A DNA stretch of 64,000 bases from Alphaproteobacteria bacterium. GTDB lineage: Bacteria > Pseudomonadota > Alphaproteobacteria > Caulobacterales > Aquidulcibacteraceae. The notes beneath the pieces were generated by a model. The model was given only the letters and a program-made list of their open reading frames with translations, did not search any database and was not told the origin of the DNA. Where the stretch lies: positions 1 through 64,000 of the forward strand of contig JAGWZE010000016.1 in the NCBI GenBank assembly GCA_018969015.1, written 5' to 3'. How positions within the stretch are numbered: the stretch's first letter is position 1; each line of letters starts with the position of its first letter. Positions 1-64,000 of the stretch are shown here, in pieces. A program made the translations under genes and the position numbers.

Positions 1-132
1 AGAGGGTGACGCCTCGAAGAGTTGCGGTCAGGACCTGAGAAATCCCACCTTGAAGTGGGGTCGCCCCCGTGTGGGTGTGCGCGCCTATCTCAAGCCGGGT
101 GAGGGCGAGCTCCGGCCTCGGGTCTCAAGGAG
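1..132 (+). ncRNA. possible 6S RNA (partial, runs off the window start)
   Basis: No convincing ORF covers this stretch. It holds the element CCTGAG (about 35-40) followed by a short hairpin of the form CCCAC-cttgaa-GTGGG (about 45-60) and then GC-rich alternating stems. The order resembles one side of the central bulge of bacterial 6S RNA, where CCTGAG precedes a small hairpin with a CTTGA-like loop. 6S RNA binds the housekeeping RNA polymerase holoenzyme in stationary phase. The expected 5' closing strand would lie before base 1, so the RNA would be incomplete here. This is pattern resemblance only; it could be another structured RNA or a 3' UTR. A covariance-model search (Rfam RF00013) would decide. 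Confidence 0.4.
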
Positions 133-220
133 GAATGCGAACGTCGCGTGAAGCGCCGAAAACGTAGGCGACGATCTCGACCAGTAGCCCCTCGCCGGGT
201 TGACCAAACCGGCGCGCCGA

Positions 221-315
221 ACGCGGCGGAGAGGCCGAAAGCCACTCCCCAACCAACGCATGCACCCCAGGGTCGGCCGACCCAGGCTCACGCCTCTCCG
301 CCGCGTCCCTTTTTT
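221..315 (+). terminator. large hairpin with T-tract, terminator-like, plus strand
   Basis: A perfect 15-bp inverted repeat pairs 221-235 with 292-306. The 56-nt loop carries a second palindrome (GGGTCGGCCGACCC, about 270-283). The outer stem is followed by CCC and six T residues at 310-315. This could end transcription of the RNA-like segment at the window start, or be the 3' end of a small RNA. The loop is longer than in a usual intrinsic terminator. The remaining bases between 133 and 428 show no gene I can support. Confidence 0.5.
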
Positions 316-367
316 CGAGCGAACCCGCAGGCGCGCGCTGCGCCGTGCGGCCAAACGTGTGTGCACA

Positions 368-402
368 GCAAAACGGCCGCCGCACCGAAGTGCGACGGCC
401 GC
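368..402 (-). terminator. intrinsic terminator of the porin gene
   Basis: A 12-bp stem (374-385 with 390-401, one mismatch) closes a CGAA tetraloop, which reads TTCG on the minus strand. On that strand it is followed by TTTT. It lies 27 bp beyond the porin stop codon, in the right orientation to end that transcript. Confidence 0.75.
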
Positions 403-428
403 AAACTGCTTGCGAAAACGTCTGGAGA

Positions 429-1169
429 TTACAGGGCGCGCTTGATCGTCAGGACCACGCGGCCATCCGCATTCTGCTCCGTGGCGAAGCCGGTCGTGAT
501 GATCCGATCCGACGAGCCGAGCGAGGTGTCGACATAGCGCAGGTCGAGACCGAAGCCGGCGATCGAGTAGGTGCCGCCGATGTTCCAGGTCTCGTAGCTG
601 TCGTCGAGCTTGCCGGCCGCGGGGCCGTTCACGTCGTCGATCTTCTGGTAGCCATAGGCCGCCGAGATCGAGAGCTTGTCGCTGACGGCGTACGCGCCGT
701 TGACTTCGAGGTAGTAGGCCTTGTCCGTCGCCAGCGTGAAATCGGGCGAGTAGTAGCCCGCCGCGCCGAGCGTCCAGCCTTCCGCCGGCGTCACGGACGC
801 CTTGGCGTAGCCTTCATAATAATCGGTTTCCGCGCCGTCATCGGAGGAGTTCGGGTACAGGTAGCCGATCACGCCGACATCGAGCGAGACAGGGCCGACG
901 GTCGGCTTGAAGCCGGCATAGATGTCGAGTTCCTGGCTGCCGCCGAACGCAACGTTCGACGCCCACACGCCCGCATAGATCTGGCCCGACGACGCGTCGA
1001 AGCCACCTTGGATGGCCGACGAGCCGTTGGTTTGGCTGATGCCGCGGAACGTGTAGTCCGTCGCCAGCGCGACGTTGCCAGAGAACGCGATCTTGTCCTC
1101 GGCATGCGCAACGCCCGCCATCGCCGCAACGCCGGCGGCTGCCGCCATCAAAAGACGCATCTTCTTCAT
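429..1169 (-). CDS. TorF-family putative porin (Gcw_chp type)
   Basis: Predicted 246-residue outer-membrane beta-barrel protein. The chosen start gives a clear Sec signal peptide of 23 residues (basic MKKMR, hydrophobic Ala/Val core, AHA cleavage site). A more upstream in-frame start at 1232 would add an arginine-rich tail that hides the signal. The mature protein opens with the family hallmark ATDYTFRGISQT, and amphipathic strands with many Tyr, Gly and Asp follow, as in the TIGR02001 family of conserved alphaproteobacterial outer-membrane proteins. The true substrate is unknown; a porin role is inferred from the family. The gene is monocistronic, with its own terminator downstream. The 200 bp upstream to the next gene hold no ORF I can support. 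Confidence 0.85.
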   Translation of the reverse strand: MKKMRLLMAAAAGVAAMAGVAHAEDKIAFSGNVALATDYTFRGISQTNGSSAIQGGFDASSGQIYAGVWASNVAFGGSQELDIYAGFKPTVGPVSLDVGVIGYLYPNSSDDGAETDYYEGYAKASVTPAEGWTLGAAGYYSPDFTLATDKAYYLEVNGAYAVSDKLSISAAYGYQKIDDVNGPAAGKLDDSYETWNIGGTYSIAGFGLDLRYVDTSLGSSDRIITTGFATEQNADGRVVLTIKRAL

Positions 1170-1373
1170 CCCCGATCTTCCCCGCGCTGATCGTCGCGGT
1201 GAGCGACGACGTTCACCGAATATGGTGAACAAGGTGTCAACACGACTGGAGCGTGCTGCGAATGCGTCGGCGCGTCGATGTGCGGTGCAGTAATGTTCTG
1301 CACTCGGTCGGCGTGTGGCGCCTTTTTGCGCGAGGGGCTGAGCAGTCGATGCTTTTTTGGGCGCCCCCGGGGC

Positions 1374-2168
1374 TCAGCGCGCGGCGAGCGGCGCGTAACC
1401 CAGGTGCATCCCCGCATCCACCAGGAGCGTTTCGCCCGTCACGTGGCGCGCGGCGTCCGAGATGAGGAACAGCCCCGCATCGGCGATGTCCTCCGCGGTG
1501 GAGGCTTCTTTCAGCGGTGTCTGCGCCTGCACGTTGGCGCGGATGCGGGCCGTGGTTTGTTCGCCGAACGCGTCGGTGAACCAGCGCGTGTCGATGAAGC
1601 CCGGGCACAACGCGTTCACCCGGATCTTCGGCGCCAGCGCCCGCGCCAGCGACAAGGTCATCGTGTTCAGCGCGCCTTTCGTTGCGGCATACGCGACCGA
1701 TGATCCGATCCCGGTCACGCCGGCGATGGAGGACACCATCAGCACGCTCGGCCGCGCCGCCTGCTCGAGCAGGGACCGCGCCGCGCGCGTCATCTGGAAC
1801 GGGCCGACGACGTTCACCCCATAGAGCCTTTGGAAGTCCGCGCCGGTGAGGCCGTCCATGTCGGCATGGTTCGGCACGTGCTTCGTGATGCCGGCATTGT
1901 TCACCAGCGCGTCCACGCGGCCGAACGGCGCCGCCGCCGCAGCGATCGTCCGGCACGCCGCGTCGTCCGAAACGTCGCCCGGCGCGATCACCGCCTCGGC
2001 CCCCAGCGCGCGGATCTCCGCCGCCGTGGCTTCCGCCTCCGCGAGGCTCTTCGTGCAGTTGAGCACGACCGCCTTGGCGCCGCGCGCGGCCGCGCCCTTC
2101 GCGATCGCCGCGCCCAGGCCCGTCGCCGATCCGGTCACGAGCAGCACCTTGCCTTCGAAATCGCCCAT
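1374..2168 (-). CDS. SDR-family NAD(P)-dependent oxidoreductase
   Basis: 264 residues, a typical classical short-chain dehydrogenase length. Visible are the cofactor motif TGSATGLGAAIA near the N terminus, NNAG in the middle, the active-site pattern YAATK preceded by a Ser-rich strand (MVSSIAG), and the C-terminal NALCPGFIDT and TGETLLVDAG segments. The ATG at 2168 follows a purine-rich GAGGAGACGAAA stretch on the minus strand. The substrate cannot be read from sequence; SDRs of this type act on beta-hydroxyacyl groups, sugars or steroids. It is transcribed alone. Two contiguous 16-bp direct repeats lie 43-74 bp upstream and are good candidates for an operator. Confidence 0.85.
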   Translation of the reverse strand: MGDFEGKVLLVTGSATGLGAAIAKGAAARGAKAVVLNCTKSLAEAEATAAEIRALGAEAVIAPGDVSDDAACRTIAAAAAPFGRVDALVNNAGITKHVPNHADMDGLTGADFQRLYGVNVVGPFQMTRAARSLLEQAARPSVLMVSSIAGVTGIGSSVAYAATKGALNTMTLSLARALAPKIRVNALCPGFIDTRWFTDAFGEQTTARIRANVQAQTPLKEASTAEDIADAGLFLISDAARHVTGETLLVDAGMHLGYAPLAAR

Positions 2169-2210
2169 TTTCGTCTCCTCCTCGTCACCGTTTTCGTCTA
2201 GAGTAATCGT

Positions 2211-2242
2211 ACTCGTATCGCACTCCACTCGTATCGCACTCC
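2211..2242. promoter_or_regulatory. two contiguous 16-bp direct repeats, candidate operator
   Basis: The 16-mer ACTCGTATCGCACTCC occurs twice head to tail with no spacer (2211-2226 and 2227-2242), and a partial GTAATCGTACTCG-like echo lies just before it. The position between the SDR start (2168) and the plus-strand genes fits a regulator-binding site. The regulator itself is not in the window. Confidence 0.5.
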
Positions 2243-2257
2243 AGGAGAACGCTCTGC

Positions 2258-2356
2258 ATGGCCAAAGGCGCCCCCCAACCAACCACCGCGCTCATAGGTG
2301 GTTCAGGGGCAGCGAACGGCCGTGCCGGCTTCGGTGGCGGTCTAAGCGGCTTCTGA
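2258..2356 (+). CDS. possible 32-residue small ORF
   Basis: ATG at 2258 has an AGGAG ribosome site about ten bases upstream and reads 32 codons to TGA at 2354-2356. The product is rich in Gly and Ala and resembles no family I know. It starts right after the tandem 16-bp repeats. It may be chance in GC-rich DNA; the only support is the ribosome site and the position. Confidence 0.2.
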   Translation: MAKGAPQPTTALIGGSGAANGRAGFGGGLSGF

Positions 2357-2445
2357 CCCGCTTCGGAGTTTTCCCTCCGCTCGACAACCCGAAGTGACGT
2401 GTGCGCCGGTTCCGGCGCCCGCGTCCGCATGCCCTGGAGGCGACG

Positions 2446-3486
2446 ATGCACCTCGTGCACCGCGCGGCTCCGCCCTCTGCGGCGGAGGCCGTTCCCCCGT
2501 TCTTGACCTTCGTGGCCGGCGCGCGCGCCGCCCGCGTCGCGCAGGTGTTTCCTGCGCCGTACACGGCGTATCTCACCACGCCGACGCCGCGCCGGCATCT
2601 GATCCACGTCGCGCTCGATGAGATCGATGCGCGCGTGCTCGAAGACCCTGCGCGCGTCGCGCGTCTCGCGCACGAGTTCCAGTTCGCGACCGGCGACGTC
2701 GTCGTCGCGCACTGGATCGGCGCGGTTCCGCCGGGGTTCCTCAAGGCGCTTGGCCGGATCGGCGAGGCGCCGTGGGCGCCCGAGCACTATGCCGCGCTGA
2801 AGGCGATGATCGCCGTTCCCGGCGCGCGCCTCGCGCTGGGCGCGGAGCGGCCGATCACGCCGGACAAGGTGGCGATGCTCGCCGCGCTGCCCGAGCCGCT
2901 GCGTGCGGACGCGATCCTGCGTCGCCTGACGGCGCCGGACGATGCGCTTCTGCTCGCGGAGGCGTACGAGGCCGTCGTCTGGCGCCTCGGCGCGCAGGCG
3001 GTGCGTGTCGTGGATCGCTGGCGCCGCGCCGACTCCGAGGCGCGTCTGTTCGAGATGGCGTCGAAGTCGGTGCAGCCGGACGAGTTCGTGCTGCATCTGC
3101 ATCCGGAGCATCCGGATCTTCTGCGGCTCGACACCCGTCGCGCGCTCGAACAGGCGGGCGTCCAGTTCCGCAACTGCCTCGCCACCTACGTGATGGAGGC
3201 GGCGTCGGGCCAAAGCGTGATCTATTCGTGGGCGGGGCCGCCCCCCACCGCGGTGCAGATCTCGCGCGATCCGGTGTTCGGCTGGCGCCTCGAGCAGGCG
3301 CGGGGGCAGGGCAACCTGATCCTCGACGAGGAGGCGCGCGCGCGTCTGCGGGCGGTGATGCGTGAGATCGGCGTCTGGCCTGGCCGGACGGGCGTGGACC
3401 TCGTCAGCGCGCTCGCCTCGCGGTCGAGCGGCATGCCGGCGCGCCTCGCGGGGACCGCGGCGCTCGACGACGCGTTCGACTGGTAG
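2446..3486 (+). CDS. PcfJ-like domain protein of unknown function
   Basis: 346 residues from ATG 2446, chosen over the upstream GTG at 2401 because GGAGG lies eight bases before it. No signal peptide or membrane segment is visible. The C-terminal third carries an NCL motif followed by a segment with IYSW, an AVQI strand, a GW pair and a late Gln/Gly/Asn patch. That arrangement resembles the C terminus of PcfJ-like proteins, first noted on conjugative plasmids and common as chromosomal proteins of unknown role. The N-terminal two thirds are Ala/Arg/Leu-rich and helical in appearance, with no known motif. Function is not inferred. Confidence 0.6.
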   Translation: MHLVHRAAPPSAAEAVPPFLTFVAGARAARVAQVFPAPYTAYLTTPTPRRHLIHVALDEIDARVLEDPARVARLAHEFQFATGDVVVAHWIGAVPPGFLKALGRIGEAPWAPEHYAALKAMIAVPGARLALGAERPITPDKVAMLAALPEPLRADAILRRLTAPDDALLLAEAYEAVVWRLGAQAVRVVDRWRRADSEARLFEMASKSVQPDEFVLHLHPEHPDLLRLDTRRALEQAGVQFRNCLATYVMEAASGQSVIYSWAGPPPTAVQISRDPVFGWRLEQARGQGNLILDEEARARLRAVMREIGVWPGRTGVDLVSALASRSSGMPARLAGTAALDDAFDW

Positions 3487-3528
3487 CCTGCGCTTGCCAA
3501 CCGGAGGCGTCGCCGTCATGTCAGCGGC

Positions 3529-3990
3529 ATGACGACCGACGCCTCCGGACTCACGCAACTTGGCGCGCCGACGCCGATCCCCGCCGACCCCGCCCGCGCG
3601 GTGCTCGAACGCGTGCCCAACCCGCACCCCGACGCGCTCTATCTCGCCCGCTTCTCGGCCCCGGAATTCACCTCGATCTGCCCGGTCACGAGCCAGCCGG
3701 ACTTCGGGCATCTCGTGATCGACTACGCCCCCGCGGACTGGCTCGTCGAAAGCAAGAGCCTGAAGCTCTTCCTGCAGAGCTTCCGCAACCACGGCGCCTT
3801 CCACGAGGACTGCACGGTCTATGTCGCCAAGCGCATCGCCGAGACGATCGCGCCGCGCTGGCTGCGCATCGGCGGCTACTGGGCGCCGCGCGGCGGCATC
3901 CCAATCGATGTGTTCTGGCAGACCGGCCCGGCCCCCGCGGGCCTCTGGGTCCCTGACCAGGGCGTTCCCGGCTACCGCGCCCGCGGTTGA
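3529..3990 (+). CDS. queF: NADPH-dependent 7-cyano-7-deazaguanine reductase QueF
   Basis: 153 residues, the length of the short (type I, unimodular) QueF. The enzyme reduces the nitrile of preQ0 to the aminomethyl group of preQ1 with two NADPH, the last step before the modified base enters tRNA on the way to queuosine. Cys51 in [11 protein letters not shown] is the expected thioimide-forming nucleophile and Asp58 the proton donor. ESKSLKLF at 74-81 is the QueF signature motif, and a His-Glu pair follows at 92-93. An earlier ATG at about 3519 is out of frame and stops after four codons. The gene stands alone here; no other queuosine gene is nearby. Confidence 0.95.
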
Positions 3991-4038
3991 GAGACCGCCG
4001 CCGTTCTGTTTCCGGCCGACATCGGGTAGACTGTCACC

Positions 4039-4332
4039 ATGTCGCGGACGGACCTTCTCGATCGTCTCAGGTTGATCGCGCCTGATCTACGCGACCGATA
4101 TGGCGTGGCGCGGCTCGGCGTCTTCGGCTCCGCCGCCCGCGGCGAGGCGGGCGAGACGTCAGATATCGACTTGATCGCCGAATTCGCGCCAGGAGAAGCG
4201 CCAGGTCTCGCGTTTTTCGCCCTCGAGCAGGAGTTGTCCGATACGCTCGGCCGCCCGGTCCAAATCAGCGGGCTCGACCGCATGAACGCGTATGTCCGCG
4301 CCCAGGTGGAGCGCGACCTGATCTATGTCTGA
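4039..4332 (+). CDS. mntA: MntA-like minimal nucleotidyltransferase antitoxin
   Basis: 97 residues with the nucleotidyltransferase core FGSAARG (Gly30, Ser31) followed by SDIDL with Asp42 and Asp44, the metal-binding pair of the GSx10DxD motif. The gene overlaps hepT by 8 bp (4325-4332). In characterised MNT-HEPN pairs (type VII toxin-antitoxin) this protein adds AMP to a tyrosine of the HEPN toxin and so silences it. Here that role is inferred from motif and neighbour. GC content looks like that of the surroundings, so recent acquisition is not obvious. Confidence 0.85.
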   Translation: MSRTDLLDRLRLIAPDLRDRYGVARLGVFGSAARGEAGETSDIDLIAEFAPGEAPGLAFFALEQELSDTLGRPVQISGLDRMNAYVRAQVERDLIYV

Positions 4333-4669
4333 TCGCACGCTCGGCGATCTGACCGAAATCGCGGACGCCATAGACCGCATCCTGACCTACACCGCAGGCC
4401 TGGACGAACGTGCGTTCGTCGCCAGCGGAAAGGACGTCGACGCCGCCGCCATGAACCTCCTTGTCATCGGAGAGGCCGTTCGCAGGATTGACCCAAACGT
4501 GCTCGCCCGCGAGCCGGGAATCGCGTGGCCGGCGATCGTGGCTCTGCGCAACCGCATCGCGCATGGCTATGCCAGCCTGCAACCCGCCGTCATCTGGTCA
4601 ATCTTGGAAAAAGAGCTGCCGTCGCTTCGACGCGCGGTCGCGCGCCTTGCGGCCGGCTTGCAGACCTAG
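4325..4669 (+). CDS. hepT: HepT-like HEPN ribonuclease toxin (DUF86)
   Basis: 114 residues, mostly helical. The HEPN active-site motif Rx4HxY is intact: Arg75, His80 and Tyr82 in RNRIAHGY. The tyrosine is the site AMPylated by MntA in studied pairs. An N-terminal helix carries the conserved IGEAVRRI segment of DUF86. HEPN toxins of this group act as RNases. The start codon lies inside the 3' end of mntA, so the two are translationally coupled. Its stop overlaps the end of the convergent lipoprotein gene by 4 bp. Confidence 0.88.
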   Translation: MSDRTLGDLTEIADAIDRILTYTAGLDERAFVASGKDVDAAAMNLLVIGEAVRRIDPNVLAREPGIAWPAIVALRNRIAHGYASLQPAVIWSILEKELPSLRRAVARLAAGLQT

Positions 4670-4878
4670 CTCCGCGGTGACGCCGGAACCGGCGTCTGTG
4701 GCGCTGATCCGCGGCATCGCTGCACGCATTTCGTCTGCTGCGCCTGGCACATGTCCTGCGACCGCCAAGTCATGCAGGTGACGGCGGCGCTGTTGCAGTC
4801 GTCGATGCAGCGGGGATCGACGCGTTCGCCCGTGGCGCAGCCGGCGAGAAACACGAGAAGCAGCAAGGCGCGGCGCAT
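4666..4878 (-). CDS. small cysteine-rich lipoprotein
   Basis: 70 residues. The N terminus is a lipoprotein signal: basic MRR, a Leu/Val core and the lipobox LAGC with Cys14 as lipidation site. The mature part is short and has six further cysteines in spaced pairs (CIDDC, CMTW, MCQAQ, KCVQRC), so it is probably disulfide-bonded in the periplasm. The tail is Pro/Ser-rich. No family is recognised. It converges on hepT with a 4-bp overlap and is read away from the divergent L,D-transpeptidase-like gene. Confidence 0.65.
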   Translation of the reverse strand: MRRALLLLVFLAGCATGERVDPRCIDDCNSAAVTCMTWRSQDMCQAQQTKCVQRCRGSAPQTPVPASPRS

Positions 4879-5039
4879 GACGTCTCCGGACGAGGGGGCA
4901 GAGTTTGGCGCAATCGCGCCTCGGTCTCGCCACCGTACCGGGCTCTTGATCGGGCGTCACCCGGCGCGCGGGTCAGCATGATCCTATCCCCGCCGCCCGA
5001 CGCCCGCCTATACTGGCGGCCCCGAACCGAGGAGCGCCC

Positions 5040-5633
5040 ATGCGCCACTGGATCCTGCTCGCGCTCGCGACGCTGTTCACCGTCCACGCCGGCGCCGTCA
5101 CGGTCGACGGCGTGGCGCTCGACCCTGCCGGCAAGATCCGCCGGGCGATCCTGGAGCAGGCCGTCGCAGTGTGGCGGGCGACGCCGCAGGCGCGGCGCGA
5201 CGTTCTCGTCGTCGCGGATTTTGCGCGGCCCTCCATCGAGCCGCGCTTCGCCATCGTCGATCTCAAGACCGGCGACGTCGCCGCCATGCGCACCGCGCAC
5301 GGGAAGGGCTCCGACGCCGACCACGACGGCATACCCCAGACCTTTTCCGATACGCCGGGCTCGAACGCGAGCGCCACGGGCGCCTATCTCACCGGCGCGC
5401 GCTACATCGGCCAGCACGGCCTGTCGCTGAAACTGCGCGGGCTCGACGCCAGCAACCGCAACGCCGAGTCGCGCGCGATCGTGCTGCATTCGGCGCCCTA
5501 CATGACGGACGCCTTCATCGCCGCACATGGGCGCCCCGGGCGGTCCTGGGGCTGCTTCGTCGTCGCGCCCACGCAGGTGCGCGCGGTCGTCGATCGCCTG
5601 GAGGGCGGAGCTCTGATCTACGCCGGACGGTGA
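5040..5633 (+). CDS. murein L,D-transpeptidase catalytic-domain family protein
   Basis: 197 residues with an N-terminal signal peptide (MRHW then a Leu/Ala core ending near residue 19). The catalytic pattern is His150 (IVLHSAP) followed by SWGC with Ser169 and Cys172, as in the YkuD_2 type of L,D-transpeptidase-like proteins. Such enzymes act in the periplasm on the stem peptides of peptidoglycan (3-3 crosslinks or protein attachment). The central block with HGKGSDADHDGIPQTFS is also typical. No peptidoglycan-binding module is attached. The 3' end overlaps the convergent rluB gene by 16 bp. Confidence 0.8.
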   Translation: MRHWILLALATLFTVHAGAVTVDGVALDPAGKIRRAILEQAVAVWRATPQARRDVLVVADFARPSIEPRFAIVDLKTGDVAAMRTAHGKGSDADHDGIPQTFSDTPGSNASATGAYLTGARYIGQHGLSLKLRGLDASNRNAESRAIVLHSAPYMTDAFIAAHGRPGRSWGCFVVAPTQVRAVVDRLEGGALIYAGR

Positions 5634-6493
5634 GGCTTGCGGTCGGGCCGGCGGTCGGGCTTGCGGGACGCGGGGGCCGCCTGGGGCTTCTGTGGCGCGC
5701 GCGCCGCCGCGGGGCGTTCGTGGTCGCGGGGCGCCTTGGCCGGGCCCTTCTTGCCGAGCTGTTCGCGCACGACCTTGCGCGGGATCTCCTCGACCTTGCC
5801 GGGCTCGAGCAGGCCGAGCTGGAAGGGGCCGTAGGCGATGCGGATGAGGCGGTTGACCTTCAGGCCGATCGCCTCGAGCACGCGGCGCACCTCGCGGTTC
5901 TTGCCCTCGGTGATGGCCACGGTGATCCACGCGTTCGCGCCTTGCTGGCGATCAAGTTCGGCCTGGATGGGGCCGTAGCGCACGCCGTCGACGGTGATGC
6001 CCTGCATCAGCGCGTCGAGCTCGCCCTGGGTCACGCGGCCGTGGGCGCGCGCCCGGTAGCGGCGCACCCAGCCGTTCGAGGGGAGCTCCAGCGTCCGCGC
6101 GAGTTCGCCGTCGTTGGTGAGCAGCAGCAGCCCTTCCGAGGTGAGGTCCAGCCGCCCCACGGAGACCACGCGGGGCAGGTCCGGGGGAAGGCGCTCGAAC
6201 ACGGTAGGGCGGTTCTGCGGGTCGCGGTGGGTGGTCACGAGGCCCGCCGGCTTGTGGTAGCGCCACAGGCGCGACGCCTCGGGCGCGCCGACCGGCTTGC
6301 CGTCGACGCGGATGTCGTCCAGCGCCGAGACCTTGAAGGCCGGCGTGTCGAGCCGCTTGCCGTTGACGCTGACGCGCCCCTCGGCGATCAGCTTCTCGGC
6401 GTCCCGGCGCGAGCAGACGCCCGCGCGCGCCAGGGCCTTGGCGATGCGTTCGGTTTCGGGGGCGTCGTCTTCGATGTCGCGGTCCGCGCTCAT
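5618..6493 (-). CDS. rluB: 23S rRNA pseudouridine synthase, RluB/RsuA type
   Basis: 291 residues. An S4 RNA-binding domain lies at about 15-60 (RIAKALARAGVCSRRDAEKL). The pseudouridine synthase domain follows, with catalytic Asp116 in VGRLDLTSEGL, a KPAG motif at 81-84 and EGKNREVRR near residue 200. From about residue 240 a Lys/Arg/Pro/Ala tail of roughly 50 residues extends past the catalytic fold; such basic tails are common in alphaproteobacterial members. RluB makes Psi2605 in 23S rRNA, but RsuA and RluE/F relatives cannot be fully excluded. It is divergent from tadA, a common arrangement. Confidence 0.88.
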   Translation of the reverse strand: MSADRDIEDDAPETERIAKALARAGVCSRRDAEKLIAEGRVSVNGKRLDTPAFKVSALDDIRVDGKPVGAPEASRLWRYHKPAGLVTTHRDPQNRPTVFERLPPDLPRVVSVGRLDLTSEGLLLLTNDGELARTLELPSNGWVRRYRARAHGRVTQGELDALMQGITVDGVRYGPIQAELDRQQGANAWITVAITEGKNREVRRVLEAIGLKVNRLIRIAYGPFQLGLLEPGKVEEIPRKVVREQLGKKGPAKAPRDHERPAAARAPQKPQAAPASRKPDRRPDRKPHRPA

Positions 6494-6527
6494 GCGACCG
6501 TTCTAGAGGGGAAGGGCGCGCCGCGCC

Positions 6528-6980
6528 ATGACCGACGACGAGGCGATGGAGATGGCCCTGGCCGAAGCCCGGGCGGCCGCCGCGGCGGGAGAGGCCCCGA
6601 TCGGCGCCGTCCTGCTCGACGCCGCCGGCGCGGTGCTCGCCACCGGCCGCAACGCCCCGATCGCCACCCATGACCCCACCGCCCACGCCGAAGTGGTCGC
6701 CCTGCGGGCCGCCTGCGCGGCGCTCGGCAACTACCGCCTGCCGGCGGGGACCACGCTGGTCGTGTCCCTGGAGCCGTGCGCCATGTGCGCCGGCGCGATC
6801 TCGACGGCCCGTGTCGGCCGGCTCGTCTACGGCGCGTCCGATCCCAAAGGCGGGGCCGTCGCCCACGGCCCGCGGCTGTTCGAGCAGCCCACCTGCCATT
6901 GGCGGCCCGAGGTCGCGGGCGGCCTGCGCGCGGACGACAGCGCGGAGATGCTGAGGGCGTTCTTCCGCGCGCGCCGCTAG
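6528..6980 (+). CDS. tadA: tRNA-specific adenosine deaminase TadA
   Basis: 150 residues, the usual TadA length. The zinc-binding signature of the deaminase fold is complete: His53 and the proton-shuttling Glu55 in HAEV, and Cys84 and Cys87 in PCAMCAG. TadA converts A34 of tRNA-Arg(ACG) to inosine so that one tRNA reads CGU, CGC and CGA. The matching tRNA-Arg(ACG) gene lies in this window at 54771. The stop codon overlaps the end of the convergent ribF by 4 bp. It is divergent from rluB with 34 bp between start codons, so their promoters must overlap. Confidence 0.95.
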   Translation: MTDDEAMEMALAEARAAAAAGEAPIGAVLLDAAGAVLATGRNAPIATHDPTAHAEVVALRAACAALGNYRLPAGTTLVVSLEPCAMCAGAISTARVGRLVYGASDPKGGAVAHGPRLFEQPTCHWRPEVAGGLRADDSAEMLRAFFRARR

Positions 6981-7927
6981 GCGCCGAGGCGCCGCCGGGC
7001 CGTGGCGAGATCCTCGCGGATCTGGGCGGTGAGGGCGGCGAAGTCGGGGAACTTCCGTTCGTCGCGCAGGAACGCCACGAGCTCGACCTCGATCTTGCGG
7101 TCGTAGAGATCGCCCTTGAAGTCGAACAGATGGGCCTCGACGAGCGGGGCCGCGTCGCCCGCGACCGTCGGCTTGACGCCGATATTGGCGATGCCCGGGC
7201 GCGGCGCGCCGTCGCCGATCTCGACGCGCACCGCATACACGCCGAAGCGCGGGCGCACATAGGCCCCGAGCGGAACATTGGCGGTCGGCACCTCGATCGT
7301 GCGCCCGCGCTGGAAGCCCTGCGTGACGACGCCCTCGATGGCCCAGGGGCGCCCGAGCAGTGTGGCGGCCTCCTCGAGATCGCCCGCGGCGAGCGCTTCG
7401 CGGATGGCGGTGGAAGAGACCTTCGCGCCGGGATGCGCCGCGTCGTCGACGGCGTCGACGACCACCACGTCATAGCCGTTGCGCGCGCCGTGCCCGGCGA
7501 GAAAATCCACATCGCCCGCGCGGTCCTTGCCGAAGCGGAAATCGAAGCCCACGACGACGGCCCGCGGCGCGATGCGCGCGCACAGCACGTGATCGCAGAA
7601 CGCTTCCGGCGAAAGATTGGAGAGCGCGCGATCGAAGCCGATCTCGACGAGCGCGTGCACGCCTTCGCCGGCCAGTGCGCACGCCCGCTGCCCTGAACTC
7701 TGCAGGCGGAACGGCGGCCCCGCCGGCTGGAACACCTCGCGGGGATGCGGCTCGAACACGGCCGCCGCCAGAAGCCCGCCGCGGGCGCGCGCCGCCGCGA
7801 TCACGGCCTGGTGGCCCTTGTGCACGCCGTCGAAATTGCCGAGCGCCAGCGACGCCCCGCGCAGATCGTCCGGAATCGGCGCATCGGCGCGCACGATCCG
7901 GAACCCCGAGCCGGGCGGAAAGCTCAT
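6977..7927 (-). CDS. ribF: bifunctional riboflavin kinase / FAD synthetase
   Basis: 316 residues. The N-terminal FMN adenylyltransferase half shows LALGNFDGVHKGHQ, HPREVF and VVGFDFRFGKDRAGD. The C-terminal riboflavin kinase half shows GVVTQGFQRGRTIEVPTAN and later GVYAVRVE. The enzyme phosphorylates riboflavin to FMN and adenylates FMN to FAD. The start at 7927 is fixed by the ATGA overlap with the stop of the MaoC gene; the longer open frame upstream is only the shadow of MaoC. Co-translation of ribF with a MaoC-like gene is probably convenience, not pathway. Confidence 0.95.
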   Translation of the reverse strand: MSFPPGSGFRIVRADAPIPDDLRGASLALGNFDGVHKGHQAVIAAARARGGLLAAAVFEPHPREVFQPAGPPFRLQSSGQRACALAGEGVHALVEIGFDRALSNLSPEAFCDHVLCARIAPRAVVVGFDFRFGKDRAGDVDFLAGHGARNGYDVVVVDAVDDAAHPGAKVSSTAIREALAAGDLEEAATLLGRPWAIEGVVTQGFQRGRTIEVPTANVPLGAYVRPRFGVYAVRVEIGDGAPRPGIANIGVKPTVAGDAAPLVEAHLFDFKGDLYDRKIEVELVAFLRDERKFPDFAALTAQIREDLATARRRLGA

Positions 7928-8352
7928 GCCGGCCGTCGCGGCGCGATCACGACCGCTTCGCCCTCGGCGACCGTTTTGCCGTCGACGGTGCAGGTGCAGG
8001 CGAGGGTGACGCGGCCCTTGGCCTCGTCCAGCGCCGTGACCTCGACCTTGGCGTCGACGGTGGCGCCGAGTTTCACCGGGCGGCGGAAGCTCAAGGTTTG
8101 CGAAACGTAAATGGCGCCGGGGCCCGGCAGGCGCGTGCCGAGCAGCGCGGAGATGTAGCCGGCCGAGAGCATGCCGTGGGCGATCCGCTCCTTGAACGGG
8201 GTGGTCGCGGCGTAGGCGGCGTCGAGATGGACGGGGTTGTCGTCGCCCGTCACGTCGGCGAACGCCTTCACGTCGGCCTCCTCGACCTTGCGGGACAGCT
8301 CGGCGCTCATGCCGACGCTCAATTCTTCGAAAAACAGGCCCCGAACGGTCAT
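7924..8352 (-). CDS. MaoC-family hydratase (R-specific enoyl-CoA hydratase type)
   Basis: 142 residues forming one hot-dog fold. The catalytic pair is visible in DDNPVHLD (Asp and His, about residues 38-42), followed by RIAHGML, the standard MaoC/PhaJ pattern. Such enzymes hydrate trans-2-enoyl-CoA to R-3-hydroxyacyl-CoA, feeding fatty acid breakdown or polyhydroxyalkanoate synthesis; the exact substrate is not readable. It is the first gene of a two-gene unit with ribF (4-bp overlap) and is divergent from cheY across about 105 bp. Confidence 0.85.
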   Translation of the reverse strand: MTVRGLFFEELSVGMSAELSRKVEEADVKAFADVTGDDNPVHLDAAYAATTPFKERIAHGMLSAGYISALLGTRLPGPGAIYVSQTLSFRRPVKLGATVDAKVEVTALDEAKGRVTLACTCTVDGKTVAEGEAVVIAPRRPA

Positions 8353-8457
8353 GGCGGCAGATCACCCCTTGCTTACTTTACCGAATTTTATCGTGGGCTG
8401 GGCTAGAGGCGAGATCAAGCAGGCAAAACGCCGGGCAGGGCCAAGGGAGAATTCGGA

Positions 8458-8844
8458 ATGGCCGTCGACATGTCGATGCCGATCCTCGTTGTGGACGACT
8501 ACAATACGATGGTTCGCATCATCCGGAACCTCCTCAAGCAACTGGGGTTCGAAAACGTCGACGAAGCGTCCGACGGCCAGGCGGCCCTCGCGAAGATGCG
8601 CGACAAGCCCTACGGCCTCGTGATCTCGGACTGGAACATGGAGCCGATGACCGGCTTCGAGCTCCTGCAGACCGTCCGCGCCGACGAGAAGCTGAAGCCC
8701 ACGCCCTTCATCATGGTCACCGCCGAGAGCAAGACCGAGAACGTCATCGCGGCGAAGAAGGCGGGCGTGAACAACTACATCGTCAAGCCGTTCAACGCCG
8801 CGACCCTGAAGCAGAAGATGAGCTCCGTCATCGGCGATTTCTGA
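8458..8844 (+). CDS. cheY: chemotaxis response regulator CheY
   Basis: 128 residues, a single receiver domain with no output module. The acidic pair Asp13/Asp14, the phosphoacceptor Asp58 (VISDWNMEP), the switch Thr88 (MVTAES) and Lys110 (IVKPF) are all present. WNMEPMTG is the classical CheY sequence around the phosphorylated Asp. CheY-P binds the flagellar switch protein FliM to alter rotation. The cheZ gene follows after 48 bp, so signal and dephosphorylation are encoded together. No kinase or receptor gene is in the window, so this pair sits apart from a main chemotaxis cluster. Confidence 0.93.
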   Translation: MAVDMSMPILVVDDYNTMVRIIRNLLKQLGFENVDEASDGQAALAKMRDKPYGLVISDWNMEPMTGFELLQTVRADEKLKPTPFIMVTAESKTENVIAAKKAGVNNYIVKPFNAATLKQKMSSVIGDF

Positions 8845-8892
8845 TCCGCCGCGCCGTCGCTGCTCGCTTCCCATCGTCAAAGAGGTCCTTTC

Positions 8893-9558
8893 ATGGCCGC
8901 CGTCGAAACCGCCCAGCGCGTCCGTGAAGCGCTCAACTCGCTCAACCGCGCCGACCTCAAAGATCCGCGTCTGATGGAAGTGCTCGATCTGTCCGAGCAA
9001 CTCGTCGACGCCATGCAGGTGTTCTTCTCCTCGCTGGACCGCACCGTCCACCAGGAGTTCCGCTACATCGCGACCTATATCGCCCGCACGCGCCAGGAAA
9101 TCTCGGCGCTGCGGCCGAACGACATCCGCGAGGCGCGCCTGCCCAGCGCCGGCGCCGAGCTCGAGGCGATCGTCAAGAACACCGAGGACGCCACCAACAC
9201 GATCATGTCGGCCGCCGAAGCGATCATGGCTGCCGATCCGTCGGCTCCGGACTATGGCGACGTCGTCAACGCGCACGTCCTCGACATCTTCCAGGCGTGC
9301 TCGTTCCAGGACATCACCGGCCAGCGCGTGCAGAAGGTCGTCGATACGCTGCGCCACATCGAAGGCCGCGTCGCCCATTTCGCGAAGGTCATGGGCGTGC
9401 AGGACGCGCCCGTCGAGGAAAGCGAGCGCGACCGCCGCAAGCGCGAGCTGCTGCTCAACGGCCCCGCGCTCGACGGCCCCGAAACGAAGCAGGACGACAT
9501 CGACGCCCTGTTCGCCGGCGCCGACGCGAAAGACGCGATCGACGCACTGTTTCCGTAA
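8893..9558 (+). CDS. cheZ: protein phosphatase CheZ
   Basis: 221 residues, close to the family length of about 210. The long helical body ends in CSFQDITGQRVQKVV near 137-151, the CheZ active-site region; the Gln in FQDITGQ is the catalytic residue that helps dephosphorylate CheY-P. The C terminus carries two copies of a DxIDALF motif (about 202-207 and 215-220). In CheZ the end of the protein is the amphipathic peptide that docks on CheY, so two docking-like segments are unusual. It forms an operon with cheY. Confidence 0.92.
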   Translation: MAAVETAQRVREALNSLNRADLKDPRLMEVLDLSEQLVDAMQVFFSSLDRTVHQEFRYIATYIARTRQEISALRPNDIREARLPSAGAELEAIVKNTEDATNTIMSAAEAIMAADPSAPDYGDVVNAHVLDIFQACSFQDITGQRVQKVVDTLRHIEGRVAHFAKVMGVQDAPVEESERDRRKRELLLNGPALDGPETKQDDIDALFAGADAKDAIDALFP

Positions 9559-9588
9559 GGCCCGCCACGTCACGGGCGCTGCGCGCCC

Positions 9589-9708
9589 ATCTTCCCCCGC
9601 ATGCGGGGGAAGTGGCCCGAAGGGCCGATGGGGGGCGTCGTGATTGGCGTCGCCGCCCCCCCTCAGTCAGCCTGCGGCTGACAGCTCCCCCGCAGGCGGG
9701 GGAGCACG
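9589..9708. repeat. intergenic palindromic repeat, family B copy 1
   Basis: A short perfect hairpin (CTTCCCCC-gcatgc-GGGGGAAG) is followed by TGGCCCGAAGGGCCGATGGGGGGCGT. After a spacer come a reciprocal CCCCCC arm and a second hairpin (GCTCCCCC-gcaggc-GGGGGAGC). The same unit recurs at 61758-61872. It sits between cheZ and the convergent M28 gene and may also act as a bidirectional transcription barrier. Confidence 0.8.
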
Positions 9709-9718
9709 TGAAGAAGCC

Positions 9719-11410
<1,692 letters not shown>

Positions 11411-11448
11411 ACGGATCATCCTTGTCGTGACCTGGAGAAAACGTCGGA

Positions 11449-12219
11449 TCAGATCGCGGTCGCGCCGCCATCGATGACGAAAGTCTGGCCGGTGGTGAAG
11501 GCGCCGGCCTTCGACGAGAGGAACACCGCCATGCCGGCGATCTCGTCCGGCTCGCCGATGCGCTTCAGGCACGAATGCGCCGTCGCCTGCTCGAGGATCT
11601 TCGGATTTTCCCACAAGGCGCGCGCAAAATCCGTCTTCACGAGGCCCGGCGCGATCGTGTTCACGCGCACGTTCGAGCCGCCGAACTCCAGCGCCAGATT
11701 GCGCGCCAGCTGCATGTCCGCGGCCTTGGAGATGTCATAGGCGCCGATCACGTTCGAGCCCTTCAGGCCGCCGATCGACGAGATGATGACGATCGAGCCG
11801 GACTTCCGCTCCACCATCTCCGGCGCGACCATCTGGATGATCCAGTGGTTCGAGATCACGTTGTTCTGCAGGATCTTCATGAACTGATCGTCGGAGATCC
11901 CGCCCATCGGCCCGAAATACGGGTTCGACGCCGCATTGCAGACGAGGATGTCGACCTTGCCGAACGTCGCGCGGGTCTCGTCGACGAGGCGCTGCAGCGC
12001 GGCCTTGTCGGCGATGTTGGCGGGGACGGCGATCGCGGCCTTGCGGCCGACGGCGGCGTTGATCTCGTCGCGCGCCGCCTCGCAGGCGTCGGCCTTGCGG
12101 GACGAGATGACGACGTTGGCCCCGTGTTCGGCGAGGCGGTGCGCGATGGCCTTGCCGATGCCGCGCGAAGAGCCGGTGACGATGGCCGTCTGGCCGGAAA
12201 GGTCGAACAGGGTGGACAT
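11449..12219 (-). CDS. SDR-family oxidoreductase (DHRS4-like)
   Basis: 256 residues. Cofactor motif TGSSRGIGKAIA at 16-27, CNAASNPYFGP in place of the usual NNAG, active-site Ser-Ser then YDISK, and the closing VRVNTIAPG and TGQTFVIDGG segments. The NAASNPYFG sequence is typical of the group around mammalian DHRS4 and of bacterial relatives near acyl-CoA catabolic genes. Substrate unknown. It is encoded just upstream of the M28 peptidase on the same strand, with no obvious functional link. Confidence 0.85.
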   Translation of the reverse strand: MSTLFDLSGQTAIVTGSSRGIGKAIAHRLAEHGANVVISSRKADACEAARDEINAAVGRKAAIAVPANIADKAALQRLVDETRATFGKVDILVCNAASNPYFGPMGGISDDQFMKILQNNVISNHWIIQMVAPEMVERKSGSIVIISSIGGLKGSNVIGAYDISKAADMQLARNLALEFGGSNVRVNTIAPGLVKTDFARALWENPKILEQATAHSCLKRIGEPDEIAGMAVFLSSKAGAFTTGQTFVIDGGATAI

Positions 12220-12344
12220 GCGTTTCCTCGTTTTTTGGATGGCCCGGCGGGGAGCCCGTCTCGCGGCGGGACCTTAGGACCGGGCGCCGGTCCAGGGCAA
12301 CCACGCGGCGGCCTGGACGCCCGGGCGCGCCGGCGGCATGCGCC

Positions 12345-13202
12345 TCAGGCCAGGGCGGCTGCGGCGTAGCGCGCCGTGGCGCCGGCCTTGGCGAGCGTCG
12401 CGGCCACCCCGGCCGGATCGAGCAGGCCGTCCTTCAGCACGGCCTCGCCGTGAATGCCCGTGGCCACGAATAGCGCGTCGACCCCGTGGCCGTTCGCGCC
12501 CTTCACGTCGGTGCCGGCGCCATCGCCGACGGCGAGGATGCGGCTGCGGTCGATCGATCGCCCGGCGACGGCGGCCAGCGCCGTTTCGGCCAGGGCATAG
12601 ATCGGCGGATGCGGCTTGCCCGCCATCACCACCCGGCCGCCGCGCGCCTCGTACTCGGCCGCGACGGCGCCCGCGCACCAGACGAGCCGCTCGCCCACGC
12701 GCACGACGATGTCCGGATTGGCGCACAACAGCTCCAGGTCGCGCGCCCGCGCGGCATCGAGCAGGGGGCCGTAATCCTGCGGCGTCTCGCGCAACGGATC
12801 ATCCAGGCCGGAGATCGCGAGAAACGCCGCCGCCGCCGGGTCGCGTGTCTCGGCAAGGCCGAGCCCCGCCCAAAGTTCGCTGTCGTCGTCCGGGCCGATC
12901 CGGTACATCGGGCCGGGCGCGCGCCGCGCCAGCTCCACCCGGATCGCGTCGCCGGAGGTGACGATCTCGTCCCACGCGTCGCGCGGCACGCCGAGCGCGT
13001 CGAGCTGTCCAGGGATCGGGTCGCGCGGCTTCGGCACGTTGGAGATCAGCACCACGATCCCGCCGCGGGCGCGGAAGCGCTGCAGCGCCGTCACCGCGGC
13101 CGGGAAGGCGCGACGCCCGTTGTGGACGACGCCCCAGAGGTCGCACAGCAGGGCGTCATAGCGATCGGCGATCGCGTCGAGGCTGGAGATGATGTCGGTC
13201 AT
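12345..13202 (-). CDS. HAD-superfamily class IIA hydrolase, TIGR01459-like
   Basis: 285 residues. Motif I is CDLWGVVHNG with nucleophile Asp21 and Trp at the position where most HAD enzymes have Asp (Asp-x-Trp). Motif II is VLISNVPKP, and motifs III/IV are MAGKPHPPIY and ILAVGDGAGTDVKGA. This combination marks the alphaproteobacterial TIGR01459 group, whose substrate is unknown; related class IIA enzymes include NagD and 4-nitrophenylphosphatase types. The Trp replacement may change phosphatase efficiency. Confidence 0.85.
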   Translation of the reverse strand: MTDIISSLDAIADRYDALLCDLWGVVHNGRRAFPAAVTALQRFRARGGIVVLISNVPKPRDPIPGQLDALGVPRDAWDEIVTSGDAIRVELARRAPGPMYRIGPDDDSELWAGLGLAETRDPAAAAFLAISGLDDPLRETPQDYGPLLDAARARDLELLCANPDIVVRVGERLVWCAGAVAAEYEARGGRVVMAGKPHPPIYALAETALAAVAGRSIDRSRILAVGDGAGTDVKGANGHGVDALFVATGIHGEAVLKDGLLDPAGVAATLAKAGATARYAAAALA

Positions 13203-13252
13203 GCGCCGGGCGTGCCCGAGCGGGGCCGCGAGGTCAACCGAGGCGGATGCCG

Positions 13253-14548
13253 CTACCCCGCGGCACGCCCGAAGAAGCCCTTCGGCGGCGCGGTGGCCTC
13301 CATGAGGCTTTCCTTGATGGCGCGCGCGGCGCCGAACAGATGGCCCTGGGCGTAGGGGAGGTCGAGATCGAGGAGCTCCGAGACCGTCGCCTCGTCCTCC
13401 ACGAACTCGCCGACGAGGTCGACGCCATAGCGGCGGAACACGGCCGTGACGTCCCGCGGCGCGATCTCGCGCGCGATGTTGGACTTCGGCCGCACGCCCG
13501 CATGGACGATCTGATCGATCACCATCGACGCCGGCGCCTTGAAGTAGCGCACCCCGGCGCGTTCGAGGTCCGGCAGATCGATCGCCAGCGACTTGGCCTT
13601 GTCGATCGAGAAGAAGAAGCCGAGATCGGCCAAGCGCGCCATGGCGCGGGCCTGCGCCGCCGTGCGGCTCTCGAAGGCCTCGTGCGCGATCTCGAACACG
13701 ACGGCGCCGCCGAGATCGCGGTTCTCGTGCATGAAATCGAGGAACTGCGGGAAGAAGCTTTCGTCCGAAAGCGAGCGCGGCGAGAGGTTGCAGACGATGC
13801 CGATCCGGCGATCCTGCGCCATCAGCTTGCGCACGATCTGCACCGCGCGGAACAGCAGCATGTTGTCGATCGTCGACATCATGCCCGCCTGTTCGGCGGC
13901 GGGAATGAACTCGGACGGCGCGATCAGGCGGCCCGTGGAGTCGCGCAGGCGCGAGAACCCCTCGTAGAACGCGGTCCGGCGCTGCGGCAGCGCCACGATC
14001 GGCTGCATGTGCAGCTCCACGCGGTTCTCGAGCAGCGCCTCGCGCACCATCTCGATCGGCGAGAGCTGGCGGGACGGCGCCGCGGCGTTGGGCAACGCGA
14101 CGCGCTTGATCTCCTCGAACCGCATGTCGAGCGAGCGGCCAAGGCGATCGACCAGGGCTTCCAGCGCACGGACTTCGCCGCCGCCGGCCGGCTCGGCGCG
14201 GCGCAGCGCGACTTCCGCCACGCGGTCGTCGAGCGTGTCGAGCCGCTCCGCGACGATCGACACGTCTTCGGCGATTTCCTTGTGCAGCGTCCGCACCTTG
14301 TCGATCTCGCCCTTGAGGCGCTTCTCGGTCGCGCGGACGGCGCCCGTGGCGTGGGCGGCGGTCAGCGCGGCGTGCGTGACGGCGAAGGCGGCGAAGGTGG
14401 CGAGCCCGCCCAGCGTCGCACTTGCGCCGTCCCCGCCGCCGATGACGGCGAGGGCGACGCCGACCGCCGCCGCAAGCACGGCGTAGGCGACGTAGAACAT
14501 GGCGTGGGCGATCAAGGGCATCGAATCGCTATTCTCTCTCGCCACCAT
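13253..14548 (-). CDS. TipF-like membrane protein with degenerate EAL domain
   Basis: 431 residues. Two hydrophobic segments (about 13-37 and 45-69) are followed by a charged coiled-coil (about 72-150) and a C-terminal EAL fold (about 165-415). This is the order in Caulobacter TipF, a c-di-GMP receptor that helps place the flagellum at the new pole. The EAL signature is Glu196-Gly-Phe, and the DDFG-type loop is replaced by SIDKAK. Catalytic phosphodiesterase activity is therefore unlikely, while ligand binding may persist. The presence of cheY and cheZ shows the organism is flagellated, which fits. The assignment rests on architecture, so no symbol is given. Confidence 0.75.
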   Translation of the reverse strand: MVARENSDSMPLIAHAMFYVAYAVLAAAVGVALAVIGGGDGASATLGGLATFAAFAVTHAALTAAHATGAVRATEKRLKGEIDKVRTLHKEIAEDVSIVAERLDTLDDRVAEVALRRAEPAGGGEVRALEALVDRLGRSLDMRFEEIKRVALPNAAAPSRQLSPIEMVREALLENRVELHMQPIVALPQRRTAFYEGFSRLRDSTGRLIAPSEFIPAAEQAGMMSTIDNMLLFRAVQIVRKLMAQDRRIGIVCNLSPRSLSDESFFPQFLDFMHENRDLGGAVVFEIAHEAFESRTAAQARAMARLADLGFFFSIDKAKSLAIDLPDLERAGVRYFKAPASMVIDQIVHAGVRPKSNIAREIAPRDVTAVFRRYGVDLVGEFVEDEATVSELLDLDLPYAQGHLFGAARAIKESLMEATAPPKGFFGRAAG

Positions 14549-14619
14549 GCCACACCGGGCAGAGTTGACGCAGTCTTAACCAAACCGTTCAGAACGCGGG
14601 CCGTCGGGCGAGGCGGCGG

Positions 14620-15198
14620 TCAGGCGTCGGCCGCTCGCGCCTTTCGAATCGCCCGGACGACGCCGATGCGAAGCGCGAGATACTGGATCGCGAAAAGCAC
14701 GACCATCGTCGTCATCGGCGCGACGGCGGCGAACGTCGCCCAGACCTCGACCGGCGCCGTCGCGGCCACCGCCGCGTTCGCCCCGGCAAGGCCGAACATC
14801 GTCGCCGCCCAGACATACCCCCACAGGCGCAGCGCCCGCTCCGACAGATGGGGCCGCGCGATCGGCGGGACATAAGGGCTCTGCCAGCCCGGCTTGAGCA
14901 TCGTGGCGCCGACGGCGGCGAACACCAGCGTCGGCTTGATCATCACGAAACGCGGGTCGTGCGTCATCAGTGTCGCCCCGCCGAACACAAGCACCAGCGC
15001 AACGCTCAGCCACTGCAGCGCCTCGACCGGCACGCGCCGCGCCAGGTTCCACGCGATGTGCCCGACGCCCATCGCCATCGCGACCGCGGTCGCCACGAGC
15101 GGGCCGCCGCCGAGCTTCAGGATCGCGATGAACAGGAGGGTCGGGAACAAGTCCCGCAGGATCGGTCGCGCCGCATGGAGGAGCGGCGGCAGGGTCAC
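14620..15198 (-). CDS. yciB: YciB/IspZ-family inner membrane septation protein
   Basis: 192 residues from a GTG at 15198 whose GTGA overlaps the stop of the GNAT gene. Five or so hydrophobic helices are visible, with the family segments PTLLFIAILK, VFGGATLMTHDPRFVMIKPT and VWATF near the end. YciB proteins sit in the inner membrane and affect envelope synthesis and septation; biochemical activity is not settled. The length matches the family (about 180). It is encoded with a GNAT acetyltransferase, probably by chance. Confidence 0.85.
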   Translation of the reverse strand: MTLPPLLHAARPILRDLFPTLLFIAILKLGGGPLVATAVAMAMGVGHIAWNLARRVPVEALQWLSVALVLVFGGATLMTHDPRFVMIKPTLVFAAVGATMLKPGWQSPYVPPIARPHLSERALRLWGYVWAATMFGLAGANAAVAATAPVEVWATFAAVAPMTTMVVLFAIQYLALRIGVVRAIRKARAADA

Positions 15199-15779
15199 GG
15201 CGCAAGTCCAAGCCGGCGCTCGAGCCCGATTTTCACCGCCGGCCAGTCCTCTCGGATTACGGAGAACCAGGCGGTATCGCGATACGTCCCGTCCGGCCGC
15301 AGCATGTGGCGGCGGTGGATGCCCTCGAACGTGGCGCCCATCTTCAGGATCGCCGCGCGGGACTTGGCGTTGAGCGCATCGGTCTTGAGTTCGACGCGCT
15401 CGGCGCCGGCCGCGAACGCGGCGTCGAGCAGCGCCAGCTTGCAGGCCGGATTGACCCGCCCGCCCTGGACGTCGGGCGCGTACCAGGTGGCGCCGATCTC
15501 GACGCCGGCATGGTCCGGGCGAATGTTGAGGTAGCTCGTCTGCCCGACGAGCCGGCCCTCCGCCTCGACGGTATGGGAGATCGCAAGCCCGGCCGCGTGC
15601 TGGGACAGCCACCAGTCGAATTCCTGGTCCCAAGCCGCCGGGGCGTGCGCGGGCGGGCGCGGCCACCAGCGCCAGATCGCCGGATCGGCCGCAGCCGCCC
15701 GCAGGCCTTCCCGATGCGTCGGGTCGATCGGGTGCAGCCGCACGCCGGCGACCGCGAGGAGGCGGGGGACGAGCTTCAT
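15195..15779 (-). CDS. GNAT-family N-acetyltransferase (RimJ/RimL-like)
   Basis: 194 residues. The N-terminal LHPIDPTHREGL, the central GQTSYLNIRPDHAGVEIGATWY and the CoA-binding region with RVELKTDALNAKSRAAILKMGA match the Acetyltransf_3 type that includes RimJ/RimL and small-molecule acetyltransferases. The target is unknown. It overlaps yciB by 4 bp (GTGA) and starts 17 bp before the end of the next upstream gene on the same strand, so it may belong to a longer transcript starting at 17100. Confidence 0.82.
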   Translation of the reverse strand: MKLVPRLLAVAGVRLHPIDPTHREGLRAAAADPAIWRWWPRPPAHAPAAWDQEFDWWLSQHAAGLAISHTVEAEGRLVGQTSYLNIRPDHAGVEIGATWYAPDVQGGRVNPACKLALLDAAFAAGAERVELKTDALNAKSRAAILKMGATFEGIHRRHMLRPDGTYRDTAWFSVIREDWPAVKIGLERRLGLAP

Positions 15780-15796
15780 CGCCCCCTGGCTTAGCC

Positions 15797-16666
15797 TCAG
15801 GCTTTGATGCGGTCGAGCACCAGCGCCTCGCTCAGCAGGCCCGACTTGCGCATGAACGCGGCCATCGATTCATACGTCGTCGTGATGAGCTGCTTGCCCT
15901 GGTCGTCGGTCTTGAGGCGCGAGTCCGCCATCGGTCCGAGCAGCCGCTGCACCGGGCCCACGTCCACACGCGTCGGCTTGAAATGCGCGTTGAGGTTCGC
16001 GCGGATCTGCGCCGGGTCCGTGGTTTCCCAGGCCGCCGCCGCGACGACGTCCAGCATGAACGAGTTGCAGTTCTGGTATTTGCCGTCGAGCGGATTGGCG
16101 ATCAGCGAATAGGCCGGATTGTGCAGCGCCGCATAGGTCGGGCTGCCCATGATCGCGAGAATGCGCCTCTGCATTTCCGGGCTCGGCGCGATGATCGCGA
16201 CGTCGTCCACGGCCGAGCCGCGCACGAAGTCGATCGGGAAGTCCTGTGCGAGATAGGACTGGTCCTTCGCCAGCGTCGTGCCGTCGCCGTGGTAGAGATT
16301 GTAGACGGCGTAGCCATAGACGGTTTCGCCCGTCGGCTTGGTGATCGGCACGTAGGCCCAGAACGCGCCGTGGGTGTACGAAATGCCCTTGGGCAGCTTG
16401 TCCCGCGGGCGTCCGGTGCGGAACACGATCGCCAGCCGCACGCCCTTCGCCGCCAGCGTCTCCTCGACCTGCTTGGCGAACTTCGCCGCCTCTTCGATCG
16501 TGAGGTGCGGGTTGGGCGTGCGCCCGCTGAACCCGGAATCGGCGAGCGGCGCGGAGGCGTCGCCCTGGCGCGTCGACCGGGATTGTGCGCCGGCTGGCGC
16601 TGCGGCCGCCGCCGCCGCAAGGCCGAGCAGCAGGAGGCGGCGGTCGATCTGGGCCTGCGGCGTCAT
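15797..16666 (-). CDS. DUF2145-family exported protein
   Basis: 289 residues. The N terminus has a twin-arginine pair before a long hydrophobic stretch (DRRLLLLGLAAAAAAAP), so export through Tat or Sec is likely. Conserved parts include VRLAIVFRTGRPRD, the YTHGAFW segment, YAVYNLYHGDG and a late NCNSFMLD. This matches DUF2145, a family of exported proteins without known function that resembles papain/NlpC-like folds in its spaced His and Cys residues. The start overlaps the stop of the upstream small Gly/Ala-rich gene by 4 bp, so both are co-translated. Confidence 0.75.
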   Translation of the reverse strand: MTPQAQIDRRLLLLGLAAAAAAAPAGAQSRSTRQGDASAPLADSGFSGRTPNPHLTIEEAAKFAKQVEETLAAKGVRLAIVFRTGRPRDKLPKGISYTHGAFWAYVPITKPTGETVYGYAVYNLYHGDGTTLAKDQSYLAQDFPIDFVRGSAVDDVAIIAPSPEMQRRILAIMGSPTYAALHNPAYSLIANPLDGKYQNCNSFMLDVVAAAAWETTDPAQIRANLNAHFKPTRVDVGPVQRLLGPMADSRLKTDDQGKQLITTTYESMAAFMRKSGLLSEALVLDRIKA

Positions 16667-17100
16667 TGCGGGCGCGCTCCCGTCGGCGCCGCAACGGGCG
16701 TGTAGGGCACGTTCGGGGCCGGCTGCGGGGCAGGGCCCACGATCACGTCCTTGGAAATGGAGAGCGGCTTGTTCGCAAAGTCGGAGGCCGCGCCGGCTAC
16801 GCCCAGCGCCGCCGACCCGGTCTGCGCCACCGATCCGCCGATGACGGGCGCGCCCGCGGCCGAAAGCGCCGCGCCGCCGCTCATCGCGCCGGCGCCCGCA
16901 ACGCCGAGGGGGATCGCCACCACGCCGACCGCCGCCTTCAGGCCGTTCTCGCCGATGGCGCCGACCGCGACGCTCGTCTGTTCCGAAGCCGCCGAGGCGT
17001 TGCGCTCCGACTGCGCGAAAGCGGGCGCCGAAAAGGCCAAGGCCGCCATGGCCGCCACCGCCGCGGCGCGGGGCGAAACGAGACGCTTGAGACCGTGCAT
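16663..17100 (-). CDS. small exported Gly/Ala-rich protein
   Basis: 145 residues from ATG 17100. A clear signal peptide ends at about residue 29 (AFSAPAFAQ). The mature part has a low-complexity stretch of Gly, Ala, Val and Ser suggestive of a membrane-inserting hairpin (about 50-95), and a Pro-rich C-terminal tail. No family recognised. It is translationally coupled to the DUF2145 gene through a 4-bp overlap, which suggests the two exported proteins act together. Confidence 0.65.
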   Translation of the reverse strand: MHGLKRLVSPRAAAVAAMAALAFSAPAFAQSERNASAASEQTSVAVGAIGENGLKAAVGVVAIPLGVAGAGAMSGGAALSAAGAPVIGGSVAQTGSAALGVAGAASDFANKPLSISKDVIVGPAPQPAPNVPYTPVAAPTGARPQ

Positions 17101-17380
17101 CACATTCTCCGGATCACTCAGGATCAGCCCTGATCGCCAGCGTTTGGGACGCTTTTGCGGCGACGCAACACACGGTTGCTTGGCGCGGCCTGTCGGCGCC
17201 CGCCAGCCGCGTCGCTCGGTTTGGGCGGAGCCCCATGCGAGATCGGCCCCGCCGCCGCCTGCCGCAACGTGACCTGGTCGCAGCGGATTGCTCCGCGGTG
17301 TGGCGGCGCTAAGGTGCGCGCAGACACGTAGCGCAACGCACGCATCGCATCGAAAGCGCGCACCCGGGAGGAGAGACGCC

Positions 17381-18676
17381 ATGATCTTCGAACATTCGGC
17401 CGAGACCAAGCATTGGGTCGACCGCGTCCAGCGGTTCATGGACGAGCACATCGTTCCCGCCATCCCGATCTACGAGAAGCAGGACAAGGAAGGCGATCGC
17501 TGGAAGGTGATCCAGATCGTCGAGGACCTGAAAAAGAAGGCCAAGGCCGAAGGTCTGTGGAACATGTTCATGCCGCCGCACGCGGGGCACCCGAACCTGG
17601 ACGACACCTTCGAGTTCGAAGGGCCGAAGCTCTCCAACGTGACCTATTCGGCGATCGCCGAACTCCTCGGCCGCGTCGGCTTCGCCTCGGAAGTGTTCAA
17701 CTGCTCGGCGCCCGACACCGGCAACATGGAAGTGCTCGAGCGTTACGGCACCCGCGAGCAGAAGGAGAAGTGGCTGCGCCCGCTGATGAACGGCGAGATC
17801 CGCTCCGCCTTCCTCATGACCGAGCCGGCGGTCGCTTCGTCTGACGCCACCAACATCCAGACGGAAATCCGCCGCGACGGCGATCATTACGTCATCAACG
17901 GCCGCAAGTGGTGGTCCTCGGGCGTGGGCGATCCGCGCTGCAAGATCGCCATCGTGATGGGCAAGACCGACCCGTCGCAAAAGACCTACACCCAGCAGTC
18001 GCAGATCCTCGTGCCGCTCGACGCGCCGGGCGTGAAGCTCCTGCGCCCGCTGACGGTGTTCGGCTATGACGACGCCCCGCACGGCCACTTCGAAGTGCTG
18101 CTCGAAAACGTGCGCGTGCCGGCGGAAAACCTGATCCTGCGCGAAGGCGCAGGCTTCGAGATCGCGCAGGGCCGCCTGGGCCCGGGCCGTATCCACCACT
18201 GCATGCGCACGCTCGGGGCCGCGGAAGTGGCGCTCGAAAAGATGTGCAAGCGCCTCCTGTCGCGCAAAGCGTTCGGCAAGACGCTCGCCGACCACTCGGT
18301 GTGGGAACAGCGCATCGCCGAAGCGCGCATCGACATCGAGATGACGCGCCTCCTTTGCCTCAAGGCCGCGTACATGATGGACACTGTGGGCAACAAGGTC
18401 GCCCGCGCCGAGATCGCGATGATCAAGGTGGCCGCGCCCCGCATCGCGCTGAAGGTAATCGACGACGCGATCCAGGCGCACGGCGGCGGCGGCGTCTGCC
18501 AGGACTACGGGCTTGCCCGGTCCTATGCCGGCATCCGCACGCTGCGCCTGGCCGACGGTCCGGACGAAGTGCACTGCCGCACGATCGCCCGCCTCGAGCT
18601 CGGCAAGCACGCCGGCGCCGCGGCCAAGGAAGCGGCCGACGCCGAAGCGCGTCTGCACGTCCCGGGCATCCGCTGA
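17381..18676 (+). CDS. acyl-CoA dehydrogenase (ACAD11-like)
   Basis: 431 residues, start preceded by GGGAGGAG. The flavoprotein pattern is complete: [16 protein letters not shown], the [10 protein letters not shown] strand, [14 protein letters not shown], and the C-terminal [15 protein letters not shown] segment with the catalytic-region glycines. The IHHCMR and AHGGGG segments are typical of the ACAD10/11-type and related long-chain enzymes. It dehydrogenates acyl-CoA thioesters at C2-C3 in beta-oxidation and passes electrons to ETF. It is followed by its own hairpin terminator. Confidence 0.92.
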
Positions 18677-18698
18677 TCCAAAGACGGCTTTGACGACG

Positions 18699-18728
18699 AC
18701 GCCCCTGCGCTCCAGCGCAGGGGCGTTT
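18699..18728 (+). terminator. intrinsic terminator after the acyl-CoA dehydrogenase gene
   Basis: A near-perfect palindrome CGCCCCTGCG-ctccag-CGCAGGGGCG (18700-18725) is followed by TTT. It lies 23 bp past the stop and also separates this gene from the convergent vapC. Confidence 0.7.
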
Positions 18729-18732
18729 CGCG

Positions 18733-19125
18733 TTACACGAGCTCGATCTGCACGTCGTAATCGGCAAGCCGCGCGTCGTGCGTGACGAGCCGCAGCGGTT
18801 CGGCGCGCGCCACGGCGACGAGCAGGCGGTCGAACGGATCCTCGTGGAGGCGCGGAAGACCTTCCGTCGCAAGCACGTGGGCGGAGGTGATCGGCAGTAC
18901 GGCGTAGCCAGAAGCGCGAAGCGCAGCCTCCGCCGTCGACGCCGAGACCGGCATGGCGCGCCGGCCTTGTGGCAACGCGTGCTTGATCGCGATTTCCCAG
19001 AGACTCGCCACGCTGACATGAACCGTCGCCGATGGATCAAGGATCAAGGCGCGGGCTGCGGGCGAAAGGCGCGGATTGTCCTCCAGCGCCCAGATCGCAA
19101 TGTGCGTATCGAGCAGCAGGTTCAC
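18733..19125 (-). CDS. vapC: VapC-type PIN-domain toxin
   Basis: 130 residues. The PIN-domain acidic residues are in place: Asp6 (LLDTHIAIWAL), Glu44 (SLWEIAIK), Asp96 and Asp99 (HEDPFDR) and Asp117 (THDARL). The DTHIxIWAL and EDPFDRLL motifs are those of the VapC subgroup paired with Phd-like antitoxins. VapC toxins cleave tRNA or rRNA. The start overlaps the antitoxin stop by 4 bp. Confidence 0.92.
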   Translation of the reverse strand: MNLLLDTHIAIWALEDNPRLSPAARALILDPSATVHVSVASLWEIAIKHALPQGRRAMPVSASTAEAALRASGYAVLPITSAHVLATEGLPRLHEDPFDRLLVAVARAEPLRLVTHDARLADYDVQIELV

Positions 19126-19373
19126 GGCGTCTCGCCGCGCATCAGCGCCGCGGCGGCGCGTTCGATCTCGGGATCGGGGGCGGGCGTATCCGACGCGCCT
19201 TTCAGAGCGCCGATCCGCCCGTGCGACGGCGCCTGCGCAAAGGCCGTCAGCCGCGCGACCGGTTTGCCGTTGCGCGCGATCACGACTTCGGTTTCGTCGC
19301 CGCGCTCCAGCGCATCCACCAATCGGGAGAGGTTCGTTTTTGCGTCCAGCATGTTGACGATCGACATGGACAT
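19122..19373 (-). CDS. vapB: Phd/VapB-type antitoxin
   Basis: 83 residues. The N-terminal DNA-binding half has the Phd/YefM pattern (AKTNLSRLVDALERGDETEVVIARNGKPVARL). The C-terminal part (about 50-83) is the toxin-binding tail. The start may be the ATG at 19373 or the one at 19367; neither has a strong ribosome site. A palindromic element just upstream fits autoregulation by the antitoxin or the complex. Confidence 0.88.
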   Translation of the reverse strand: MSMSIVNMLDAKTNLSRLVDALERGDETEVVIARNGKPVARLTAFAQAPSHGRIGALKGASDTPAPDPEIERAAAALMRGETP

Positions 19374-19383
19374 CCCGTCGGCT

Positions 19384-19403
19384 GTTAGTCAGAGTTAGCT
19401 AAC
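19384..19403. promoter_or_regulatory. candidate VapBC operator
   Basis: The sequence GTTAG-tcaga-GTTAGCTAAC contains a perfect 10-bp palindrome (19394-19403) and an extra direct half-site (19384-19388). It starts 10 bp upstream of the first possible antitoxin start, which is where Phd/VapB proteins normally bind. Confidence 0.5.
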
Positions 19404-19461
19404 CCCGCGGGCATCCGTCGTCAAGGCTGGCTCTCAGGCCCGGCGCCGCTAAAGTGCCGCC

Positions 19462-19857
19462 ATGGATCTTCCCTGGTATCTGTGTCTCGCCGGCTCCACC
19501 ATCGGTGCGGGCCTTGGCGTTTTTGGCCTCGTCACCCCTCAGCGCGCCGCGCGGCTCGTGCGGTTGCGCGACGATCCCGAGCGGCCTGGCGGCGGCGCCG
19601 AGTTCCGGGGCACCTATGGCGGCCTGTTCCTCGGCACGCATCTCGTCGTGATCATCCTGCTGCACACGCCATATCGCGAGATGACGCTCGGCGCCGCGCT
19701 GGCCGTGGCGGCGGCGTGGGGCGTCACGGCGCTCGGGCGGCTGCTTTCGATGGCGCTCGATCCGCCCTCACGGACCGGTTTCAACGGCGCGTCGGTCGGG
19801 TTCGAGCTCGTCATCACCGGGCTGATCGCGGCGCCCGTCGTCGCCGCGCTGACCTGA
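19462..19857 (+). CDS. small membrane protein, DUF4345-like
   Basis: 131 residues with four predicted membrane helices (about 5-25, 51-69, 76-97 and 110-130). The pattern EFRGTYGGLFLG followed by WGVTALGRLLSMALD resembles DUF4345, a family of small four-helix membrane proteins of unknown function. No partner is evident; the next gene is 140 bp away. Confidence 0.65.
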   Translation: MDLPWYLCLAGSTIGAGLGVFGLVTPQRAARLVRLRDDPERPGGGAEFRGTYGGLFLGTHLVVIILLHTPYREMTLGAALAVAAAWGVTALGRLLSMALDPPSRTGFNGASVGFELVITGLIAAPVVAALT

Positions 19858-19997
19858 GGTCCGTGGCCACCATGGTCCGTTGACGCTCACGTTGGGCGGC
19901 GCGCGCCTGTGGACAATCGTAAACGACCGAAGATTGGCCGTTCCCAGGTGCGACATTTTGCGCCAATGTGGAGGTCGGGCGTCCGCGGGGCAAACGC

Positions 19998-20612
19998 ATG
20001 GCCGTGGTCGAGGATGATCTGAAAACACCGGCGCTGGTCTGGATCGGCGGCTGCGCGATTGGCGGCGCCGGCGGCCTCGAGGCGTCGGCCGCGCTCGCGG
20101 CTGCGGTCGGGGCGGGTGTGATCGTCGGCCCGGAGGGAACTTGGCGTCTCGCCGCCGCCGCGGCCGAGGGGGCGATCCTCGCCATTTGCCAGTGGGCGGC
20201 GCTCAGGCGGCTCAATCGCGCGCCGGCTCTTCTTCCGTTCACGCTCGCCGCCATCGCCGGGGCCACGATCCTCGCCGTGATCGTCGGCAGTCTCGGCCGG
20301 CTCGACCTTGGCGGCGCGCTGTTCTGGACCGGCGCGGCCGTCGCCGGCGCCGTCACGGGCGCGGTCACCGGCGCGGTGCAGTCGCCTGCGCTGGCGCGCA
20401 CGGGCGTCACGAGCTGGCGCTGGATCGCGGGATCGGCGGTCGGCTGGGCCATCGGGTCGTTCGGCGTCGCCGCGCTGATGCCGATGCTGCTCAACGGCGC
20501 CGAGATCGGAGACGCCGCGGCTATTGGCGCGGGGTTCGGGGCGATCGCCGGCGCCATGCTCGGCCTGTGCACGATGGCTGCGGCGGTCGGGCGCGCGCCC
20601 TCGCAAACCTAG
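19998..20612 (+). CDS. hypothetical Gly/Ala-rich multipass membrane protein
   Basis: 204 residues from ATG 19998 (the GTG-type start upstream at 19968 adds only a basic decapeptide). At least five hydrophobic segments rich in Gly and Ala alternate with short basic turns, for example CQWAALRRLNRAP near residues 55-67. Glycine-zipper-like spacing is common in the later helices. No family recognised; an integral inner membrane protein is the only safe statement. Confidence 0.55.
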   Translation: MAVVEDDLKTPALVWIGGCAIGGAGGLEASAALAAAVGAGVIVGPEGTWRLAAAAAEGAILAICQWAALRRLNRAPALLPFTLAAIAGATILAVIVGSLGRLDLGGALFWTGAAVAGAVTGAVTGAVQSPALARTGVTSWRWIAGSAVGWAIGSFGVAALMPMLLNGAEIGDAAAIGAGFGAIAGAMLGLCTMAAAVGRAPSQT

Positions 20613-20719
20613 CCGAGAACGGGCCTCGCCGAGATTGGGTCAGGCGCCGCAGCGACAGGCTGGGCGCCCGCGTCATGCGCTGTATCTTCCCTCCCAAACA
20701 CATGTCTTGGGAGGACGAA

Positions 20720-22039
20720 ATGGACGACGGCGCCCCCGCAAAGTTTCCCGGCTATTCCGCGGACCGGCTCGACGACGCGATCGTCAATCCCGAGTTCTAC
20801 GCCGACGAAGACAAGATCCACGACATCTTCACCCGGCTGCGCCGCGAGGATCCGGTGCGCTTCGTCGAGCCCACCGGCTTTCGGCCGTTCTGGGCGATCA
20901 CCAAGCACGCCGACATCCAGGAAATCGAAAAGCGCAACGACGTCTTCAGCGCCGCGCATCGCACCTATCTGTCGCCGATCGAAGGCGAGGAGTGGGTGAA
21001 GTCCGTCACCGGCGACACGCACCTGTTCCGCACGCTCGTGGATCTCGATGATCCGGTGCACTTCAAGCTGCGCCAGCTCACGCAGAGCTGGTTCATGCCG
21101 CCGAACCTGAAGAAGCTCGAGGCGCGCATCGCCCAGATCGCCAAGGAGCACGTCGATCGCATGGCCGAGCTCGGCGGGCAGTGCGACTTCGTGAAGGAGG
21201 TGGCGGTCTGGTATCCGCTGCGCGTGATCATGGAGATCCTCGGCGTCCCGAAGAGCGACGAGCCCTTCATGCTCAAGCTCACGCAGGAGATCTTCGGGCC
21301 GGGCGATCCCGACGTCGTCAACGAGAGCGAGCGCGCCGGCGATGGGACCGCGTTCTCGTCGTCCGACAACGGGCGCGCGGTCGATCTTTTCCAGACGGCG
21401 CAGACGCTGTTCCAGTATTTCGGCGCCATCACCGCCGATCGCCGCGCCAACCCGAAAGACGATCTCTCCACCATCATCGCCAACGGCATGATCGACGGCG
21501 CGCCGATCGGCGAGCGCGAGGCGATGAGCTACTACGTGATCGTCGCCACCGCCGGCCACGACACCACGAGCTCCGCGACGGCTGGCGGCCTGCGCCAGCT
21601 CATCCTCAATCCGGCGGAGATGGCGAAGCTCAAGGCCGATCCCGCGCTTCTCTCCGGCGCGGTGGAGGAGATGATCCGCTGGACCACGCCGGTGAAGCAC
21701 TTCATGCGCACCGCGATGGAGGACTACCCGCTCCGGGGCAAGACGATCCGCAAGGGCGACGGGCTGTGCCTGTTCTTCTCGAGCGGCAACCGCGACGAGG
21801 AGGTGTTCGAGGACCCGTTCACCTTCCGAGTCGATCGCCCGAACAACCGCCAGATCGCGTTCGGCTACGGCGTTCACCTGTGCCTGGGGATGCACCTCGC
21901 CCGGATGGAGATCAGGGCGCTGTTCGCCGAGCTGTTGCCGCGCCTCAAGTCCATTGAAATCACGGGGAAGGCGGTCAATTCTCGCTCCAACTTCGTGTCC
22001 GGCCTCAAGACGATGCCGGTGCGGTACGAGATCGTCTGA
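20720..22039 (+). CDS. cytochrome P450 monooxygenase
   Basis: 439 residues. ATG 20720 is preferred because GGGAGGAC lies just before it; an ATG at 20702 is possible. Landmarks: the oxygen-binding I-helix AGHDTT (278-283), the ExxR pair Glu317/Arg320, and the heme loop FGYGVHLCLG with thiolate Cys388. It is a soluble class I bacterial P450 that needs ferredoxin and reductase from elsewhere; neither is in the window. The insert around 195-220 (DVVNESERAGDG and a Ser-rich part) and its overall look resemble P450s for terpenoid, steroid or fatty-acid hydroxylation, but the substrate is not readable. Confidence 0.92.
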   Translation: MDDGAPAKFPGYSADRLDDAIVNPEFYADEDKIHDIFTRLRREDPVRFVEPTGFRPFWAITKHADIQEIEKRNDVFSAAHRTYLSPIEGEEWVKSVTGDTHLFRTLVDLDDPVHFKLRQLTQSWFMPPNLKKLEARIAQIAKEHVDRMAELGGQCDFVKEVAVWYPLRVIMEILGVPKSDEPFMLKLTQEIFGPGDPDVVNESERAGDGTAFSSSDNGRAVDLFQTAQTLFQYFGAITADRRANPKDDLSTIIANGMIDGAPIGEREAMSYYVIVATAGHDTTSSATAGGLRQLILNPAEMAKLKADPALLSGAVEEMIRWTTPVKHFMRTAMEDYPLRGKTIRKGDGLCLFFSSGNRDEEVFEDPFTFRVDRPNNRQIAFGYGVHLCLGMHLARMEIRALFAELLPRLKSIEITGKAVNSRSNFVSGLKTMPVRYEIV

Positions 22040-22082
22040 TCCCGGATGCTCCGGGATCGGCGCCCGGAGTGAAGGGGAAAGC

Positions 22083-23441
22083 ATGGTCAAGGGGCTGAAG
22101 GCGGCGTTGGCCGCGGGAGCGGCGGCGCTGGCGCTGACGTCGGCGGGGGCTGCGCACGCGGCCGATCCGGCGTCGAGCGTCGTGGCGATCAAGGCGGGGC
22201 GCCTGATCGACGTCGCCACCGCGTCGGTGAAGACCGATCAGGTCATCCTGATCGAGGGCGAGCGCATCAAGGCCGTGGGCGCCGCGGCGGCGACGCCGAT
22301 TCCCGCGGGCGCGCGCGTGATCGATCTCTCGGACAAGACCGTGCTGCCGGGCCTGATCGACACGCACACGCACCTGACGAGCGATCCCACGATCAGCTAT
22401 CTGGAGTCCTACCACATCTCGGCGCCGCGGGCGGGCCTGTTCGGCGCGGCGGGCGCGTGGCGCACGCTCCGGGCGGGCGTGACGACCGCGCGCAATGTCG
22501 GCGCCGGCGCCTATGCCGACGTCGCCCTGCGCGACGCGATCGAGCACGGCGACGTGCCGGGCCCGCGCGTGTTCGCCGCCGGCCCGATGATCTCGATGAC
22601 GGGCGGCCACGGCGACGACAACCACCTCGCGCCGCAATACAACTACAAGGAAGAGGGCGTCGCGGACGGCCCCGACGAAGTGCGCAAGGCGGTGCGCGAG
22701 CACGTCAAGTATGGCGTCGATCTCATCAAGATCGCGACGACGGGTGGGGTGTTCTCCTCCAACACCCGTCCGGAAACCACGCACTTCTCGCTCGAAGAGG
22801 CGAAGGCGATCGTTGCGGAGGCGCACAATCTCGGCAAGACGGTCGCGGTGCATGCGCACGGCCCGGGCGGCATCAAGATGGCGATCCGCGCGGGCGCCGA
22901 TTCCGTCGAGCACGCGAGCCTGATCGACGACGAGGGGATCGCACTCGCCAAGCAGGCCGGCACGGTGCTGTCGATGGACATCTACAACACCGACTACACG
23001 CAGGCGATGGGCCGCGCGAACGGCGTGCCTGAAGTCAACATCCAGAAGGATAAGGACATCGGCGACATCCAGCGCGAGAACTTCCGCAAGGCCGTGAAGG
23101 CCGGCGTGAAGCTCTCGTTCGGCACCGATTCCGGCGTCTATCCGCACGGCGACAACGCCAAGCAGCTCGCCGTGATGGTGCGCTACGGCATGACGCCGAT
23201 GCAGGCGATCGTCGCCGCCACGAAGACCGGCGCCGAGCTCTTGAAGGCGCAGGCCGACATCGGCGCGCTCGCGCCCGGTCGCTACGCCGACGTGATCGCC
23301 GTCTCCGGTGATCCGACCACGGACGTTTCCCGGCTCGAGCGCGTGGCGTTCGTCATGAAGGGCGGGCAGGTCTATCGCGGCGAACCGGGCCAGTGCGCCG
23401 TCGCGCCGGCCGCCTGGCCGTGCGACGCGCCGGCGAAGTAA
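22083..23441 (+). CDS. exported metal-dependent amidohydrolase
   Basis: 452 residues with a signal peptide (about 1-24, ending AHAAD). Metal and catalytic residues of the amidohydrolase superfamily appear in order: HTHLTSD, LIKIATTGG (carboxylated Lys), VHAHG, VEHASLID and FGTDSG. The group includes Xaa-Pro dipeptidase-like and imidazolonepropionase-related enzymes; the closest studied relatives cleave dipeptides with C-terminal Pro or Arg/Lys, but a substrate cannot be fixed. It follows the P450 gene by 43 bp on the same strand and may be co-transcribed. Confidence 0.88.
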   Translation: MVKGLKAALAAGAAALALTSAGAAHAADPASSVVAIKAGRLIDVATASVKTDQVILIEGERIKAVGAAAATPIPAGARVIDLSDKTVLPGLIDTHTHLTSDPTISYLESYHISAPRAGLFGAAGAWRTLRAGVTTARNVGAGAYADVALRDAIEHGDVPGPRVFAAGPMISMTGGHGDDNHLAPQYNYKEEGVADGPDEVRKAVREHVKYGVDLIKIATTGGVFSSNTRPETTHFSLEEAKAIVAEAHNLGKTVAVHAHGPGGIKMAIRAGADSVEHASLIDDEGIALAKQAGTVLSMDIYNTDYTQAMGRANGVPEVNIQKDKDIGDIQRENFRKAVKAGVKLSFGTDSGVYPHGDNAKQLAVMVRYGMTPMQAIVAATKTGAELLKAQADIGALAPGRYADVIAVSGDPTTDVSRLERVAFVMKGGQVYRGEPGQCAVAPAAWPCDAPAK

Positions 23442-23475
23442 GGGGCCAGCTCCGTCATCTTCAACCGTGCAAAGC

Positions 23476-23552
23476 GAGGTCGGGGATCCAGAGGGCGCCG
23501 CACGCTCCTGGATCCCCGGCACGCCTTCGGCGCGCCGAGGATGACGCCGGCG
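23476..23552. repeat. intergenic palindromic repeat, family C copy 1
   Basis: GGGGATCCAG and its inverse CTGGATCCCC face each other across about 18 bases. They are followed by CACGCCTTCGGCGCGCCGAGGATGACG. A fuller copy lies at 26070-26168. This copy fills most of the 115-bp gap between two convergent genes. Confidence 0.75.
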
Positions 23553-23556
23553 CTGG

Positions 23557-23802
23557 TTATTGCCGCTGCTGGTTCTTCTTCAGCCGGCGGTCGCGGCTCG
23601 GGTCCTTCACGCGGCCCTGGCCTCCGGGCGAGACGGTTTCGTCTTTCTTCGTCGTGCCTTTCGAGACGCCGCGCTCCTTGTTGGCTTTCAGGCGGCCGTC
23701 ATGGGAGGGATCGCGCACGCGACCCTGGCCGCCACTGCGCGCGGGGGCGGTGCGGACTCGATCGTGCGTGCGGCTCTGATCGCCATTGCTGGGACTGGGC
23801 AT
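23557..23802 (-). CDS. small basic protein with an internally duplicated GGQGRV-DPS motif
   Basis: 81 residues, highly charged, with no hydrophobic core or signal. Two copies of the unit GGQGRV(R/K)DPS(H/R)DxRLKxN occur at about 24-41 and 60-77, joined by a Lys/Thr/Glu linker. An AAGGT ribosome-site-like sequence lies before the ATG. The protein looks intrinsically disordered and nucleic-acid friendly. I know no named family. The duplicated motif conserved in both halves argues that it is a real gene and not chance. Confidence 0.6.
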   Translation of the reverse strand: MPSPSNGDQSRTHDRVRTAPARSGGQGRVRDPSHDGRLKANKERGVSKGTTKKDETVSPGGQGRVKDPSRDRRLKKNQQRQ

Positions 23803-23873
23803 GAGGACCTTGGCGCGGGCGCGAGAACGCGCGGACCGCCCTCAAAACCATCTCGGCGGGCCGTGGTTCCAGG

Positions 23874-24674
23874 CTAGGCCGGTCGACGCGCGACCATGAA
23901 GACGCGCCGCTGCGGGTACAAGGTCACGCCGTCCGCGCGTGGCGGATAGGCGCGGCGCACGCGCACGTCGTAGGTTTCGAGGAAGCGCGCGGCGTCATCC
24001 GGGGCGAGCGCGGTGAGCACGGGGCGCAAGGCCGTTCCTTTGACCCAATCCGTCACGCCTGCGGCGCCGAGCTGGTGGAGATAGGTCGTCTCCCAGACGT
24101 CGACGTCCATGCCGCCGGCCGCGCGCAGCAGATCGTAGTAGGCCGTCGCCTCGAGCACCGTCGCTCCGCTGCGCAGCGCGGCGACGAGATCTTCGCGCCC
24201 CATCTCGCGACACAAATCCCGTGCGATCTCGTGTGCGGCCGAGCCGAGATTGCTCGGCATCTGCAGCGCGAAGACGCCGCCCGGCGCGACGTGAGCGAAC
24301 AGGCGCGGGAGCAGCGTCGCGTGATCCTCGAGCCACTGCAGGGCCGCGTTGGAGAACAGCAGCGCGACGGGCGTGTCGGGTGCGGGCGCCCAGTCGCCGA
24401 TGTCGCTCAAGCGCCAATCCAGATCCGGCGCGGCGGCGCGGGCGCGCGCCAGCATCTCGGGTGAAAGATCGACGCCGATCACCCGCCGGTCCGGCATGCG
24501 GGCCGCGAGCGCGATCACGTGCTCGCCCGCGCCGCAGCCGAGATCGACGACGGCCCCGGCCGGAAGTGCGGGCAGGCGGTCCATCAGCTCGAATCCGGGA
24601 CGCAGGCGGGCGTCGGCGTAGCGGGCGTATTGGGCCGGGTCCCAGCGGACGGCGGCGATCGGAGCGTGCGCCAT
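23874..24674 (-). CDS. tam: trans-aconitate 2-methyltransferase Tam
   Basis: 266 residues. The SAM-binding motif is VVDLGCGAGEH (42-52), followed by VIGVDLSPEML. Tam-specific parts are WDPAQYARYADAR at the N terminus, FSNAALQWLEDH, ETTYLHQL with VTDWVKGTALRP, and the final TLYPQRRVFMVA. The enzyme methylates trans-aconitate, which otherwise inhibits aconitase. It is divergent from the E1-like gene with 50 bp between starts. Confidence 0.93.
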   Translation of the reverse strand: MAHAPIAAVRWDPAQYARYADARLRPGFELMDRLPALPAGAVVDLGCGAGEHVIALAARMPDRRVIGVDLSPEMLARARAAAPDLDWRLSDIGDWAPAPDTPVALLFSNAALQWLEDHATLLPRLFAHVAPGGVFALQMPSNLGSAAHEIARDLCREMGREDLVAALRSGATVLEATAYYDLLRAAGGMDVDVWETTYLHQLGAAGVTDWVKGTALRPVLTALAPDDAARFLETYDVRVRRAYPPRADGVTLYPQRRVFMVARRPA

Positions 24675-24724
24675 GGCGTTCCTTCCGGCTTTCCTTCTTT
24701 GGCGCGGCGCCGCAGAGACGGGGA

Positions 24725-25468
24725 ATGAGCCCGGACGACCTCGAGCGCTACAAGCGCCACATTCTGCTCAAGGAGATCGGCGGACAAGGCCAACAGCGCC
24801 TGCGCGCGGCGACGGTCGCGCTCGTGGGCGTGGGTGGGCTTGGGGCGCCGGCGGCGCTCTATCTCGCGGCGGCGGGCGTCGGCGCGTTGCGGCTGATCGA
24901 CCCCGACACGGTCGCGCTCTCCAATCTGCAGCGGCAGGTGCTGTTCGCCACGGCCGATATCGGCCGCCCGAAGGTCGAGGCGGCGGCGGCGGCGCTCGCG
25001 GCGCTCAATCCTGGCGTCCGCATCGAGACCCGCGCCGCGCGGCTCGACGCGGCCTCGGCGAAGGACCTCCTCGCCGGCGCCGACCTGGTGCTCGACGGGT
25101 GCGACGACTTCGAGACCCGTTTCGCGGTCAACGCGGCGAGCCGCGCGCTGGGCGTGCCGCTGGTGTCGGGCGCGGTGGGGCGGTGGGACGGGCAGGTGGC
25201 GGTGTTCAACCGCACGACCGCGGCGCCCTGTTACCGCTGCTTCGTGCCGGAAACGCCCCCGGACGCCGAGCCCTGTGCGCTCCAGGGCGTGGTCGGCGCG
25301 CTGACGGGCGTCGTCGGGGCGATGATGGCGCTGGAGGCCGTCAAGCTGATCGCCGGCGCCGGGCGCGCGCTCGACGGACGGCTGTGGATTTTCGACGCCC
25401 TCGCCGGGGAGGCGCGCACCGTCCGGCTTGCGAAAGACCCCGGCTGCAGCGCATGTGGCGCGCCATGA
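24725..25468 (+). CDS. E1-like adenylyltransferase, HesA/MoeB/ThiF family
   Basis: 247 residues. Nucleotide-binding GVGGLGAPAA (35-44), the IDPDTVALSNLQRQ arm with its arginine finger, DGCDDFETRF, and a zinc site from CYRC and CSAC near the C terminus. This is the MoeB/ThiF core without a rhodanese domain. Such enzymes adenylate the C terminus of a ubiquitin-like sulfur carrier (MoaD, ThiS) for molybdopterin or thiamine synthesis. No carrier gene is next to it; instead a DUF6624 gene overlaps its stop by 4 bp. Confidence 0.88.
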   Translation: MSPDDLERYKRHILLKEIGGQGQQRLRAATVALVGVGGLGAPAALYLAAAGVGALRLIDPDTVALSNLQRQVLFATADIGRPKVEAAAAALAALNPGVRIETRAARLDAASAKDLLAGADLVLDGCDDFETRFAVNAASRALGVPLVSGAVGRWDGQVAVFNRTTAAPCYRCFVPETPPDAEPCALQGVVGALTGVVGAMMALEAVKLIAGAGRALDGRLWIFDALAGEARTVRLAKDPGCSACGAP

Positions 25469-26064
25469 CAGCAGCCACCCTCGATCATGCCTTGCGCGGC
25501 GAACTCGTCGTGCGCGCCCGGCGGGCCCGTGACCTGCACGATCGCCTGATCCGCGACGGCAAGCTCGGCCCGGGCTACCACCCCGAGCAGGAGGCGCTCG
25601 ACGTCGACAACGCGGACTGGCTCTCGGGCGTGCTTGCCAGAAGCGGCTGGCCCAAGCGCAGCGTCGTCGGTGACGACGGCGCCGCTGCGGCCGTCCAGCT
25701 TTTGCAGCGCGCAATGAGCCGCCCGGCGATCCAGCGCCAGGGTCTCGAACTGCTCATGCAGGCGGCCGAGAAGGGCGAAGCCTCGATGATCGACGCGGCG
25801 CACTTCGCGGATCGCATCGCCGTCTACGAAGGCAAGCCGCAGCTATTCGGCACGCAGCTGGACTGGGCGGCGGATGGCGGGCTCACGCCGGCGCCGATCG
25901 CGGAGCCGGACAAGGTCGATCAGCGGCGCGCGCTCGTGGGCCTGCCGCCGCTCGCCGATCTGCTCGCGCAGGCGAAGGAAGCCGCAATCGGCGGGCCGCC
26001 GCCGGATCTCGCCGAGCGGCGCGCTGCGTTCGAGGCGTGGGCGAAGAGCGTCGGCTGGCGCTAG
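25465..26064 (+). CDS. DUF6624-family protein
   Basis: 199 residues from an ATG whose ATGA contains the stop of the E1-like gene. The conserved elements are visible: SRPAIQRQGLELLMQAAEKGEAS, the YEGKPQLFGTQ strand, PAPIAEPDKVDQRRALVGL near 148-166 and the closing LAERRAAFEAWAKS helix. DUF6624 proteins are widespread in bacteria and have no known activity. There is no signal peptide, so it is cytoplasmic. Coupling to an E1-like enzyme is worth noting. The ribosome site lies inside the upstream gene. Confidence 0.8.
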   Translation: MTAATLDHALRGELVVRARRARDLHDRLIRDGKLGPGYHPEQEALDVDNADWLSGVLARSGWPKRSVVGDDGAAAAVQLLQRAMSRPAIQRQGLELLMQAAEKGEASMIDAAHFADRIAVYEGKPQLFGTQLDWAADGGLTPAPIAEPDKVDQRRALVGLPPLADLLAQAKEAAIGGPPPDLAERRAAFEAWAKSVGWR

Positions 26065-26069
26065 GGATT

Positions 26070-26168
26070 GCGTCATCCTCGACGCGCCGCAGGCGCGGCG
26101 GGGATCCAGCCGGGCGCCCCTGTGGTCCCTGGATCCCCATCACGCCTTCGGCGCGATGAGGATGACGG
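26070..26168. repeat. intergenic palindromic repeat, family C copy 2
   Basis: Outer arms CGTCATCCTCG and GAGGATGACG enclose inner arms GGGGATCCAG and CTGGATCCCC, with small GC hairpins (CGCCGCAGGCGCGGCG; CGCCTTCGGCG). It is the complete form of the partial element at 23476-23552. It lies between the DUF6624 gene and the convergent receptor terminator. Confidence 0.8.
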
Positions 26169-26186
26169 AGCGCCTTGGAGCCCGAA

Positions 26187-26217
26187 CGAAAAAGGAGCGG
26201 CGCTTGCGCGCCGCTCC
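26187..26217 (-). terminator. intrinsic terminator of TonB-dependent receptor 1
   Basis: A perfect 10-bp stem GGAGCGGCGC / GCGCCGCTCC (26194-26203 with 26208-26217) is followed, on the minus strand, by five T residues. The same stem sequence ends receptor 2 at 29741-29769, evidence that the terminator was duplicated with the gene. Confidence 0.85.
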
Positions 26218-26240
26218 CTCAAGTCGTCCAGCGGAGGAGA

Positions 26241-29200
26241 TCAGGAACCCGCGCCGAACTTCTTTTTGAGGCCGATCTTGAACGTGCGGCCGAGCGGGTT
26301 GCCCGTGAACGGGTCGTAGCTCAGGTCGAGACGCGCGAACGCCGGATCCTGGTCGGTGAAGTTCTCCACCGAGAACAGGAGCGTCGCGTTGCCCGGAAGA
26401 TCGGCGCGATAGGTCAGATCGTGCGTGAACTGACGATCGATCGTCTTCCCGGCGGTGATGGCCTGCGCCGTCGGCGTGGTCGGGTCGGCGCTGTTGCTCG
26501 TCGTTGAGGCGAACGGCGCGGTGCGCTGGTCGGTGTAATCGTCGACGAAGTTCAGGCCGTAGCGCAGCGAGTGGCGGCCGTGCTCGTACACGGCCGAAAC
26601 CGTGCCCTTGTACTTCGGCAGCGGGTACTGCGAGAGACCGGCGTTCAGCTTGTTCGTCGCGTCGAACGCGTTCTGCACGCGCACGCCCGCCACGGTGAAG
26701 TCGCCCACGGCGTATTTGAGCGTGTAGGTCGCGTCGACGCCGAGCGTCAGGTCGCCGCCCGCCACGTCATTGAACGTGTAGTTGCCCGAGAGGTCGATAC
26801 CGGACGTTTTCGTGTCCGGACCGTTGGTGACCTGCGTGCGGATCCGCGACACGCCGCCCGGCACGCAGCCCAGCGAGCTGAACGTGAACCGCGCCTGCAG
26901 GGCCGCAAAGGCGGGATCGCCGCAGCGCGCCGTCGAGGTCCCGCCCGGGAACATCGTGTTGGCGATGGCCTCGGTCGGTTCGGCGACGATCTGGTCCGTG
27001 AAGTTGAACTGCCAGAGGTCGATCGTGCCGCGGAAACCGCCGGCTTTCACGATGGCGCCGAGATTGTACGTGTCGGCCTTTTCCGGCTTGATCGTCGGGT
27101 TGCCGAAGATGTCGATCGCGCGGAAGGCGCCGAGCACGAAGTTGAAGGCCGTGACGCTGCCCGGCTGCGTGTTGGAGAGCGACGGGCCGCGGAACGTCGA
27201 GCCGGCGGAGCCGCGCAGCGCGAGCCAATCGGTCGCCTGCCAGCGCACCGAGACCTTGGGATTGAACGTGGAGCCCGTGGCGCCGCCGTAGTCTTCGTAG
27301 CGGGCCGCGACCACCGCGTTGAACGCCTCCGTGAACGGAAGATTCACTTCGGCGAACACGCCGTGCACGTCGCGCGACAGATCGGCCGGGAAGCCGCCGC
27401 CGAGGAAGATGTTGGCGCCCGTGACGGCCGTGCAGTTCGTGACGTTGTAGTCCGGCGTGGCGACGCACGGCGTCACCGTCAGGTTCGAGATGTCGTTGTA
27501 CTTCGTCTTGAACCCGGAGGTGCGCAGCTGTCCGCCGGCGGCCCACCCGATCTTGCCGCCCGGCAGTTCCCAGAAGGGCAGTTCGCCGTTGAGCACAGCG
27601 TCGACCGTGAGCAGGTCCGACGTCTGATCGGTGCGCTGGTAGGCGTACATCCAGCGCAGGATCTCGGTGTTCTGGGCCGTCGCCGAATTGTACTGCGGGT
27701 TGGAGACGCCGGTAATCTTGTTGGTGTCGATCCGCGTGGAGAAGGGGTTCCACCACAAGCAGCCGTTGGCGCCGGCCGTCGTGCCCGTGCAGTTCGCGCC
27801 ACCGAAGCCAAGCAGCGCGCGCTGGAAGCGGTTGACGAGGACGTCGTATCCGGTGCGGACGCCCTTGTCCTCCATGTAGGTGACGTTGATGTCGTAGCCG
27901 ATGTTCTCGGTGATCTCGCCCTTCACGCCGCCGGAGACGCGGTAGGCTTCCCACGTGCGCTTGCCTTCGGACGCGAAGTTGTTTTCCGGGAAGAGCGGGT
28001 TGCCGCCCCAGCCGAGCGGACGGTGCAGCGGCAGCAGCACGAACTGCGTGTTGCTCGGGAAGACGCCCGGGTTCTTGGCGATGAAGTCCTGGTAGAACGG
28101 GTTGGTCGCGGGCGTGATGTACTGGCCCGGGATGCCGCCCGCCTGCGCCGTCGGCGTCTGCAGGGTGATGTAGGCCGGCGAGGTCAGCCAGTCCGGCGTC
28201 GCCGTGTTCGCGTAGAGCACTTCGGCGTGGAACTTGTGCTTCGGCGCGATGTCGAAATCGACGCTCGAGAAGACCTGATAGCGGTCTTCGTTTTCGACGA
28301 GATTGTCGAACCGCACGAAGTTGAAATAGCAGGCCGGCGTCGCGCCGGTGAAGCCGGCGAACCCGCCGACCGCGGCGCATTGCGGATCGCGCACGATGCG
28401 CGGCGCGGCCGAGGGCGCGCCCGCCGCGTTGAGGAAGGCGATGCCGGTGCTGGTGAAGATGCCCGGGATGTAGGAGCTCGGGTTGCCGAAGGACGACCAG
28501 CCGCCCTGCGGGTTCTCGAGATAGGGGCGCGTCGCCCAGTCACGCTCGAGCGAACTCAGCTGCGATTTGTGCTGGAAGCCGACGGAGAAGAAGATGTTCG
28601 CGCGATCGGTGGAGTAGCCCGCGTTCATCGACGCGGTCCAGTTGCCGTCAGAGCCGTCGATCGACTTGTAGTCGCCGCCGACTTCCAGGCCGTCGAAGTT
28701 CGTCTTCGTGATGAAGTTGACGACGCCCGCCACGGCGTCGGAGCCGTAGGTCGCGGCCGCGCCGTCCTTCAGCACTTCGATCCGCGCGATCGCCGCGCTC
28801 GGGATCTTGTTGGTGTCGACGGTGGAGCCGACGAGGCCGAACGGGTTGAGCGCCATGCGGCGACCGTTCAGGAGCACCAGCGTCCGTTCCGGGCCGAGGC
28901 CGCGCAGGTTGATCGTGCCCGAGCCTTCCGCGCCCTGGGCGCGGCTGTCGAACTGGTTGGTGTCGCCCTGGACGCCCGACGAGACGCTGAGAAGCTTGAT
29001 GAGTTCGACGGTCGTCGGCGAGCCCTGCTTTTCGAGGTCCTCGGCGGACAGCACGTTCACCGGCAGCGCGGCGTCTTCGGGCGTGCCGCGGATGTAGGAG
29101 CCGGTGACGACGATTTCTTCTGTCGAAGCCCGCGTGCCGGATTGCGGCGCAGACGGCGTTTGAGCCTGGGCGGGGAGCGCGCCGAAGCCGAGCGCGAACG

Positions 29201-29246
29201 CCGCGGCAAGGGCCGACCCTCCACTGAACAGCGAAGTCTTCGACAT
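26241..29246 (-). CDS. TonB-dependent outer membrane receptor 1
   Basis: 1001 residues. Signal peptide 1-29 (ALPAQAQ). A TonB-box-like EEIVVTGSYI at about 43-52 opens the plug domain, with LRGLGPERTLVLLNGRRMA and IEVLKDGAAATYGSDAVAGVVNF, the usual plug signatures. The 22-strand barrel follows and ends in LGRTFKIGLKKKFG. Large extracellular loops carry Cys pairs (CTGTTAGANGC). It takes up a large or scarce nutrient using TonB energy; ligand unknown. GGGAGG lies six bases before ATG 29246. It is clearly paralogous to receptor 2 along the N terminus, plug and loops. It is preceded by a remnant of the mrp 3' end. Confidence 0.93.
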   Translation of the reverse strand: MSKTSLFSGGSALAAAFALGFGALPAQAQTPSAPQSGTRASTEEIVVTGSYIRGTPEDAALPVNVLSAEDLEKQGSPTTVELIKLLSVSSGVQGDTNQFDSRAQGAEGSGTINLRGLGPERTLVLLNGRRMALNPFGLVGSTVDTNKIPSAAIARIEVLKDGAAATYGSDAVAGVVNFITKTNFDGLEVGGDYKSIDGSDGNWTASMNAGYSTDRANIFFSVGFQHKSQLSSLERDWATRPYLENPQGGWSSFGNPSSYIPGIFTSTGIAFLNAAGAPSAAPRIVRDPQCAAVGGFAGFTGATPACYFNFVRFDNLVENEDRYQVFSSVDFDIAPKHKFHAEVLYANTATPDWLTSPAYITLQTPTAQAGGIPGQYITPATNPFYQDFIAKNPGVFPSNTQFVLLPLHRPLGWGGNPLFPENNFASEGKRTWEAYRVSGGVKGEITENIGYDINVTYMEDKGVRTGYDVLVNRFQRALLGFGGANCTGTTAGANGCLWWNPFSTRIDTNKITGVSNPQYNSATAQNTEILRWMYAYQRTDQTSDLLTVDAVLNGELPFWELPGGKIGWAAGGQLRTSGFKTKYNDISNLTVTPCVATPDYNVTNCTAVTGANIFLGGGFPADLSRDVHGVFAEVNLPFTEAFNAVVAARYEDYGGATGSTFNPKVSVRWQATDWLALRGSAGSTFRGPSLSNTQPGSVTAFNFVLGAFRAIDIFGNPTIKPEKADTYNLGAIVKAGGFRGTIDLWQFNFTDQIVAEPTEAIANTMFPGGTSTARCGDPAFAALQARFTFSSLGCVPGGVSRIRTQVTNGPDTKTSGIDLSGNYTFNDVAGGDLTLGVDATYTLKYAVGDFTVAGVRVQNAFDATNKLNAGLSQYPLPKYKGTVSAVYEHGRHSLRYGLNFVDDYTDQRTAPFASTTSNSADPTTPTAQAITAGKTIDRQFTHDLTYRADLPGNATLLFSVENFTDQDPAFARLDLSYDPFTGNPLGRTFKIGLKKKFGAGS

Positions 29247-29305
29247 CAGATTCCTCCCGAGCGGCCCCGGTTGTTTCGAGGGGTCCGCAGGGGAAGTTAA
29301 GACCA

Positions 29306-29353
29306 GTCAACTTGTCTGTTGAAGACAGTCGATTGCAGTTCTTACAAGTTGAC
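29306..29353. promoter_or_regulatory. long-spaced inverted repeat upstream of receptor 1
   Basis: GTCAACTTGT (29306-29315) and its exact inverse ACAAGTTGAC (29344-29353) are 28 bp apart, with a small CTGT-tgaag-ACAG dyad between. The location 60-107 bp before the receptor start fits a repressor or activator site. It has no counterpart upstream of receptor 2, although the bases immediately before both start codons are homologous. Confidence 0.45.
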
Positions 29354-29449
29354 ATACGCGTCACGATCTCGCCGCAATTTTCGCAGTGCGGTAAGCGATT
29401 ATGCCGGAACCATTTTGGGCGAGCGAGGGTCACCGAACGGCGCGGGATC

Positions 29450-29640
29450 CTCCGAAAATCGGAGGCTGACTGTGGCGCCATTGACACGATTCAGCTGGTC
29501 CAACGCAGCCGAAGCGATGTCGAGCAGCACGCGGGGCGCGGGGGAGGTCGAGCCCGACGCAACCTGAGGTCGGGATACGCCGCGGCATTGTTGCGGCGCA
29601 GCATTCTTGGCGGCGCGCCGCGCAAACCGTGCCGCCCGGC
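29450..29640 (-). pseudogene. degenerate remnant of the 3' end of mrp
   Basis: On the minus strand one frame encodes PAPRVLLDIASAALDQL, then ATVSLRFSED. This mirrors the C terminus of the intact Mrp protein in this window (PASRVLFDIASAALAGL, then TTVTIRFSDD). At DNA level 29450-29573 aligns with 32889-33013 at roughly three bases in four, including the shared TCCGAAAATCGG. Weaker similarity continues to about 29640. The original stop codon is lost and the frame runs on to 29399. The remnant lies the same distance (about 200 bp) from receptor 1 as intact mrp does from receptor 2. The rest of the 29247-29740 gap holds no gene. Confidence 0.75.
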
Positions 29641-29740
29641 GGCCCGTGCAACGGCACGATCGCTTCGTGGACTGCGCTTTCAGACGGGCTGCGCGGGGCG
29701 AGCGTCGCGCCATGCGGCGTTGGCGCGCCGCGGGCCAAAC

Positions 29741-29769
29741 GAAAAGGAGCGGCGCGTGCGCGCCGCTCC
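29741..29769 (-). terminator. intrinsic terminator of TonB-dependent receptor 2
   Basis: Stem GGAGCGGCGC / GCGCCGCTCC (29746-29755 with 29760-29769), then four T residues on the minus strand. The arms are identical to those of the receptor 1 terminator and only one loop base differs. Confidence 0.85.
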
Positions 29770-29791
29770 AAGACCACGATGGGCCGAGGCG

Positions 29792-32689
29792 TCAGGAGCC
29801 CAGGCCGAACTTCTTCGAGACGCCGATCTTGAACGTCCGGCCAAACGCGCGATGCGTGTAGACGTCGAAGTTCGTGTCGAAGCGCGCATACGGGGCGCCT
29901 TCGTCGAAAAGGTCGATGACCGACGCCGTTATCCTGAGGTCGCCGTCGCCCTTGAAGCGGTAGTGGATGTCGTTCTGCAGATTGGCGGCGATGGTTTTGC
30001 CCCTTGGGTTGACCGGGGCGGACAGGAAAATGTTCCCGGCCGTCGCGGACGGCAGACGCGCCCTCTCGTCCTCATAGTCGGTGATGTACCGCGCCACCCA
30101 GCGCAGGTTGTGAGGGCCGCGTGCGATTTCGACGAACGCGTTGGCCTTCCACTGCGGCAACGGGCGAATGTAGGTGGCCGTCCGGTTGAACCGACCGACC
30201 GCGTCGAAGGGCGCCGCGACCTGGACGCCATCGATGACGAGCGCGCCGACCTTGTATTCGATCGTATAGCTGCCGTCCGCGCCGAACGTCAGTTCCGCAC
30301 CGCCAAACGCGTCAGGAATGGTGTATTCGGCCGATGCATCGACGCCGCTGGTTTTGATCTTCGGGCCATTGATGATGTTCACGCGGATGCGCTCGAACGT
30401 TGCAGGCGTCGGTGGCGAGGCTGAAAACGTGACGCGCGACGCGAAGGGCGACGTCGTCGGCGCTGCGAGAACGTTCGCGAGCAGCGGATTGAAGGGCTCG
30501 ACGATGATCGGATCCTTGAAATCGAAGCTCCAATAATCGATCGACCCTTTGAAGCCGCCTCGCTCGATGACCGTCCCGGCATTGAACGTGGTCGCGGATT
30601 CCGGGTTGAGTTTCGGATTGCCAAACGTGTCGATCGCCTTGAATGCGCTGGCCGGCGCAACGAAGGCGAGCGTCGTGAACTGACCGCCGAGCTGGTTCAG
30701 CGATGGGCCGCGGAAGGTCGTTCCGGCGGAACCGCGGAACACGACGCCCTTCAACGGCTCATACCGCACCGCGAGTTTGGGATCCGTCGTGGAGCCGGTG
30801 CTTCCGCCATAGTCCTCATGTCGCACAGCAAGCTGCGCGTCGAGATTGTCCGAGAACGGAAGTCTGAACTCGGCAAACGCGCCCCAGACGTCACGATCGA
30901 CATCCACCGGGTTCGTCGGGCCGAGAAAGCCGAACACGCCCGTCTGTGACGCGCACGACTTGTCGCCCGGGACGGGGCAGGGGTTCTTCGTGAAGTCCGC
31001 GTTGTCGTTCGGATCCAGCTCGTAGGCGTCGATCCGGTACTGCGCGCCCGCTGCGAAGGCGATCGGCCCGCCGCCGAGTTTGATCGGCGTCTCACCGTTC
31101 ACCACCGCGTCGATCACCGTCAGGCGCGTCGTCGCTTCGGTGGCCGAAGCGCCGACCAGCCACTTCGCGAGCGCGGGCGAATTGGCCGTCGACGGGACGT
31201 AGCCGGGGTTCGGCGTGTCGCTGAATGCGCCCTGCTTAATCCCCGACGAGAACGGATTGTAGTACTCACAGCCATTTTCGCCGGGCGTCGTTCCCGTGCA
31301 GTTCGGACCGCCGAGGCCGTTGAGGGCTTTGTTGAACCGGTCGACGAACGTGTCGTTCGTCGATCGATTGCCGACATCGACCATGTGCGTCACCGCGACG
31401 TCCCACCCGACGCCGTTGGCGAACTCGCCTTTCAGCCCGCCCGATACGCGCCAGGCTTCATAGTCTCGGCTGCCGACCTGAGCGCCGCCGGTTCCGGGAA
31501 AGCCGCTCCATCCGAATGAACGGCCCGACCAGAGAACCGCGGACGCCGTGCCGAGCCAGGGATTGGCGGCAAGGAGCGATGGATTTTGCGCAAGCAAGGC
31601 CTGGAAACCCGGATGCGACGTCGGCACGACCACGGTCGGCCGCTGCGGCGGGTAGGACGGCGACGTCTTCCACTTCGGGACGTCGGTGTTTGCGTACAGG
31701 ACCTCCGCGTGGCCCTCGACGCCGCTTCCGAAGCGGTGGTTGAGTTCGGAAAAGACCTGGTACCGCGTTTCTTCCTCGACGAGGTTGTCGAAGGGAATGA
31801 AGCGGAACTGGCACGCGCCGTTGGCGACCGTGCCTCCGACGGCCGCGCACCCTGGATCAACGACGTTCAGCGTGCCCCGGGGGGAATTACCAACCGGCGT
31901 GGCGTTCAAGATCCGCCCCGGATTGCCGATCGCGGAGTAGCCGGATTGAGGGTTTCCGGCGAATGACACGTCGGCCACGTCGACGTCGGAGAAGCTCGTC
32001 TCCGATCGGAAGCTGTATCCGAAGGTCGTGACCCAGCTCGTCGCTTGCCCCTGCCATCCATACGCCAGGGACGCATTCGACTCGCCTTCGGAGCCGTCGA
32101 ACTTCTCGAAGTCGCCGCTGACGGCCAGTCCGTCGAGGCGCTTGTTCGTGATGAAGTTCACGACACCGGCGATGGCGTCCGATCCGTACAGTGCGGCGGC
32201 GCCGTCCTTGAGGATTTCGACACGCCCGATCGCCGCCGCGGGGATCAGGTTCGTGTCCACGAACGTCTGCGCGCTTTCCGCGATGCCATAGGGCGCCGAC
32301 GCCATGCGGCGCCCGTTCAACAGGACGAGCGTTCGCGCCGGGCCAAGACCGCGCAGGTTGATGTTGCCGAGGCCTTCGAGCCCGTTCGAAGAGAACTGGT
32401 TGGTTTCGCCATCCGTGCCGCTGGAGACCCCCAGGGTCTTGACCAGCTCCGTGATCGTCGGCGTGCCGACCTTCTCGAGATCCGCGGACGTCAGCACGTC
32501 GACCGGCAGCGCGGCGTTTTCCGGCGTGCCGCGGATGTAGGAGCCTGTGACGACGATTTCGTCCGTTGTCGATTTGCCGCTGGACTGAGGCGCATCTGGC
32601 GTCTGGGCGTCCGCGGGCAACGGGGTGAATCCAAACGCGATCGTGGCGGCAAGCGCGGACACTCCGCGCAGCAGCGAAGTATTCGACAT
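29792..32689 (-). CDS. TonB-dependent outer membrane receptor 2
   Basis: 965 residues from ATG 32689, chosen because GGGAGG is six bases upstream; the ATG at 32695 would abut the ribosome site. Signal peptide to about residue 28 (ADAQ). TonB-box-like DEIVVTGSYI, plug motifs LRGLGPARTLVLLNGRRMA and VEILKDGAAALYGSDAIAGVVNF, barrel end FGRTFKIGVSKKFG. It shares with receptor 1 the string GSYIRGTPE(D/N)AALPV, the CTGTT(A/P)G(A/E)NGC loop and the terminator. The barrel loops differ in length and charge, so ligand choice may have diverged. Upstream lies intact mrp on the same strand. Confidence 0.93.
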   Translation of the reverse strand: MSNTSLLRGVSALAATIAFGFTPLPADAQTPDAPQSSGKSTTDEIVVTGSYIRGTPENAALPVDVLTSADLEKVGTPTITELVKTLGVSSGTDGETNQFSSNGLEGLGNINLRGLGPARTLVLLNGRRMASAPYGIAESAQTFVDTNLIPAAAIGRVEILKDGAAALYGSDAIAGVVNFITNKRLDGLAVSGDFEKFDGSEGESNASLAYGWQGQATSWVTTFGYSFRSETSFSDVDVADVSFAGNPQSGYSAIGNPGRILNATPVGNSPRGTLNVVDPGCAAVGGTVANGACQFRFIPFDNLVEEETRYQVFSELNHRFGSGVEGHAEVLYANTDVPKWKTSPSYPPQRPTVVVPTSHPGFQALLAQNPSLLAANPWLGTASAVLWSGRSFGWSGFPGTGGAQVGSRDYEAWRVSGGLKGEFANGVGWDVAVTHMVDVGNRSTNDTFVDRFNKALNGLGGPNCTGTTPGENGCEYYNPFSSGIKQGAFSDTPNPGYVPSTANSPALAKWLVGASATEATTRLTVIDAVVNGETPIKLGGGPIAFAAGAQYRIDAYELDPNDNADFTKNPCPVPGDKSCASQTGVFGFLGPTNPVDVDRDVWGAFAEFRLPFSDNLDAQLAVRHEDYGGSTGSTTDPKLAVRYEPLKGVVFRGSAGTTFRGPSLNQLGGQFTTLAFVAPASAFKAIDTFGNPKLNPESATTFNAGTVIERGGFKGSIDYWSFDFKDPIIVEPFNPLLANVLAAPTTSPFASRVTFSASPPTPATFERIRVNIINGPKIKTSGVDASAEYTIPDAFGGAELTFGADGSYTIEYKVGALVIDGVQVAAPFDAVGRFNRTATYIRPLPQWKANAFVEIARGPHNLRWVARYITDYEDERARLPSATAGNIFLSAPVNPRGKTIAANLQNDIHYRFKGDGDLRITASVIDLFDEGAPYARFDTNFDVYTHRAFGRTFKIGVSKKFGLGS

Positions 32690-32790
32690 ATTCATCCTCC
32701 CGCTCGGCCGTTTTGTTTTGGTGGGCCGGCAGGATAAATTAGGACGCCGCGGCGTTTCTCTTGAAGGCGCTTAGGGTAAGTCTTTCGTGA

Positions 32791-32806
32791 TTGACGCAGA
32801 CGTCAA
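32791..32806. promoter_or_regulatory. perfect dyad TTGACG-N4-CGTCAA upstream of receptor 2
   Basis: A 6+4+6 perfect inverted repeat lies about 100 bp before the receptor start. One arm (TTGACG on the minus strand) could also serve as a -35 element, though no convincing -10 hexamer is seen 17 bases on. A second dyad, TGAAC-ac-GTTCA, is at 32847-32858, and a CACAAA/TTTGTG hairpin at 32858-32875 may weakly end the mrp transcript. Confidence 0.35.
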
Positions 32807-32883
32807 GATTTCAACGGGGGCGTGTCCCTTCATAAACGGCTGAAATTGAACACGTTCACAAATGTGGGTTTGTGACCGTCCGG

Positions 32884-34086
32884 TCAGTCGTCCGAAAATC
32901 GGATCGTCACTGTGGTTTCCGGGCCACGCTCGAGGCCGGCCAGCGCAGCAGAAGCGATGTCGAACAGCACGCGGGACGCGGGGTGGTCGGGGGCTGACGC
33001 AACCAGAGGGTGGCCCGCGTCGCCGCTTTGCCGCAGTGCAATGTCGATCGGAAGCGCGCCGAGGAAGGGGACGCCGGCCTGCTCGGCGGTGCGCCGGGCG
33101 CCGCCTTCGCCGAACAGTGCGAGCCGCGTCCCGTCGGGTTGGTCCAGCCAGGCCATGTTCTCGACCACGCCGAGGATCGGCACGTGGGTGCGGGCGAACA
33201 TCTGCAGGCCGCGGCGGACGTCGGCGAGGGCCACTTCCTGTGGCGTCGAGACGATGATGGCTCCGTCGAGCGGGATGCGCTGGGCGAGCGTCAGGTGCAC
33301 GTCCCCGGTGCCGGGCGGCAGGTCGAGGACGAGAATGTCGAGCGGCGCCCAGGCCACGTCGTCGAGCATCTGGCGCACCGCCGACGTCGCCATGGGGCCC
33401 CGCCAGATCATCGGCGCGTCGACGTCGACGATGTACCCGATCGACATCGAGCGCACACCGAAAGCGTTGAGGGGAATGAGGTTTCCGTCTTCTCCGGTCT
33501 CGGGCTTCGCGGTCGCGAGGCCAAGCAGCGTCGGCGTCGAGGGGCCATAGACGTCGAGATCCAATAGCCCCGTGCGCAGGCCGAGCGCCGCGAACGCGCA
33601 CGCCAGATTGACCGCCACGGTCGACTTGCCGACGCCGCCTTTGGCGCTCGAGACCGCGATGATGCGGGCGACGCCGGGCACGCCTTCGGGACGTCGGCTC
33701 TGCGCCGGGGCAGAGGCCGGCGGCGCGGCGCCTTCGCCCTTGCGCAGGCGGGTCGCCCCTGCGGGCGGCGCGGCGTGCGGAGAGGGGGGCGGCGCGGCGG
33801 GCGAGGCGGCAGCCGGACGCGGCGCATCATGGGCCGTCAGGACGGCCGTCACGCCGGTCACGCCGAATTGAGAGGCCGCGGCCCGCTCGGCCGCATCGCG
33901 CACCGGCACGTAGGCCGCGGCGAGGGCCGCCGGCGCCTCCAGGGCAAAGCTCACACGGCCTTTCGCGTCCTTGGCCAAGCCCTTGATGCGGCCCGCGGAG
34001 ACCAGTCCGAGGCCGGTTTCGGGGTCTTTGACCGCCTCTAGCGCGGTCGTGATCGCAGCCAAGGCATCCGCCAACCCGTTGTTCAT
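32884..34086 (-). CDS. mrp: Mrp/ApbC/NBP35-family iron-sulfur cluster carrier ATPase
   Basis: 400 residues from ATG 34086. An N-terminal MIP18/DUF59-like domain (about 5-85) is followed by a Pro/Ala-rich linker (about 88-135) and the deviant Walker A P-loop ATPase (SSAKGGVGKSTVAVNL). Further signatures are GLLDLDVYGPSTPTLLG, MIWRGPM and LDLPPGTGDVHLTL. Mrp proteins hold and hand over Fe-S clusters. The usual ENMSYFxCPHCG segment reads ENMAWLDQPDGTR here, so the CxxC pair is absent, as in some other alphaproteobacterial members. It is divergent from hflK with 59 bp between starts. Confidence 0.93.
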   Translation of the reverse strand: MNNGLADALAAITTALEAVKDPETGLGLVSAGRIKGLAKDAKGRVSFALEAPAALAAAYVPVRDAAERAAASQFGVTGVTAVLTAHDAPRPAAASPAAPPPSPHAAPPAGATRLRKGEGAAPPASAPAQSRRPEGVPGVARIIAVSSAKGGVGKSTVAVNLACAFAALGLRTGLLDLDVYGPSTPTLLGLATAKPETGEDGNLIPLNAFGVRSMSIGYIVDVDAPMIWRGPMATSAVRQMLDDVAWAPLDILVLDLPPGTGDVHLTLAQRIPLDGAIIVSTPQEVALADVRRGLQMFARTHVPILGVVENMAWLDQPDGTRLALFGEGGARRTAEQAGVPFLGALPIDIALRQSGDAGHPLVASAPDHPASRVLFDIASAALAGLERGPETTVTIRFSDD

Positions 34087-34145
34087 GCTTGATCCCTTAC
34101 CTACGCCCCCACATATCGGGCCCAACGCAACGGGGTGAAGGCAGT

Positions 34146-35321
34146 ATGCCGTGGAATGATCAGTCTGGCGGCGGTGGGCAGAAGCCCCCCGGCGGCTCCA
34201 ATGGCGGCCCCAATTCCGGGGGGCCGTGGGGCGATGGGCCGCGCCAGCCTTGGGGCCAACCGCCCAAGCGGCCGGACGCGCCGCCGCCCGGCGGGCCTGA
34301 CCTCGAAGAGATGATGCGCCGATTCCAGGATCGCATGCGCGGCGGCCGTGGCCGCGGCGGCGGCGTCGACGGCGGTCGTCCGTTCGGGCCGGCGGGCTTC
34401 GCCGTGCTGGGCGCGCTGCTGGTGGCGGGCTGGTTCGCCTCGGGCGTCTATGTCGTGGACACGGGTGAGCAGGGCATCGTGACCCGCTTCGGCGCGTTCG
34501 ACCGCGCCACCGGGCCTGGCCTGCACGTCCATCTGCCGCCCCCGCTCGAGAACGTCCGGGTGGAGCAGGTCACCCGCCAGCGCCGCGTGCAGATCGGGTT
34601 CGACGAGGGCCAGGACAAACTGTCCGAGAGCCTGATGCTGACGCGCGACGAAAGCATCGTCGACATCGATTTCACCGTCGTCTGGTCGCTGAAGGACGCG
34701 AAGGACTTCGTGTTCAATACGCGGAACCCGGAAGACATGGTGTTCGCCGTTTCCGAAAGCGCGATGCGCGAGGTCGTCGGCCAGCGTACCCTCGAAGCGA
34801 TCATCACGCGCGACCGCGGCGCCGTCGAAGACGCCACCAAGGCGCTGATGCAGCGCACGCTCGACAGCTACAAGTCGGGCATCCTGATCAACCAGGTGCA
34901 GTTGCAGAGCGCGACGGCGCCGCAAGTGGTGATCGAGGCGTTCGACGACGTCGTGCGCGCGAGCCAGGATGCCGACACCAAGATCAACGAGGCCACCAAG
35001 TACCAGAACGAGGTGGTCCCGCAGGCCCGCGGTGAAGCGGCGCGCATGATCCAGGAATCCGAGGCCTACAAAGAGCGCGTCGTGCGCGAGGCCAACGGTG
35101 AAGCCGAGCGCTTCCGCCTGATCCAGGAGCAGTACAAGGGCGCGCCGCGCGTGACCCGCGAGCGGCTCTATCTGGAGACGATGGAACGCATTTATGGCGG
35201 CGCCGACAAGATCATCGTCGACGGACGCACGGGCGTGACGCCGTACCTGCCGCTCGACCAGTTGCGCAGACAACAAGCCGGCCAAGGCGCGCCCACCGCG
35301 CCGCCGGCGCCGAACCGCTGA
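34146..35321 (+). CDS. hflK: FtsH protease modulator HflK
   Basis: 391 residues. The first 90 are Gly/Pro/Asn-rich and cytoplasmic, one membrane helix follows (about 97-116, FAVLGALLVAGWFASGVYVV), then an SPFH/band-7 domain (TGEQGIVTRFGAF) and a coiled coil (EAYKERVVREANGEAERF). HflK and HflC form a large membrane vault around the AAA protease FtsH and restrain its action. The ATG at 34146 gives the standard MPWN start seen in this family. hflC follows after 10 bp. Confidence 0.95.
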   Translation: MPWNDQSGGGGQKPPGGSNGGPNSGGPWGDGPRQPWGQPPKRPDAPPPGGPDLEEMMRRFQDRMRGGRGRGGGVDGGRPFGPAGFAVLGALLVAGWFASGVYVVDTGEQGIVTRFGAFDRATGPGLHVHLPPPLENVRVEQVTRQRRVQIGFDEGQDKLSESLMLTRDESIVDIDFTVVWSLKDAKDFVFNTRNPEDMVFAVSESAMREVVGQRTLEAIITRDRGAVEDATKALMQRTLDSYKSGILINQVQLQSATAPQVVIEAFDDVVRASQDADTKINEATKYQNEVVPQARGEAARMIQESEAYKERVVREANGEAERFRLIQEQYKGAPRVTRERLYLETMERIYGGADKIIVDGRTGVTPYLPLDQLRRQQAGQGAPTAPPAPNR

Positions 35322-35331
35322 GGAGCCTCCG

Positions 35332-36225
35332 ATGAACCGCGCCCTCGCGCCCCTCCTGATCGCCTGCGGCCTCGGCCTCGTGCTGATGGCCAACACCTTC
35401 TTCGTCGTGCCGCAAACGCAGCAGGCGCTCGTGCTGCAATTCGGCGCGGTCGATCGCGTCATCAACACCGTCGACGGCAAGAACGGCGGACCCGGATTGT
35501 ACGTGAAGGCGCCCTTCGTCCAGAACGTGCAGATGTATGATCGCCGGAATCTCGGCTTCAATCTCGCCGAGCAGGCGATCGTCGCGTCTGACCAGCAGCG
35601 CTTGATCGTCGATGCGTATGCCCGCTGGCAGATCAGCGATCCGCTGCGCTTCCGCCAGGCCGCGCAGGACGAAGAGACCGGCCGCTCCCGGCTCGAGAAC
35701 ATCATGACCGGCGCGCTGCGCCGCGTGCTCGGCTCGGCGCCGCAGAACGAGATCATCTCCACGCGTCGCGCGGAACTGATGAAGGCGATCGCCGTCGCCA
35801 TGAACCAGGAAGCCGCCGCGCTCGGCGTCACCGTCATCGACGTCCGCATCCGTCAGGCCGATCTGCCCACCGAAACCGCCGAGCGCGTGTTCGAACGGAT
35901 GCGCACGGAGCGCCAGCAGGCCGCCGCCAAGCTGCGCGCCGAGGGCGACGAGCAGGCCGCCAAGATCCGCGCCGAAGCCGATCGCACCGTCACCGTCACG
36001 CTCGCCACGGCGCGTGAGCAGGCGGAAAAGACGCGCGGCGAGGGCGACGCCGCCCGCACCAAGATCTTCGCCCAGTCCTTCGGGCGTGATCCGGAGTTTG
36101 CGGCGTTCTATCGCTCGATGCAGGCCTATGAGCGCGCGATGCCGAAGGGCACGCAGATGGTGATCCCGCCGGACGGCGAATTCTTCCGCTACATGCGCGA
36201 CAAGGAAGGCGCCCCCCGGCGGTAG
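35332..36225 (+). CDS. hflC: FtsH protease modulator HflC
   Basis: 297 residues. An N-terminal membrane helix (about 5-24) leads straight into the SPFH domain (VPQTQQALVLQFGAV) and a long coiled coil (about 180-250, rich in Ala, Glu and Arg). KTRGEGDAARTKIFAQSFGRDPEFAAFYRSM is the characteristic C-terminal part that contacts HflK. It is the second gene of hflKC; a palindromic repeat separates it from degP. Confidence 0.95.
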   Translation: MNRALAPLLIACGLGLVLMANTFFVVPQTQQALVLQFGAVDRVINTVDGKNGGPGLYVKAPFVQNVQMYDRRNLGFNLAEQAIVASDQQRLIVDAYARWQISDPLRFRQAAQDEETGRSRLENIMTGALRRVLGSAPQNEIISTRRAELMKAIAVAMNQEAAALGVTVIDVRIRQADLPTETAERVFERMRTERQQAAAKLRAEGDEQAAKIRAEADRTVTVTLATAREQAEKTRGEGDAARTKIFAQSFGRDPEFAAFYRSMQAYERAMPKGTQMVIPPDGEFFRYMRDKEGAPRR

Positions 36226-36245
36226 TGATCGCGTTTCGCGCCCCC

Positions 36246-36366
36246 GTCATTCCGGGGCGTGCGGCACGCGCGAACCCGGAACCCAGGAGACTGGGCACGG
36301 CGACTGGGCACGGCGGCGTTGCCCCCTGGGTTCCGGGTTCGGCCTTCGGCCGCCCCGGAATGACGG
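36246..36366. repeat. intergenic inverted-repeat element, family A copy 1
   Basis: Arms GTCATTCCGGGGC...GAACCCGGAACCCAGG and CCTGGGTTCCGGGTTCGG...GCCCCGGAATGAC face each other across about 40 bases, which include a doubled ACTGGGCACGGCG. The same half-units recur at 38443-38560 and 38954-39052. It lies between hflC and degP, where it may affect co-transcription. Confidence 0.85.
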
Positions 36367-36478
36367 GTGGTTAGCCGGGCAACGACAGCTTCGCCATCTC
36401 TGCGTCGCATTGCGCGTTTTGATCGCTGGTCCTATCCCTTGAGGGCTCCCGCCCGTGGGGGAGCGAACGGGACCGGCA

Positions 36479-37933
36479 ATGACTTCCAAGCCCACTTGGC
36501 GTGCGCAGGCCGCGGCCTTCGCGCTGGCCGTCACAGCGATCTTCGCAAGCCCGGCGCCCGCCTCGGCGAAGCCCACGCCGGATGGCTTCGCGGAGCTTTC
36601 GGACCGCCTGATGCCGGCGGTGGTCAACATCGCCACCACCCAGCGCATCGGCGGCGTCGGCGACATGCCCCGCTTCCCGCGCGGCTCCCCGCAGGAGCGC
36701 TACAACGACATGCTCGGCGAGCCGACGGGCGAGGTGAGCTCGCTCGGCTCCGGCTTCATCATTTCGCCGGACGGCGTCATCGTCACGAACAACCACGTCA
36801 TCGAGGAAGCGGACGAGATCCGCGTCATCTTCCAGAACGGCGATCAGGTGAAGGCCACGCTCGTCGGCCGCGACATCGCCACCGACATCGCCGTGCTGCG
36901 CGTGAAGACGGGCCGTCCGCTGCCGTACGTCTCCTGGGGCGACAGCGCCCAGGCGCGCGTGGGCGAGTGGGTGATCGCGATCGGCAACCCGTTCGGCCTC
37001 GGCGGCTCGGTCTCGGCCGGCATCATCTCGGCGCGCAACCGCAACATCGACGCCGGCCGCTACGACGACTTCCTGCAGACCGACGCCGCCATCAACCGCG
37101 GCAACAGCGGCGGCCCGCTGTTCGACATGGACGGCCAGGTGATCGGCGTGAACACTGCGATCGTTTCGCCCACCGGCGGCTCGGTGGGCGTGGGCTTCGC
37201 GACGCCGTCGGAGCTCGCGCGCTCGGTCGTCGACCAGATCTTGAAGTTCGGCGAGACGCGGCGCGGCTGGCTCGGCGTGCGCATCGCGCAGGTGAGCCCG
37301 GACGTCGCGGCCCGCAATGGCCTGCCGCGCCCGAAAGGCGCGCTTGTCGCCGGCATCACGGACGGCAGCCCCGCGGCGAAAGCAGGGCTCCGCCCCGGCG
37401 ACGTCGTGGTGTCGTTCGACGGCAAGGACATCGTCGAAAGCCGCAATCTCACGCGCCTCGTCGCCGATGCGCAGATCGACCGGACCGTGACGATCGAGTT
37501 CCTGCGCAGCGGCAAGAAGATCACCGCCGCGGTGAAGATCGGCCGCCTCGACGAGGGCCGCATGTCTTTGGCCTCCTCGGGCGCGCCCGGCGTGCCCGGT
37601 ATGCCCGACGCGCCGCCGCTCGCCGGCGGCGGCGAACGCGGCCGCATCCTCGGCATGACGCTGGCGGAGCTGAGCCCCGAACTGCGCCGCGCCTATGCGA
37701 TCGGCGAGGACGTCAGCGGCCTTGCGGTGGTCTCCGTCGATCCGCAGAGCGACGCCGCCAGCAAGGTGCGCGTGGGCGACGTGATCGTGGAGATGACGTT
37801 CGAGCCAGTGGAGACGATCGGCCAAGCGCGCGCACTCGCCGCCCGCGCCGAACGAGGCGGCGGCAAGCCGATGCTGCTCTACATCAGCCGCGCCGGGGAG
37901 ATGACGTTCCGCAGCGTGCGCGCGCGGAAGTAG
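36479..37933 (+). CDS. degP: periplasmic Do-family serine protease DegP/MucD
   Basis: 484 residues. Signal peptide 1-30 (ASPAPASA). The trypsin-like triad is His106 (TNNHVIE), Asp136 (ATDIAVL) and Ser210 (GNSGGPL). Two PDZ domains follow: about 265-355 (RGWLGVRIAQ) and about 395-480 (ILGMTLAEL). DegP degrades or refolds damaged envelope proteins. Downstream of hflKC is its usual place in alphaproteobacteria. Confidence 0.95.
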   Translation: MTSKPTWRAQAAAFALAVTAIFASPAPASAKPTPDGFAELSDRLMPAVVNIATTQRIGGVGDMPRFPRGSPQERYNDMLGEPTGEVSSLGSGFIISPDGVIVTNNHVIEEADEIRVIFQNGDQVKATLVGRDIATDIAVLRVKTGRPLPYVSWGDSAQARVGEWVIAIGNPFGLGGSVSAGIISARNRNIDAGRYDDFLQTDAAINRGNSGGPLFDMDGQVIGVNTAIVSPTGGSVGVGFATPSELARSVVDQILKFGETRRGWLGVRIAQVSPDVAARNGLPRPKGALVAGITDGSPAAKAGLRPGDVVVSFDGKDIVESRNLTRLVADAQIDRTVTIEFLRSGKKITAAVKIGRLDEGRMSLASSGAPGVPGMPDAPPLAGGGERGRILGMTLAELSPELRRAYAIGEDVSGLAVVSVDPQSDAASKVRVGDVIVEMTFEPVETIGQARALAARAERGGGKPMLLYISRAGEMTFRSVRARK

Positions 37934-37947
37934 GGACGGGCGGTCCC

Positions 37948-38382
37948 ATGCCGGCATGCGTCACGATCTGGTCGTCAACGTGGCCCGCGGCCGTCCTCGT
38001 CGCGACGTCTGTTCTGGTGATCGCGATGCTCGCGGTCGTTCACTACCGCGTCGGCGGCGGATGGCGGCTCGGCGCGTTCGCTGGCTTCGGGCTTGCGTAC
38101 ACATTGGCCATCGCCCACATCGTCGCGCCCATTCTCAAGCCCTCAAATGTGCATGTGGGCAGCTCGTGGACACTGGAGCGCAATCAGAATTCAGCGCGAC
38201 TGTGCGCTTCGGACGGGACGTGCCTTCCGCTCTCGTCGAGGCGTTTCGACGGCGCCGGCACGGCCTACAGTCTACGCAAGGTCGCCCAGGCGATGAGTGT
38301 CGCGGCGCCGGACCGGGTCTTTGCGGTTCATTTCGTCGACGAGGGCGTGGTGAAGGTCGAGCGGTGCGCGCGCGGGGAATGA
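37948..38382 (+). CDS. hypothetical membrane protein
   Basis: 144 residues, 14 bp after degP on the same strand. Two hydrophobic segments occupy about 10-32 and 42-65. The soluble C-terminal part has a Cys pair (RLCASDGTC) and a strand-rich tail ending VEGRVKVERCARG-like in composition. No family recognised. Close spacing suggests co-transcription with degP. Confidence 0.5.
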   Translation: MPACVTIWSSTWPAAVLVATSVLVIAMLAVVHYRVGGGWRLGAFAGFGLAYTLAIAHIVAPILKPSNVHVGSSWTLERNQNSARLCASDGTCLPLSSRRFDGAGTAYSLRKVAQAMSVAAPDRVFAVHFVDEGVVKVERCARGE

Positions 38383-38442
38383 CGCCGCGATCGAGCGCGC
38401 AGGCGCAGGGGATGACCTTCTGGTGCACGCGGTAAGTGGTGC

Positions 38443-38560
38443 TTGGTCCCCTGGGTTCCGGGTTCGGCCTTCGGCCGCCCCGGAATGACGGAACGAAGCG
38501 CTCAACGGCTCCGTCATTCCGGGGCGCGCGAAGCGCGAACCCGGAACCCAGGGGACGGGT
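38443..38560. repeat. intergenic inverted-repeat element, family A copy 2
   Basis: Two half-units in opposite orientation: CCTGGGTTCCGGGTTCGG...CCCCGGAATGACGG, a spacer of about 20 bases, and CCGTCATTCCGGGGCGCG...GAACCCGGAACCCAGG. Relative to copy 1 the half-units are turned inside out. It ends 2 bp before the GIY-YIG stop codon. Confidence 0.85.
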
Positions 38561-38561
38561 A

Positions 38562-38894
38562 TCAATCGTCGAGTTCGGGCCTTCGCGCATCGCGCGGGAG
38601 AAGGAAGTCCTCGTAGAGATCAAGCCATTGCGGATTGGCCGTCGCGATCAGCGCCAGCTTCCACGCGCGTCGCCATTTCTTGAGCTCTTTCTCGCGGGCG
38701 ATGGCCGTCGGCATGTCGGCGCTGCGTTCGAACCAAACCAGCCGCGTGCAGCCGTAGTTCGCGGCAAAGCCTTTGAACTGGCCGCTGCTATGCTGCGTGG
38801 CGCGGGCGAGAAGGTCGCTCGTCACGCCGAGATAGAGCGTGCCGTTGCGGCGGCTCGCCATGAGATACACGGCGATGAAGTCGTAGCGGGCCAT
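38562..38894 (-). CDS. single-domain GIY-YIG endonuclease
   Basis: 110 residues consisting of one GIY-YIG domain: AVYLMASRRNGTLYLGVT carries the degenerate GIY and YIG motifs, followed by an Arg helix (LLARATQH), VWFERSADM and the catalytic-Glu helix AIAREKELKKW. These are the COG2827-type UvrC-like nucleases that occur in many copies in alphaproteobacterial genomes without known role. Both flanks are family A repeats (ending 2 bp from the stop and starting 60 bp before the start), so it may be part of the repeat system. Confidence 0.9.
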   Translation of the reverse strand: MARYDFIAVYLMASRRNGTLYLGVTSDLLARATQHSSGQFKGFAANYGCTRLVWFERSADMPTAIAREKELKKWRRAWKLALIATANPQWLDLYEDFLLPRDARRPELDD

Positions 38895-38953
38895 GCGTGC
38901 ACCGGCGCATAGAGAAGCGCTGGTGAGGTGAAGCGATCAAGCGTTTCAGCGCC

Positions 38954-39052
38954 CAGTTTCCTGGGTTCCGGGTTCGCGCTGCGCGCGCCCCGGAATGACG
39001 GACCGAAGTGCTAAACGGCTCCGTCATTCCGGCGCGGCCAGGATGACGCCGT
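38954..39052. repeat. intergenic inverted-repeat element, family A copy 3 (hybrid end)
   Basis: The first half is a full family A unit (CCTGGGTTCCGGGTTCGC...CCCCGGAATGACGG). The second starts CCGTCATTCCGG but then turns into CGCGGCCAGGATGACGCC, the outer arm of family C. It looks like a recombined or eroded copy. It lies 15 bp before the ilvB stop. Confidence 0.75.
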
Positions 39053-39067
39053 CGCGGGGCGATGGCG

Positions 39068-40867
39068 TCAGACCAGCATCTTCCCTTCGTCGGAAATCTC
39101 CGCGCCCGGATCATCGGCGGCGAGGATCATCTCGTTGTGCGCCTTGCCGGAGGGGATCATCGGGTAGCAGTTCTCTTCGCGCGCCACGCGGCAATCGAAG
39201 ATGACGGGCTTCTTCACAGCGATCATTTCGGCGATTTTCGCGTCGAGCTCGCCCGGCGTTTCCGCGCGCAGGCCGACGGCGCCGTAGGCCTCCGCGAGCT
39301 TCACGAAATCGGGCAGGGCTTCGGAGTAGGAGTGCGAGTAGCGCTCGCCGTGCAGCAGCTGCTGCCACTGGCGCACCATGCCCATCCACTCGTTGTTGAG
39401 GATGAAGATCTTGATCGGCAGGTTGTACTGAACCGCCGTCGACATTTCCTGCATCGTCATCTGCACGCTCGCCTCGCCGGCGATGTCGATGACGAGGGCG
39501 TCCGGATGGGCGACCTGCACGCCGACGGCCGCCGGCAGGCCATAGCCCATCGTGCCGAGGCCGCCGGACGTCATCCAGCGGTTCGGCTGTTCGAACGGGA
39601 AGAACTGCGCCGCCCACATCTGGTGCTGGCCGACTTCGGTGGTGACGTAGACGTCCTTGTCTTTCGTGGCCGCGGCGAGGCGTTCGATCGCGTATTGCGG
39701 CTTGATGATCTTGTCGTCCTGGCGATAGGCGAAGCACTTGCGCGTGCGCCAGGTGTCGATCTGCGCCCACCAGGCCTTCAGGGCGGCGGCCTCTGGCTTG
39801 GCGTTGCGCGCGCGCCAGCCCGCCAGCAGCGCCTCGAGCGCGGCGCCCGCGTCCGCGACGATCGGCACGTTCACGAGGACGTTCTTGTTGATCGAGGACG
39901 GATCGACGTCGATGTGGATCTTCTTCGAGTTCGGCGCGAAGGCGTCGAGCCGGCCGGTGACGCGGTCGTCGAAGCGCGCGCCGACCGCGATGATGAGATC
40001 GGAATCGTGCATCGCGTGGTTGGCTTCCCACGACCCGTGCATGCCGAGCATGCCCAGGAACTGTGGGTGCGAAGCCGGGAACGCGCCGAGCCCCATCAGC
40101 GTGGAGGTGACGGGAAAGCCGGTCTCGCCCGCCAGCGCGCGCAGCGTGGCGCTGGCGCCGGGGCCGGCGTTGATGACGCCGCCGCCGGTGTAGAAGATCG
40201 GCTTCTTCGCCGCGGCCATGAGATCGAGCGCCTGGGCAATCGCGCGCGGTTCGGCGGCGCGGGCGGGCGTGTAGGCCTTCGGGCGCACGCCGTGCGGGCC
40301 GACATAGCGGCCCTTGGCGAACTGCACGTCTTTCGGGATGTCGATCACGACGGGGCCGGGGCGGCCCGACGTCGCGACGTGGAACGCCTCGTGGATCACG
40401 CGGGCGAGGTCGTTCACGTCCTTCACGAGCCAGTTGTGCTTCGTGCAGGCGCGCGTGATGCCGACGGTGTCGCATTCCTGGAAGGCGTCGGAGCCGATCA
40501 GGTGCGTGGGGACCTGGCCCGTGATCACCACGAGCGGGATCGAGTCCAGCAGCGCGTCGGCGAGCGGGGTGACGACGTTCGTGGCGCCCGGGCCGGAGGT
40601 GACCAGCACGACGCCCGCCTTGCCCGTCGAGCGGGCATAGCCTTCCGCGGCGTGGCCCGCGCCCTGCTCGTGGCGCACCAGGACGTGCTGCAGCCGCGGC
40701 TCGGCAAACAGGGCGTCATAGATCGGCAGCACCGCGCCGCCGGGATAGCCGAACAGGTCCGTGACGCCCTGGTCGATGAGCGCGCGCACGACCATCTCGG
40801 CGCCGGTCATTTCCGTTCCGGTCAGGTCCTCGGCCTTTTTGGCTTCGGTGGTCGTCGCCCCGTCCAT
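39068..40867 (-). CDS. ilvB: acetolactate synthase large subunit
   Basis: 599 residues. The three thiamine-enzyme domains are in order: the N-terminal PP domain with the activating Glu in RHEQGAGHAAEGYAR, the central FAD-binding domain, and the C-terminal diphosphate-binding domain with GDASV-type motif (IAGEASVQMTM) and NNEWMGMVRQWQ. It makes acetolactate or acetohydroxybutyrate for valine, leucine and isoleucine. The ATG at 40867 lies 41 bp past a terminator in its own leader. The regulatory subunit gene ilvN, normally next, is absent. Confidence 0.95.
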   Translation of the reverse strand: MDGATTTEAKKAEDLTGTEMTGAEMVVRALIDQGVTDLFGYPGGAVLPIYDALFAEPRLQHVLVRHEQGAGHAAEGYARSTGKAGVVLVTSGPGATNVVTPLADALLDSIPLVVITGQVPTHLIGSDAFQECDTVGITRACTKHNWLVKDVNDLARVIHEAFHVATSGRPGPVVIDIPKDVQFAKGRYVGPHGVRPKAYTPARAAEPRAIAQALDLMAAAKKPIFYTGGGVINAGPGASATLRALAGETGFPVTSTLMGLGAFPASHPQFLGMLGMHGSWEANHAMHDSDLIIAVGARFDDRVTGRLDAFAPNSKKIHIDVDPSSINKNVLVNVPIVADAGAALEALLAGWRARNAKPEAAALKAWWAQIDTWRTRKCFAYRQDDKIIKPQYAIERLAAATKDKDVYVTTEVGQHQMWAAQFFPFEQPNRWMTSGGLGTMGYGLPAAVGVQVAHPDALVIDIAGEASVQMTMQEMSTAVQYNLPIKIFILNNEWMGMVRQWQQLLHGERYSHSYSEALPDFVKLAEAYGAVGLRAETPGELDAKIAEMIAVKKPVIFDCRVAREENCYPMIPSGKAHNEMILAADDPGAEISDEGKMLV

Positions 40868-40907
40868 GTCACGCTCCCGTTCGGGTGAAGTTCGCTTCGG
40901 AATTTCG

Positions 40908-40936
40908 GCAAAAGAAAAGGGGCCGTCTGGCCCCTG
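40908..40936 (-). terminator. attenuator terminator of the ilvB leader
   Basis: A 6-bp GC stem GGGGCC / GGCCCC (40919-40924 with 40929-40934) with a 4-base loop is followed, on the minus strand, by TTTTCTTTT. The sequence CTGGCCC at 40927-40933 can instead pair with GGGCCAG at 40978-40984 at the end of the leader ORF, giving the alternative antiterminator. This is the layout of branched-chain amino acid attenuators. Confidence 0.85.
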
Positions 40937-40965
40937 TGTGTTCGCGCGCCGCCGTGTCCGCCCCG

Positions 40966-41031
40966 TCAGCCTTTCGAGGGCCAGGGGCAGGCGGGCGCGC
41001 CGGTTACGAGAAGGATCGCCGTGGATCGCAT
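40966..41031 (-). CDS. ilv leader peptide
   Basis: 21 codons on the minus strand between miaA and ilvB. Residues 6-9 are Ile-Leu-Leu-Val, the three end products of the pathway, so ribosome stalling would sense them. The stop codon lies just before the region that pairs with the terminator arm. The predicted transcription start coincides with the ATG, so the leader would be translated without a 5' UTR, as reported for trpL in Sinorhizobium. Confidence 0.8.
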   Translation of the reverse strand: MRSTAILLVTGAPACPWPSKG

Positions 41032-41038
41032 GGTCCGG

Positions 41039-41067
41039 AGAATAATTTGCCGCCCCGGGCGGGTCAA
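41039..41067 (-). promoter_or_regulatory. sigma-70-type promoter of the ilv leader
   Basis: On the minus strand TTGACC (41062-41067) and TATTCT (41039-41044) are separated by exactly 17 bases. The -35 box includes the TGA stop codon of miaA. Seven bases lie between the -10 box and the leader ATG, which places the start site at or next to the A of ATG. Confidence 0.75.
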
Positions 41068-41972
41068 TCGCCCTTGAGACGCAAAACGGCGCCAATCCGC
41101 GTCGAAATGTCCGGATCGGCGAGGCGGGGCCAGTCCGCCGCCTGGTGGGCGATCCAGGTGAACTGGCGCTTGGCGTAGCGGCGCGTGTCGCGTTTGCCGA
41201 GGGCCGCGGCTTCCTCCAGGGGCATCTCCCCCCGCAGATGGGCCGCGAGCCAGGGCATGCCGTGGGCCTTCATCAGGGGCAGCGCCGGATCGAGGCCACG
41301 GGCGGCCAGCGCACGGGCCTCCTCGAGCGCGCCGGCGCCCAGCATCGCGTCGAAGCGCGCGTCGGTGCGGGCGTAGAGCCCCGCCCGGTCCGGCGTGAGC
41401 GCGACGGCGGTGTAGGCCGTGAGAAGGGGCTGTGTGGCCGCGTGGAGCGCGTGCAGGGGCGCGCCGGTGGCCTCCAGCACCTCTAGCGCCCGCACGATGC
41501 GCGGGGCGTCGTTGGGGCTTAGGCGCGCGGCGCCTTCGGGATCTGTGGCGGCGAGCCGTGCATGCAACGCCGGCGCGCCCAGCCGGGCGAGATCGGCGGC
41601 GAGGGCGGCGCGAACGTCCTCCGGGATCGGCGGGGTCTCGACGAGGCCGCGCGTGAGGGCCGCAAAGGCGAGGCCGGTTCCGCCGACGACGATCGGCGTG
41701 CGCCCCCGCGCCGCGATGGCCGCAATCGCCGGCGCGGCGTCGCGCAGCCAGTCGCCCACGGAATAGCGCACGGCCGCATCGACGACGCCGAACAGGTGAT
41801 GCGGCGCCTGCGCCTCCTCCTCGGGCGTCGGCCGCGCCGTGAGCACGCGCAGATCGCGATAGCACTGCATCGCATCGGCGTTCACGATCTCGCCGCCGAG
41901 TCGCGCGGCCAGCGCCAGCGCCAACGCCGTCTTGCCGCTCGCCGTCGGACCCAGGATAAGCAGGGGCTTCAT
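41064..41972 (-). CDS. miaA: tRNA dimethylallyltransferase MiaA
   Basis: 302 residues. P-loop GPTASGKT (8-15), the DAMQCYRDLRVLTARP segment that contacts the tRNA and isoprenyl substrates, VGGTGLAF, and the C-terminal RRYAKRQFTWIAHQ. MiaA adds a dimethylallyl group to A37 of tRNAs that read codons starting with U. It is divergent from serB with 65 bp between starts and has the ilv promoter built into its stop codon. Confidence 0.95.
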   Translation of the reverse strand: MKPLLILGPTASGKTALALALAARLGGEIVNADAMQCYRDLRVLTARPTPEEEAQAPHHLFGVVDAAVRYSVGDWLRDAAPAIAAIAARGRTPIVVGGTGLAFAALTRGLVETPPIPEDVRAALAADLARLGAPALHARLAATDPEGAARLSPNDAPRIVRALEVLEATGAPLHALHAATQPLLTAYTAVALTPDRAGLYARTDARFDAMLGAGALEEARALAARGLDPALPLMKAHGMPWLAAHLRGEMPLEEAAALGKRDTRRYAKRQFTWIAHQAADWPRLADPDISTRIGAVLRLKGD

Positions 41973-42037
41973 CCCATGCGCCTTAGCCGACCATCGCGGT
42001 CGGCGAAACTCGGCGCGGGACCTGGAAGGGCGCGCCC

Positions 42038-42925
<888 letters not shown>

Positions 42926-42949
42926 GGGCGTTGCGCGCGTCGGTGGTTC

Positions 42950-43071
42950 ATCCCTCATCCGGCGGCTTCGCCGCCACCTTCTCCCACAAGGGGAGAAGGG
43001 CGCCGCAGTGGTCCTACTCCCCTTGTGGGAGAAGGTGGATCGCGAACGAAGTTCGCGAGACGGATGAGGGG
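42950..43071. repeat. intergenic inverted-repeat element, family D
   Basis: CCCTCATCCGGCGGCTTCGCCGCCACCTTCTCCCACAAGGGGAGAAGG opens the element. Its inverse CTCCCCTTGTGGGAGAAGGTGG...GACGGATGAGGG closes it, with internal GCGGCTTCGCCGC and CGAACGAAGTTCG mini-hairpins. It fills the 165-bp gap between the convergent serB and engB genes. It is a single copy in this window. Confidence 0.85.
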
Positions 43072-43090
43072 TGTTGGAACCGCCGGCTCG

Positions 43091-43759
43091 TTAAACCGCC
43101 GCCTTCTCCGGTTCCGGCACGCCGGCCAGCGCCATGATTTCGCAGCGGAGCGCATCGATGCCTGCGCCGGTGTGCGCCGAGCAGGCGAGGATCAGCGGGT
43201 GGGCGGCGGGGCGGCGCGAGACGGCGACGCGCGTCGCCTCGATCAGCGCGGCGAGTTCGGTGGGCTTGGGCTTGTCGGCCTTGGTGAGCACGATCTGGTA
43301 GACGACGGCGGCTTCGTCGAGCGTCTTCATGACGGCGAGGTCCGGCGGCTTGAGGCCGTGGCGTCCGTCGATCAGCAGGAACACGCGCGCGAGGCCGGGA
43401 CGGCCGCGCAGATAGTCGCGCGTGAGCGTCGTCCAGCGTTCGATCTCGGTCTTGGGCGCCTTGGCGTAGCCATAGCCCGGCAGGTCCACGAGCCGGATCT
43501 GCTCGCCGATCTTGAAGAAGTTGAGCTCGCGCGTGCGGCCCGGCTCGCTCGAGGCGCGCGCCAGATGCGTGCGGTTCACCGTCGCGTTGACGAGGCTCGA
43601 CTTGCCGACGTTCGAGCGCCCGGCGAACGCCACCTCGGGGCGATCGGCGTCCGGCAGGGCGTCCATGCGCGTGACGCCGAGCTCGAACCCGATCGGCTGG
43701 CCGAGGAAGCGCCGGATCGTTTCGTCCGGATACGGCAGTCCTTCGGGAGACGCGTTCAC
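43091..43759 (-). CDS. engB: ribosome-biogenesis GTPase EngB (YihA/YsxC)
   Basis: 222 residues from a GTG at 43759 whose GTGA overlaps the yidC stop. G1 FAGRSNVGKSSLVN, G2 Thr in the PGRTRELNFF stretch, G3 VDLPGYGYA and G4 TKADK are all visible. EngB helps assemble the 50S subunit. It follows yidC in its conserved place at the end of the rpmH-rnpA-yidC unit. Confidence 0.94.
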   Translation of the reverse strand: MNASPEGLPYPDETIRRFLGQPIGFELGVTRMDALPDADRPEVAFAGRSNVGKSSLVNATVNRTHLARASSEPGRTRELNFFKIGEQIRLVDLPGYGYAKAPKTEIERWTTLTRDYLRGRPGLARVFLLIDGRHGLKPPDLAVMKTLDEAAVVYQIVLTKADKPKPTELAALIEATRVAVSRRPAAHPLILACSAHTGAGIDALRCEIMALAGVPEPEKAAV

Positions 43760-45636
43760 GTCGCGCCGGAAGGTTGGCCGCGAAGCTTGCGCCAGAGCTT
43801 GTCGAACTCCGTGTCGACGCCGTTGCGCCGCATGATCACGTACTGCTGCAAGATCGAAAGCGTGTTCGACCACGTCCAGTAGATCACGAGGCCCGCCGCG
43901 AAGCTCGCGAACAGGAACACGAACACGATCGGCAGAACGGCGAAGATCTGGCGCTGCACGGGATCTGGCGCCGGCGGCGAGAGCGACTGCACGCCCCACA
44001 TCGTCACGCCATAGAGGATCGGCCAGATGCCGATCGCGAACAGGCCGCCGACGATCGGCAGGCTCGTCACCACGTGAGCGTCGAACGGCAGCAGGCCGAA
44101 GAGGTTCACCCAGGCCGTCGGATCCTTGGCCGAAAGGTCGTGGATCCAGCCGAAGAAGGGCGCATGCCGCATCTCGATCGTGACGGTGAGCGTCTTGTAG
44201 AGCGCGTAGAAGATCGGGATCTGCGCCAGGATCGGCAGGCAGCCCGCGACGGGGTTCACCTTTTCCGACTGGTACAGCTTGATCATTTCCTGCTGCTGGC
44301 GCTGCGGATCCGACGCGTAGCGGTCCTGGATCTCCTTCATCTTCGGCTGCAGCAGCTTCAGCTTCGACATCGCCTCGTAGGAGCGGTTGACGAGCGGGAA
44401 GAGCAGCAGCTTCACGACGACGGTGACGCCGAGAATGGCGAGGCCGAAGTTTCCGAACCAGGCGCCGAAATGGTCGAGCAGCCAGAAGATCGGCCGCGTC
44501 AGGAACCACAGGAAGCCCCAGTCCACGGCCTTGTCGAAGCTCGGGATGTTGAGCGCCTTCTCATAGTCGCTCAGCACGCTCACCTTCTTCGGGCCGGCGA
44601 AGAAATGCTGGGTGTAGGTGACGGACTGGCCCGGCGCGATCGCGCGCGGGGCGCCGCGATAGGCCGCGCGGAAATTGTCCGTCTGCGCTGCGGCGGCGGG
44701 ATCGCCGGGGCGCGCATCGAACCAGGCGTCGATCGTTTCGCCGGCGCCGGTGGCGGTTTTCTGCGGCGGCACGAGCGCGGCGAGCCAGTAGTGATCGGAG
44801 AAGCCGAGCCAGCCGCCTTCGCCGCGCGCAGCGATCAGGCGCTGGTCTTCGAGGATCTTGCCCCCGGCCTTGTCCTTCGCGTGCTTCTGCGCCTTCTGAT
44901 AGGTGCTTTCGTTCAGCAGCAGCTTCGGCCCGAACACGCCGAGCATGCCCTGGTGCACGATCTGGTTCGGCACGAAGTCCGGCGGCAGGCCGGTGCGGCG
45001 CACGGTGGCGAAGGGGCGCAGCGTGCGCTCGGCGCCGCTGGTGTTGGTGACGACATCGGTGATCGTGAAGACGTACTTGTCGTCGATCGCGATCGTGCGC
45101 GTGACCTTGAGCCCGTCGTCCGTCGTGGTGGTGAGCGTGATCGGCGATCCCACGGCGAGGCGCGCGCCGTCCGCCGCCGTCCACGGCGTGCGGGCGCCGA
45201 TGGGCGCCGCGCCGTTCGTGTCTTCCCAGCCGAAGAAGGCGTCGAACGCGCCGCGCACGTCCTGCGGTTTCAGGAGCGTGACTTCCGTCTTCGAGCCGAC
45301 GGCGTCGAAATACTTGCGCAGCGAGAGATCGTCGAAGCGCGCGCCTTCGAGGCTGATCGAACCGTCGATCGAATCCGTGGCGAACGGAACCCGGGCCGAA
45401 CGTGCGAGCGCGACCTCACGCGGCACGATCACGGGCGCGGCCTGGGCCGGCGCCGATGGCGTCGCGGACTTCTGGCTCTGCGCGACCTGCGCCTTCGCGC
45501 GTTCCTCAGCCAGGCGCGCGCGCTGCTGCGGCCCAGAGATGAAGAACTCGTAGGCGAAGAGGATGATCATCGAGATCACCACCGCAAGAATGAGATTGCG
45601 GCTGTTGTCCGAGCCAGGAGGTCCGGCGGGGGTCAT
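43756..45636 (-). CDS. yidC: membrane protein insertase YidC
   Basis: 626 residues, the long Gram-negative form. An N-terminal anchor (about 12-32), a Gln/Pro/Ala linker, a large periplasmic beta domain (about 80-365) and the conserved five-helix insertase core (about 380-610, with MKEIQDRYASDPQRQQQEM and VNPVAGCLPILAQIPIFYALY). The hydrophilic groove Arg is expected in the core's first helix region. It inserts and folds inner membrane proteins with or without SecYEG. yidD, often between rnpA and yidC, is missing; the 105-bp gap has no ORF. Confidence 0.95.
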   Translation of the reverse strand: MTPAGPPGSDNSRNLILAVVISMIILFAYEFFISGPQQRARLAEERAKAQVAQSQKSATPSAPAQAAPVIVPREVALARSARVPFATDSIDGSISLEGARFDDLSLRKYFDAVGSKTEVTLLKPQDVRGAFDAFFGWEDTNGAAPIGARTPWTAADGARLAVGSPITLTTTTDDGLKVTRTIAIDDKYVFTITDVVTNTSGAERTLRPFATVRRTGLPPDFVPNQIVHQGMLGVFGPKLLLNESTYQKAQKHAKDKAGGKILEDQRLIAARGEGGWLGFSDHYWLAALVPPQKTATGAGETIDAWFDARPGDPAAAAQTDNFRAAYRGAPRAIAPGQSVTYTQHFFAGPKKVSVLSDYEKALNIPSFDKAVDWGFLWFLTRPIFWLLDHFGAWFGNFGLAILGVTVVVKLLLFPLVNRSYEAMSKLKLLQPKMKEIQDRYASDPQRQQQEMIKLYQSEKVNPVAGCLPILAQIPIFYALYKTLTVTIEMRHAPFFGWIHDLSAKDPTAWVNLFGLLPFDAHVVTSLPIVGGLFAIGIWPILYGVTMWGVQSLSPPAPDPVQRQIFAVLPIVFVFLFASFAAGLVIYWTWSNTLSILQQYVIMRRNGVDTEFDKLWRKLRGQPSGAT

Positions 45637-45741
45637 GTCAGGGCCTTGATCAGGAAAACGGACGGGGCGCGCAGGGCCGGAACTCCGGGGAATCCTTGAA
45701 AGGAGTCCTTGGGGCGTCGCGGCGTTCGGGCCGCACAGACC

Positions 45742-46125
45742 CTAGGCCTCGCGCTTGGGGGACAAGGGCGCAGCGTCGCCCGCAGCGCCCTCGAAAAGCG
45801 GGGCGAGCCTTAACAGCGCGGCGCGAACATCGTCAAGCAAAGCGGGCCAGGGTGCGGCGCCTGTCGCAGGTCTCGCGACCAGCACATAGTCGACGCCGGG
45901 GCGCCCCAGCAGGGGCAACAGCTCCGCCGCCGCCGCGCGCATCCGCCGCTTGGCCCGGTTGCGGACCACCGCGCCGCCGACCTTTTTGGACGCGGTGAAG
46001 CCCACGCCGATCGGCCCGTCCGGCGCGCGCCGACGGGCTTCGACGGTCACCAGGGGGCGACCGGCGCGACGACCTTTCTGGACGAAAAGAAACTCCGCGC
46101 GTTTGCGCAGCCGGTGCAGGGGCAC
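45742..46125 (-). CDS. rnpA: ribonuclease P protein component
   Basis: 127 residues from GTG 46125 (VPLHRLRKRAEFLFVQKGRR at the start, the family's usual opening). The RNR motif region reads VGGAVVRNRAKRRMRAAAAEL. The protein binds RNase P RNA and helps it recognise pre-tRNA 5' leaders. The open frame continues far upstream through rpmH, but the upstream peptide is Pro-rich shadow sequence, and no ATG lies between the rpmH stop and this GTG. C-terminal tail LSPKREA. Confidence 0.88.
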   Translation of the reverse strand: MPLHRLRKRAEFLFVQKGRRAGRPLVTVEARRRAPDGPIGVGFTASKKVGGAVVRNRAKRRMRAAAAELLPLLGRPGVDYVLVARPATGAAPWPALLDDVRAALLRLAPLFEGAAGDAAPLSPKREA

Positions 46126-46205
46126 CGATGACGAGAGCGGAGACGGATCGGGAGGGGCGCTCAGGCCCGGATGACCTTGGCCGGCAGGGCCGTGGTCCGG
46201 CGCAC

Positions 46206-46340
46206 TTAGGCCGAAAGGCGCTTGCGGCCCTTGGCGCGGCGACGGTTCAGGACCTGCTGACCGCCCTTCGTGGCCATCCGCGCGCGGAATCCGTGCCGGC
46301 GCTTGCGCACGAGCTTGCTCGGCTGATACGTCCGCTTCAC
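46206..46340 (-). CDS. rpmH: 50S ribosomal protein L34
   Basis: 44 residues with the invariant sequence [20 protein letters not shown] and the end GRKRLSA. Translation starts at a GTG (46338-46340). L34 sits in the 50S subunit near the exit tunnel side. It is the first gene of the rpmH-rnpA-yidC-engB unit, and a good promoter is seen 41-69 bp upstream. Confidence 0.96.
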
Positions 46341-46380
46341 GGCTGTCCTCGTTCATTCCCGGTGCAAATAAGAGCCGCGG

Positions 46381-46409
46381 CTGATACGCAAGCCCGGCGC
46401 GCCCGTCAA
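46381..46409 (-). promoter_or_regulatory. promoter of the rpmH operon
   Basis: On the minus strand TTGACG (46404-46409) and TATCAG (46381-46386) are 17 bases apart. The start site would be near 46374, leaving a leader of about 35 bases before the rpmH GTG. The intergenic region is shared with the divergent DUF547 gene. Confidence 0.6.
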
Positions 46410-46505
46410 GGGGGAACGGGCCGGGGCGCGCCCGTCCGAGCCGGGCTTCGGCCGCGCGCCGACACGCAAAGTAACCCGATCGCCGCCGTCCTTCGTAGAA
46501 GGGCC

Positions 46506-47339
46506 ATGAGTTTACGCCGTCGCGCCGTCCTTGTTGGCCTGTCTTTGGCGCCCTTGGCCATTGCGCCCGTAGCCCTGGCGCCCGCGGCGCTTGCCGCGCC
46601 CGCGCCGGAGGGTGAAGCGGCGCTCGCCGCCTATGCCGCCCTGGTGAGCCGATACGCCGCGCCGGGGCCGGATGGGGTCGTGCGGGTGCGTTACGGCGCA
46701 TGGCGGGCTTCGGCCCCCGACCGGGCCGCCCTTTCCGGCGCGATCGACGGCTTTGCCTCGGCGCTCGCCGCCCCGCTGCCGCCAGCCGAGCGCTTCGCCG
46801 CCTGGGCCAATCTCTACAATGCGGTGACGCTGAAGGTGGTGCTCGACGCCTATCCGATCCGGTCGATCCGGGACGTGAAGTCAAAGGGCGCCGGCCTCGA
46901 CTTCAAGGCGTTCCTGGGCCCGTGGCGCGAGAAGCGGGTGACGGTCGCCGGGCGGGCGCTGAGCCTCGACGACATCGAACAGACGATCCTGCGCCCGCAA
47001 ATGAAGGATCCGCGCTTCCATTACATGTGCAATTGCGCCTCGGTGGGCTGTCCGGATCTGCGGGTCTGGCGCGGGGCGACCCTGGAGCAGGATATCGAGG
47101 CCGCCGCCCGCGCCTATGTGAACCACCCGCGCGGCCTGGCGCTGACCCCCACGGGACTTCGGGCATCCTCCATTTACCAATGGTATGCAGATGACTTCGG
47201 CGGCGCGGCGGGGGTGCGCAGGCATCTCACCGCGCTGGCAGGCGCAGAGCTCAAGGCCGCACTCTCGGCCCGGCCCATCGCCGCCTATGCCTATGACTGG
47301 GCGTTGAACGACGCCCTCGACGCGAAAGGACGCCCATGA
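46506..47339 (+). CDS. DUF547-family exported protein
   Basis: 277 residues. Signal peptide to about residue 32 with an Arg-Arg-Arg start and Ala/Leu core. DUF547 motifs are WANLYNAVTLKVVLDAYPI, the SLDDIEQTILRP helix, MCNCASVGCPDLR with its Cys-rich site, and YQWYADDFGG. The Cys/His pattern suggests a cysteine-peptidase-like or thiol site, but no activity is known. The ATGA at its end overlaps the TVP38 start, the first of two such overlaps in this operon. Confidence 0.88.
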   Translation: MSLRRRAVLVGLSLAPLAIAPVALAPAALAAPAPEGEAALAAYAALVSRYAAPGPDGVVRVRYGAWRASAPDRAALSGAIDGFASALAAPLPPAERFAAWANLYNAVTLKVVLDAYPIRSIRDVKSKGAGLDFKAFLGPWREKRVTVAGRALSLDDIEQTILRPQMKDPRFHYMCNCASVGCPDLRVWRGATLEQDIEAAARAYVNHPRGLALTPTGLRASSIYQWYADDFGGAAGVRRHLTALAGAELKAALSARPIAAYAYDWALNDALDAKGRP

Positions 47340-48082
47340 GCTCCCCCACGAGCCCGACCGAAACGCCGCCGCCGCGGTCCTGGACCCGCTGGATTCCGCT
47401 GGCGCTGATCGGGCTCGGCCTCGTCGCCGTCATCGCATCGGGCGCGTACAAGTATCTCTCGCTCGACACGCTGAAGGCCAATCGCGACGTGCTGCGCACT
47501 TTCGTGGCCGACAACGTCGCGCTCGCGGCCGCCTGCTATGTCGGCCTCTATCTGCTCGTCACGATGATGGCGATCCCGGGCTCCTTGTGGGTCACGCTCG
47601 CGGGCGGGTTCCTGTTCGGCGTCGCGGGCGGCGCGGCGCTCACGTGGTTCGCGGCGATGGTGGGCGCAACGACGCTGTTTCTCGCGGCGCGCGGGGCTCT
47701 TGCTTCGATCCTCGAGCGGCAGGCGACGGGCTGGCTCGCGCGGCTGCGCGACGGCTTCCGCCGGAATGCCTTCAACTATCTGCTGTTCCTGCGCCTGATG
47801 CCGCTCGCGCCGTTCCCGGTCGTGAACATCGCGCCCGCCATTCTCGGCGTGCCGACGCGCACCTTCGTGCTGGCCACCGCGATCGGCATCATCCCGGGCA
47901 CGTTCGTCTACACGTTCCTCGGCGCCGGCGTCGGCGCCGTGCTCGACCAGGGCGGGGAGCCGGATCTTTCGCTCGCCACGAAGCCGATGATCTGGGGGCC
48001 GCTCGTCGCGTTCGGCGCGCTGGCTTTGGCGCCGGTGCTGTATCAGGCCTGGAGCCGTCGCAAGCGCGGAGCCGAAGGATGA
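47336..48082 (+). CDS. TVP38/TMEM64-family (DedA-like) inner membrane protein
   Basis: 248 residues with about six hydrophobic helices. The family signature is present: TMMAIPGSLWVTLAGGFLFG, AALTWFAAMVGATTLFLAARG, and FLRLMPLAPFPVVNIAPAILG with the conserved Arg before LMP. TVP38/DedA proteins are lipid scramblase- or transporter-like. In many bacteria they are next to, or fused with, mercuric-reductase-like flavoproteins, exactly as here. ATGA overlaps both neighbours. Confidence 0.9.
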   Translation: MSSPTSPTETPPPRSWTRWIPLALIGLGLVAVIASGAYKYLSLDTLKANRDVLRTFVADNVALAAACYVGLYLLVTMMAIPGSLWVTLAGGFLFGVAGGAALTWFAAMVGATTLFLAARGALASILERQATGWLARLRDGFRRNAFNYLLFLRLMPLAPFPVVNIAPAILGVPTRTFVLATAIGIIPGTFVYTFLGAGVGAVLDQGGEPDLSLATKPMIWGPLVAFGALALAPVLYQAWSRRKRGAEG

Positions 48083-49506
48083 GCCCCGCAGCCGTAAAGG
48101 CCGACATCGTCGTCATCGGCGCGGGATCGGGCGGCCTGTCCGTCGCCGCCGGCGCCGCGCAACTCGGCATGAAGGTCGTGCTGTTCGAGCGCGGCGAGAT
48201 GGGCGGGGACTGCCTCAACACCGGCTGCGTGCCGTCCAAGGCGCTGCTCGCGGCCGCGCGCGCCGCCCACGGCATGCGCGAAGCGGGGCGCTTCGGCATT
48301 GCGCCGGAAGTCCCGAAAATCGATTGGCCGGCCGTGCGTCGCCACGTCAAAGGCGTGATCGAAACGATCGCGCCGATCGATAGCCAGGAGCGCTTCGAAG
48401 GCTTCGGGGTGCAGGTCGTACGCGAGCACGCGCGCTTCGTCGGACCGCGAACGGTGGAGAGCGAAAGCGTGCGCGTCACCGCGCGCAGGATCGTCATCGC
48501 CACGGGTGGTTCGGCCATCGTGCCGCCGATCCCGGGCCTCGCCGAAACGCCGTATCTCACCAACGAAACCGTGTTCGACGTGCCGGAGTTTCCACGCCGC
48601 CTCGTCGTGATCGGCGCCGGGGCGATCGGCGTCGAACTCGGCCAGGCGTTCCGCCGGCTCGGCGCCGACGTGACGCTGATCGAAGCCGCCGATCCGCTCG
48701 GGCGCATGGACCGCGACGCGGCGGACGTCGTCGTCGATCGCCTGCGCGCCGAAGGCGTGCGCGTGCTCGGCCGCACGAAAGCGACGCGCGTCGAACGCAC
48801 CGCCGCGGGCGTCGCCGTTCACGTCGAAGGCGCCGCGCCCGTCGAGGGCACGCACCTGCTGCTGGCGCTCGGACGTCGTCCGGTCACGGACGGTCTCGAT
48901 CTGGAGAAGGGCAACGTCGCCTACACGGCGAAGGGCGTGACGACCGATCCCTGGCTGCGCAGCGCCACGAACCCGCGCGTCTATGCGGTGGGCGACGTCG
49001 CGGGCCGCGAACAACTCACGCACGCCGCCGGCTGGCACGCCTCCGCCTTCGTGCGCACGGTGCTGTTCAAGGCGCGCACGCGCGCGGACGCAACGCCGCT
49101 TGCCGCCGTGGTCTATGCCGATCCCGAATGCGCGCAGATCGGGCTCACCGAAGCCGAGGCGATCGCGCAGTATGGCGCCAAGGCCAAGGCGGTGCGCTGG
49201 AACTTCCACGAGAACGACCGGGCGCAAACCGAACGGGCCCCGGAAGGCTTCGCCAAGCTCGTCGTCGGGCCGGGCGGCTCGCTCCTCGGCGCCGCGATCG
49301 TGGGGGAGGGCGCAGGCGAGGCGATCCAGATCGTTGCGGTGGCGATGGCCAACAAGCTTGGTGTGCGCGCATTAACCAATTTCGTCTCGCCGTACCCGAC
49401 GCGCGGCGAGATCGTGAAGCGCGCGGCCGGCGCCTATTACACACCGCTCCTTTTCAGCGGCCGGACCCGTCTACTCGTCCGTTTGCTGTCAAGACTTCCG
49501 TGGTAA
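48079..49506 (+). CDS. FAD-dependent disulfide reductase (mercuric reductase-like)
   Basis: 475 residues. FAD-binding VIGAGSGGLSVAAGAAQLG, the redox disulfide GGDCLNTGCVPSK, the NAD-binding VIGAGAIGVELGQAF, YAVGDVAG, and a C-terminal dimerisation domain with YADPECAQIGLTEAEA. Instead of the lipoamide-dehydrogenase HxxxxE near the end it has SPYPTRGEIVKRAAGAY, as in the group linked to TVP38 proteins. No N-terminal metal-binding domain or C-terminal Cys pair for mercury is seen, so mercury reduction is not implied. Substrate unknown. Confidence 0.88.
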   Translation: MSPAAVKADIVVIGAGSGGLSVAAGAAQLGMKVVLFERGEMGGDCLNTGCVPSKALLAAARAAHGMREAGRFGIAPEVPKIDWPAVRRHVKGVIETIAPIDSQERFEGFGVQVVREHARFVGPRTVESESVRVTARRIVIATGGSAIVPPIPGLAETPYLTNETVFDVPEFPRRLVVIGAGAIGVELGQAFRRLGADVTLIEAADPLGRMDRDAADVVVDRLRAEGVRVLGRTKATRVERTAAGVAVHVEGAAPVEGTHLLLALGRRPVTDGLDLEKGNVAYTAKGVTTDPWLRSATNPRVYAVGDVAGREQLTHAAGWHASAFVRTVLFKARTRADATPLAAVVYADPECAQIGLTEAEAIAQYGAKAKAVRWNFHENDRAQTERAPEGFAKLVVGPGGSLLGAAIVGEGAGEAIQIVAVAMANKLGVRALTNFVSPYPTRGEIVKRAAGAYYTPLLFSGRTRLLVRLLSRLPW

Positions 49507-49530
49507 GACGGTTCACGAGGACGTGACCCG

Positions 49531-50997
49531 ATGACCGCCGACGCCATCGCCGAGCCGGCCAGAGCCGCCGCCGACGCCGCCAAACCGGCGGTCGGGCGCG
49601 GGTTTTTCCGTTCACTGGCCGGACGGCTGCTCGCGCTCACGATGGCCTTCGTCCTGATCGCCGAAGTCCTGATCTTCATCCCGTCGCTCGCGGGCTTCTA
49701 CATCACCTGGCTGCGCGACCGGGTCGACACCGCCCAGATCGCCGCGCTCGCGGTCGAAGCGAGCCCGTCGGGCCTGCACGACAGTCTGGAGCACGAGCTG
49801 CTCGCCAATGCCGAAGTCAAGCGCGTCACGCTTCTGCGCGACGAGACCCGCCTTCTGGAGCTCGCGCGGGGTAAGGCGCCGCTGCCGGAGCCGACGCACG
49901 ACATCGACCTGCGGACCATGACGATGGGCGCCGCGATCGGCGGCGCGCTCGACGCGTTGTTCGCCGACGACGACATGATTTTCAGGGTTACCGCGACGCC
50001 CCGTCTGGGCAGTGGCGAACGCATCCAGATCCTGTTCGCCGACGCGCCGCTCAAGCGCGATCTGCGGCGCTACGCGCGCGACGTGATCATCGTCTCTCTC
50101 GCGCTGTCGCTGTTGACGGCGAGCTTCGTCTACGCGGCGCTGGTGATCGCCGTCGTGCGCCCGATCCGCGGGCTGACGTTGCGGATCGAGCGCTTCCGCG
50201 CGAACCCGCAGGCCAGCACGCCGCCGGACGTCGAGGCCGGTCGCGTCGACGAGATCGGCCGTGCACAGACGGCGCTCGCGGCGATGGAGCAGCAGGTCCG
50301 CGCGAGCTTGCGCCAGCGGGAGCGTCTCGCGGCGCTTGGCGGCGCCGTGGCCCGCATCGCCCACGATCTGCGCGCCGGCCTCGCCACCGCGCAACTCCTG
50401 ACGGAGCGCCTTGCGGCCAGCGCCGATCCCTCCGTGCGACAGATCGCGCCGCGCCTCGAGAAGGCGATCGAGCGCTCCGGCAAGCTTGCGCAGGCCGCCC
50501 TGCGCTACGGCAAGGCCGATGAGACGCCTCCCGCGCTCGAGCCGCTCGACGTCGTCGCCACGCTGCGCGAAGCGGCCGAGGATGCGCTTGCGCCGTTCCC
50601 CTCGATCGAATGGCGCGCGCCCGAAGGCCCGCCCGTCGTGGCGCTCGCCGATCACGAGCAGATGCACCGCGTGTTCGCCAATCTCCTGCGCAACGCCGCG
50701 CAGGCGCTCCTCGCGCAGACCGACCGCGCCGCACCCGGCTCGATTGCGGCAACCGTTTCGGCCGTCGGCCCCTACGTGCTCGTGCGGATCGTCGATGACG
50801 GCCCCGGCGTGCCGGAGAAAGTCCGCACGACGCTGTTCGAGCCGTTCAGCAGCACGAAGCGCAACGAAGGCGCGGGGCTTGGCCTTGCCATCGCGCGCGA
50901 GCTCGCGCAGGCCCAGGGCGGGGACGTCGCGCTGGTTCAGACGGGCCCCGAAGGCACCGCATTCGAAGTCCGCTTGAACGCCGCGCCAGCGGCCTGA
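49531..50997 (+). CDS. membrane sensor histidine kinase
   Basis: 488 residues. Membrane helices at about 33-58 and 185-208 enclose a periplasmic sensor of about 125 residues, then HAMP (about 208-262), the phosphoacceptor His278 in RIAHDLRAGLA, and the ATPase part with N box FANLLRNAAQAL, DDGPGVPE and GAGLGLAIA. The H box lacks the proline usual two residues after the Arg/Asn. No response regulator gene is adjacent. It lies 24 bp past the flavoprotein, so it may report on that operon's process. Confidence 0.9.
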   Translation: MTADAIAEPARAAADAAKPAVGRGFFRSLAGRLLALTMAFVLIAEVLIFIPSLAGFYITWLRDRVDTAQIAALAVEASPSGLHDSLEHELLANAEVKRVTLLRDETRLLELARGKAPLPEPTHDIDLRTMTMGAAIGGALDALFADDDMIFRVTATPRLGSGERIQILFADAPLKRDLRRYARDVIIVSLALSLLTASFVYAALVIAVVRPIRGLTLRIERFRANPQASTPPDVEAGRVDEIGRAQTALAAMEQQVRASLRQRERLAALGGAVARIAHDLRAGLATAQLLTERLAASADPSVRQIAPRLEKAIERSGKLAQAALRYGKADETPPALEPLDVVATLREAAEDALAPFPSIEWRAPEGPPVVALADHEQMHRVFANLLRNAAQALLAQTDRAAPGSIAATVSAVGPYVLVRIVDDGPGVPEKVRTTLFEPFSSTKRNEGAGLGLAIARELAQAQGGDVALVQTGPEGTAFEVRLNAAPAA

Positions 50998-51045
50998 ACC
51001 GCATCGGCCTGAACCGCCTTTGCCCGAGCCGCGCGTGCGCCTTGC

Positions 51046-52824
51046 TCAGCGCTTTGGGGCGGGCGCGGGCGCCTCGACCAGACGCACGACCCCTTCGCGC
51101 CGGGGATCGGCGCCGCCAACGAGCCCCTGCGGCGTGACGCGGATCGCATGCAGTCCGCTGTTCTCCTGAGCGACCGGCTGCAGCACCCAGCCGCGCGCGG
51201 TGAGCGCCGCCCCCAGTGCGGGATCGAGCCGCCCCATCTCGGCCCGGACCTGCGGCCCCGCCGCGATCAGGTTGGGCAGATCGATCGCCTGCTGCACCGG
51301 GAGATTCCAATCGACGGCGCCGATGATCGTCTTGGCCACGTAGGCGATGATCGCCGAACCGCCGGGCGAACCGACGACCATCTCCAGCTTGCCGTCCTGC
51401 GTGAGCAGGATCGTCGGCGCCATGGAGGAGCGCGGGCGCTTGCCTGGCGCCACGGCGTTCGCCACCGGTTTGCCGTTGCGGCTGGGCGCGAGACTGAAGT
51501 CCGTCAGCTCGTTGTTGAGGAAGAAGCCGTTGGTGAAGCGCTGCGATCCGAACACGGATTCGATCGTCGCCGTGAGCGAGACCGCGTTGCCCGCGGAATC
51601 CACGATGGACATGTGCGTCGTGCCCGCGCCAAGCGCCGGCGAGGCGAGGCCCCAGCGGTCGAGCAGGCTTTCCCCGCCGATGATCTTCGACGGATCCCCG
51701 GGCTGAATCGCGCCTGCGGGCGCCTTCGCGACGTCGATCGCCTTGGCGCGATCGGCGAGATAGTCCGGCGCGACGAGCCCGTAGGTCGGCACCGGCACGA
51801 AGGCGTCGTCGGCGATGTAGTGATCGCGGTCCGCATAGGCGAGGCGGCTCGCCCACAGGAACGCGGACCAGTCCTCGACGCTCGTCGCGCCGTCCGGTTT
51901 CGGACGGGCGCGGGCAAACATTTCGAGAATCTGCAGCACCGTCACGCCGCCCGAGCTCGGCGGCGGCGCGCCGCACATGCGATAGGCGCGGTAGGGGCCG
52001 CATACGGGCGTCAATTCGCGCGGCTTGTAGGCCTGGAGGTCCTTCAGCGTCAGCGCGCCCGCGCGCGGCTCGGCGCGCGCCGCCGCGACGATCGCCTCCG
52101 CGATCGGGCCCTGGCTCAGCGCTCTAGGCCCGCGCTTGGCGATCGCGCGCAGGGTCGCGGCATAGTCCGGGTTCTTCACGATCTGGCCCGCCGCCACGGG
52201 CACGCCGCCGGGCGCGAGATACGCGCGCGCCGCCGGATCGGTCAGGCCGCCGCGGTCGAGCATCGCCTTGGCCAGCGCAGCGGTGCGTGGCGTCACGGCG
52301 AAGCCCTGCTCGGCGAGCGCGATGGCCGGCGCGAAGAGCCGCGCCCACGCCAGCTTGCCCGTCCTCTTGTGCGCGAGCGCATACATCGCCACCGCGCTCG
52401 GCACGCCGATCGAGCGCCCGCTCCACACGGCGTCGCGGAACGGCATCGGCTGGCCGTCGGCGCCGAGGAACATGTCCGGCGTCGCCCCCGCCGGCGCCGT
52501 TTCGCGCCCGTCGAACACTCGCACGCGCGTCGTGCGCGCGTCGTAGTGCACGAGAAAGCCGCCGCCGCCGATGCCCGCCGATTGCGGTTCGACGAGGCCG
52601 AGCACGAGCGCGGCGGCGATCGCGGCGTCCGTGGCCGAGCCGCCTTGCGCCAGCATTTGCGCTGCCGCGTCGGCCGCGCGCGCATCGACGACCGCGACCA
52701 TGCCGGGCTTCGCCGACGCCGTCACGGCGGTCGGCGCGCCAGGCGCTGCGGCCGTGGCCGGCAGGACCGGACCAGCGGCGGCCAGCACGATGGCGGTAAA
52801 GGCAAGAACGGAGCGACGCAGCAT
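51046..52824 (-). CDS. ggt: gamma-glutamyltransferase
   Basis: 592 residues with a signal peptide (about 1-27). The precursor matures by self-cleavage before the catalytic Thr402 in GAGTTHMSIVDSAGN. Other conserved parts are GGSATDAAIAAALVLGLVEPQSAGIGGGGF and, after cleavage, SSMAPTI and GSPGGS. The enzyme transfers or hydrolyses the gamma-glutamyl group of glutathione in the periplasm. It converges with the histidine kinase gene across 48 bp. Confidence 0.94.
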   Translation of the reverse strand: MLRRSVLAFTAIVLAAAGPVLPATAAAPGAPTAVTASAKPGMVAVVDARAADAAAQMLAQGGSATDAAIAAALVLGLVEPQSAGIGGGGFLVHYDARTTRVRVFDGRETAPAGATPDMFLGADGQPMPFRDAVWSGRSIGVPSAVAMYALAHKRTGKLAWARLFAPAIALAEQGFAVTPRTAALAKAMLDRGGLTDPAARAYLAPGGVPVAAGQIVKNPDYAATLRAIAKRGPRALSQGPIAEAIVAAARAEPRAGALTLKDLQAYKPRELTPVCGPYRAYRMCGAPPPSSGGVTVLQILEMFARARPKPDGATSVEDWSAFLWASRLAYADRDHYIADDAFVPVPTYGLVAPDYLADRAKAIDVAKAPAGAIQPGDPSKIIGGESLLDRWGLASPALGAGTTHMSIVDSAGNAVSLTATIESVFGSQRFTNGFFLNNELTDFSLAPSRNGKPVANAVAPGKRPRSSMAPTILLTQDGKLEMVVGSPGGSAIIAYVAKTIIGAVDWNLPVQQAIDLPNLIAAGPQVRAEMGRLDPALGAALTARGWVLQPVAQENSGLHAIRVTPQGLVGGADPRREGVVRLVEAPAPAPKR

Positions 52825-53009
52825 CGGGAACGCCTGTGAGATCAGGAAGAGAACAGGGCGCGCACTCTATCGGCCCCGCCCCCGCGCGCGCCACCGCTTT
52901 CGCACCCGCCTGCCTGCGTGCGTCCGTGCGCGCGCCTTGCCGCGCCGTCCCGGCGCTGTTAGGCCGCGGGGAGGCGACGCGCCGCTCCGGCGCGCGCGGG
53001 AGAGGCGCC

Positions 53010-53621
53010 ATGGCTAAAGCTGCACGGGCGAAAGCCGCATCGGGCAAAGGCGCCTCGGGCAAGGGCGCATCCGCCACGGCCGCGCCGGCGCCGCGCCCGC
53101 GCGGCTCGATCTGGCCGATGGCGGCGCTCGCGATCGTCGCAGCGCTCGCGTTTGCGCCCGCCTATGTCCGCGCCGCCCAGACGCTCGCCGCGCTCGAAGC
53201 GCGCGACGAAGCTGCGATCGCGCAGCATGTCGATTTTCCCGCCTTGCGCGCGGATCTCGAAAAGGACCTCTCCGCCGCGCTCGACGCGCACTATGACGAC
53301 GCCGGCGCCGACGATCAGGCCAAGGCGCTCGCCGCGATGATCGTGTCTCCCTTTCTCGACGCCATCGTCGAAAAGATCGCCTCGCCCGCGGGCCTCGCCG
53401 CCGCCGCTGACGCCGCGCTGGGCGATCGCCCGCCGCAAGGGTTCGGCGCCATGCTCGGTCTCGCCGTCGGAAAAGGCGGCTTCACCGGCCTGTCCAGCTT
53501 CGAGGTGAAACTCGGAGGCGGCGCGGACAAGAAGCCGACCGTGCTCGTGTTCGCGCGCCGCGCCGGTCTCGATTGGCGCCTCGCCGGTGTCGACCTGCCG
53601 CCCGACGCCTTGCGGCCCTGA
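53010..53621 (+). CDS. DUF2939-family membrane-anchored protein
   Basis: 203 residues. A Lys/Ala/Ser/Gly-rich leader (1-32) precedes one membrane helix (about 33-55, IWPMAALAIVAALAFAPAYV). The body shows LEARDEAAIAQHVDFPALRADLEKDL, the DUF2939 opening, and a strand-rich end with LDWRLAGVDLP. Function unknown; the N-terminal lysines suggest an inside-in orientation with a periplasmic domain. It lies 27 bp before the P1 peptidase on the same strand. Confidence 0.75.
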   Translation: MAKAARAKAASGKGASGKGASATAAPAPRPRGSIWPMAALAIVAALAFAPAYVRAAQTLAALEARDEAAIAQHVDFPALRADLEKDLSAALDAHYDDAGADDQAKALAAMIVSPFLDAIVEKIASPAGLAAAADAALGDRPPQGFGAMLGLAVGKGGFTGLSSFEVKLGGGADKKPTVLVFARRAGLDWRLAGVDLPPDALRP

Positions 53622-53648
53622 TCCGCCGCCGCAGAGGAGCTTCCCGCC

Positions 53649-54680
53649 ATGACCCGTCCCGGCGCCCGCAACGCACTCACCGATGTGCCCGGCCTCTCCG
53701 TCGGCTGCGCCGCCGACGTCGACGCACGCACCGGCGTCACCGTCATCCTGCCCGAACGGCCCGCGGTCTGCGCCGTCGACGTGCGCGGCGGCGGGCCCGG
53801 CACGCGCGAGACCGATGCGCTCGCCGCGGAAAACCTGGTCGATGCGGTGGACGCCGTCGTCCTTTCGGGAGGCTCCGTGTACGGATTGGGGGCGGCCGAC
53901 GGCGTCGTTGCGGCGCTCGGCGCCGCCGGGCGCGGCTTTGCCTTGACGGAGCGGCCCGGCGTGCCGCGCGCACCCGTGGTGCCGGGCGCGATCCTGTTCG
54001 ACCTCGCCAATGGCGGCGACAAGGGCTGGGGCGCCGAGCCGCCCTATCGCACGCTCGGCGCGCGCGCCGTCGCCGCCGCCGGCGCCGAAGTGCCGCTCGG
54101 CAATGCGGGCGCGGGCTATGGCGCGCTCGCGGGCGCGCTCAAGGGCGGGCAAGGCACGGCGAGCGTCGTCACGCCCGATGGGCTCGTCGTCGCCGCGCTC
54201 GCCTGCGTGAACAGCTACGGCGCCGTCGTGCAGCCGGGCACGCGCGCCTTTTGGGCCTGGCCGGCCGAGATCGACGGCGAGTTCGGCGGCGTGCGCCCGT
54301 GGGACGACGGCCCGCCGCCGCCGGTCGCGCCCGAAGACTGGGGGCTCGCCAAAGCCAACCCCGCGCCGCGCGAGAACACCACGATTGCCGTCGTCGCCAC
54401 CAACGCCGATCTCACCCCCGCCGAAGCGCGGCGCGTGGCGCAGATGGCGTCCGCCGGCTTCGCGCGGGCGATCCGCCCGGTGTTTGCCCCGTTCGACGGC
54501 GACGTCGTCTTCGCCCTCGCCACCGGCGACGCCCCGCTCGGTCCGCCGGGCGCGGGCCGCGCGTTCGGCCTGACACGGGTGGGCGCCCTGGCCGCGGACG
54601 CCCTGGCGCGCGCCATCGCCCGCGGCGTTCATGCGGCCACGTCCCTCGGCGGCGTCCCGGCCTGGCGCGACCTCGCCTGA
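53649..54680 (+). CDS. P1-family (DmpA/S58) aminopeptidase
   Basis: 343 residues. The pattern of the self-processing S58 family is clear: DVPGLSVGC at the start, VDVRGGGPGTRETDAL, LSGGSVYGLGAADGV, and the cleavage site ENTTIAVVATNA. Self-cleavage is predicted between Asn243 and Thr244, freeing Thr244 as N-terminal nucleophile; DmpA itself uses Ser. Members release N-terminal D- or beta-amino acids. No signal peptide, so cytoplasmic. Probably co-transcribed with the DUF2939 gene. Confidence 0.88.
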   Translation: MTRPGARNALTDVPGLSVGCAADVDARTGVTVILPERPAVCAVDVRGGGPGTRETDALAAENLVDAVDAVVLSGGSVYGLGAADGVVAALGAAGRGFALTERPGVPRAPVVPGAILFDLANGGDKGWGAEPPYRTLGARAVAAAGAEVPLGNAGAGYGALAGALKGGQGTASVVTPDGLVVAALACVNSYGAVVQPGTRAFWAWPAEIDGEFGGVRPWDDGPPPPVAPEDWGLAKANPAPRENTTIAVVATNADLTPAEARRVAQMASAGFARAIRPVFAPFDGDVVFALATGDAPLGPPGAGRAFGLTRVGALAADALARAIARGVHAATSLGGVPAWRDLA

Positions 54681-54770
54681 AGGCCTGCCGCGGCGCGCCC
54701 AGGACGGCCCGCCCTGGCCCTGCAAGGGTTGCGTCCGCCGCGCCGACTCGCTAGAACCGCGCCTCCCGAC

Positions 54771-54847
54771 GCGCCCGTAGCTCAGCTGGATAGAGCATCA
54801 GACTACGAATCTGAGGGTCAGGAGTTCGAATCTCTTCGGGCGCGCCA
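54771..54847 (+). tRNA. tRNA-Arg (anticodon ACG)
   Basis: Cloverleaf: acceptor GCGCCCG / CGGGCGC, D stem GCTC / GAGC, anticodon stem TCAGA / TCTGA with loop CTACGAA (anticodon ACG), T arm AGGAG-TTCGAAT-CTCTT, discriminator G and encoded CCA (54845-54847). After A34 deamination by TadA (gene at 6528) it reads CGU, CGC and CGA. A T-run follows directly (54848-54853). Confidence 0.97.
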
Positions 54848-55024
54848 TTTTTTCAATGACTTAGCTCGGCTCGGCTGGTCGAATAAACTGCCCAAAAATT
54901 TCCTGGGTCCCGCTGGGGTCCCGATTGTGGATACCAACGCGCGGTGTTTCGCTGCGGCGCGATGCGAGTCGCTTTTGGGGCGGAATAGTCTCGATCACTG
55001 TGGCGTCGCCCTATCGCTCGGGCG
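54848..55024. other. gap downstream of tRNA-Arg
   Basis: The first bases form a T-run that can end the tRNA transcript. The rest has no ORF I can support, but contains a short direct repeat, CTGGGTCCCGCTGGGGTCCC (about 54902-54921). The stretch is locally less GC-rich than its surroundings, and toxin-antitoxin genes follow, so a decayed integration site beside the tRNA is possible but not shown. Confidence 0.3.
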
Positions 55025-55228
55025 CTAGCCGGACGTAACGCGCTGAGACGGACCGAAACGGTCTCTGGGAGGCGGGCGCGTGTCGGTGGGCGACTCGGCG
55101 TCTTCGCGGGGCAGCTTTTCGAGCGTATCGCGCAGGTCCGCCTCGAGGCTCTTGCCGCGCCGTTCGGCGCGACGCCGCAGCAAGTCTTTGGTCGCTTCGT
55201 CGACATTCCGGATCAGAATGTCGGTCAC
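55025..55228 (-). CDS. FitA-like ribbon-helix-helix antitoxin (solitary)
   Basis: 67 residues from GTG 55228, which gives the standard FitA opening TDILIRNVDEATKDLLRRRAERRGKSLEADLRDTL. A TTG start at 55285 would add a basic tail and overlap parE; it is less likely. The C-terminal tail is Pro/Arg-rich. FitA antitoxins normally pair with a FitB PIN toxin, but none is adjacent: parE is 53 bp upstream and downstream is the tRNA-Arg region. It may be an orphan, or act on or with ParDE. Confidence 0.72.
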   Translation of the reverse strand: MTDILIRNVDEATKDLLRRRAERRGKSLEADLRDTLEKLPREDAESPTDTRPPPRDRFGPSQRVTSG

Positions 55229-55281
55229 GAATAGTCGCCGAAAAAATCTGCGACGCGCTTCCAGGCTCGCACTCGTATCGG

Positions 55282-55623
55282 TCAAGTCTCAGGCGGAACG
55301 TGCCGGGCCAACTCCATGCTGTCGTGGAGAATCCGGACGATCTGGATCGTACGGTCCTGCGCACGATAGAGTGCGAAATGACGCCCGTTCAGGCCGAGCA
55401 TTCGCAGGTGGAGCGTGCACCATCCGGCGCCGATCTCATCTCGCGCGCGATACCCGGCAGGTTGCGGGCCGTTTCTGAAAACGGAGACCAGCGCCTTCAG
55501 GTGCTGCGCGTACACGATCGCCTGATGGGGACCGAAGGTTCTCGCCGTCCATTCGATGATGTTGGCGAAATCCCTTTCGGCCTCGCCGCCCAGGACGACC
55601 GCCCATGGGGCCTGATCAGCCAC
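55282..55623 (-). CDS. parE: ParE/RelE-family toxin
   Basis: 113 residues. RelE-fold features: AERDFANIIEWTARTFGPHQA, the GYRARDEIGAGWCTLHLRM segment, and the C-terminal HFALYRAQDRTIQIVRILHDSMEL, typical of ParE toxins that act on gyrase. It overlaps parD by 8 bp (55616-55623). Toxicity is inferred from the family and the partner. Confidence 0.9.
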   Translation of the reverse strand: MADQAPWAVVLGGEAERDFANIIEWTARTFGPHQAIVYAQHLKALVSVFRNGPQPAGYRARDEIGAGWCTLHLRMLGLNGRHFALYRAQDRTIQIVRILHDSMELARHVPPET

Positions 55624-55906
55624 TCTCGGCGGCCTTGATCGCGCGCAGGGTCAGCCCCTCGAGGTGCGCCGCGAGAGACGACATATCGTCGAAACGTCGC
55701 GTCTCGCCTCGCTCGATAGCCGACATCCCCGTGCGCGCAGCTTCGCGAAGCGCGTCGAGCTTGGCGGCCTCCTCAGCCTCCCTCTGCTCGACCAGGCGCA
55801 ACCCTTCACGGAGCACTTCGCTGGCGTTCTGATAACGCCCCGACGCCACGAGGGTCTCGATCATCGCTTCGTGGCGGTCTGTGAGAACGACATTGCGTGT
55901 CGGCAT
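55616..55906 (-). CDS. parD: ParD-type ribbon-helix-helix antitoxin
   Basis: 96 residues. The RHH domain NVVLTDRHEAMIETLVASGRY with QNASEVLREGLRL is the classical CopG/ParD pattern. The acidic/Ala-rich helix after it (QREAEEAAKLDALREAARTG) binds ParE. Start 55906 has GGAGAC ahead of it; an in-frame extension to 56134 would read through the operator and is rejected. A perfect dyad lies 15 bp upstream. Confidence 0.9.
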   Translation of the reverse strand: MPTRNVVLTDRHEAMIETLVASGRYQNASEVLREGLRLVEQREAEEAAKLDALREAARTGMSAIERGETRRFDDMSSLAAHLEGLTLRAIKAAESG

Positions 55907-55920
55907 GGGATGTCTCCAAG

Positions 55921-55937
55921 TTGGCATATTATGCCAA
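55921..55937. promoter_or_regulatory. parDE operator, perfect 8+1+8 dyad
   Basis: TTGGCATA-t-TATGCCAA is an exact inverted repeat 15 bp before the parD start. On the minus strand it includes CATAAT, a possible -10 box, so ParD bound here would shut its own promoter. The rest of the gap to 56161 has no gene I can support. Confidence 0.75.
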
Positions 55938-56161
55938 TCGCGTCCCCGGTTCAACGGCGCGGAGGCCAGCTCAGCCTGCGCCATGGCCGCGGCGTTCCAG
56001 TCGTCGATGTCGTCCGGAGGAAGGATCGAGACTTCGAGACGATCGGACAAGCGCGCGGCGGGCGCCTTGCCCGGAGCGATCCGGGCGGGGGCGCGGTGGC
56101 GCAGGTGCGCGGTCATGGCGGGGCGGGCCGCCATTCTCCCCCTCTATGTGTCGGGCAGGGC

Positions 56162-56716
56162 CTACGCCAGCACGTCGTCGGTGGTCACGATCGCGGCGAA
56201 TTCCTCGTTGAGGCCGGCGAGCGCGAAATAGTGCATCGCGTGCGCATCGACGGGTTTGCCGTCCGGGCCGCGCGCTTCGAAGGCGGCCGTCGCATCGGCC
56301 ACGACGCGCACGCCAAACCCCAGGTTCGCCGCCATGCGCGTCGAGGTCGAGACGCAATGCGGCGTCGTCAGGCCGACGATCACGAGGTCTGTGACGCCGG
56401 CGGCGCGCAAGAGCGGCTCGAGACCGGTGCCGATGAAGGCGCTGTTGACGTCCTTGGCGATGACCGGCTCGCCCGCCCGAGGCGCTGCAATGGCCTTGAT
56501 CGCATTGCCCGGACTGGAGGGGTGAAGGGGCGAGCGCGGCGTGCGCGAGTCGTGCCTGACGTGGAAGACGAGGCGCCCGGCGGCCCGCCACGCCGCCAGC
56601 AGGCGCGCGATGTTGTCCTCCGCGTCGGGATTGTTGCGCGCGCCCCAATAGGGATCGTCGAAGCCGTCCTGGACGTCGATGATCAACAGGGCCGTCGTTT
56701 CGGGGATGTGCGCCAT
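56162..56716 (-). CDS. isochorismatase-family cysteine hydrolase
   Basis: 184 residues from ATG 56716. Catalytic Asp14 in LLIIDVQDGF, the conserved Lys in IAKDVNSAFIGT, and the nucleophile Cys in GLTTPHCVSTSTRMA. A non-prolyl cis peptide is expected at the VGLTT turn. The family covers nicotinamidases, isochorismatases and related amidases; the specific substrate is unknown. The start beyond it at 56767 would add a basic leader without a ribosome site. Confidence 0.88.
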   Translation of the reverse strand: MAHIPETTALLIIDVQDGFDDPYWGARNNPDAEDNIARLLAAWRAAGRLVFHVRHDSRTPRSPLHPSSPGNAIKAIAAPRAGEPVIAKDVNSAFIGTGLEPLLRAAGVTDLVIVGLTTPHCVSTSTRMAANLGFGVRVVADATAAFEARGPDGKPVDAHAMHYFALAGLNEEFAAIVTTDDVLA

Positions 56717-57017
56717 AGAGTGCCGTTCCTTCGAGACGCGCGGGGCAGCGCCGCGCGCGCGGGCCATGAAGAGCCTGATCGCGGCGTTTCGGCAATCGGC
56801 CGGGGCCGGCAGGCGCTCGCTCCTCGAAGCTCTTGTGCCGTTCGTTCGGCCGGGCCGGGCCTTCGCGGCGCCTGAAATTTACGCCGCGTCCGCACGTCGA
56901 ATGCGCATGCCCGGCGCCGTGCGGCGGTCCGGCGGGACAAAAGCTGTTGAACGAAGTTTACTATGAGGCAGGTGCGATATAGATGCGTCTTCAGCTTGAA
57001 CGTTGTGTGGGGCGCAC

Positions 57018-57194
57018 ATGACTGCCGAAGAGCTTGGCGCTTACTTGTATGATTTACTGTCGGAAGCTAGTCACGTCGTCGAAACGGTCTGGGTCAAGGA
57101 GACGCCGGAAGGGCAGGTCCTCGTCGTCGGAATGCGCAACGGCGCGTTGCATCACGTGACGGTCACCTCGGCGGAGTCCGCGTCGCCCTCCTGA
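57018..57194 (+). CDS. small hypothetical protein
   Basis: 58 residues from ATG 57018. The sequence is well balanced (EELGAYLYDLLSEASHVVETVW, then two beta-like strands GQVLVVGMRNG and HHVTVTS), unlike a chance ORF. No family recognised. It ends 6 bp from the convergent hybrid kinase stop. A hydrophobic helix plus hairpin suggests a small soluble or subunit-like fold. Confidence 0.55.
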   Translation: MTAEELGAYLYDLLSEASHVVETVWVKETPEGQVLVVGMRNGALHHVTVTSAESASPS

Positions 57195-57200
57195 CTGCGT

Positions 57201-59570
57201 TCATCCCGCGATCGCGGCAAGCAGGACGTCCGGCCGAAGCGGCTTGGCGACGACGTCGTCCATGCCCGCGGCGCGGTAGGCGGCGATCTGGTGCGACATG
57301 GCGTTGGCGGTGACGCCGAGGATGCGCACGGGCGTGCGGCCCTCGTCCCGCTCCAGCGCGCGGATGTGCTGCGTGGCGGCGAGGCCGTCGACGACCGGCA
57401 TGGCGACGTCCATCAGGATGAGGTCGTAGGGCGAAGCGCCATGGCGCGTGATCGCCTCTTCGCCATTGACGGCGAAATCGGCCTGGTAGCCGAAGGCGTC
57501 GAGCATCACCTGCATCACGCGGCGATTGGTGGGATTGTCCTCGGCGACGAGGATGCGCAGCGGCGCGTGCGGCTCGGCCATGGGATGCCCCCCGCCAAGC
57601 GGCGCAGCCGGCGGCGCGCTTGTCGCCTCGGCCACGTCGGCGAGCGCACAGGGCACGGTCACCGTGAAGGTCGAGCCGGCGCCGACGGCGCTTTGCAGGT
57701 CGAGATTGCCGCCCATCGTGCGCGCGAGGCCGCGCGCGATCGAAAGGCCAAGGCCCGTGCCGCCGAAGCGGCGCCCGATCGTGGAATCCGCCTGCGTGAA
57801 CTGCTCGAACACCTGGCTGATCTGGTCGGGCGCGATGCCGATGCCGCTGTCGGCGACGACCACCTGGAGCCAGCCCGTCGTGAGCCGCGCCGTCACCACC
57901 ACGCTGCCGCGGTCGGTGAACTTCACGGCGTTCGAGACGAGATTGTTGAGGATCTGGCCGATCCGCAACGGATCGCCGATGCGCGGCTGCTGCGCGTCGC
58001 CCTCGATCGTGAGGTCGAAGGCGAGGCCCTTCTCCTGGCATTTGAGGCTGTAGACGCGCTGGATCTGCGTCAGCAGATCGGCGGGCGCGAATGTCGTCGT
58101 CTCGATCTGGAGGCGGCCGGCTTCGATGCGCGAAAAGTCGAGCACCGCGTTGAGGATGCCCATGAGGTCGGCGCCGGAGGTGCGGATCACGTCGAGGAAC
58201 TCGCGCGCGCGGGGCGTGAGCGGTTCGTGCGCCAGCATCTCGGCCATGCCGATCACGCCGTTCAGGGGCGTGCGGATCTCGTGGCTCATGGTGGCGAGGA
58301 AGGAAGCCTTCGCGCGCGCGCCGGCCTCGGCGCGTTCGACGGCCTCTACGAAGTCCGTTGCATCCCACGTCACGCCCACGAGCGCGAGCGTGTGCGGCTT
58401 GGTGGTGTCGCGCGCCGCACGCGCGATGAGATGGCGCACCGAGCCGTCCTTGCGGAGGATGCGGAAGCGCCGCGCGAGCGTTTCGCCCGTCATCAGCCAG
58501 CTGTCGCGCATCGCGGCGCCGACGCGGTCGTCGGGATGGATGCGCCGCTCCCAATCGGCCATTCGCCCCGAAAAGCTTCCGCGATCGACGCCATGCACGG
58601 CGAGCATCGCGTCATCCCAGGTCAGCACGTCGTCCTGGACGTCGTACTGCCAGAAGCCGATCGAGGCGGCGGCCGTCGCGAGGGAAAGTTGCTGCCCGAG
58701 CGCTTCGCCGGCTTCCTTCGCGAGTTGGAGGTCGCGCTCCCGTGCGCGGCGCTCCGTGATGTCGCGCTCGATGGCGATGAAATTCACCACCTCGCCGGTG
58801 GCGTCGTGCACCGGACGGATGTCGATCTCGATCCAGTAGGGCGCGCCGGCTTTCGTATAGTTCAGTAGCTCGAGCCGGATCGTCTCGCGCGCAGCAATCG
58901 CGGCGGCGATCGCACGCACGGCGGATTTGTCCGTATCCGGACCTTGCAGGAACTCGCCCGGCTTGCGCCCGATCACGTCGGCGAGGGCATAGCCGGAGAT
59001 CGCCTCGAACGAGCGGTTGACCCACTCGATGCGCCCGTAGGCGTCGGTGATGATGACGGCGTCCGAAGCGTGCTGCGCCACCATCGCATGATGCGCGAGC
59101 ACCTTGCGTTCGCGCTCCGTCGAGGCGAGCTGCGCGGCGACGCCGGCCTCCGCGGATTTGCGCTCGGTGATCTCGCGTTGCACGGCGATCCAGTAGTGGA
59201 ACCAGCCGGTCTCGTCGGCGATCGGCTTCAGATCGATCTCGACCCAGAAGGGCGCGCCGTCCTTGCGGTAGTTCAACAGCTCGAAACGGCCCGAGCCCCA
59301 GCGCGTCAGGCAATCGCGGATCTCGGCCTTGGTGCGCGCGCTCGTGCCCGGGCCCTGGAACTTGCGCGGCGTGGCGCCGATGATCTCGTCGCGCGCATAG
59401 CCCGTCATCTGGCAGAGCGCGTCGTTGCACCACACGATGCGCGGGCCCGGATACGTCGACGGCTCCGCCTCGGCGATCACGATCGCATCGCGCGTCAGCG
59501 CGCCAAGCTGGGACAGGACGTCTTCGAGCCGCATGCCTTCGGTCCCGCGAGTCGCGAACGGACCAAGCAT
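57201..59570 (-). CDS. PAS-domain hybrid sensor histidine kinase with receiver
   Basis: 789 residues, no membrane segment, so a cytoplasmic sensor. Three PAS domains: about 28-140 and 165-275 (each with FQGP or FLQGP followed by ELLNY(R/T)K.GAP(F/Y)W, very like LOV) and a PAS_3 type at about 290-410. Then the kinase core with His430 (SHEIRTPLNG), N box and GLGLSIARG, and a C-terminal receiver with Asp721 (LILMDVAMP). The LOV-like repeats lack the photoactive NCRFLQ cysteine. Output after phosphorelay is unknown; no Hpt or regulator is nearby. The start may be residue 13. Confidence 0.92.
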   Translation of the reverse strand: MLGPFATRGTEGMRLEDVLSQLGALTRDAIVIAEAEPSTYPGPRIVWCNDALCQMTGYARDEIIGATPRKFQGPGTSARTKAEIRDCLTRWGSGRFELLNYRKDGAPFWVEIDLKPIADETGWFHYWIAVQREITERKSAEAGVAAQLASTERERKVLAHHAMVAQHASDAVIITDAYGRIEWVNRSFEAISGYALADVIGRKPGEFLQGPDTDKSAVRAIAAAIAARETIRLELLNYTKAGAPYWIEIDIRPVHDATGEVVNFIAIERDITERRARERDLQLAKEAGEALGQQLSLATAAASIGFWQYDVQDDVLTWDDAMLAVHGVDRGSFSGRMADWERRIHPDDRVGAAMRDSWLMTGETLARRFRILRKDGSVRHLIARAARDTTKPHTLALVGVTWDATDFVEAVERAEAGARAKASFLATMSHEIRTPLNGVIGMAEMLAHEPLTPRAREFLDVIRTSGADLMGILNAVLDFSRIEAGRLQIETTTFAPADLLTQIQRVYSLKCQEKGLAFDLTIEGDAQQPRIGDPLRIGQILNNLVSNAVKFTDRGSVVVTARLTTGWLQVVVADSGIGIAPDQISQVFEQFTQADSTIGRRFGGTGLGLSIARGLARTMGGNLDLQSAVGAGSTFTVTVPCALADVAEATSAPPAAPLGGGHPMAEPHAPLRILVAEDNPTNRRVMQVMLDAFGYQADFAVNGEEAITRHGASPYDLILMDVAMPVVDGLAATQHIRALERDEGRTPVRILGVTANAMSHQIAAYRAAGMDDVVAKPLRPDVLLAAIAG

Positions 59571-59724
59571 ACGGACAATCGTGAAAATAAATTCCTAGCA
59601 AAGAGGCTGCATTAACCGCGTGGCGGGCGATATTCGCATTTAATCCGTGAAGTTGACGGCAGGTTTTTGCATTCTTGATGCGATAACTATCCCAAGGCTC
59701 GCCCGCGCTGGCGCTGCCCTGGCC

Positions 59725-60351
59725 TTACGCGCCGCGCTCCAGCACCAGCCGCGCGCCGAAAGCGATGAAGAGCCCGCCCGTGAGCCGGTCCAGCGTCGTG
59801 ATGAACCCCGGCGTCGCCAGGACGGGGCTCAGCCGTGCCGTGAGCGAGATCAGAATGCCGAACCACACGAGCGACAGCGCCGCGTGGATCCCGGCGAGCA
59901 GCAAGGTGAAAGGCATCACCTCGACGCCGGGCGGAACGAACTGCGGCAGCAAGCTCAGGTAGAAAACGCCGACCTTCGGATTGAGCACGTTGGTCCCGAA
60001 GGCGGCCATGAACGACGCATCGACATCCTGGTCGTTTGCCCTGGGTTCGAAGCGCGTGCGCGGCCGCAGAAGCAGCGTCGATCCCAGGAACACGAGATAG
60101 GCGGCGCCCAACCACTTGAGCGCCGTGAACGCCGCTTCGGACGCCGCGATCAGCGCGGTGATCCCCACCGCCGCGCCGATGCCCCAGATCATCAACCCGC
60201 TGCAGACGCCGAGGGCTGCGAAGAGGCCGTTGCGCGGGCCGCCCGTCGCCGCGCTGCGCAGCACGATCGCGGTGTCGGCGCCGGGCGTGATGGTGAGAAG
60301 GCCCGCGGCGGCGGCGAAGCTGAGAAGGGAGACGGCGATCGGAGACAGCAT
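59725..60351 (-). CDS. LysE/RhtB-family exporter
   Basis: 208 residues with six hydrophobic helices. LTITPGADTAIVLRSA near the start is the LysE/RhtB signature with its conserved Pro-Gly, followed by LKWLGAAYLVFLG and a TNVLNPKVGVFYLSLLPQF loop. Members export amino acids (lysine, threonine, homoserine lactones). Substrate not readable. It is downstream of the glutathione-dependent formaldehyde dehydrogenase gene on the same strand with 68 bp between, possibly one transcript. Confidence 0.9.
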   Translation of the reverse strand: MLSPIAVSLLSFAAAAGLLTITPGADTAIVLRSAATGGPRNGLFAALGVCSGLMIWGIGAAVGITALIAASEAAFTALKWLGAAYLVFLGSTLLLRPRTRFEPRANDQDVDASFMAAFGTNVLNPKVGVFYLSLLPQFVPPGVEVMPFTLLLAGIHAALSLVWFGILISLTARLSPVLATPGFITTLDRLTGGLFIAFGARLVLERGA

Positions 60352-60419
60352 GAAGCGAGACCTGAACGTGCGTGCGGCGAACATTGAGCCTGAGGCGCGC
60401 AGCGCGCGCGCCGCCGCGG

Positions 60420-61529
<1,110 letters not shown>

Positions 61530-61562
61530 GGGAGGACTCCTTTGTCCGTGTACGGAACTAGG

Positions 61563-61700
61563 CAAACCCTCCCCCAGCGGGGGAGGGCAGGGAGGGGGAG
61601 AAGCACGCTGCTGCGCGAAGCGTTTGCGCTTATCACACGCGGCCGTCGCGCACGTCTCCCCAACCCTGGCCCCTCCCCGCTGGGGAGGGGAAGGTGGGTG
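61563..61700. repeat. intergenic inverted-repeat element, family E
   Basis: CCCTCCCCCAGCGGGGGAGGG is a hairpin at the left end. CCCTCCCCGCTGGGGAGGGG is its counterpart at the right, with AGGGAGGGGGAG and CTCCCCAACCC as inner arms. It may also end transcription in either direction. Confidence 0.7.
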
Positions 61701-61757
61701 CGGCGCGGGCTTTCGTGGCGGTGGCCAGGAACGTCCGAGTGCGGAAGGCTCAGCTGA

Positions 61758-61872
61758 TCTTCCCCCGCCTGCGGGGGAAGTGGCCCGAAGGGCCGATGGG
61801 GGGCGTGGAGGAAACTCACGACGCCCCCCTCAGGCGCGTCGCGCCAGCTCCCCCGCAGGCGGGGGAGCATGG
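61758..61872. repeat. intergenic palindromic repeat, family B copy 2
   Basis: Same layout as 9589-9708: CTTCCCCC-gcctgc-GGGGGAAG followed by TGGCCCGAAGGGCCGATGGGGGGCGT, a spacer, CGCCCCCCTCAGGCGCG, and a final GCTCCCCC-gcaggc-GGGGGAGC. The two copies are nearly identical in the conserved arms. Together with family E this fills most of the 377-bp gap between frmA and the SDR gene. Confidence 0.85.
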
Positions 61873-61906
61873 GTGCGTGGTCGTCGAGCAATCGTCATCT
61901 CAATAC

Positions 61907-62680
61907 TTACCGTGTCTGCCCGCCGTCCACGGGCACCACCGCCCCGGTGACGAAGCTGGCGAGCGGGGAGAGGAGGAACGCCGCCATCGAGCCGATCTCG
62001 TCGGGGCGGCCGAAGCGCTGCAGCGGCACTTCGCGCTTGATCCAGCGCATCCAGGCGTCGCCGCGCGGGCCCGTCGAGCGCGTCTCCCAATCGCCGCCGG
62101 GAAAGATGATGTTGCCGGGCGCGATCGCGTTCACGCGCACGCCCTTTGGCCCGACGATGCGGGCGAGCTCTTTAGCGAGGTGGTTCATGCCGGCCTTCGC
62201 CGTGCCGTACGTGACCGGCGTGCCGAGCGCGCCGAGCCCCGCGATGGAGCTGATGAAGAGCACCGATCCTTCCTCACGCGGCGTCATCCGCGCCAGCACC
62301 GCACGCGCCAGCCGATAGGCGCTGTCGAGGTTCTGCGAGATGCCGCCGTCCCAGGTCGGGTCGTCGACGTCGAAGCCGGGCGGGCAGGGATGCAGGCCGA
62401 CATTGGCGACGGCCCCCCAGATCGGCCCGAACTCGGCTTCGATGCGCGCGACCATGGCGTCGATCGTCGCGCTGTCGCGCAGATCGCCGGCGGCGGCCCA
62501 CAAGCGATCCGCGCCGTACTGCGCCGCAAGCCGCGCGCGCGTCGCCTCCAGCGCCTCGGCCCCGCGCGCCGCGATGGCGACCTTCGCGCCCTCGGCAAGG
62601 CACGCCTCGACGATGCCGAGCCCGATGCCGCGGCTCGCGCCCGCGACGAACACCACGCGATCCTTCAGGCCGATGTCCAT
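61907..62680 (-). CDS. SDR-family oxidoreductase
   Basis: 257 residues. Cofactor motif [24 protein letters not shown] in place of NNAG, catalytic SSIAG then [18 protein letters not shown], and the closing [12 protein letters not shown]. The change of NNAG to ANVG and the PCPPGF insertion are atypical. Substrate unknown. It starts just before a 156-bp gap to the divergent repeat protein. Confidence 0.85.
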
Positions 62681-62836
62681 GGGTGGTGCTTCTCCTGATC
62701 TCGTGACCGTCGGCGTTTCGCCGCGCTCAGGTCGGGCCGTAGCTTAGATCGGGCGGCGACGCCATGTCTTGTCCCGCGCGACGGGCAGACGGTCCAGCAG
62801 CATCATGCTAGTTTGCCGGAGTATGAGGTGCGCATC

Positions 62837-63853
62837 ATGAGCCGTCCGCCACGCAAGTCCATCGGTCCCGCCCTTGGCCAAATCTCTGCGTCGATCTTCG
62901 CGCTCGTCATGACGCTGTCCACGTCGCCGACCGCGGCCGCTGCGGAGTATCAGAGTCCGGTTGTCGGTGGCCCCGGTGGCAGGGCCTTTTCGCTGCGCTG
63001 CGCGCCCGGCGATTATCTTGTCGGCCTGGCGGGGCGACACGGCGCTTGGGTCGACGCCGTAGCGCCCTTGTGCGCCAACTGGGACGCCAAGGCCCGCACG
63101 TTTCTGCCGCCCGGCGTCGGTCCGATGCAAGGCGGCGGCGGCGGCGCCCCGGCGCAGATCGCCTGTGGGCCGCGCGCCCTCGTGGTGTCGCTGCTGGTAG
63201 ATGGCGCGCGCAACGACGACAAGACGGTTGCGTTCGTCTCCATCACCTGCGCCGATCCGCTCACCGGCAAAAAGGAGCGCACCGCCACCGCGCTCACCAT
63301 GCTCGGCGCCTCGCCCTATGACGTGCCCGATTCGGGCGGTGTCGGCACACAGACCACGGTCGACTACGACTGGCGCCGCATGCCGCACTGCGCCGAAGGC
63401 GACGTGGCCGTGGGCATTTTCGGCGCCTCGGGAAAGTATCTGGACCGCATCGGCCTGATCTGCGCGCCGGCGCCGCGCGCGATCGCGGCGCCCGTCGTCC
63501 CCAAGCCCGTAACGCCGATCGCGCGGCCGAATGTCGGCGCCGTCGCCCGGCTCCCGAATTCGACCTCGCCCGTCGTCGATCCGGCGACGTGCCTCGGCGG
63601 CTATGTCTGGCGCGAGGCGCGCGCGGGCGACACGGTCTGCGTCCCGCCGGACTCGCGCCGTCTCGCGCGCGCTGAGAACGCGGCGGCGGCGTCGCGGGTC
63701 GATCCCGCCGGCGCATATGGGCCGAACACGTGCGTGGCCGGCTTCGTGTGGCGGGAGGCTTTCGCCGGCGATCTGGTGTGCGTCACGCCCGAACGCCGCG
63801 ACGCCGTGCGCGCGGAGAACGCCGCGGCGGCGAGTCGACGCGTCGGGCCATAG
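62837..63853 (+). CDS. exported protein with C-terminal VWREA...VCV repeats
   Basis: 338 residues with a signal peptide (about 1-36, TAAAAE). The body up to about residue 215 has paired Cys and Gly-rich strands (LRCAPGDYLVGLAGRHGAWVDAV, then a KKERTATALTMLG part), reminiscent of a jacalin-like or beta-sandwich lectin fold. A Pro/Ala linker follows, then two tandem copies of C(L/V)xGxVWREAxAGDxVCVxPxxRxxxxAENAAAASR at about 255-291 and 298-333. The repeat occurs in hypothetical secreted proteins of alphaproteobacteria and actinobacteria. No function known. Confidence 0.7.
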   Translation: MSRPPRKSIGPALGQISASIFALVMTLSTSPTAAAAEYQSPVVGGPGGRAFSLRCAPGDYLVGLAGRHGAWVDAVAPLCANWDAKARTFLPPGVGPMQGGGGGAPAQIACGPRALVVSLLVDGARNDDKTVAFVSITCADPLTGKKERTATALTMLGASPYDVPDSGGVGTQTTVDYDWRRMPHCAEGDVAVGIFGASGKYLDRIGLICAPAPRAIAAPVVPKPVTPIARPNVGAVARLPNSTSPVVDPATCLGGYVWREARAGDTVCVPPDSRRLARAENAAAASRVDPAGAYGPNTCVAGFVWREAFAGDLVCVTPERRDAVRAENAAAASRRVGP

Positions 63854-64000
63854 GCGGCGCTGAAGCGAGTGTCGCGCAGGGTCGGCGACGCCCAGAACGG
63901 GCGACGACACGACGCCGATCGCGGCGACGACGGCAGACACTCGCCGCCGTCCATGACACTGTCCTCGATCGAAAGCGGGCGCCGGGATCGAGGCAGGGCG
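63854..64000. other. window end, no supported gene
   Basis: The last 147 bases have no ORF with a ribosome site or recognisable motif. Minus-strand frames here are shadows of the repeat protein. Confidence 0.4.

Follow-up and report, generated by a model that had tools for sequence, protein, structure and literature searches.

Organization of the mrp-receptor block

The window analyzed here, a stretch of 64,000 nucleotides from contig JAGWZE010000016.1, carries two TonB-dependent receptor genes, A and B, next to mrp, with all features described below residing on the minus strand. The intact mrp/apbC gene (32884..34083) encodes an Fe-S carrier P-loop NTPase and contains both Pfam domains of Mrp/ApbC proteins, namely the P-loop NTPase (ParA/NUBPL, 9.1e-90) and FeS_assembly_P (1.1e-11) domains; its score with the NCBIfam ApbC equivalog model (287.2) is below the cut-off of 348. 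The leader of receptor B (32696..32883) extends from the mrp stop to the B start codon and places B (29792..32695; 967 residues, or 965 from the second ATG) 188 bp downstream of the mrp end at 32884; B is followed by a terminator stem-loop and a T run (29746..29769). A second, decayed mrp-like 3' end (29447..29569, with a protein-level match to 29629) is separated from receptor A (26241..29246; 1001 residues) by the 200-bp A leader (29247..29446), and the terminator stem-loop of A (26194..26217) has its stem in common with that of B. An earlier note on this DNA had placed both receptors about 200 bp past an mrp end, and its coordinates are correct.

Both A (Plug, 1.9e-19; barrel, 6e-32) and B (Plug, 4.7e-20; barrel, 3.3e-29) exceed the Pfam cut-offs for Plug and TonB_dep_Rec_b-barrel. 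No substrate-named subfamily was assigned, as all NCBIfam matches (21 for A and 22 for B) were below their cut-offs. An EIVVTG motif is read in each protein and is the putative TonB box, which would be expected past the signal peptide. A PDB search with B gave matches to 18 sequences, all of which align only within residues 43-243 of B. Receptor B has a GC3 of 82.5, compared with 91.6 in A. The longest exact matches between the two genes (23, 16, and 15 bp) fall in two junction regions, with (i) the 23-bp match just past the TonB box (32523..32545 in B; 29080..29102 in A) and (ii) the 15-bp match in the last strand (TFKIG; 29822..29836 in B; 26271..26285 in A).

DNA homology outside the receptor genes

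A single blastn alignment joins 26190-29646 with 29742-33085 at 61.7% DNA identity, which is the block-wide diagonal that the earlier note had proposed to look for. Individual segments were each scored against 300 dinucleotide shuffles. The mrp tails (29447-29569 and 32887-33009) are identical at 95 of 121 positions (78.5%; z 19.9), the terminator regions at 47 of 56 (84%; z 8.8), and the proximal 100 bp of the leaders at 63 of 87 (72%; z 8.2). The whole leaders reach z 4.7, with a distal part that is not significant alone (z −0.6). Neither the DNA upstream of 29570, compared with mrp upstream of 33010 (z 0.6), nor the DNA beyond the two terminators (z −1.0) differed significantly from its shuffles. 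DNA homology outside coding motifs, as looked for in a block duplication, is therefore present except in the distal leader, and the similarity of the mrp piece, proximal leader, and terminator removes the objection that likeness might be confined to the plug motifs.

The leaders of A and B had no match in nine other receptor loci of their own genome (E 0.01) or in the receptor loci of relatives (E 0.001), and we therefore rejected leader likeness as a general receptor trait; the first 80 codons of A and B do match other receptors of the genome, at 61-69%. The 24-base stem pattern occurs at two sites in the genome, both in this block pair, which rejects a common genome-wide terminator as the trivial cause of the shared stem and agrees with the claim that the same stem lies behind both receptors. 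A simple terminator scan listed the stem of B and not that of A. Among 200 genomes of the order, four (own genome included) contain the stem, and a reversed control pattern matched six; lone matches elsewhere are thus at chance level, and only a position beside a receptor is informative, as in genome G164, where the stem lies directly past a B-type receptor.

When the mrp protein was searched against the whole genome, the scrap was recovered (29447-29629; E 1.6e-5) and contained no internal stops. Its differences from mrp are spread evenly over codon positions 1, 2, and 3 (8, 8, and 10 of 41, 41, and 39), as in DNA freed from coding constraint, and its reading frame matched no Pfam or NCBIfam model; selection on the scrap need not be invoked, and its description as a decayed extra mrp piece stands. 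Compared with 39 mrp tails, the scrap is closest to its own mrp (24 of 41 identities, score 100; next best, 14 identities, score 52), and it derives from the mrp of its own lineage, far above the tails of 38 relatives. In the mrp loci of 29 relatives (427-1509 bases downstream), no A- or B-type receptor was detected at E 1e-5, and in 11 relatives mrp and such a receptor are on different contigs of draft assemblies; an ancestral mrp-receptor linkage was accordingly rejected.

The receptor bodies fall in different clades

In the body tree, A groups with genus g6 of family f1 (98, starred), and B falls in a group with G006 and with copies from Phenylobacterium (100, starred). This tree was built from at most 30 loci per search, with identical proteins entered once and with two own-locus copies and one fragment omitted. 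Forcing the A and B bodies together cost 400.7 lnL units (p-AU 3.5e-41) in topology tests that, for the bodies as for the N terminus, used 29 hand-chosen rows of 85. Moreover, B is 77-78% identical to the receptors of three g25 genomes and 48% identical to A. The nearest A-type receptor among 398 genomes of the order is 57% identical, and a class-wide search for a nearer one (385 genomes; E 1e-295) returned one match besides the own genome, at 52%; g1, the genus of the window, is represented by one genome among the 60 family genomes.

Judged from these sequence comparisons, the A and B bodies classify as nonsisters belonging to different receptor clades, and simple duplication followed by barrel divergence is rejected by the tree test. 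The earlier note had expected sister placement, with barrel loops that diverged from one duplicated receptor, and had named grouping with different families as the outcome that would speak against it; for the receptor bodies, that is the outcome. The divergence of the bodies predates the block duplication, so the pair cannot serve as the dated internal yardstick of receptor specialization that had been suggested. This corrects a tempting dating argument, in that the block looks like a plain duplicate pair and the receptor bodies within it greatly predate it.

The receptor ends have other affinities than the bodies

Over the first ∼70 codons, A and B are closer to each other than to their own clades. 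In residues 1-60 of B, 43 sites are A-like and 10 are G164-like, versus 249 and 727, respectively, in residues 81-955, and the prefix maxima at residues 62-79 put the 5' junction somewhere in codons ∼55-80 of B. B shows the mark of a mosaic, segments within a single gene whose affinities clearly differ. Two observations weigh against this reading. The B receptor of G007 likewise begins A-like (30:9), and prefix p-values are not specific alone: of 140 triplets tested, 27 of the 133 controls also reached p≤0.01 with a breakpoint within residues 1-120, which leaves effect size as the sole feature that sets the window pair apart. The gap is narrow, with prefix statistics of 26-52 for the seven window triplets and a highest control value of 24 (26 versus 24), and first-60 fractions of 0.70-0.83 versus up to 0.77.

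Only the N-terminal ∼75 codons group A with B, and they do so weakly. In a weak tree of 71 N-terminal columns, the two are nearest neighbors (64/92, not starred), and holding B with its own clade was only borderline rejected (p-AU 0.0509). In a synonymous-site comparison meant to date the ends, identical residues share identical codons in 66% of cases in residues 1-70 versus 56% in the body, a difference that is not significant (p 0.21). At the other end, A resembles B over its final 16 residues by 16:3 against the g6 relative, and the 3' coding end of B gave no significant A-like signal when Phenylobacterium receptors served as parents (p 0.16-1.0).

Receptor arrays in Phenylobacterium

Loci L069-L073 are TonB-dependent receptor loci of Phenylobacterium and of a Caulobacteraceae MAG. 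They contain the same receptor superfamily as the window and, like it, unlike bodies behind like leaders: between strains, leaders that are 84% identical precede bodies that are only 41% identical (Y in L070; B in L071 and L073), and across the Phenylobacterium arrays the same body is found with different terminators. They differ from the window in that receptor order varies by strain (X-B-Y in L069, X-Y-B in L070) and that an mrp search at E 1e-3 found no mrp piece in L069-L073. In triplet tests, residues 1-25 of the L069 B receptor are Y-like (11:4), with a p-value (0.0002) that is equally nonspecific. For the B receptors of L070 and L072, these tests gave no Y-like suffix at the 3' coding end (p 0.2), which places the switch there at or past the stop codon. 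In these arrays too, leaders and terminators appear to have been exchanged between bodies.

Origin of the receptor pair

The locus combines block homology and an mrp scrap of own origin with bodies from two clades and with 5' ends and terminators that resemble each other. An exchange of one copy's body, during the duplication or afterward, would reconcile block homology with nonsister bodies, and we favor, at a probability of roughly 60%, a block duplication followed by replacement of one receptor body with that of an old paralog. A segment comprising the last ∼120 bp of mrp, the leader, a TonB-dependent receptor, and the terminator would have undergone tandem duplication in this lineage. Either at that time or afterward, homologous recombination would have swapped one body, from just past the TonB box to the last β-strand, with the old paralog as donor; the block would have kept its leader and terminator, together with the signal peptide, the TonB-box region, and the final codons of the receptor; the surplus mrp end would then have decayed neutrally. 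We infer this order of events and this recombination mechanism. The outcome would be two receptors with similar upstream regions and common N-terminal export and coupling segments that probably differ in specificity, and hence perhaps in substrates, with whatever benefit this may bring. The stem behind B-type receptors in Phenylobacterium hints that a B frame received the A body, whereas the lower GC3 of B hints at the reverse. What stands of the original proposal of a block duplication is the copying of the mrp end, proximal leader, and terminator; descent of both bodies from one duplicated receptor is not supported.

Among the alternatives, it is possible, though rather unlikely, that A and B were already neighbors and that gene conversion later copied the terminator and the upstream stretch, from the mrp end through the leader to codon ∼70, from one to the other. 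Like ends around unrelated bodies agree with this, as do the seemingly exchanged ends in Phenylobacterium, but the tract would have to extend past the receptor into mrp sequence for which the acceptor offered no homology, and a second tract would be needed at the terminator, whereas one block duplication covers both ends. We regard as improbable that a congener's segment of mrp end plus B entered by recombination at the 3' end of an mrp gene preceding A and displaced the native end; this would yield two-clade bodies and an extra mrp end, with a scrap of the same lineage and a B of lower GC3, but the recipient mrp would already need A behind it with the same leader and terminator, implying an earlier body exchange between congeners. 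Plain tandem duplication of the whole block, with barrels diverging in place without exchange, explains the diagonal, scrap, and terminator but is very improbable given the separate clades of the bodies and the closeness of B to the g25 receptors rather than to A.

Relation to known systems and implications

Passages of PMC5266723 describe RagA of Porphyromonas gingivalis as a TonB-dependent receptor of four types and discuss the variable surface proteins of this species, including RagAB, with allelic exchange and gene conversion; a passage of PMC11817032 calls the N-terminal part of RagA, with the signal peptide and before the TonB box, highly conserved. Receptor types, discussed exchange, and a conserved N-terminal part before the TonB box are thus common ground. 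The RagA alleles occupy one locus among strains, whereas here two paralogous bodies adjoin in one genome, in a frame duplicated together with a neighbor-gene piece. FpvA, the pyoverdine receptor of Pseudomonas aeruginosa, is likewise an outer-membrane receptor whose gene has alternative types, which are spread over the clonal complexes of a population that undergoes recombination (PMC2777410); unlike here, the types each match a pyoverdine, and the passages seen from that source describe no tandem frame, gene scrap, or breakpoints.

In the open-access library searched, none of the titles and abstracts listed describes paralogous receptor bodies of Caulobacterales being exchanged at the TonB box. 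Tandem gene families undergo unequal crossing-over and gene conversion, and the window resembles them in its duplicated block with a truncated neighbor gene piece and in exchange at conserved patches; the mechanism is not new, and what stands out is where the junctions lie, close to the TonB box and the last strand.

We tentatively suggest that Caulobacterales TonB-dependent receptor bodies may be exchangeable cassettes, swapped between lineage-specific frames, with the window pair and the Phenylobacterium arrays as two outcomes. If so, recombination from the TonB box or plug start to the last barrel strand would swap whole specificities within frames made up of the leader and signal peptide, the TonB box, and the terminator, such that imports would change while expression and TonB coupling would be kept. 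Receptor specificity would then change through whole-body exchange at fixed junctions, and whole-gene receptor trees would blend two histories, one of the ends and one of the bodies.

Layout of the mrp-receptor locus

The minus-strand span from 34083 to 26186 comprises mrp (34083-32884), a 188-bp leader, receptor B (32695-29792), the terminator stem of B (29769-29746), a decayed mrp 3' end (the scrap; 29569-29447), a 200-bp leader, receptor A (29246-26241), and the terminator stem of A (26217-26194). Both receptors carry Pfam Plug and TonB-dependent barrel domains, and none of the NCBIfam models reaches its own cut-off for either. An SPFH/Band 7 protein gene (Pfam Band_7), which we take, by position, to be hflK, is oriented divergently from mrp. 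The leader of A contains a perfect 10-bp inverted repeat, GTCAACTTGT/ACAAGTTGAC (29306-29315 and 29344-29353; arms 28 bp apart), a possible operator; a scan of B's leader did not report this repeat and returned other, imperfect ones. A palindromic intergenic repeat, dispersed-repeat-like by eye, lies 3' of A's terminator (26070-26180).

A frame common to both receptors

The earlier note expected a block-wide DNA diagonal with similarity outside the plug motifs, and both were found, with a single alignment joining 26190-29646 to 29742-33085 at 61.7% identity. Since the receptors alone could yield such a diagonal, the non-receptor segments were scored separately as z against dinucleotide shuffles. 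Similarity was evident (i) between the scrap and the intact mrp end (z 19.9), (ii) between the proximal leaders (z 8.2), and (iii) between the terminator regions (z 8.8), and was not significant for the distal leaders, the DNA past both terminators, or the DNA beyond 29570, past the scrap, which is therefore ∼120 bp long at the DNA level (61 residues at the protein level). The scrap scored 100 against its own genome's mrp end (24/41 residues) and at best 52 (14 residues) against those of 38 relatives, so that it appears to have been copied within its own lineage or one very near. It differs from mrp about equally at the three codon positions (8, 8, and 10 sites), as expected of decay. The stem occurs at two sites in the genome, after A and after B only.

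Receptor bodies from different clades

The further claim that A and B are sister receptors fails for their bodies, the parts between the TonB-box region (EIVVTG, as we take it) and the last strand. A and B are 48% identical. Among 60 family and 398 order genomes, the best relatives of A are in g6, a genus of the same family (57%), and those of B in three genomes of genus g25 (77-78%), with G006 of B's own family at 63%. In the body tree (85 rows, 856 columns), A joins g6 inside a large A clade (support 98), and B sits beside Phenylobacterium copies, with G006 outside those (support 100); constraining A and B together in a 29-row tree cost 400.7 log-likelihood units (p-AU 3.5e-41). A between-family exchange of B's body is probable, since mrp is 52-54% identical to that of the three genomes (G164, G136, and G247) whose receptors match B at 77-78%.

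Block duplication alone would account for the frame (mrp end, leader, signal peptide, and terminator) and fails on the bodies; body history alone accounts for the bodies and fails on scrap, leader, and terminator. Because each leaves one or the other unexplained, we prefer a reading in which the frame was duplicated in tandem and one copy's receptor body was exchanged, to which we give roughly three chances in five, from this one genome of its genus.

Mosaic signal at the receptor ends

We compared A, B, and the G164 receptor by DNA identity in 20-residue windows along a codon alignment. Residues 1-20, 21-40, and 41-60 of B are 77, 60, and 88% identical to A and 49, 40, and 73% to G164; from residue 81 onward, its identity is 71-88% to G164 (65% in window 181-200) and 47-80% to A, which is nearer only in that window. 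At sites separating A from G164, B is A-like at 43 and G164-like at 10 in residues 1-60, versus 249 and 727 in residues 81-955. Scored as a child against a g6 parent, A is B-like in its first 80 residues (74:24) and last 16 (16:3). The longest exact A/B matches (23, 16, and 15 bp) lie at both ends of the putatively exchanged body, the first two immediately behind the TonB box and the third in the final strand; they are also family-conserved motifs, and hence supportive only.

Permutation p-values were low for the window triplets (child against two parents), but so were those of 27/133 control triplets (p<=0.01, breakpoint early in the gene), and we therefore relied on effect size. Prefix statistics spanned 26-52 in the seven window triplets, and none of the 133 controls exceeded 24; within the first 60 residues, the fraction resembling the other clade was 0.70-0.83 in the window triplets, and 2/133 controls reached 0.70 (top control, 0.77; control median, 0.45). 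The margin is narrow. Some high-scoring controls are Phenylobacterium copies with 5' ends resembling that of a different g25 receptor, and would be instances of the phenomenon itself; this does not cover the others (B of G007 versus A, and A versus further parents from the B clade). An N-terminal tree (71 columns) paired A with B, though not strongly (64/92), and forcing B with its own clade was borderline (p-AU 0.0509). Identical codons among identical residues were 66% at the A/B 5' end versus 56% in the body, a nonsignificant excess (p 0.21).

Direction of the proposed exchange

The stem GGAGCGGCG-CGCCGCTCC also lies 3' of B-type receptors in three Phenylobacterium/Caulobacteraceae MAG loci (L069, L071, and L073/G164), which suggests that the frame was originally B's; it is absent after those of L070 and L072. 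It is the position of the stem that counts, not its occurrence, because it was matched in 4/200 order genomes and a reversed control pattern in 6/200. B's lower GC3 (82.5 versus 91.6 in A) points the opposite way, and the Phenylobacterium copies may stem from the window's lineage, having carried the frame's terminator off.

Ends and bodies in other receptor loci

Ends and bodies appear to have recombined in Phenylobacterium as well, as judged from the leaders, bodies, downstream stretches, and a stray tail in L069-L073. Body types run X-B-Y in L069 and X-Y-B in L070. The leader of Y in L070 matches the B leaders of L071 and L073 at 84% identity and the Y leader of L069 at 62%, whereas the corresponding bodies are 41% and 84% identical, respectively. 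The stretch downstream of B in L070 and L072 is that of Y in L070 (88-90%), and B in L069, L071, and L073 share a different one (97-98%); in L070 and L072, B shows nothing Y-like at the 3' end of its coding sequence. A stray Y-type C-terminal fragment between B and Y (L069:13011-13200) is a sign of unequal exchange.

Among 15 same-contig receptor pairs, including the window's, leader z exceeded 4 in seven, two of which are plain duplicates (bodies 76-81% alike), and in none among G128's three receptors (L171); the shared-leader pattern is not universal. Signal-peptide z exceeded 4 in 14/15 and so does not discriminate. In a K189A clade bacterium (L081:1049-7457), two adjacent receptors form a plain tandem duplicate, with a leader z of 13.9 and 81% body similarity across the compared part.

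Relation to known receptors

Exchange of types is described for the single-locus receptor RagA (PMC5266723), whose N-terminus is conserved (PMC11817032), and FpvA types are described as spreading through a recombining population (PMC2777410). RagA, as described there, is one locus, whereas the window holds paralogue bodies inside a duplicated frame, an arrangement of which we found no account in a title and abstract search of open-access literature. Exchange of receptor types is already known; the new element, read from one genome of the genus, would be the exchange of paralogue bodies within a duplicated frame.
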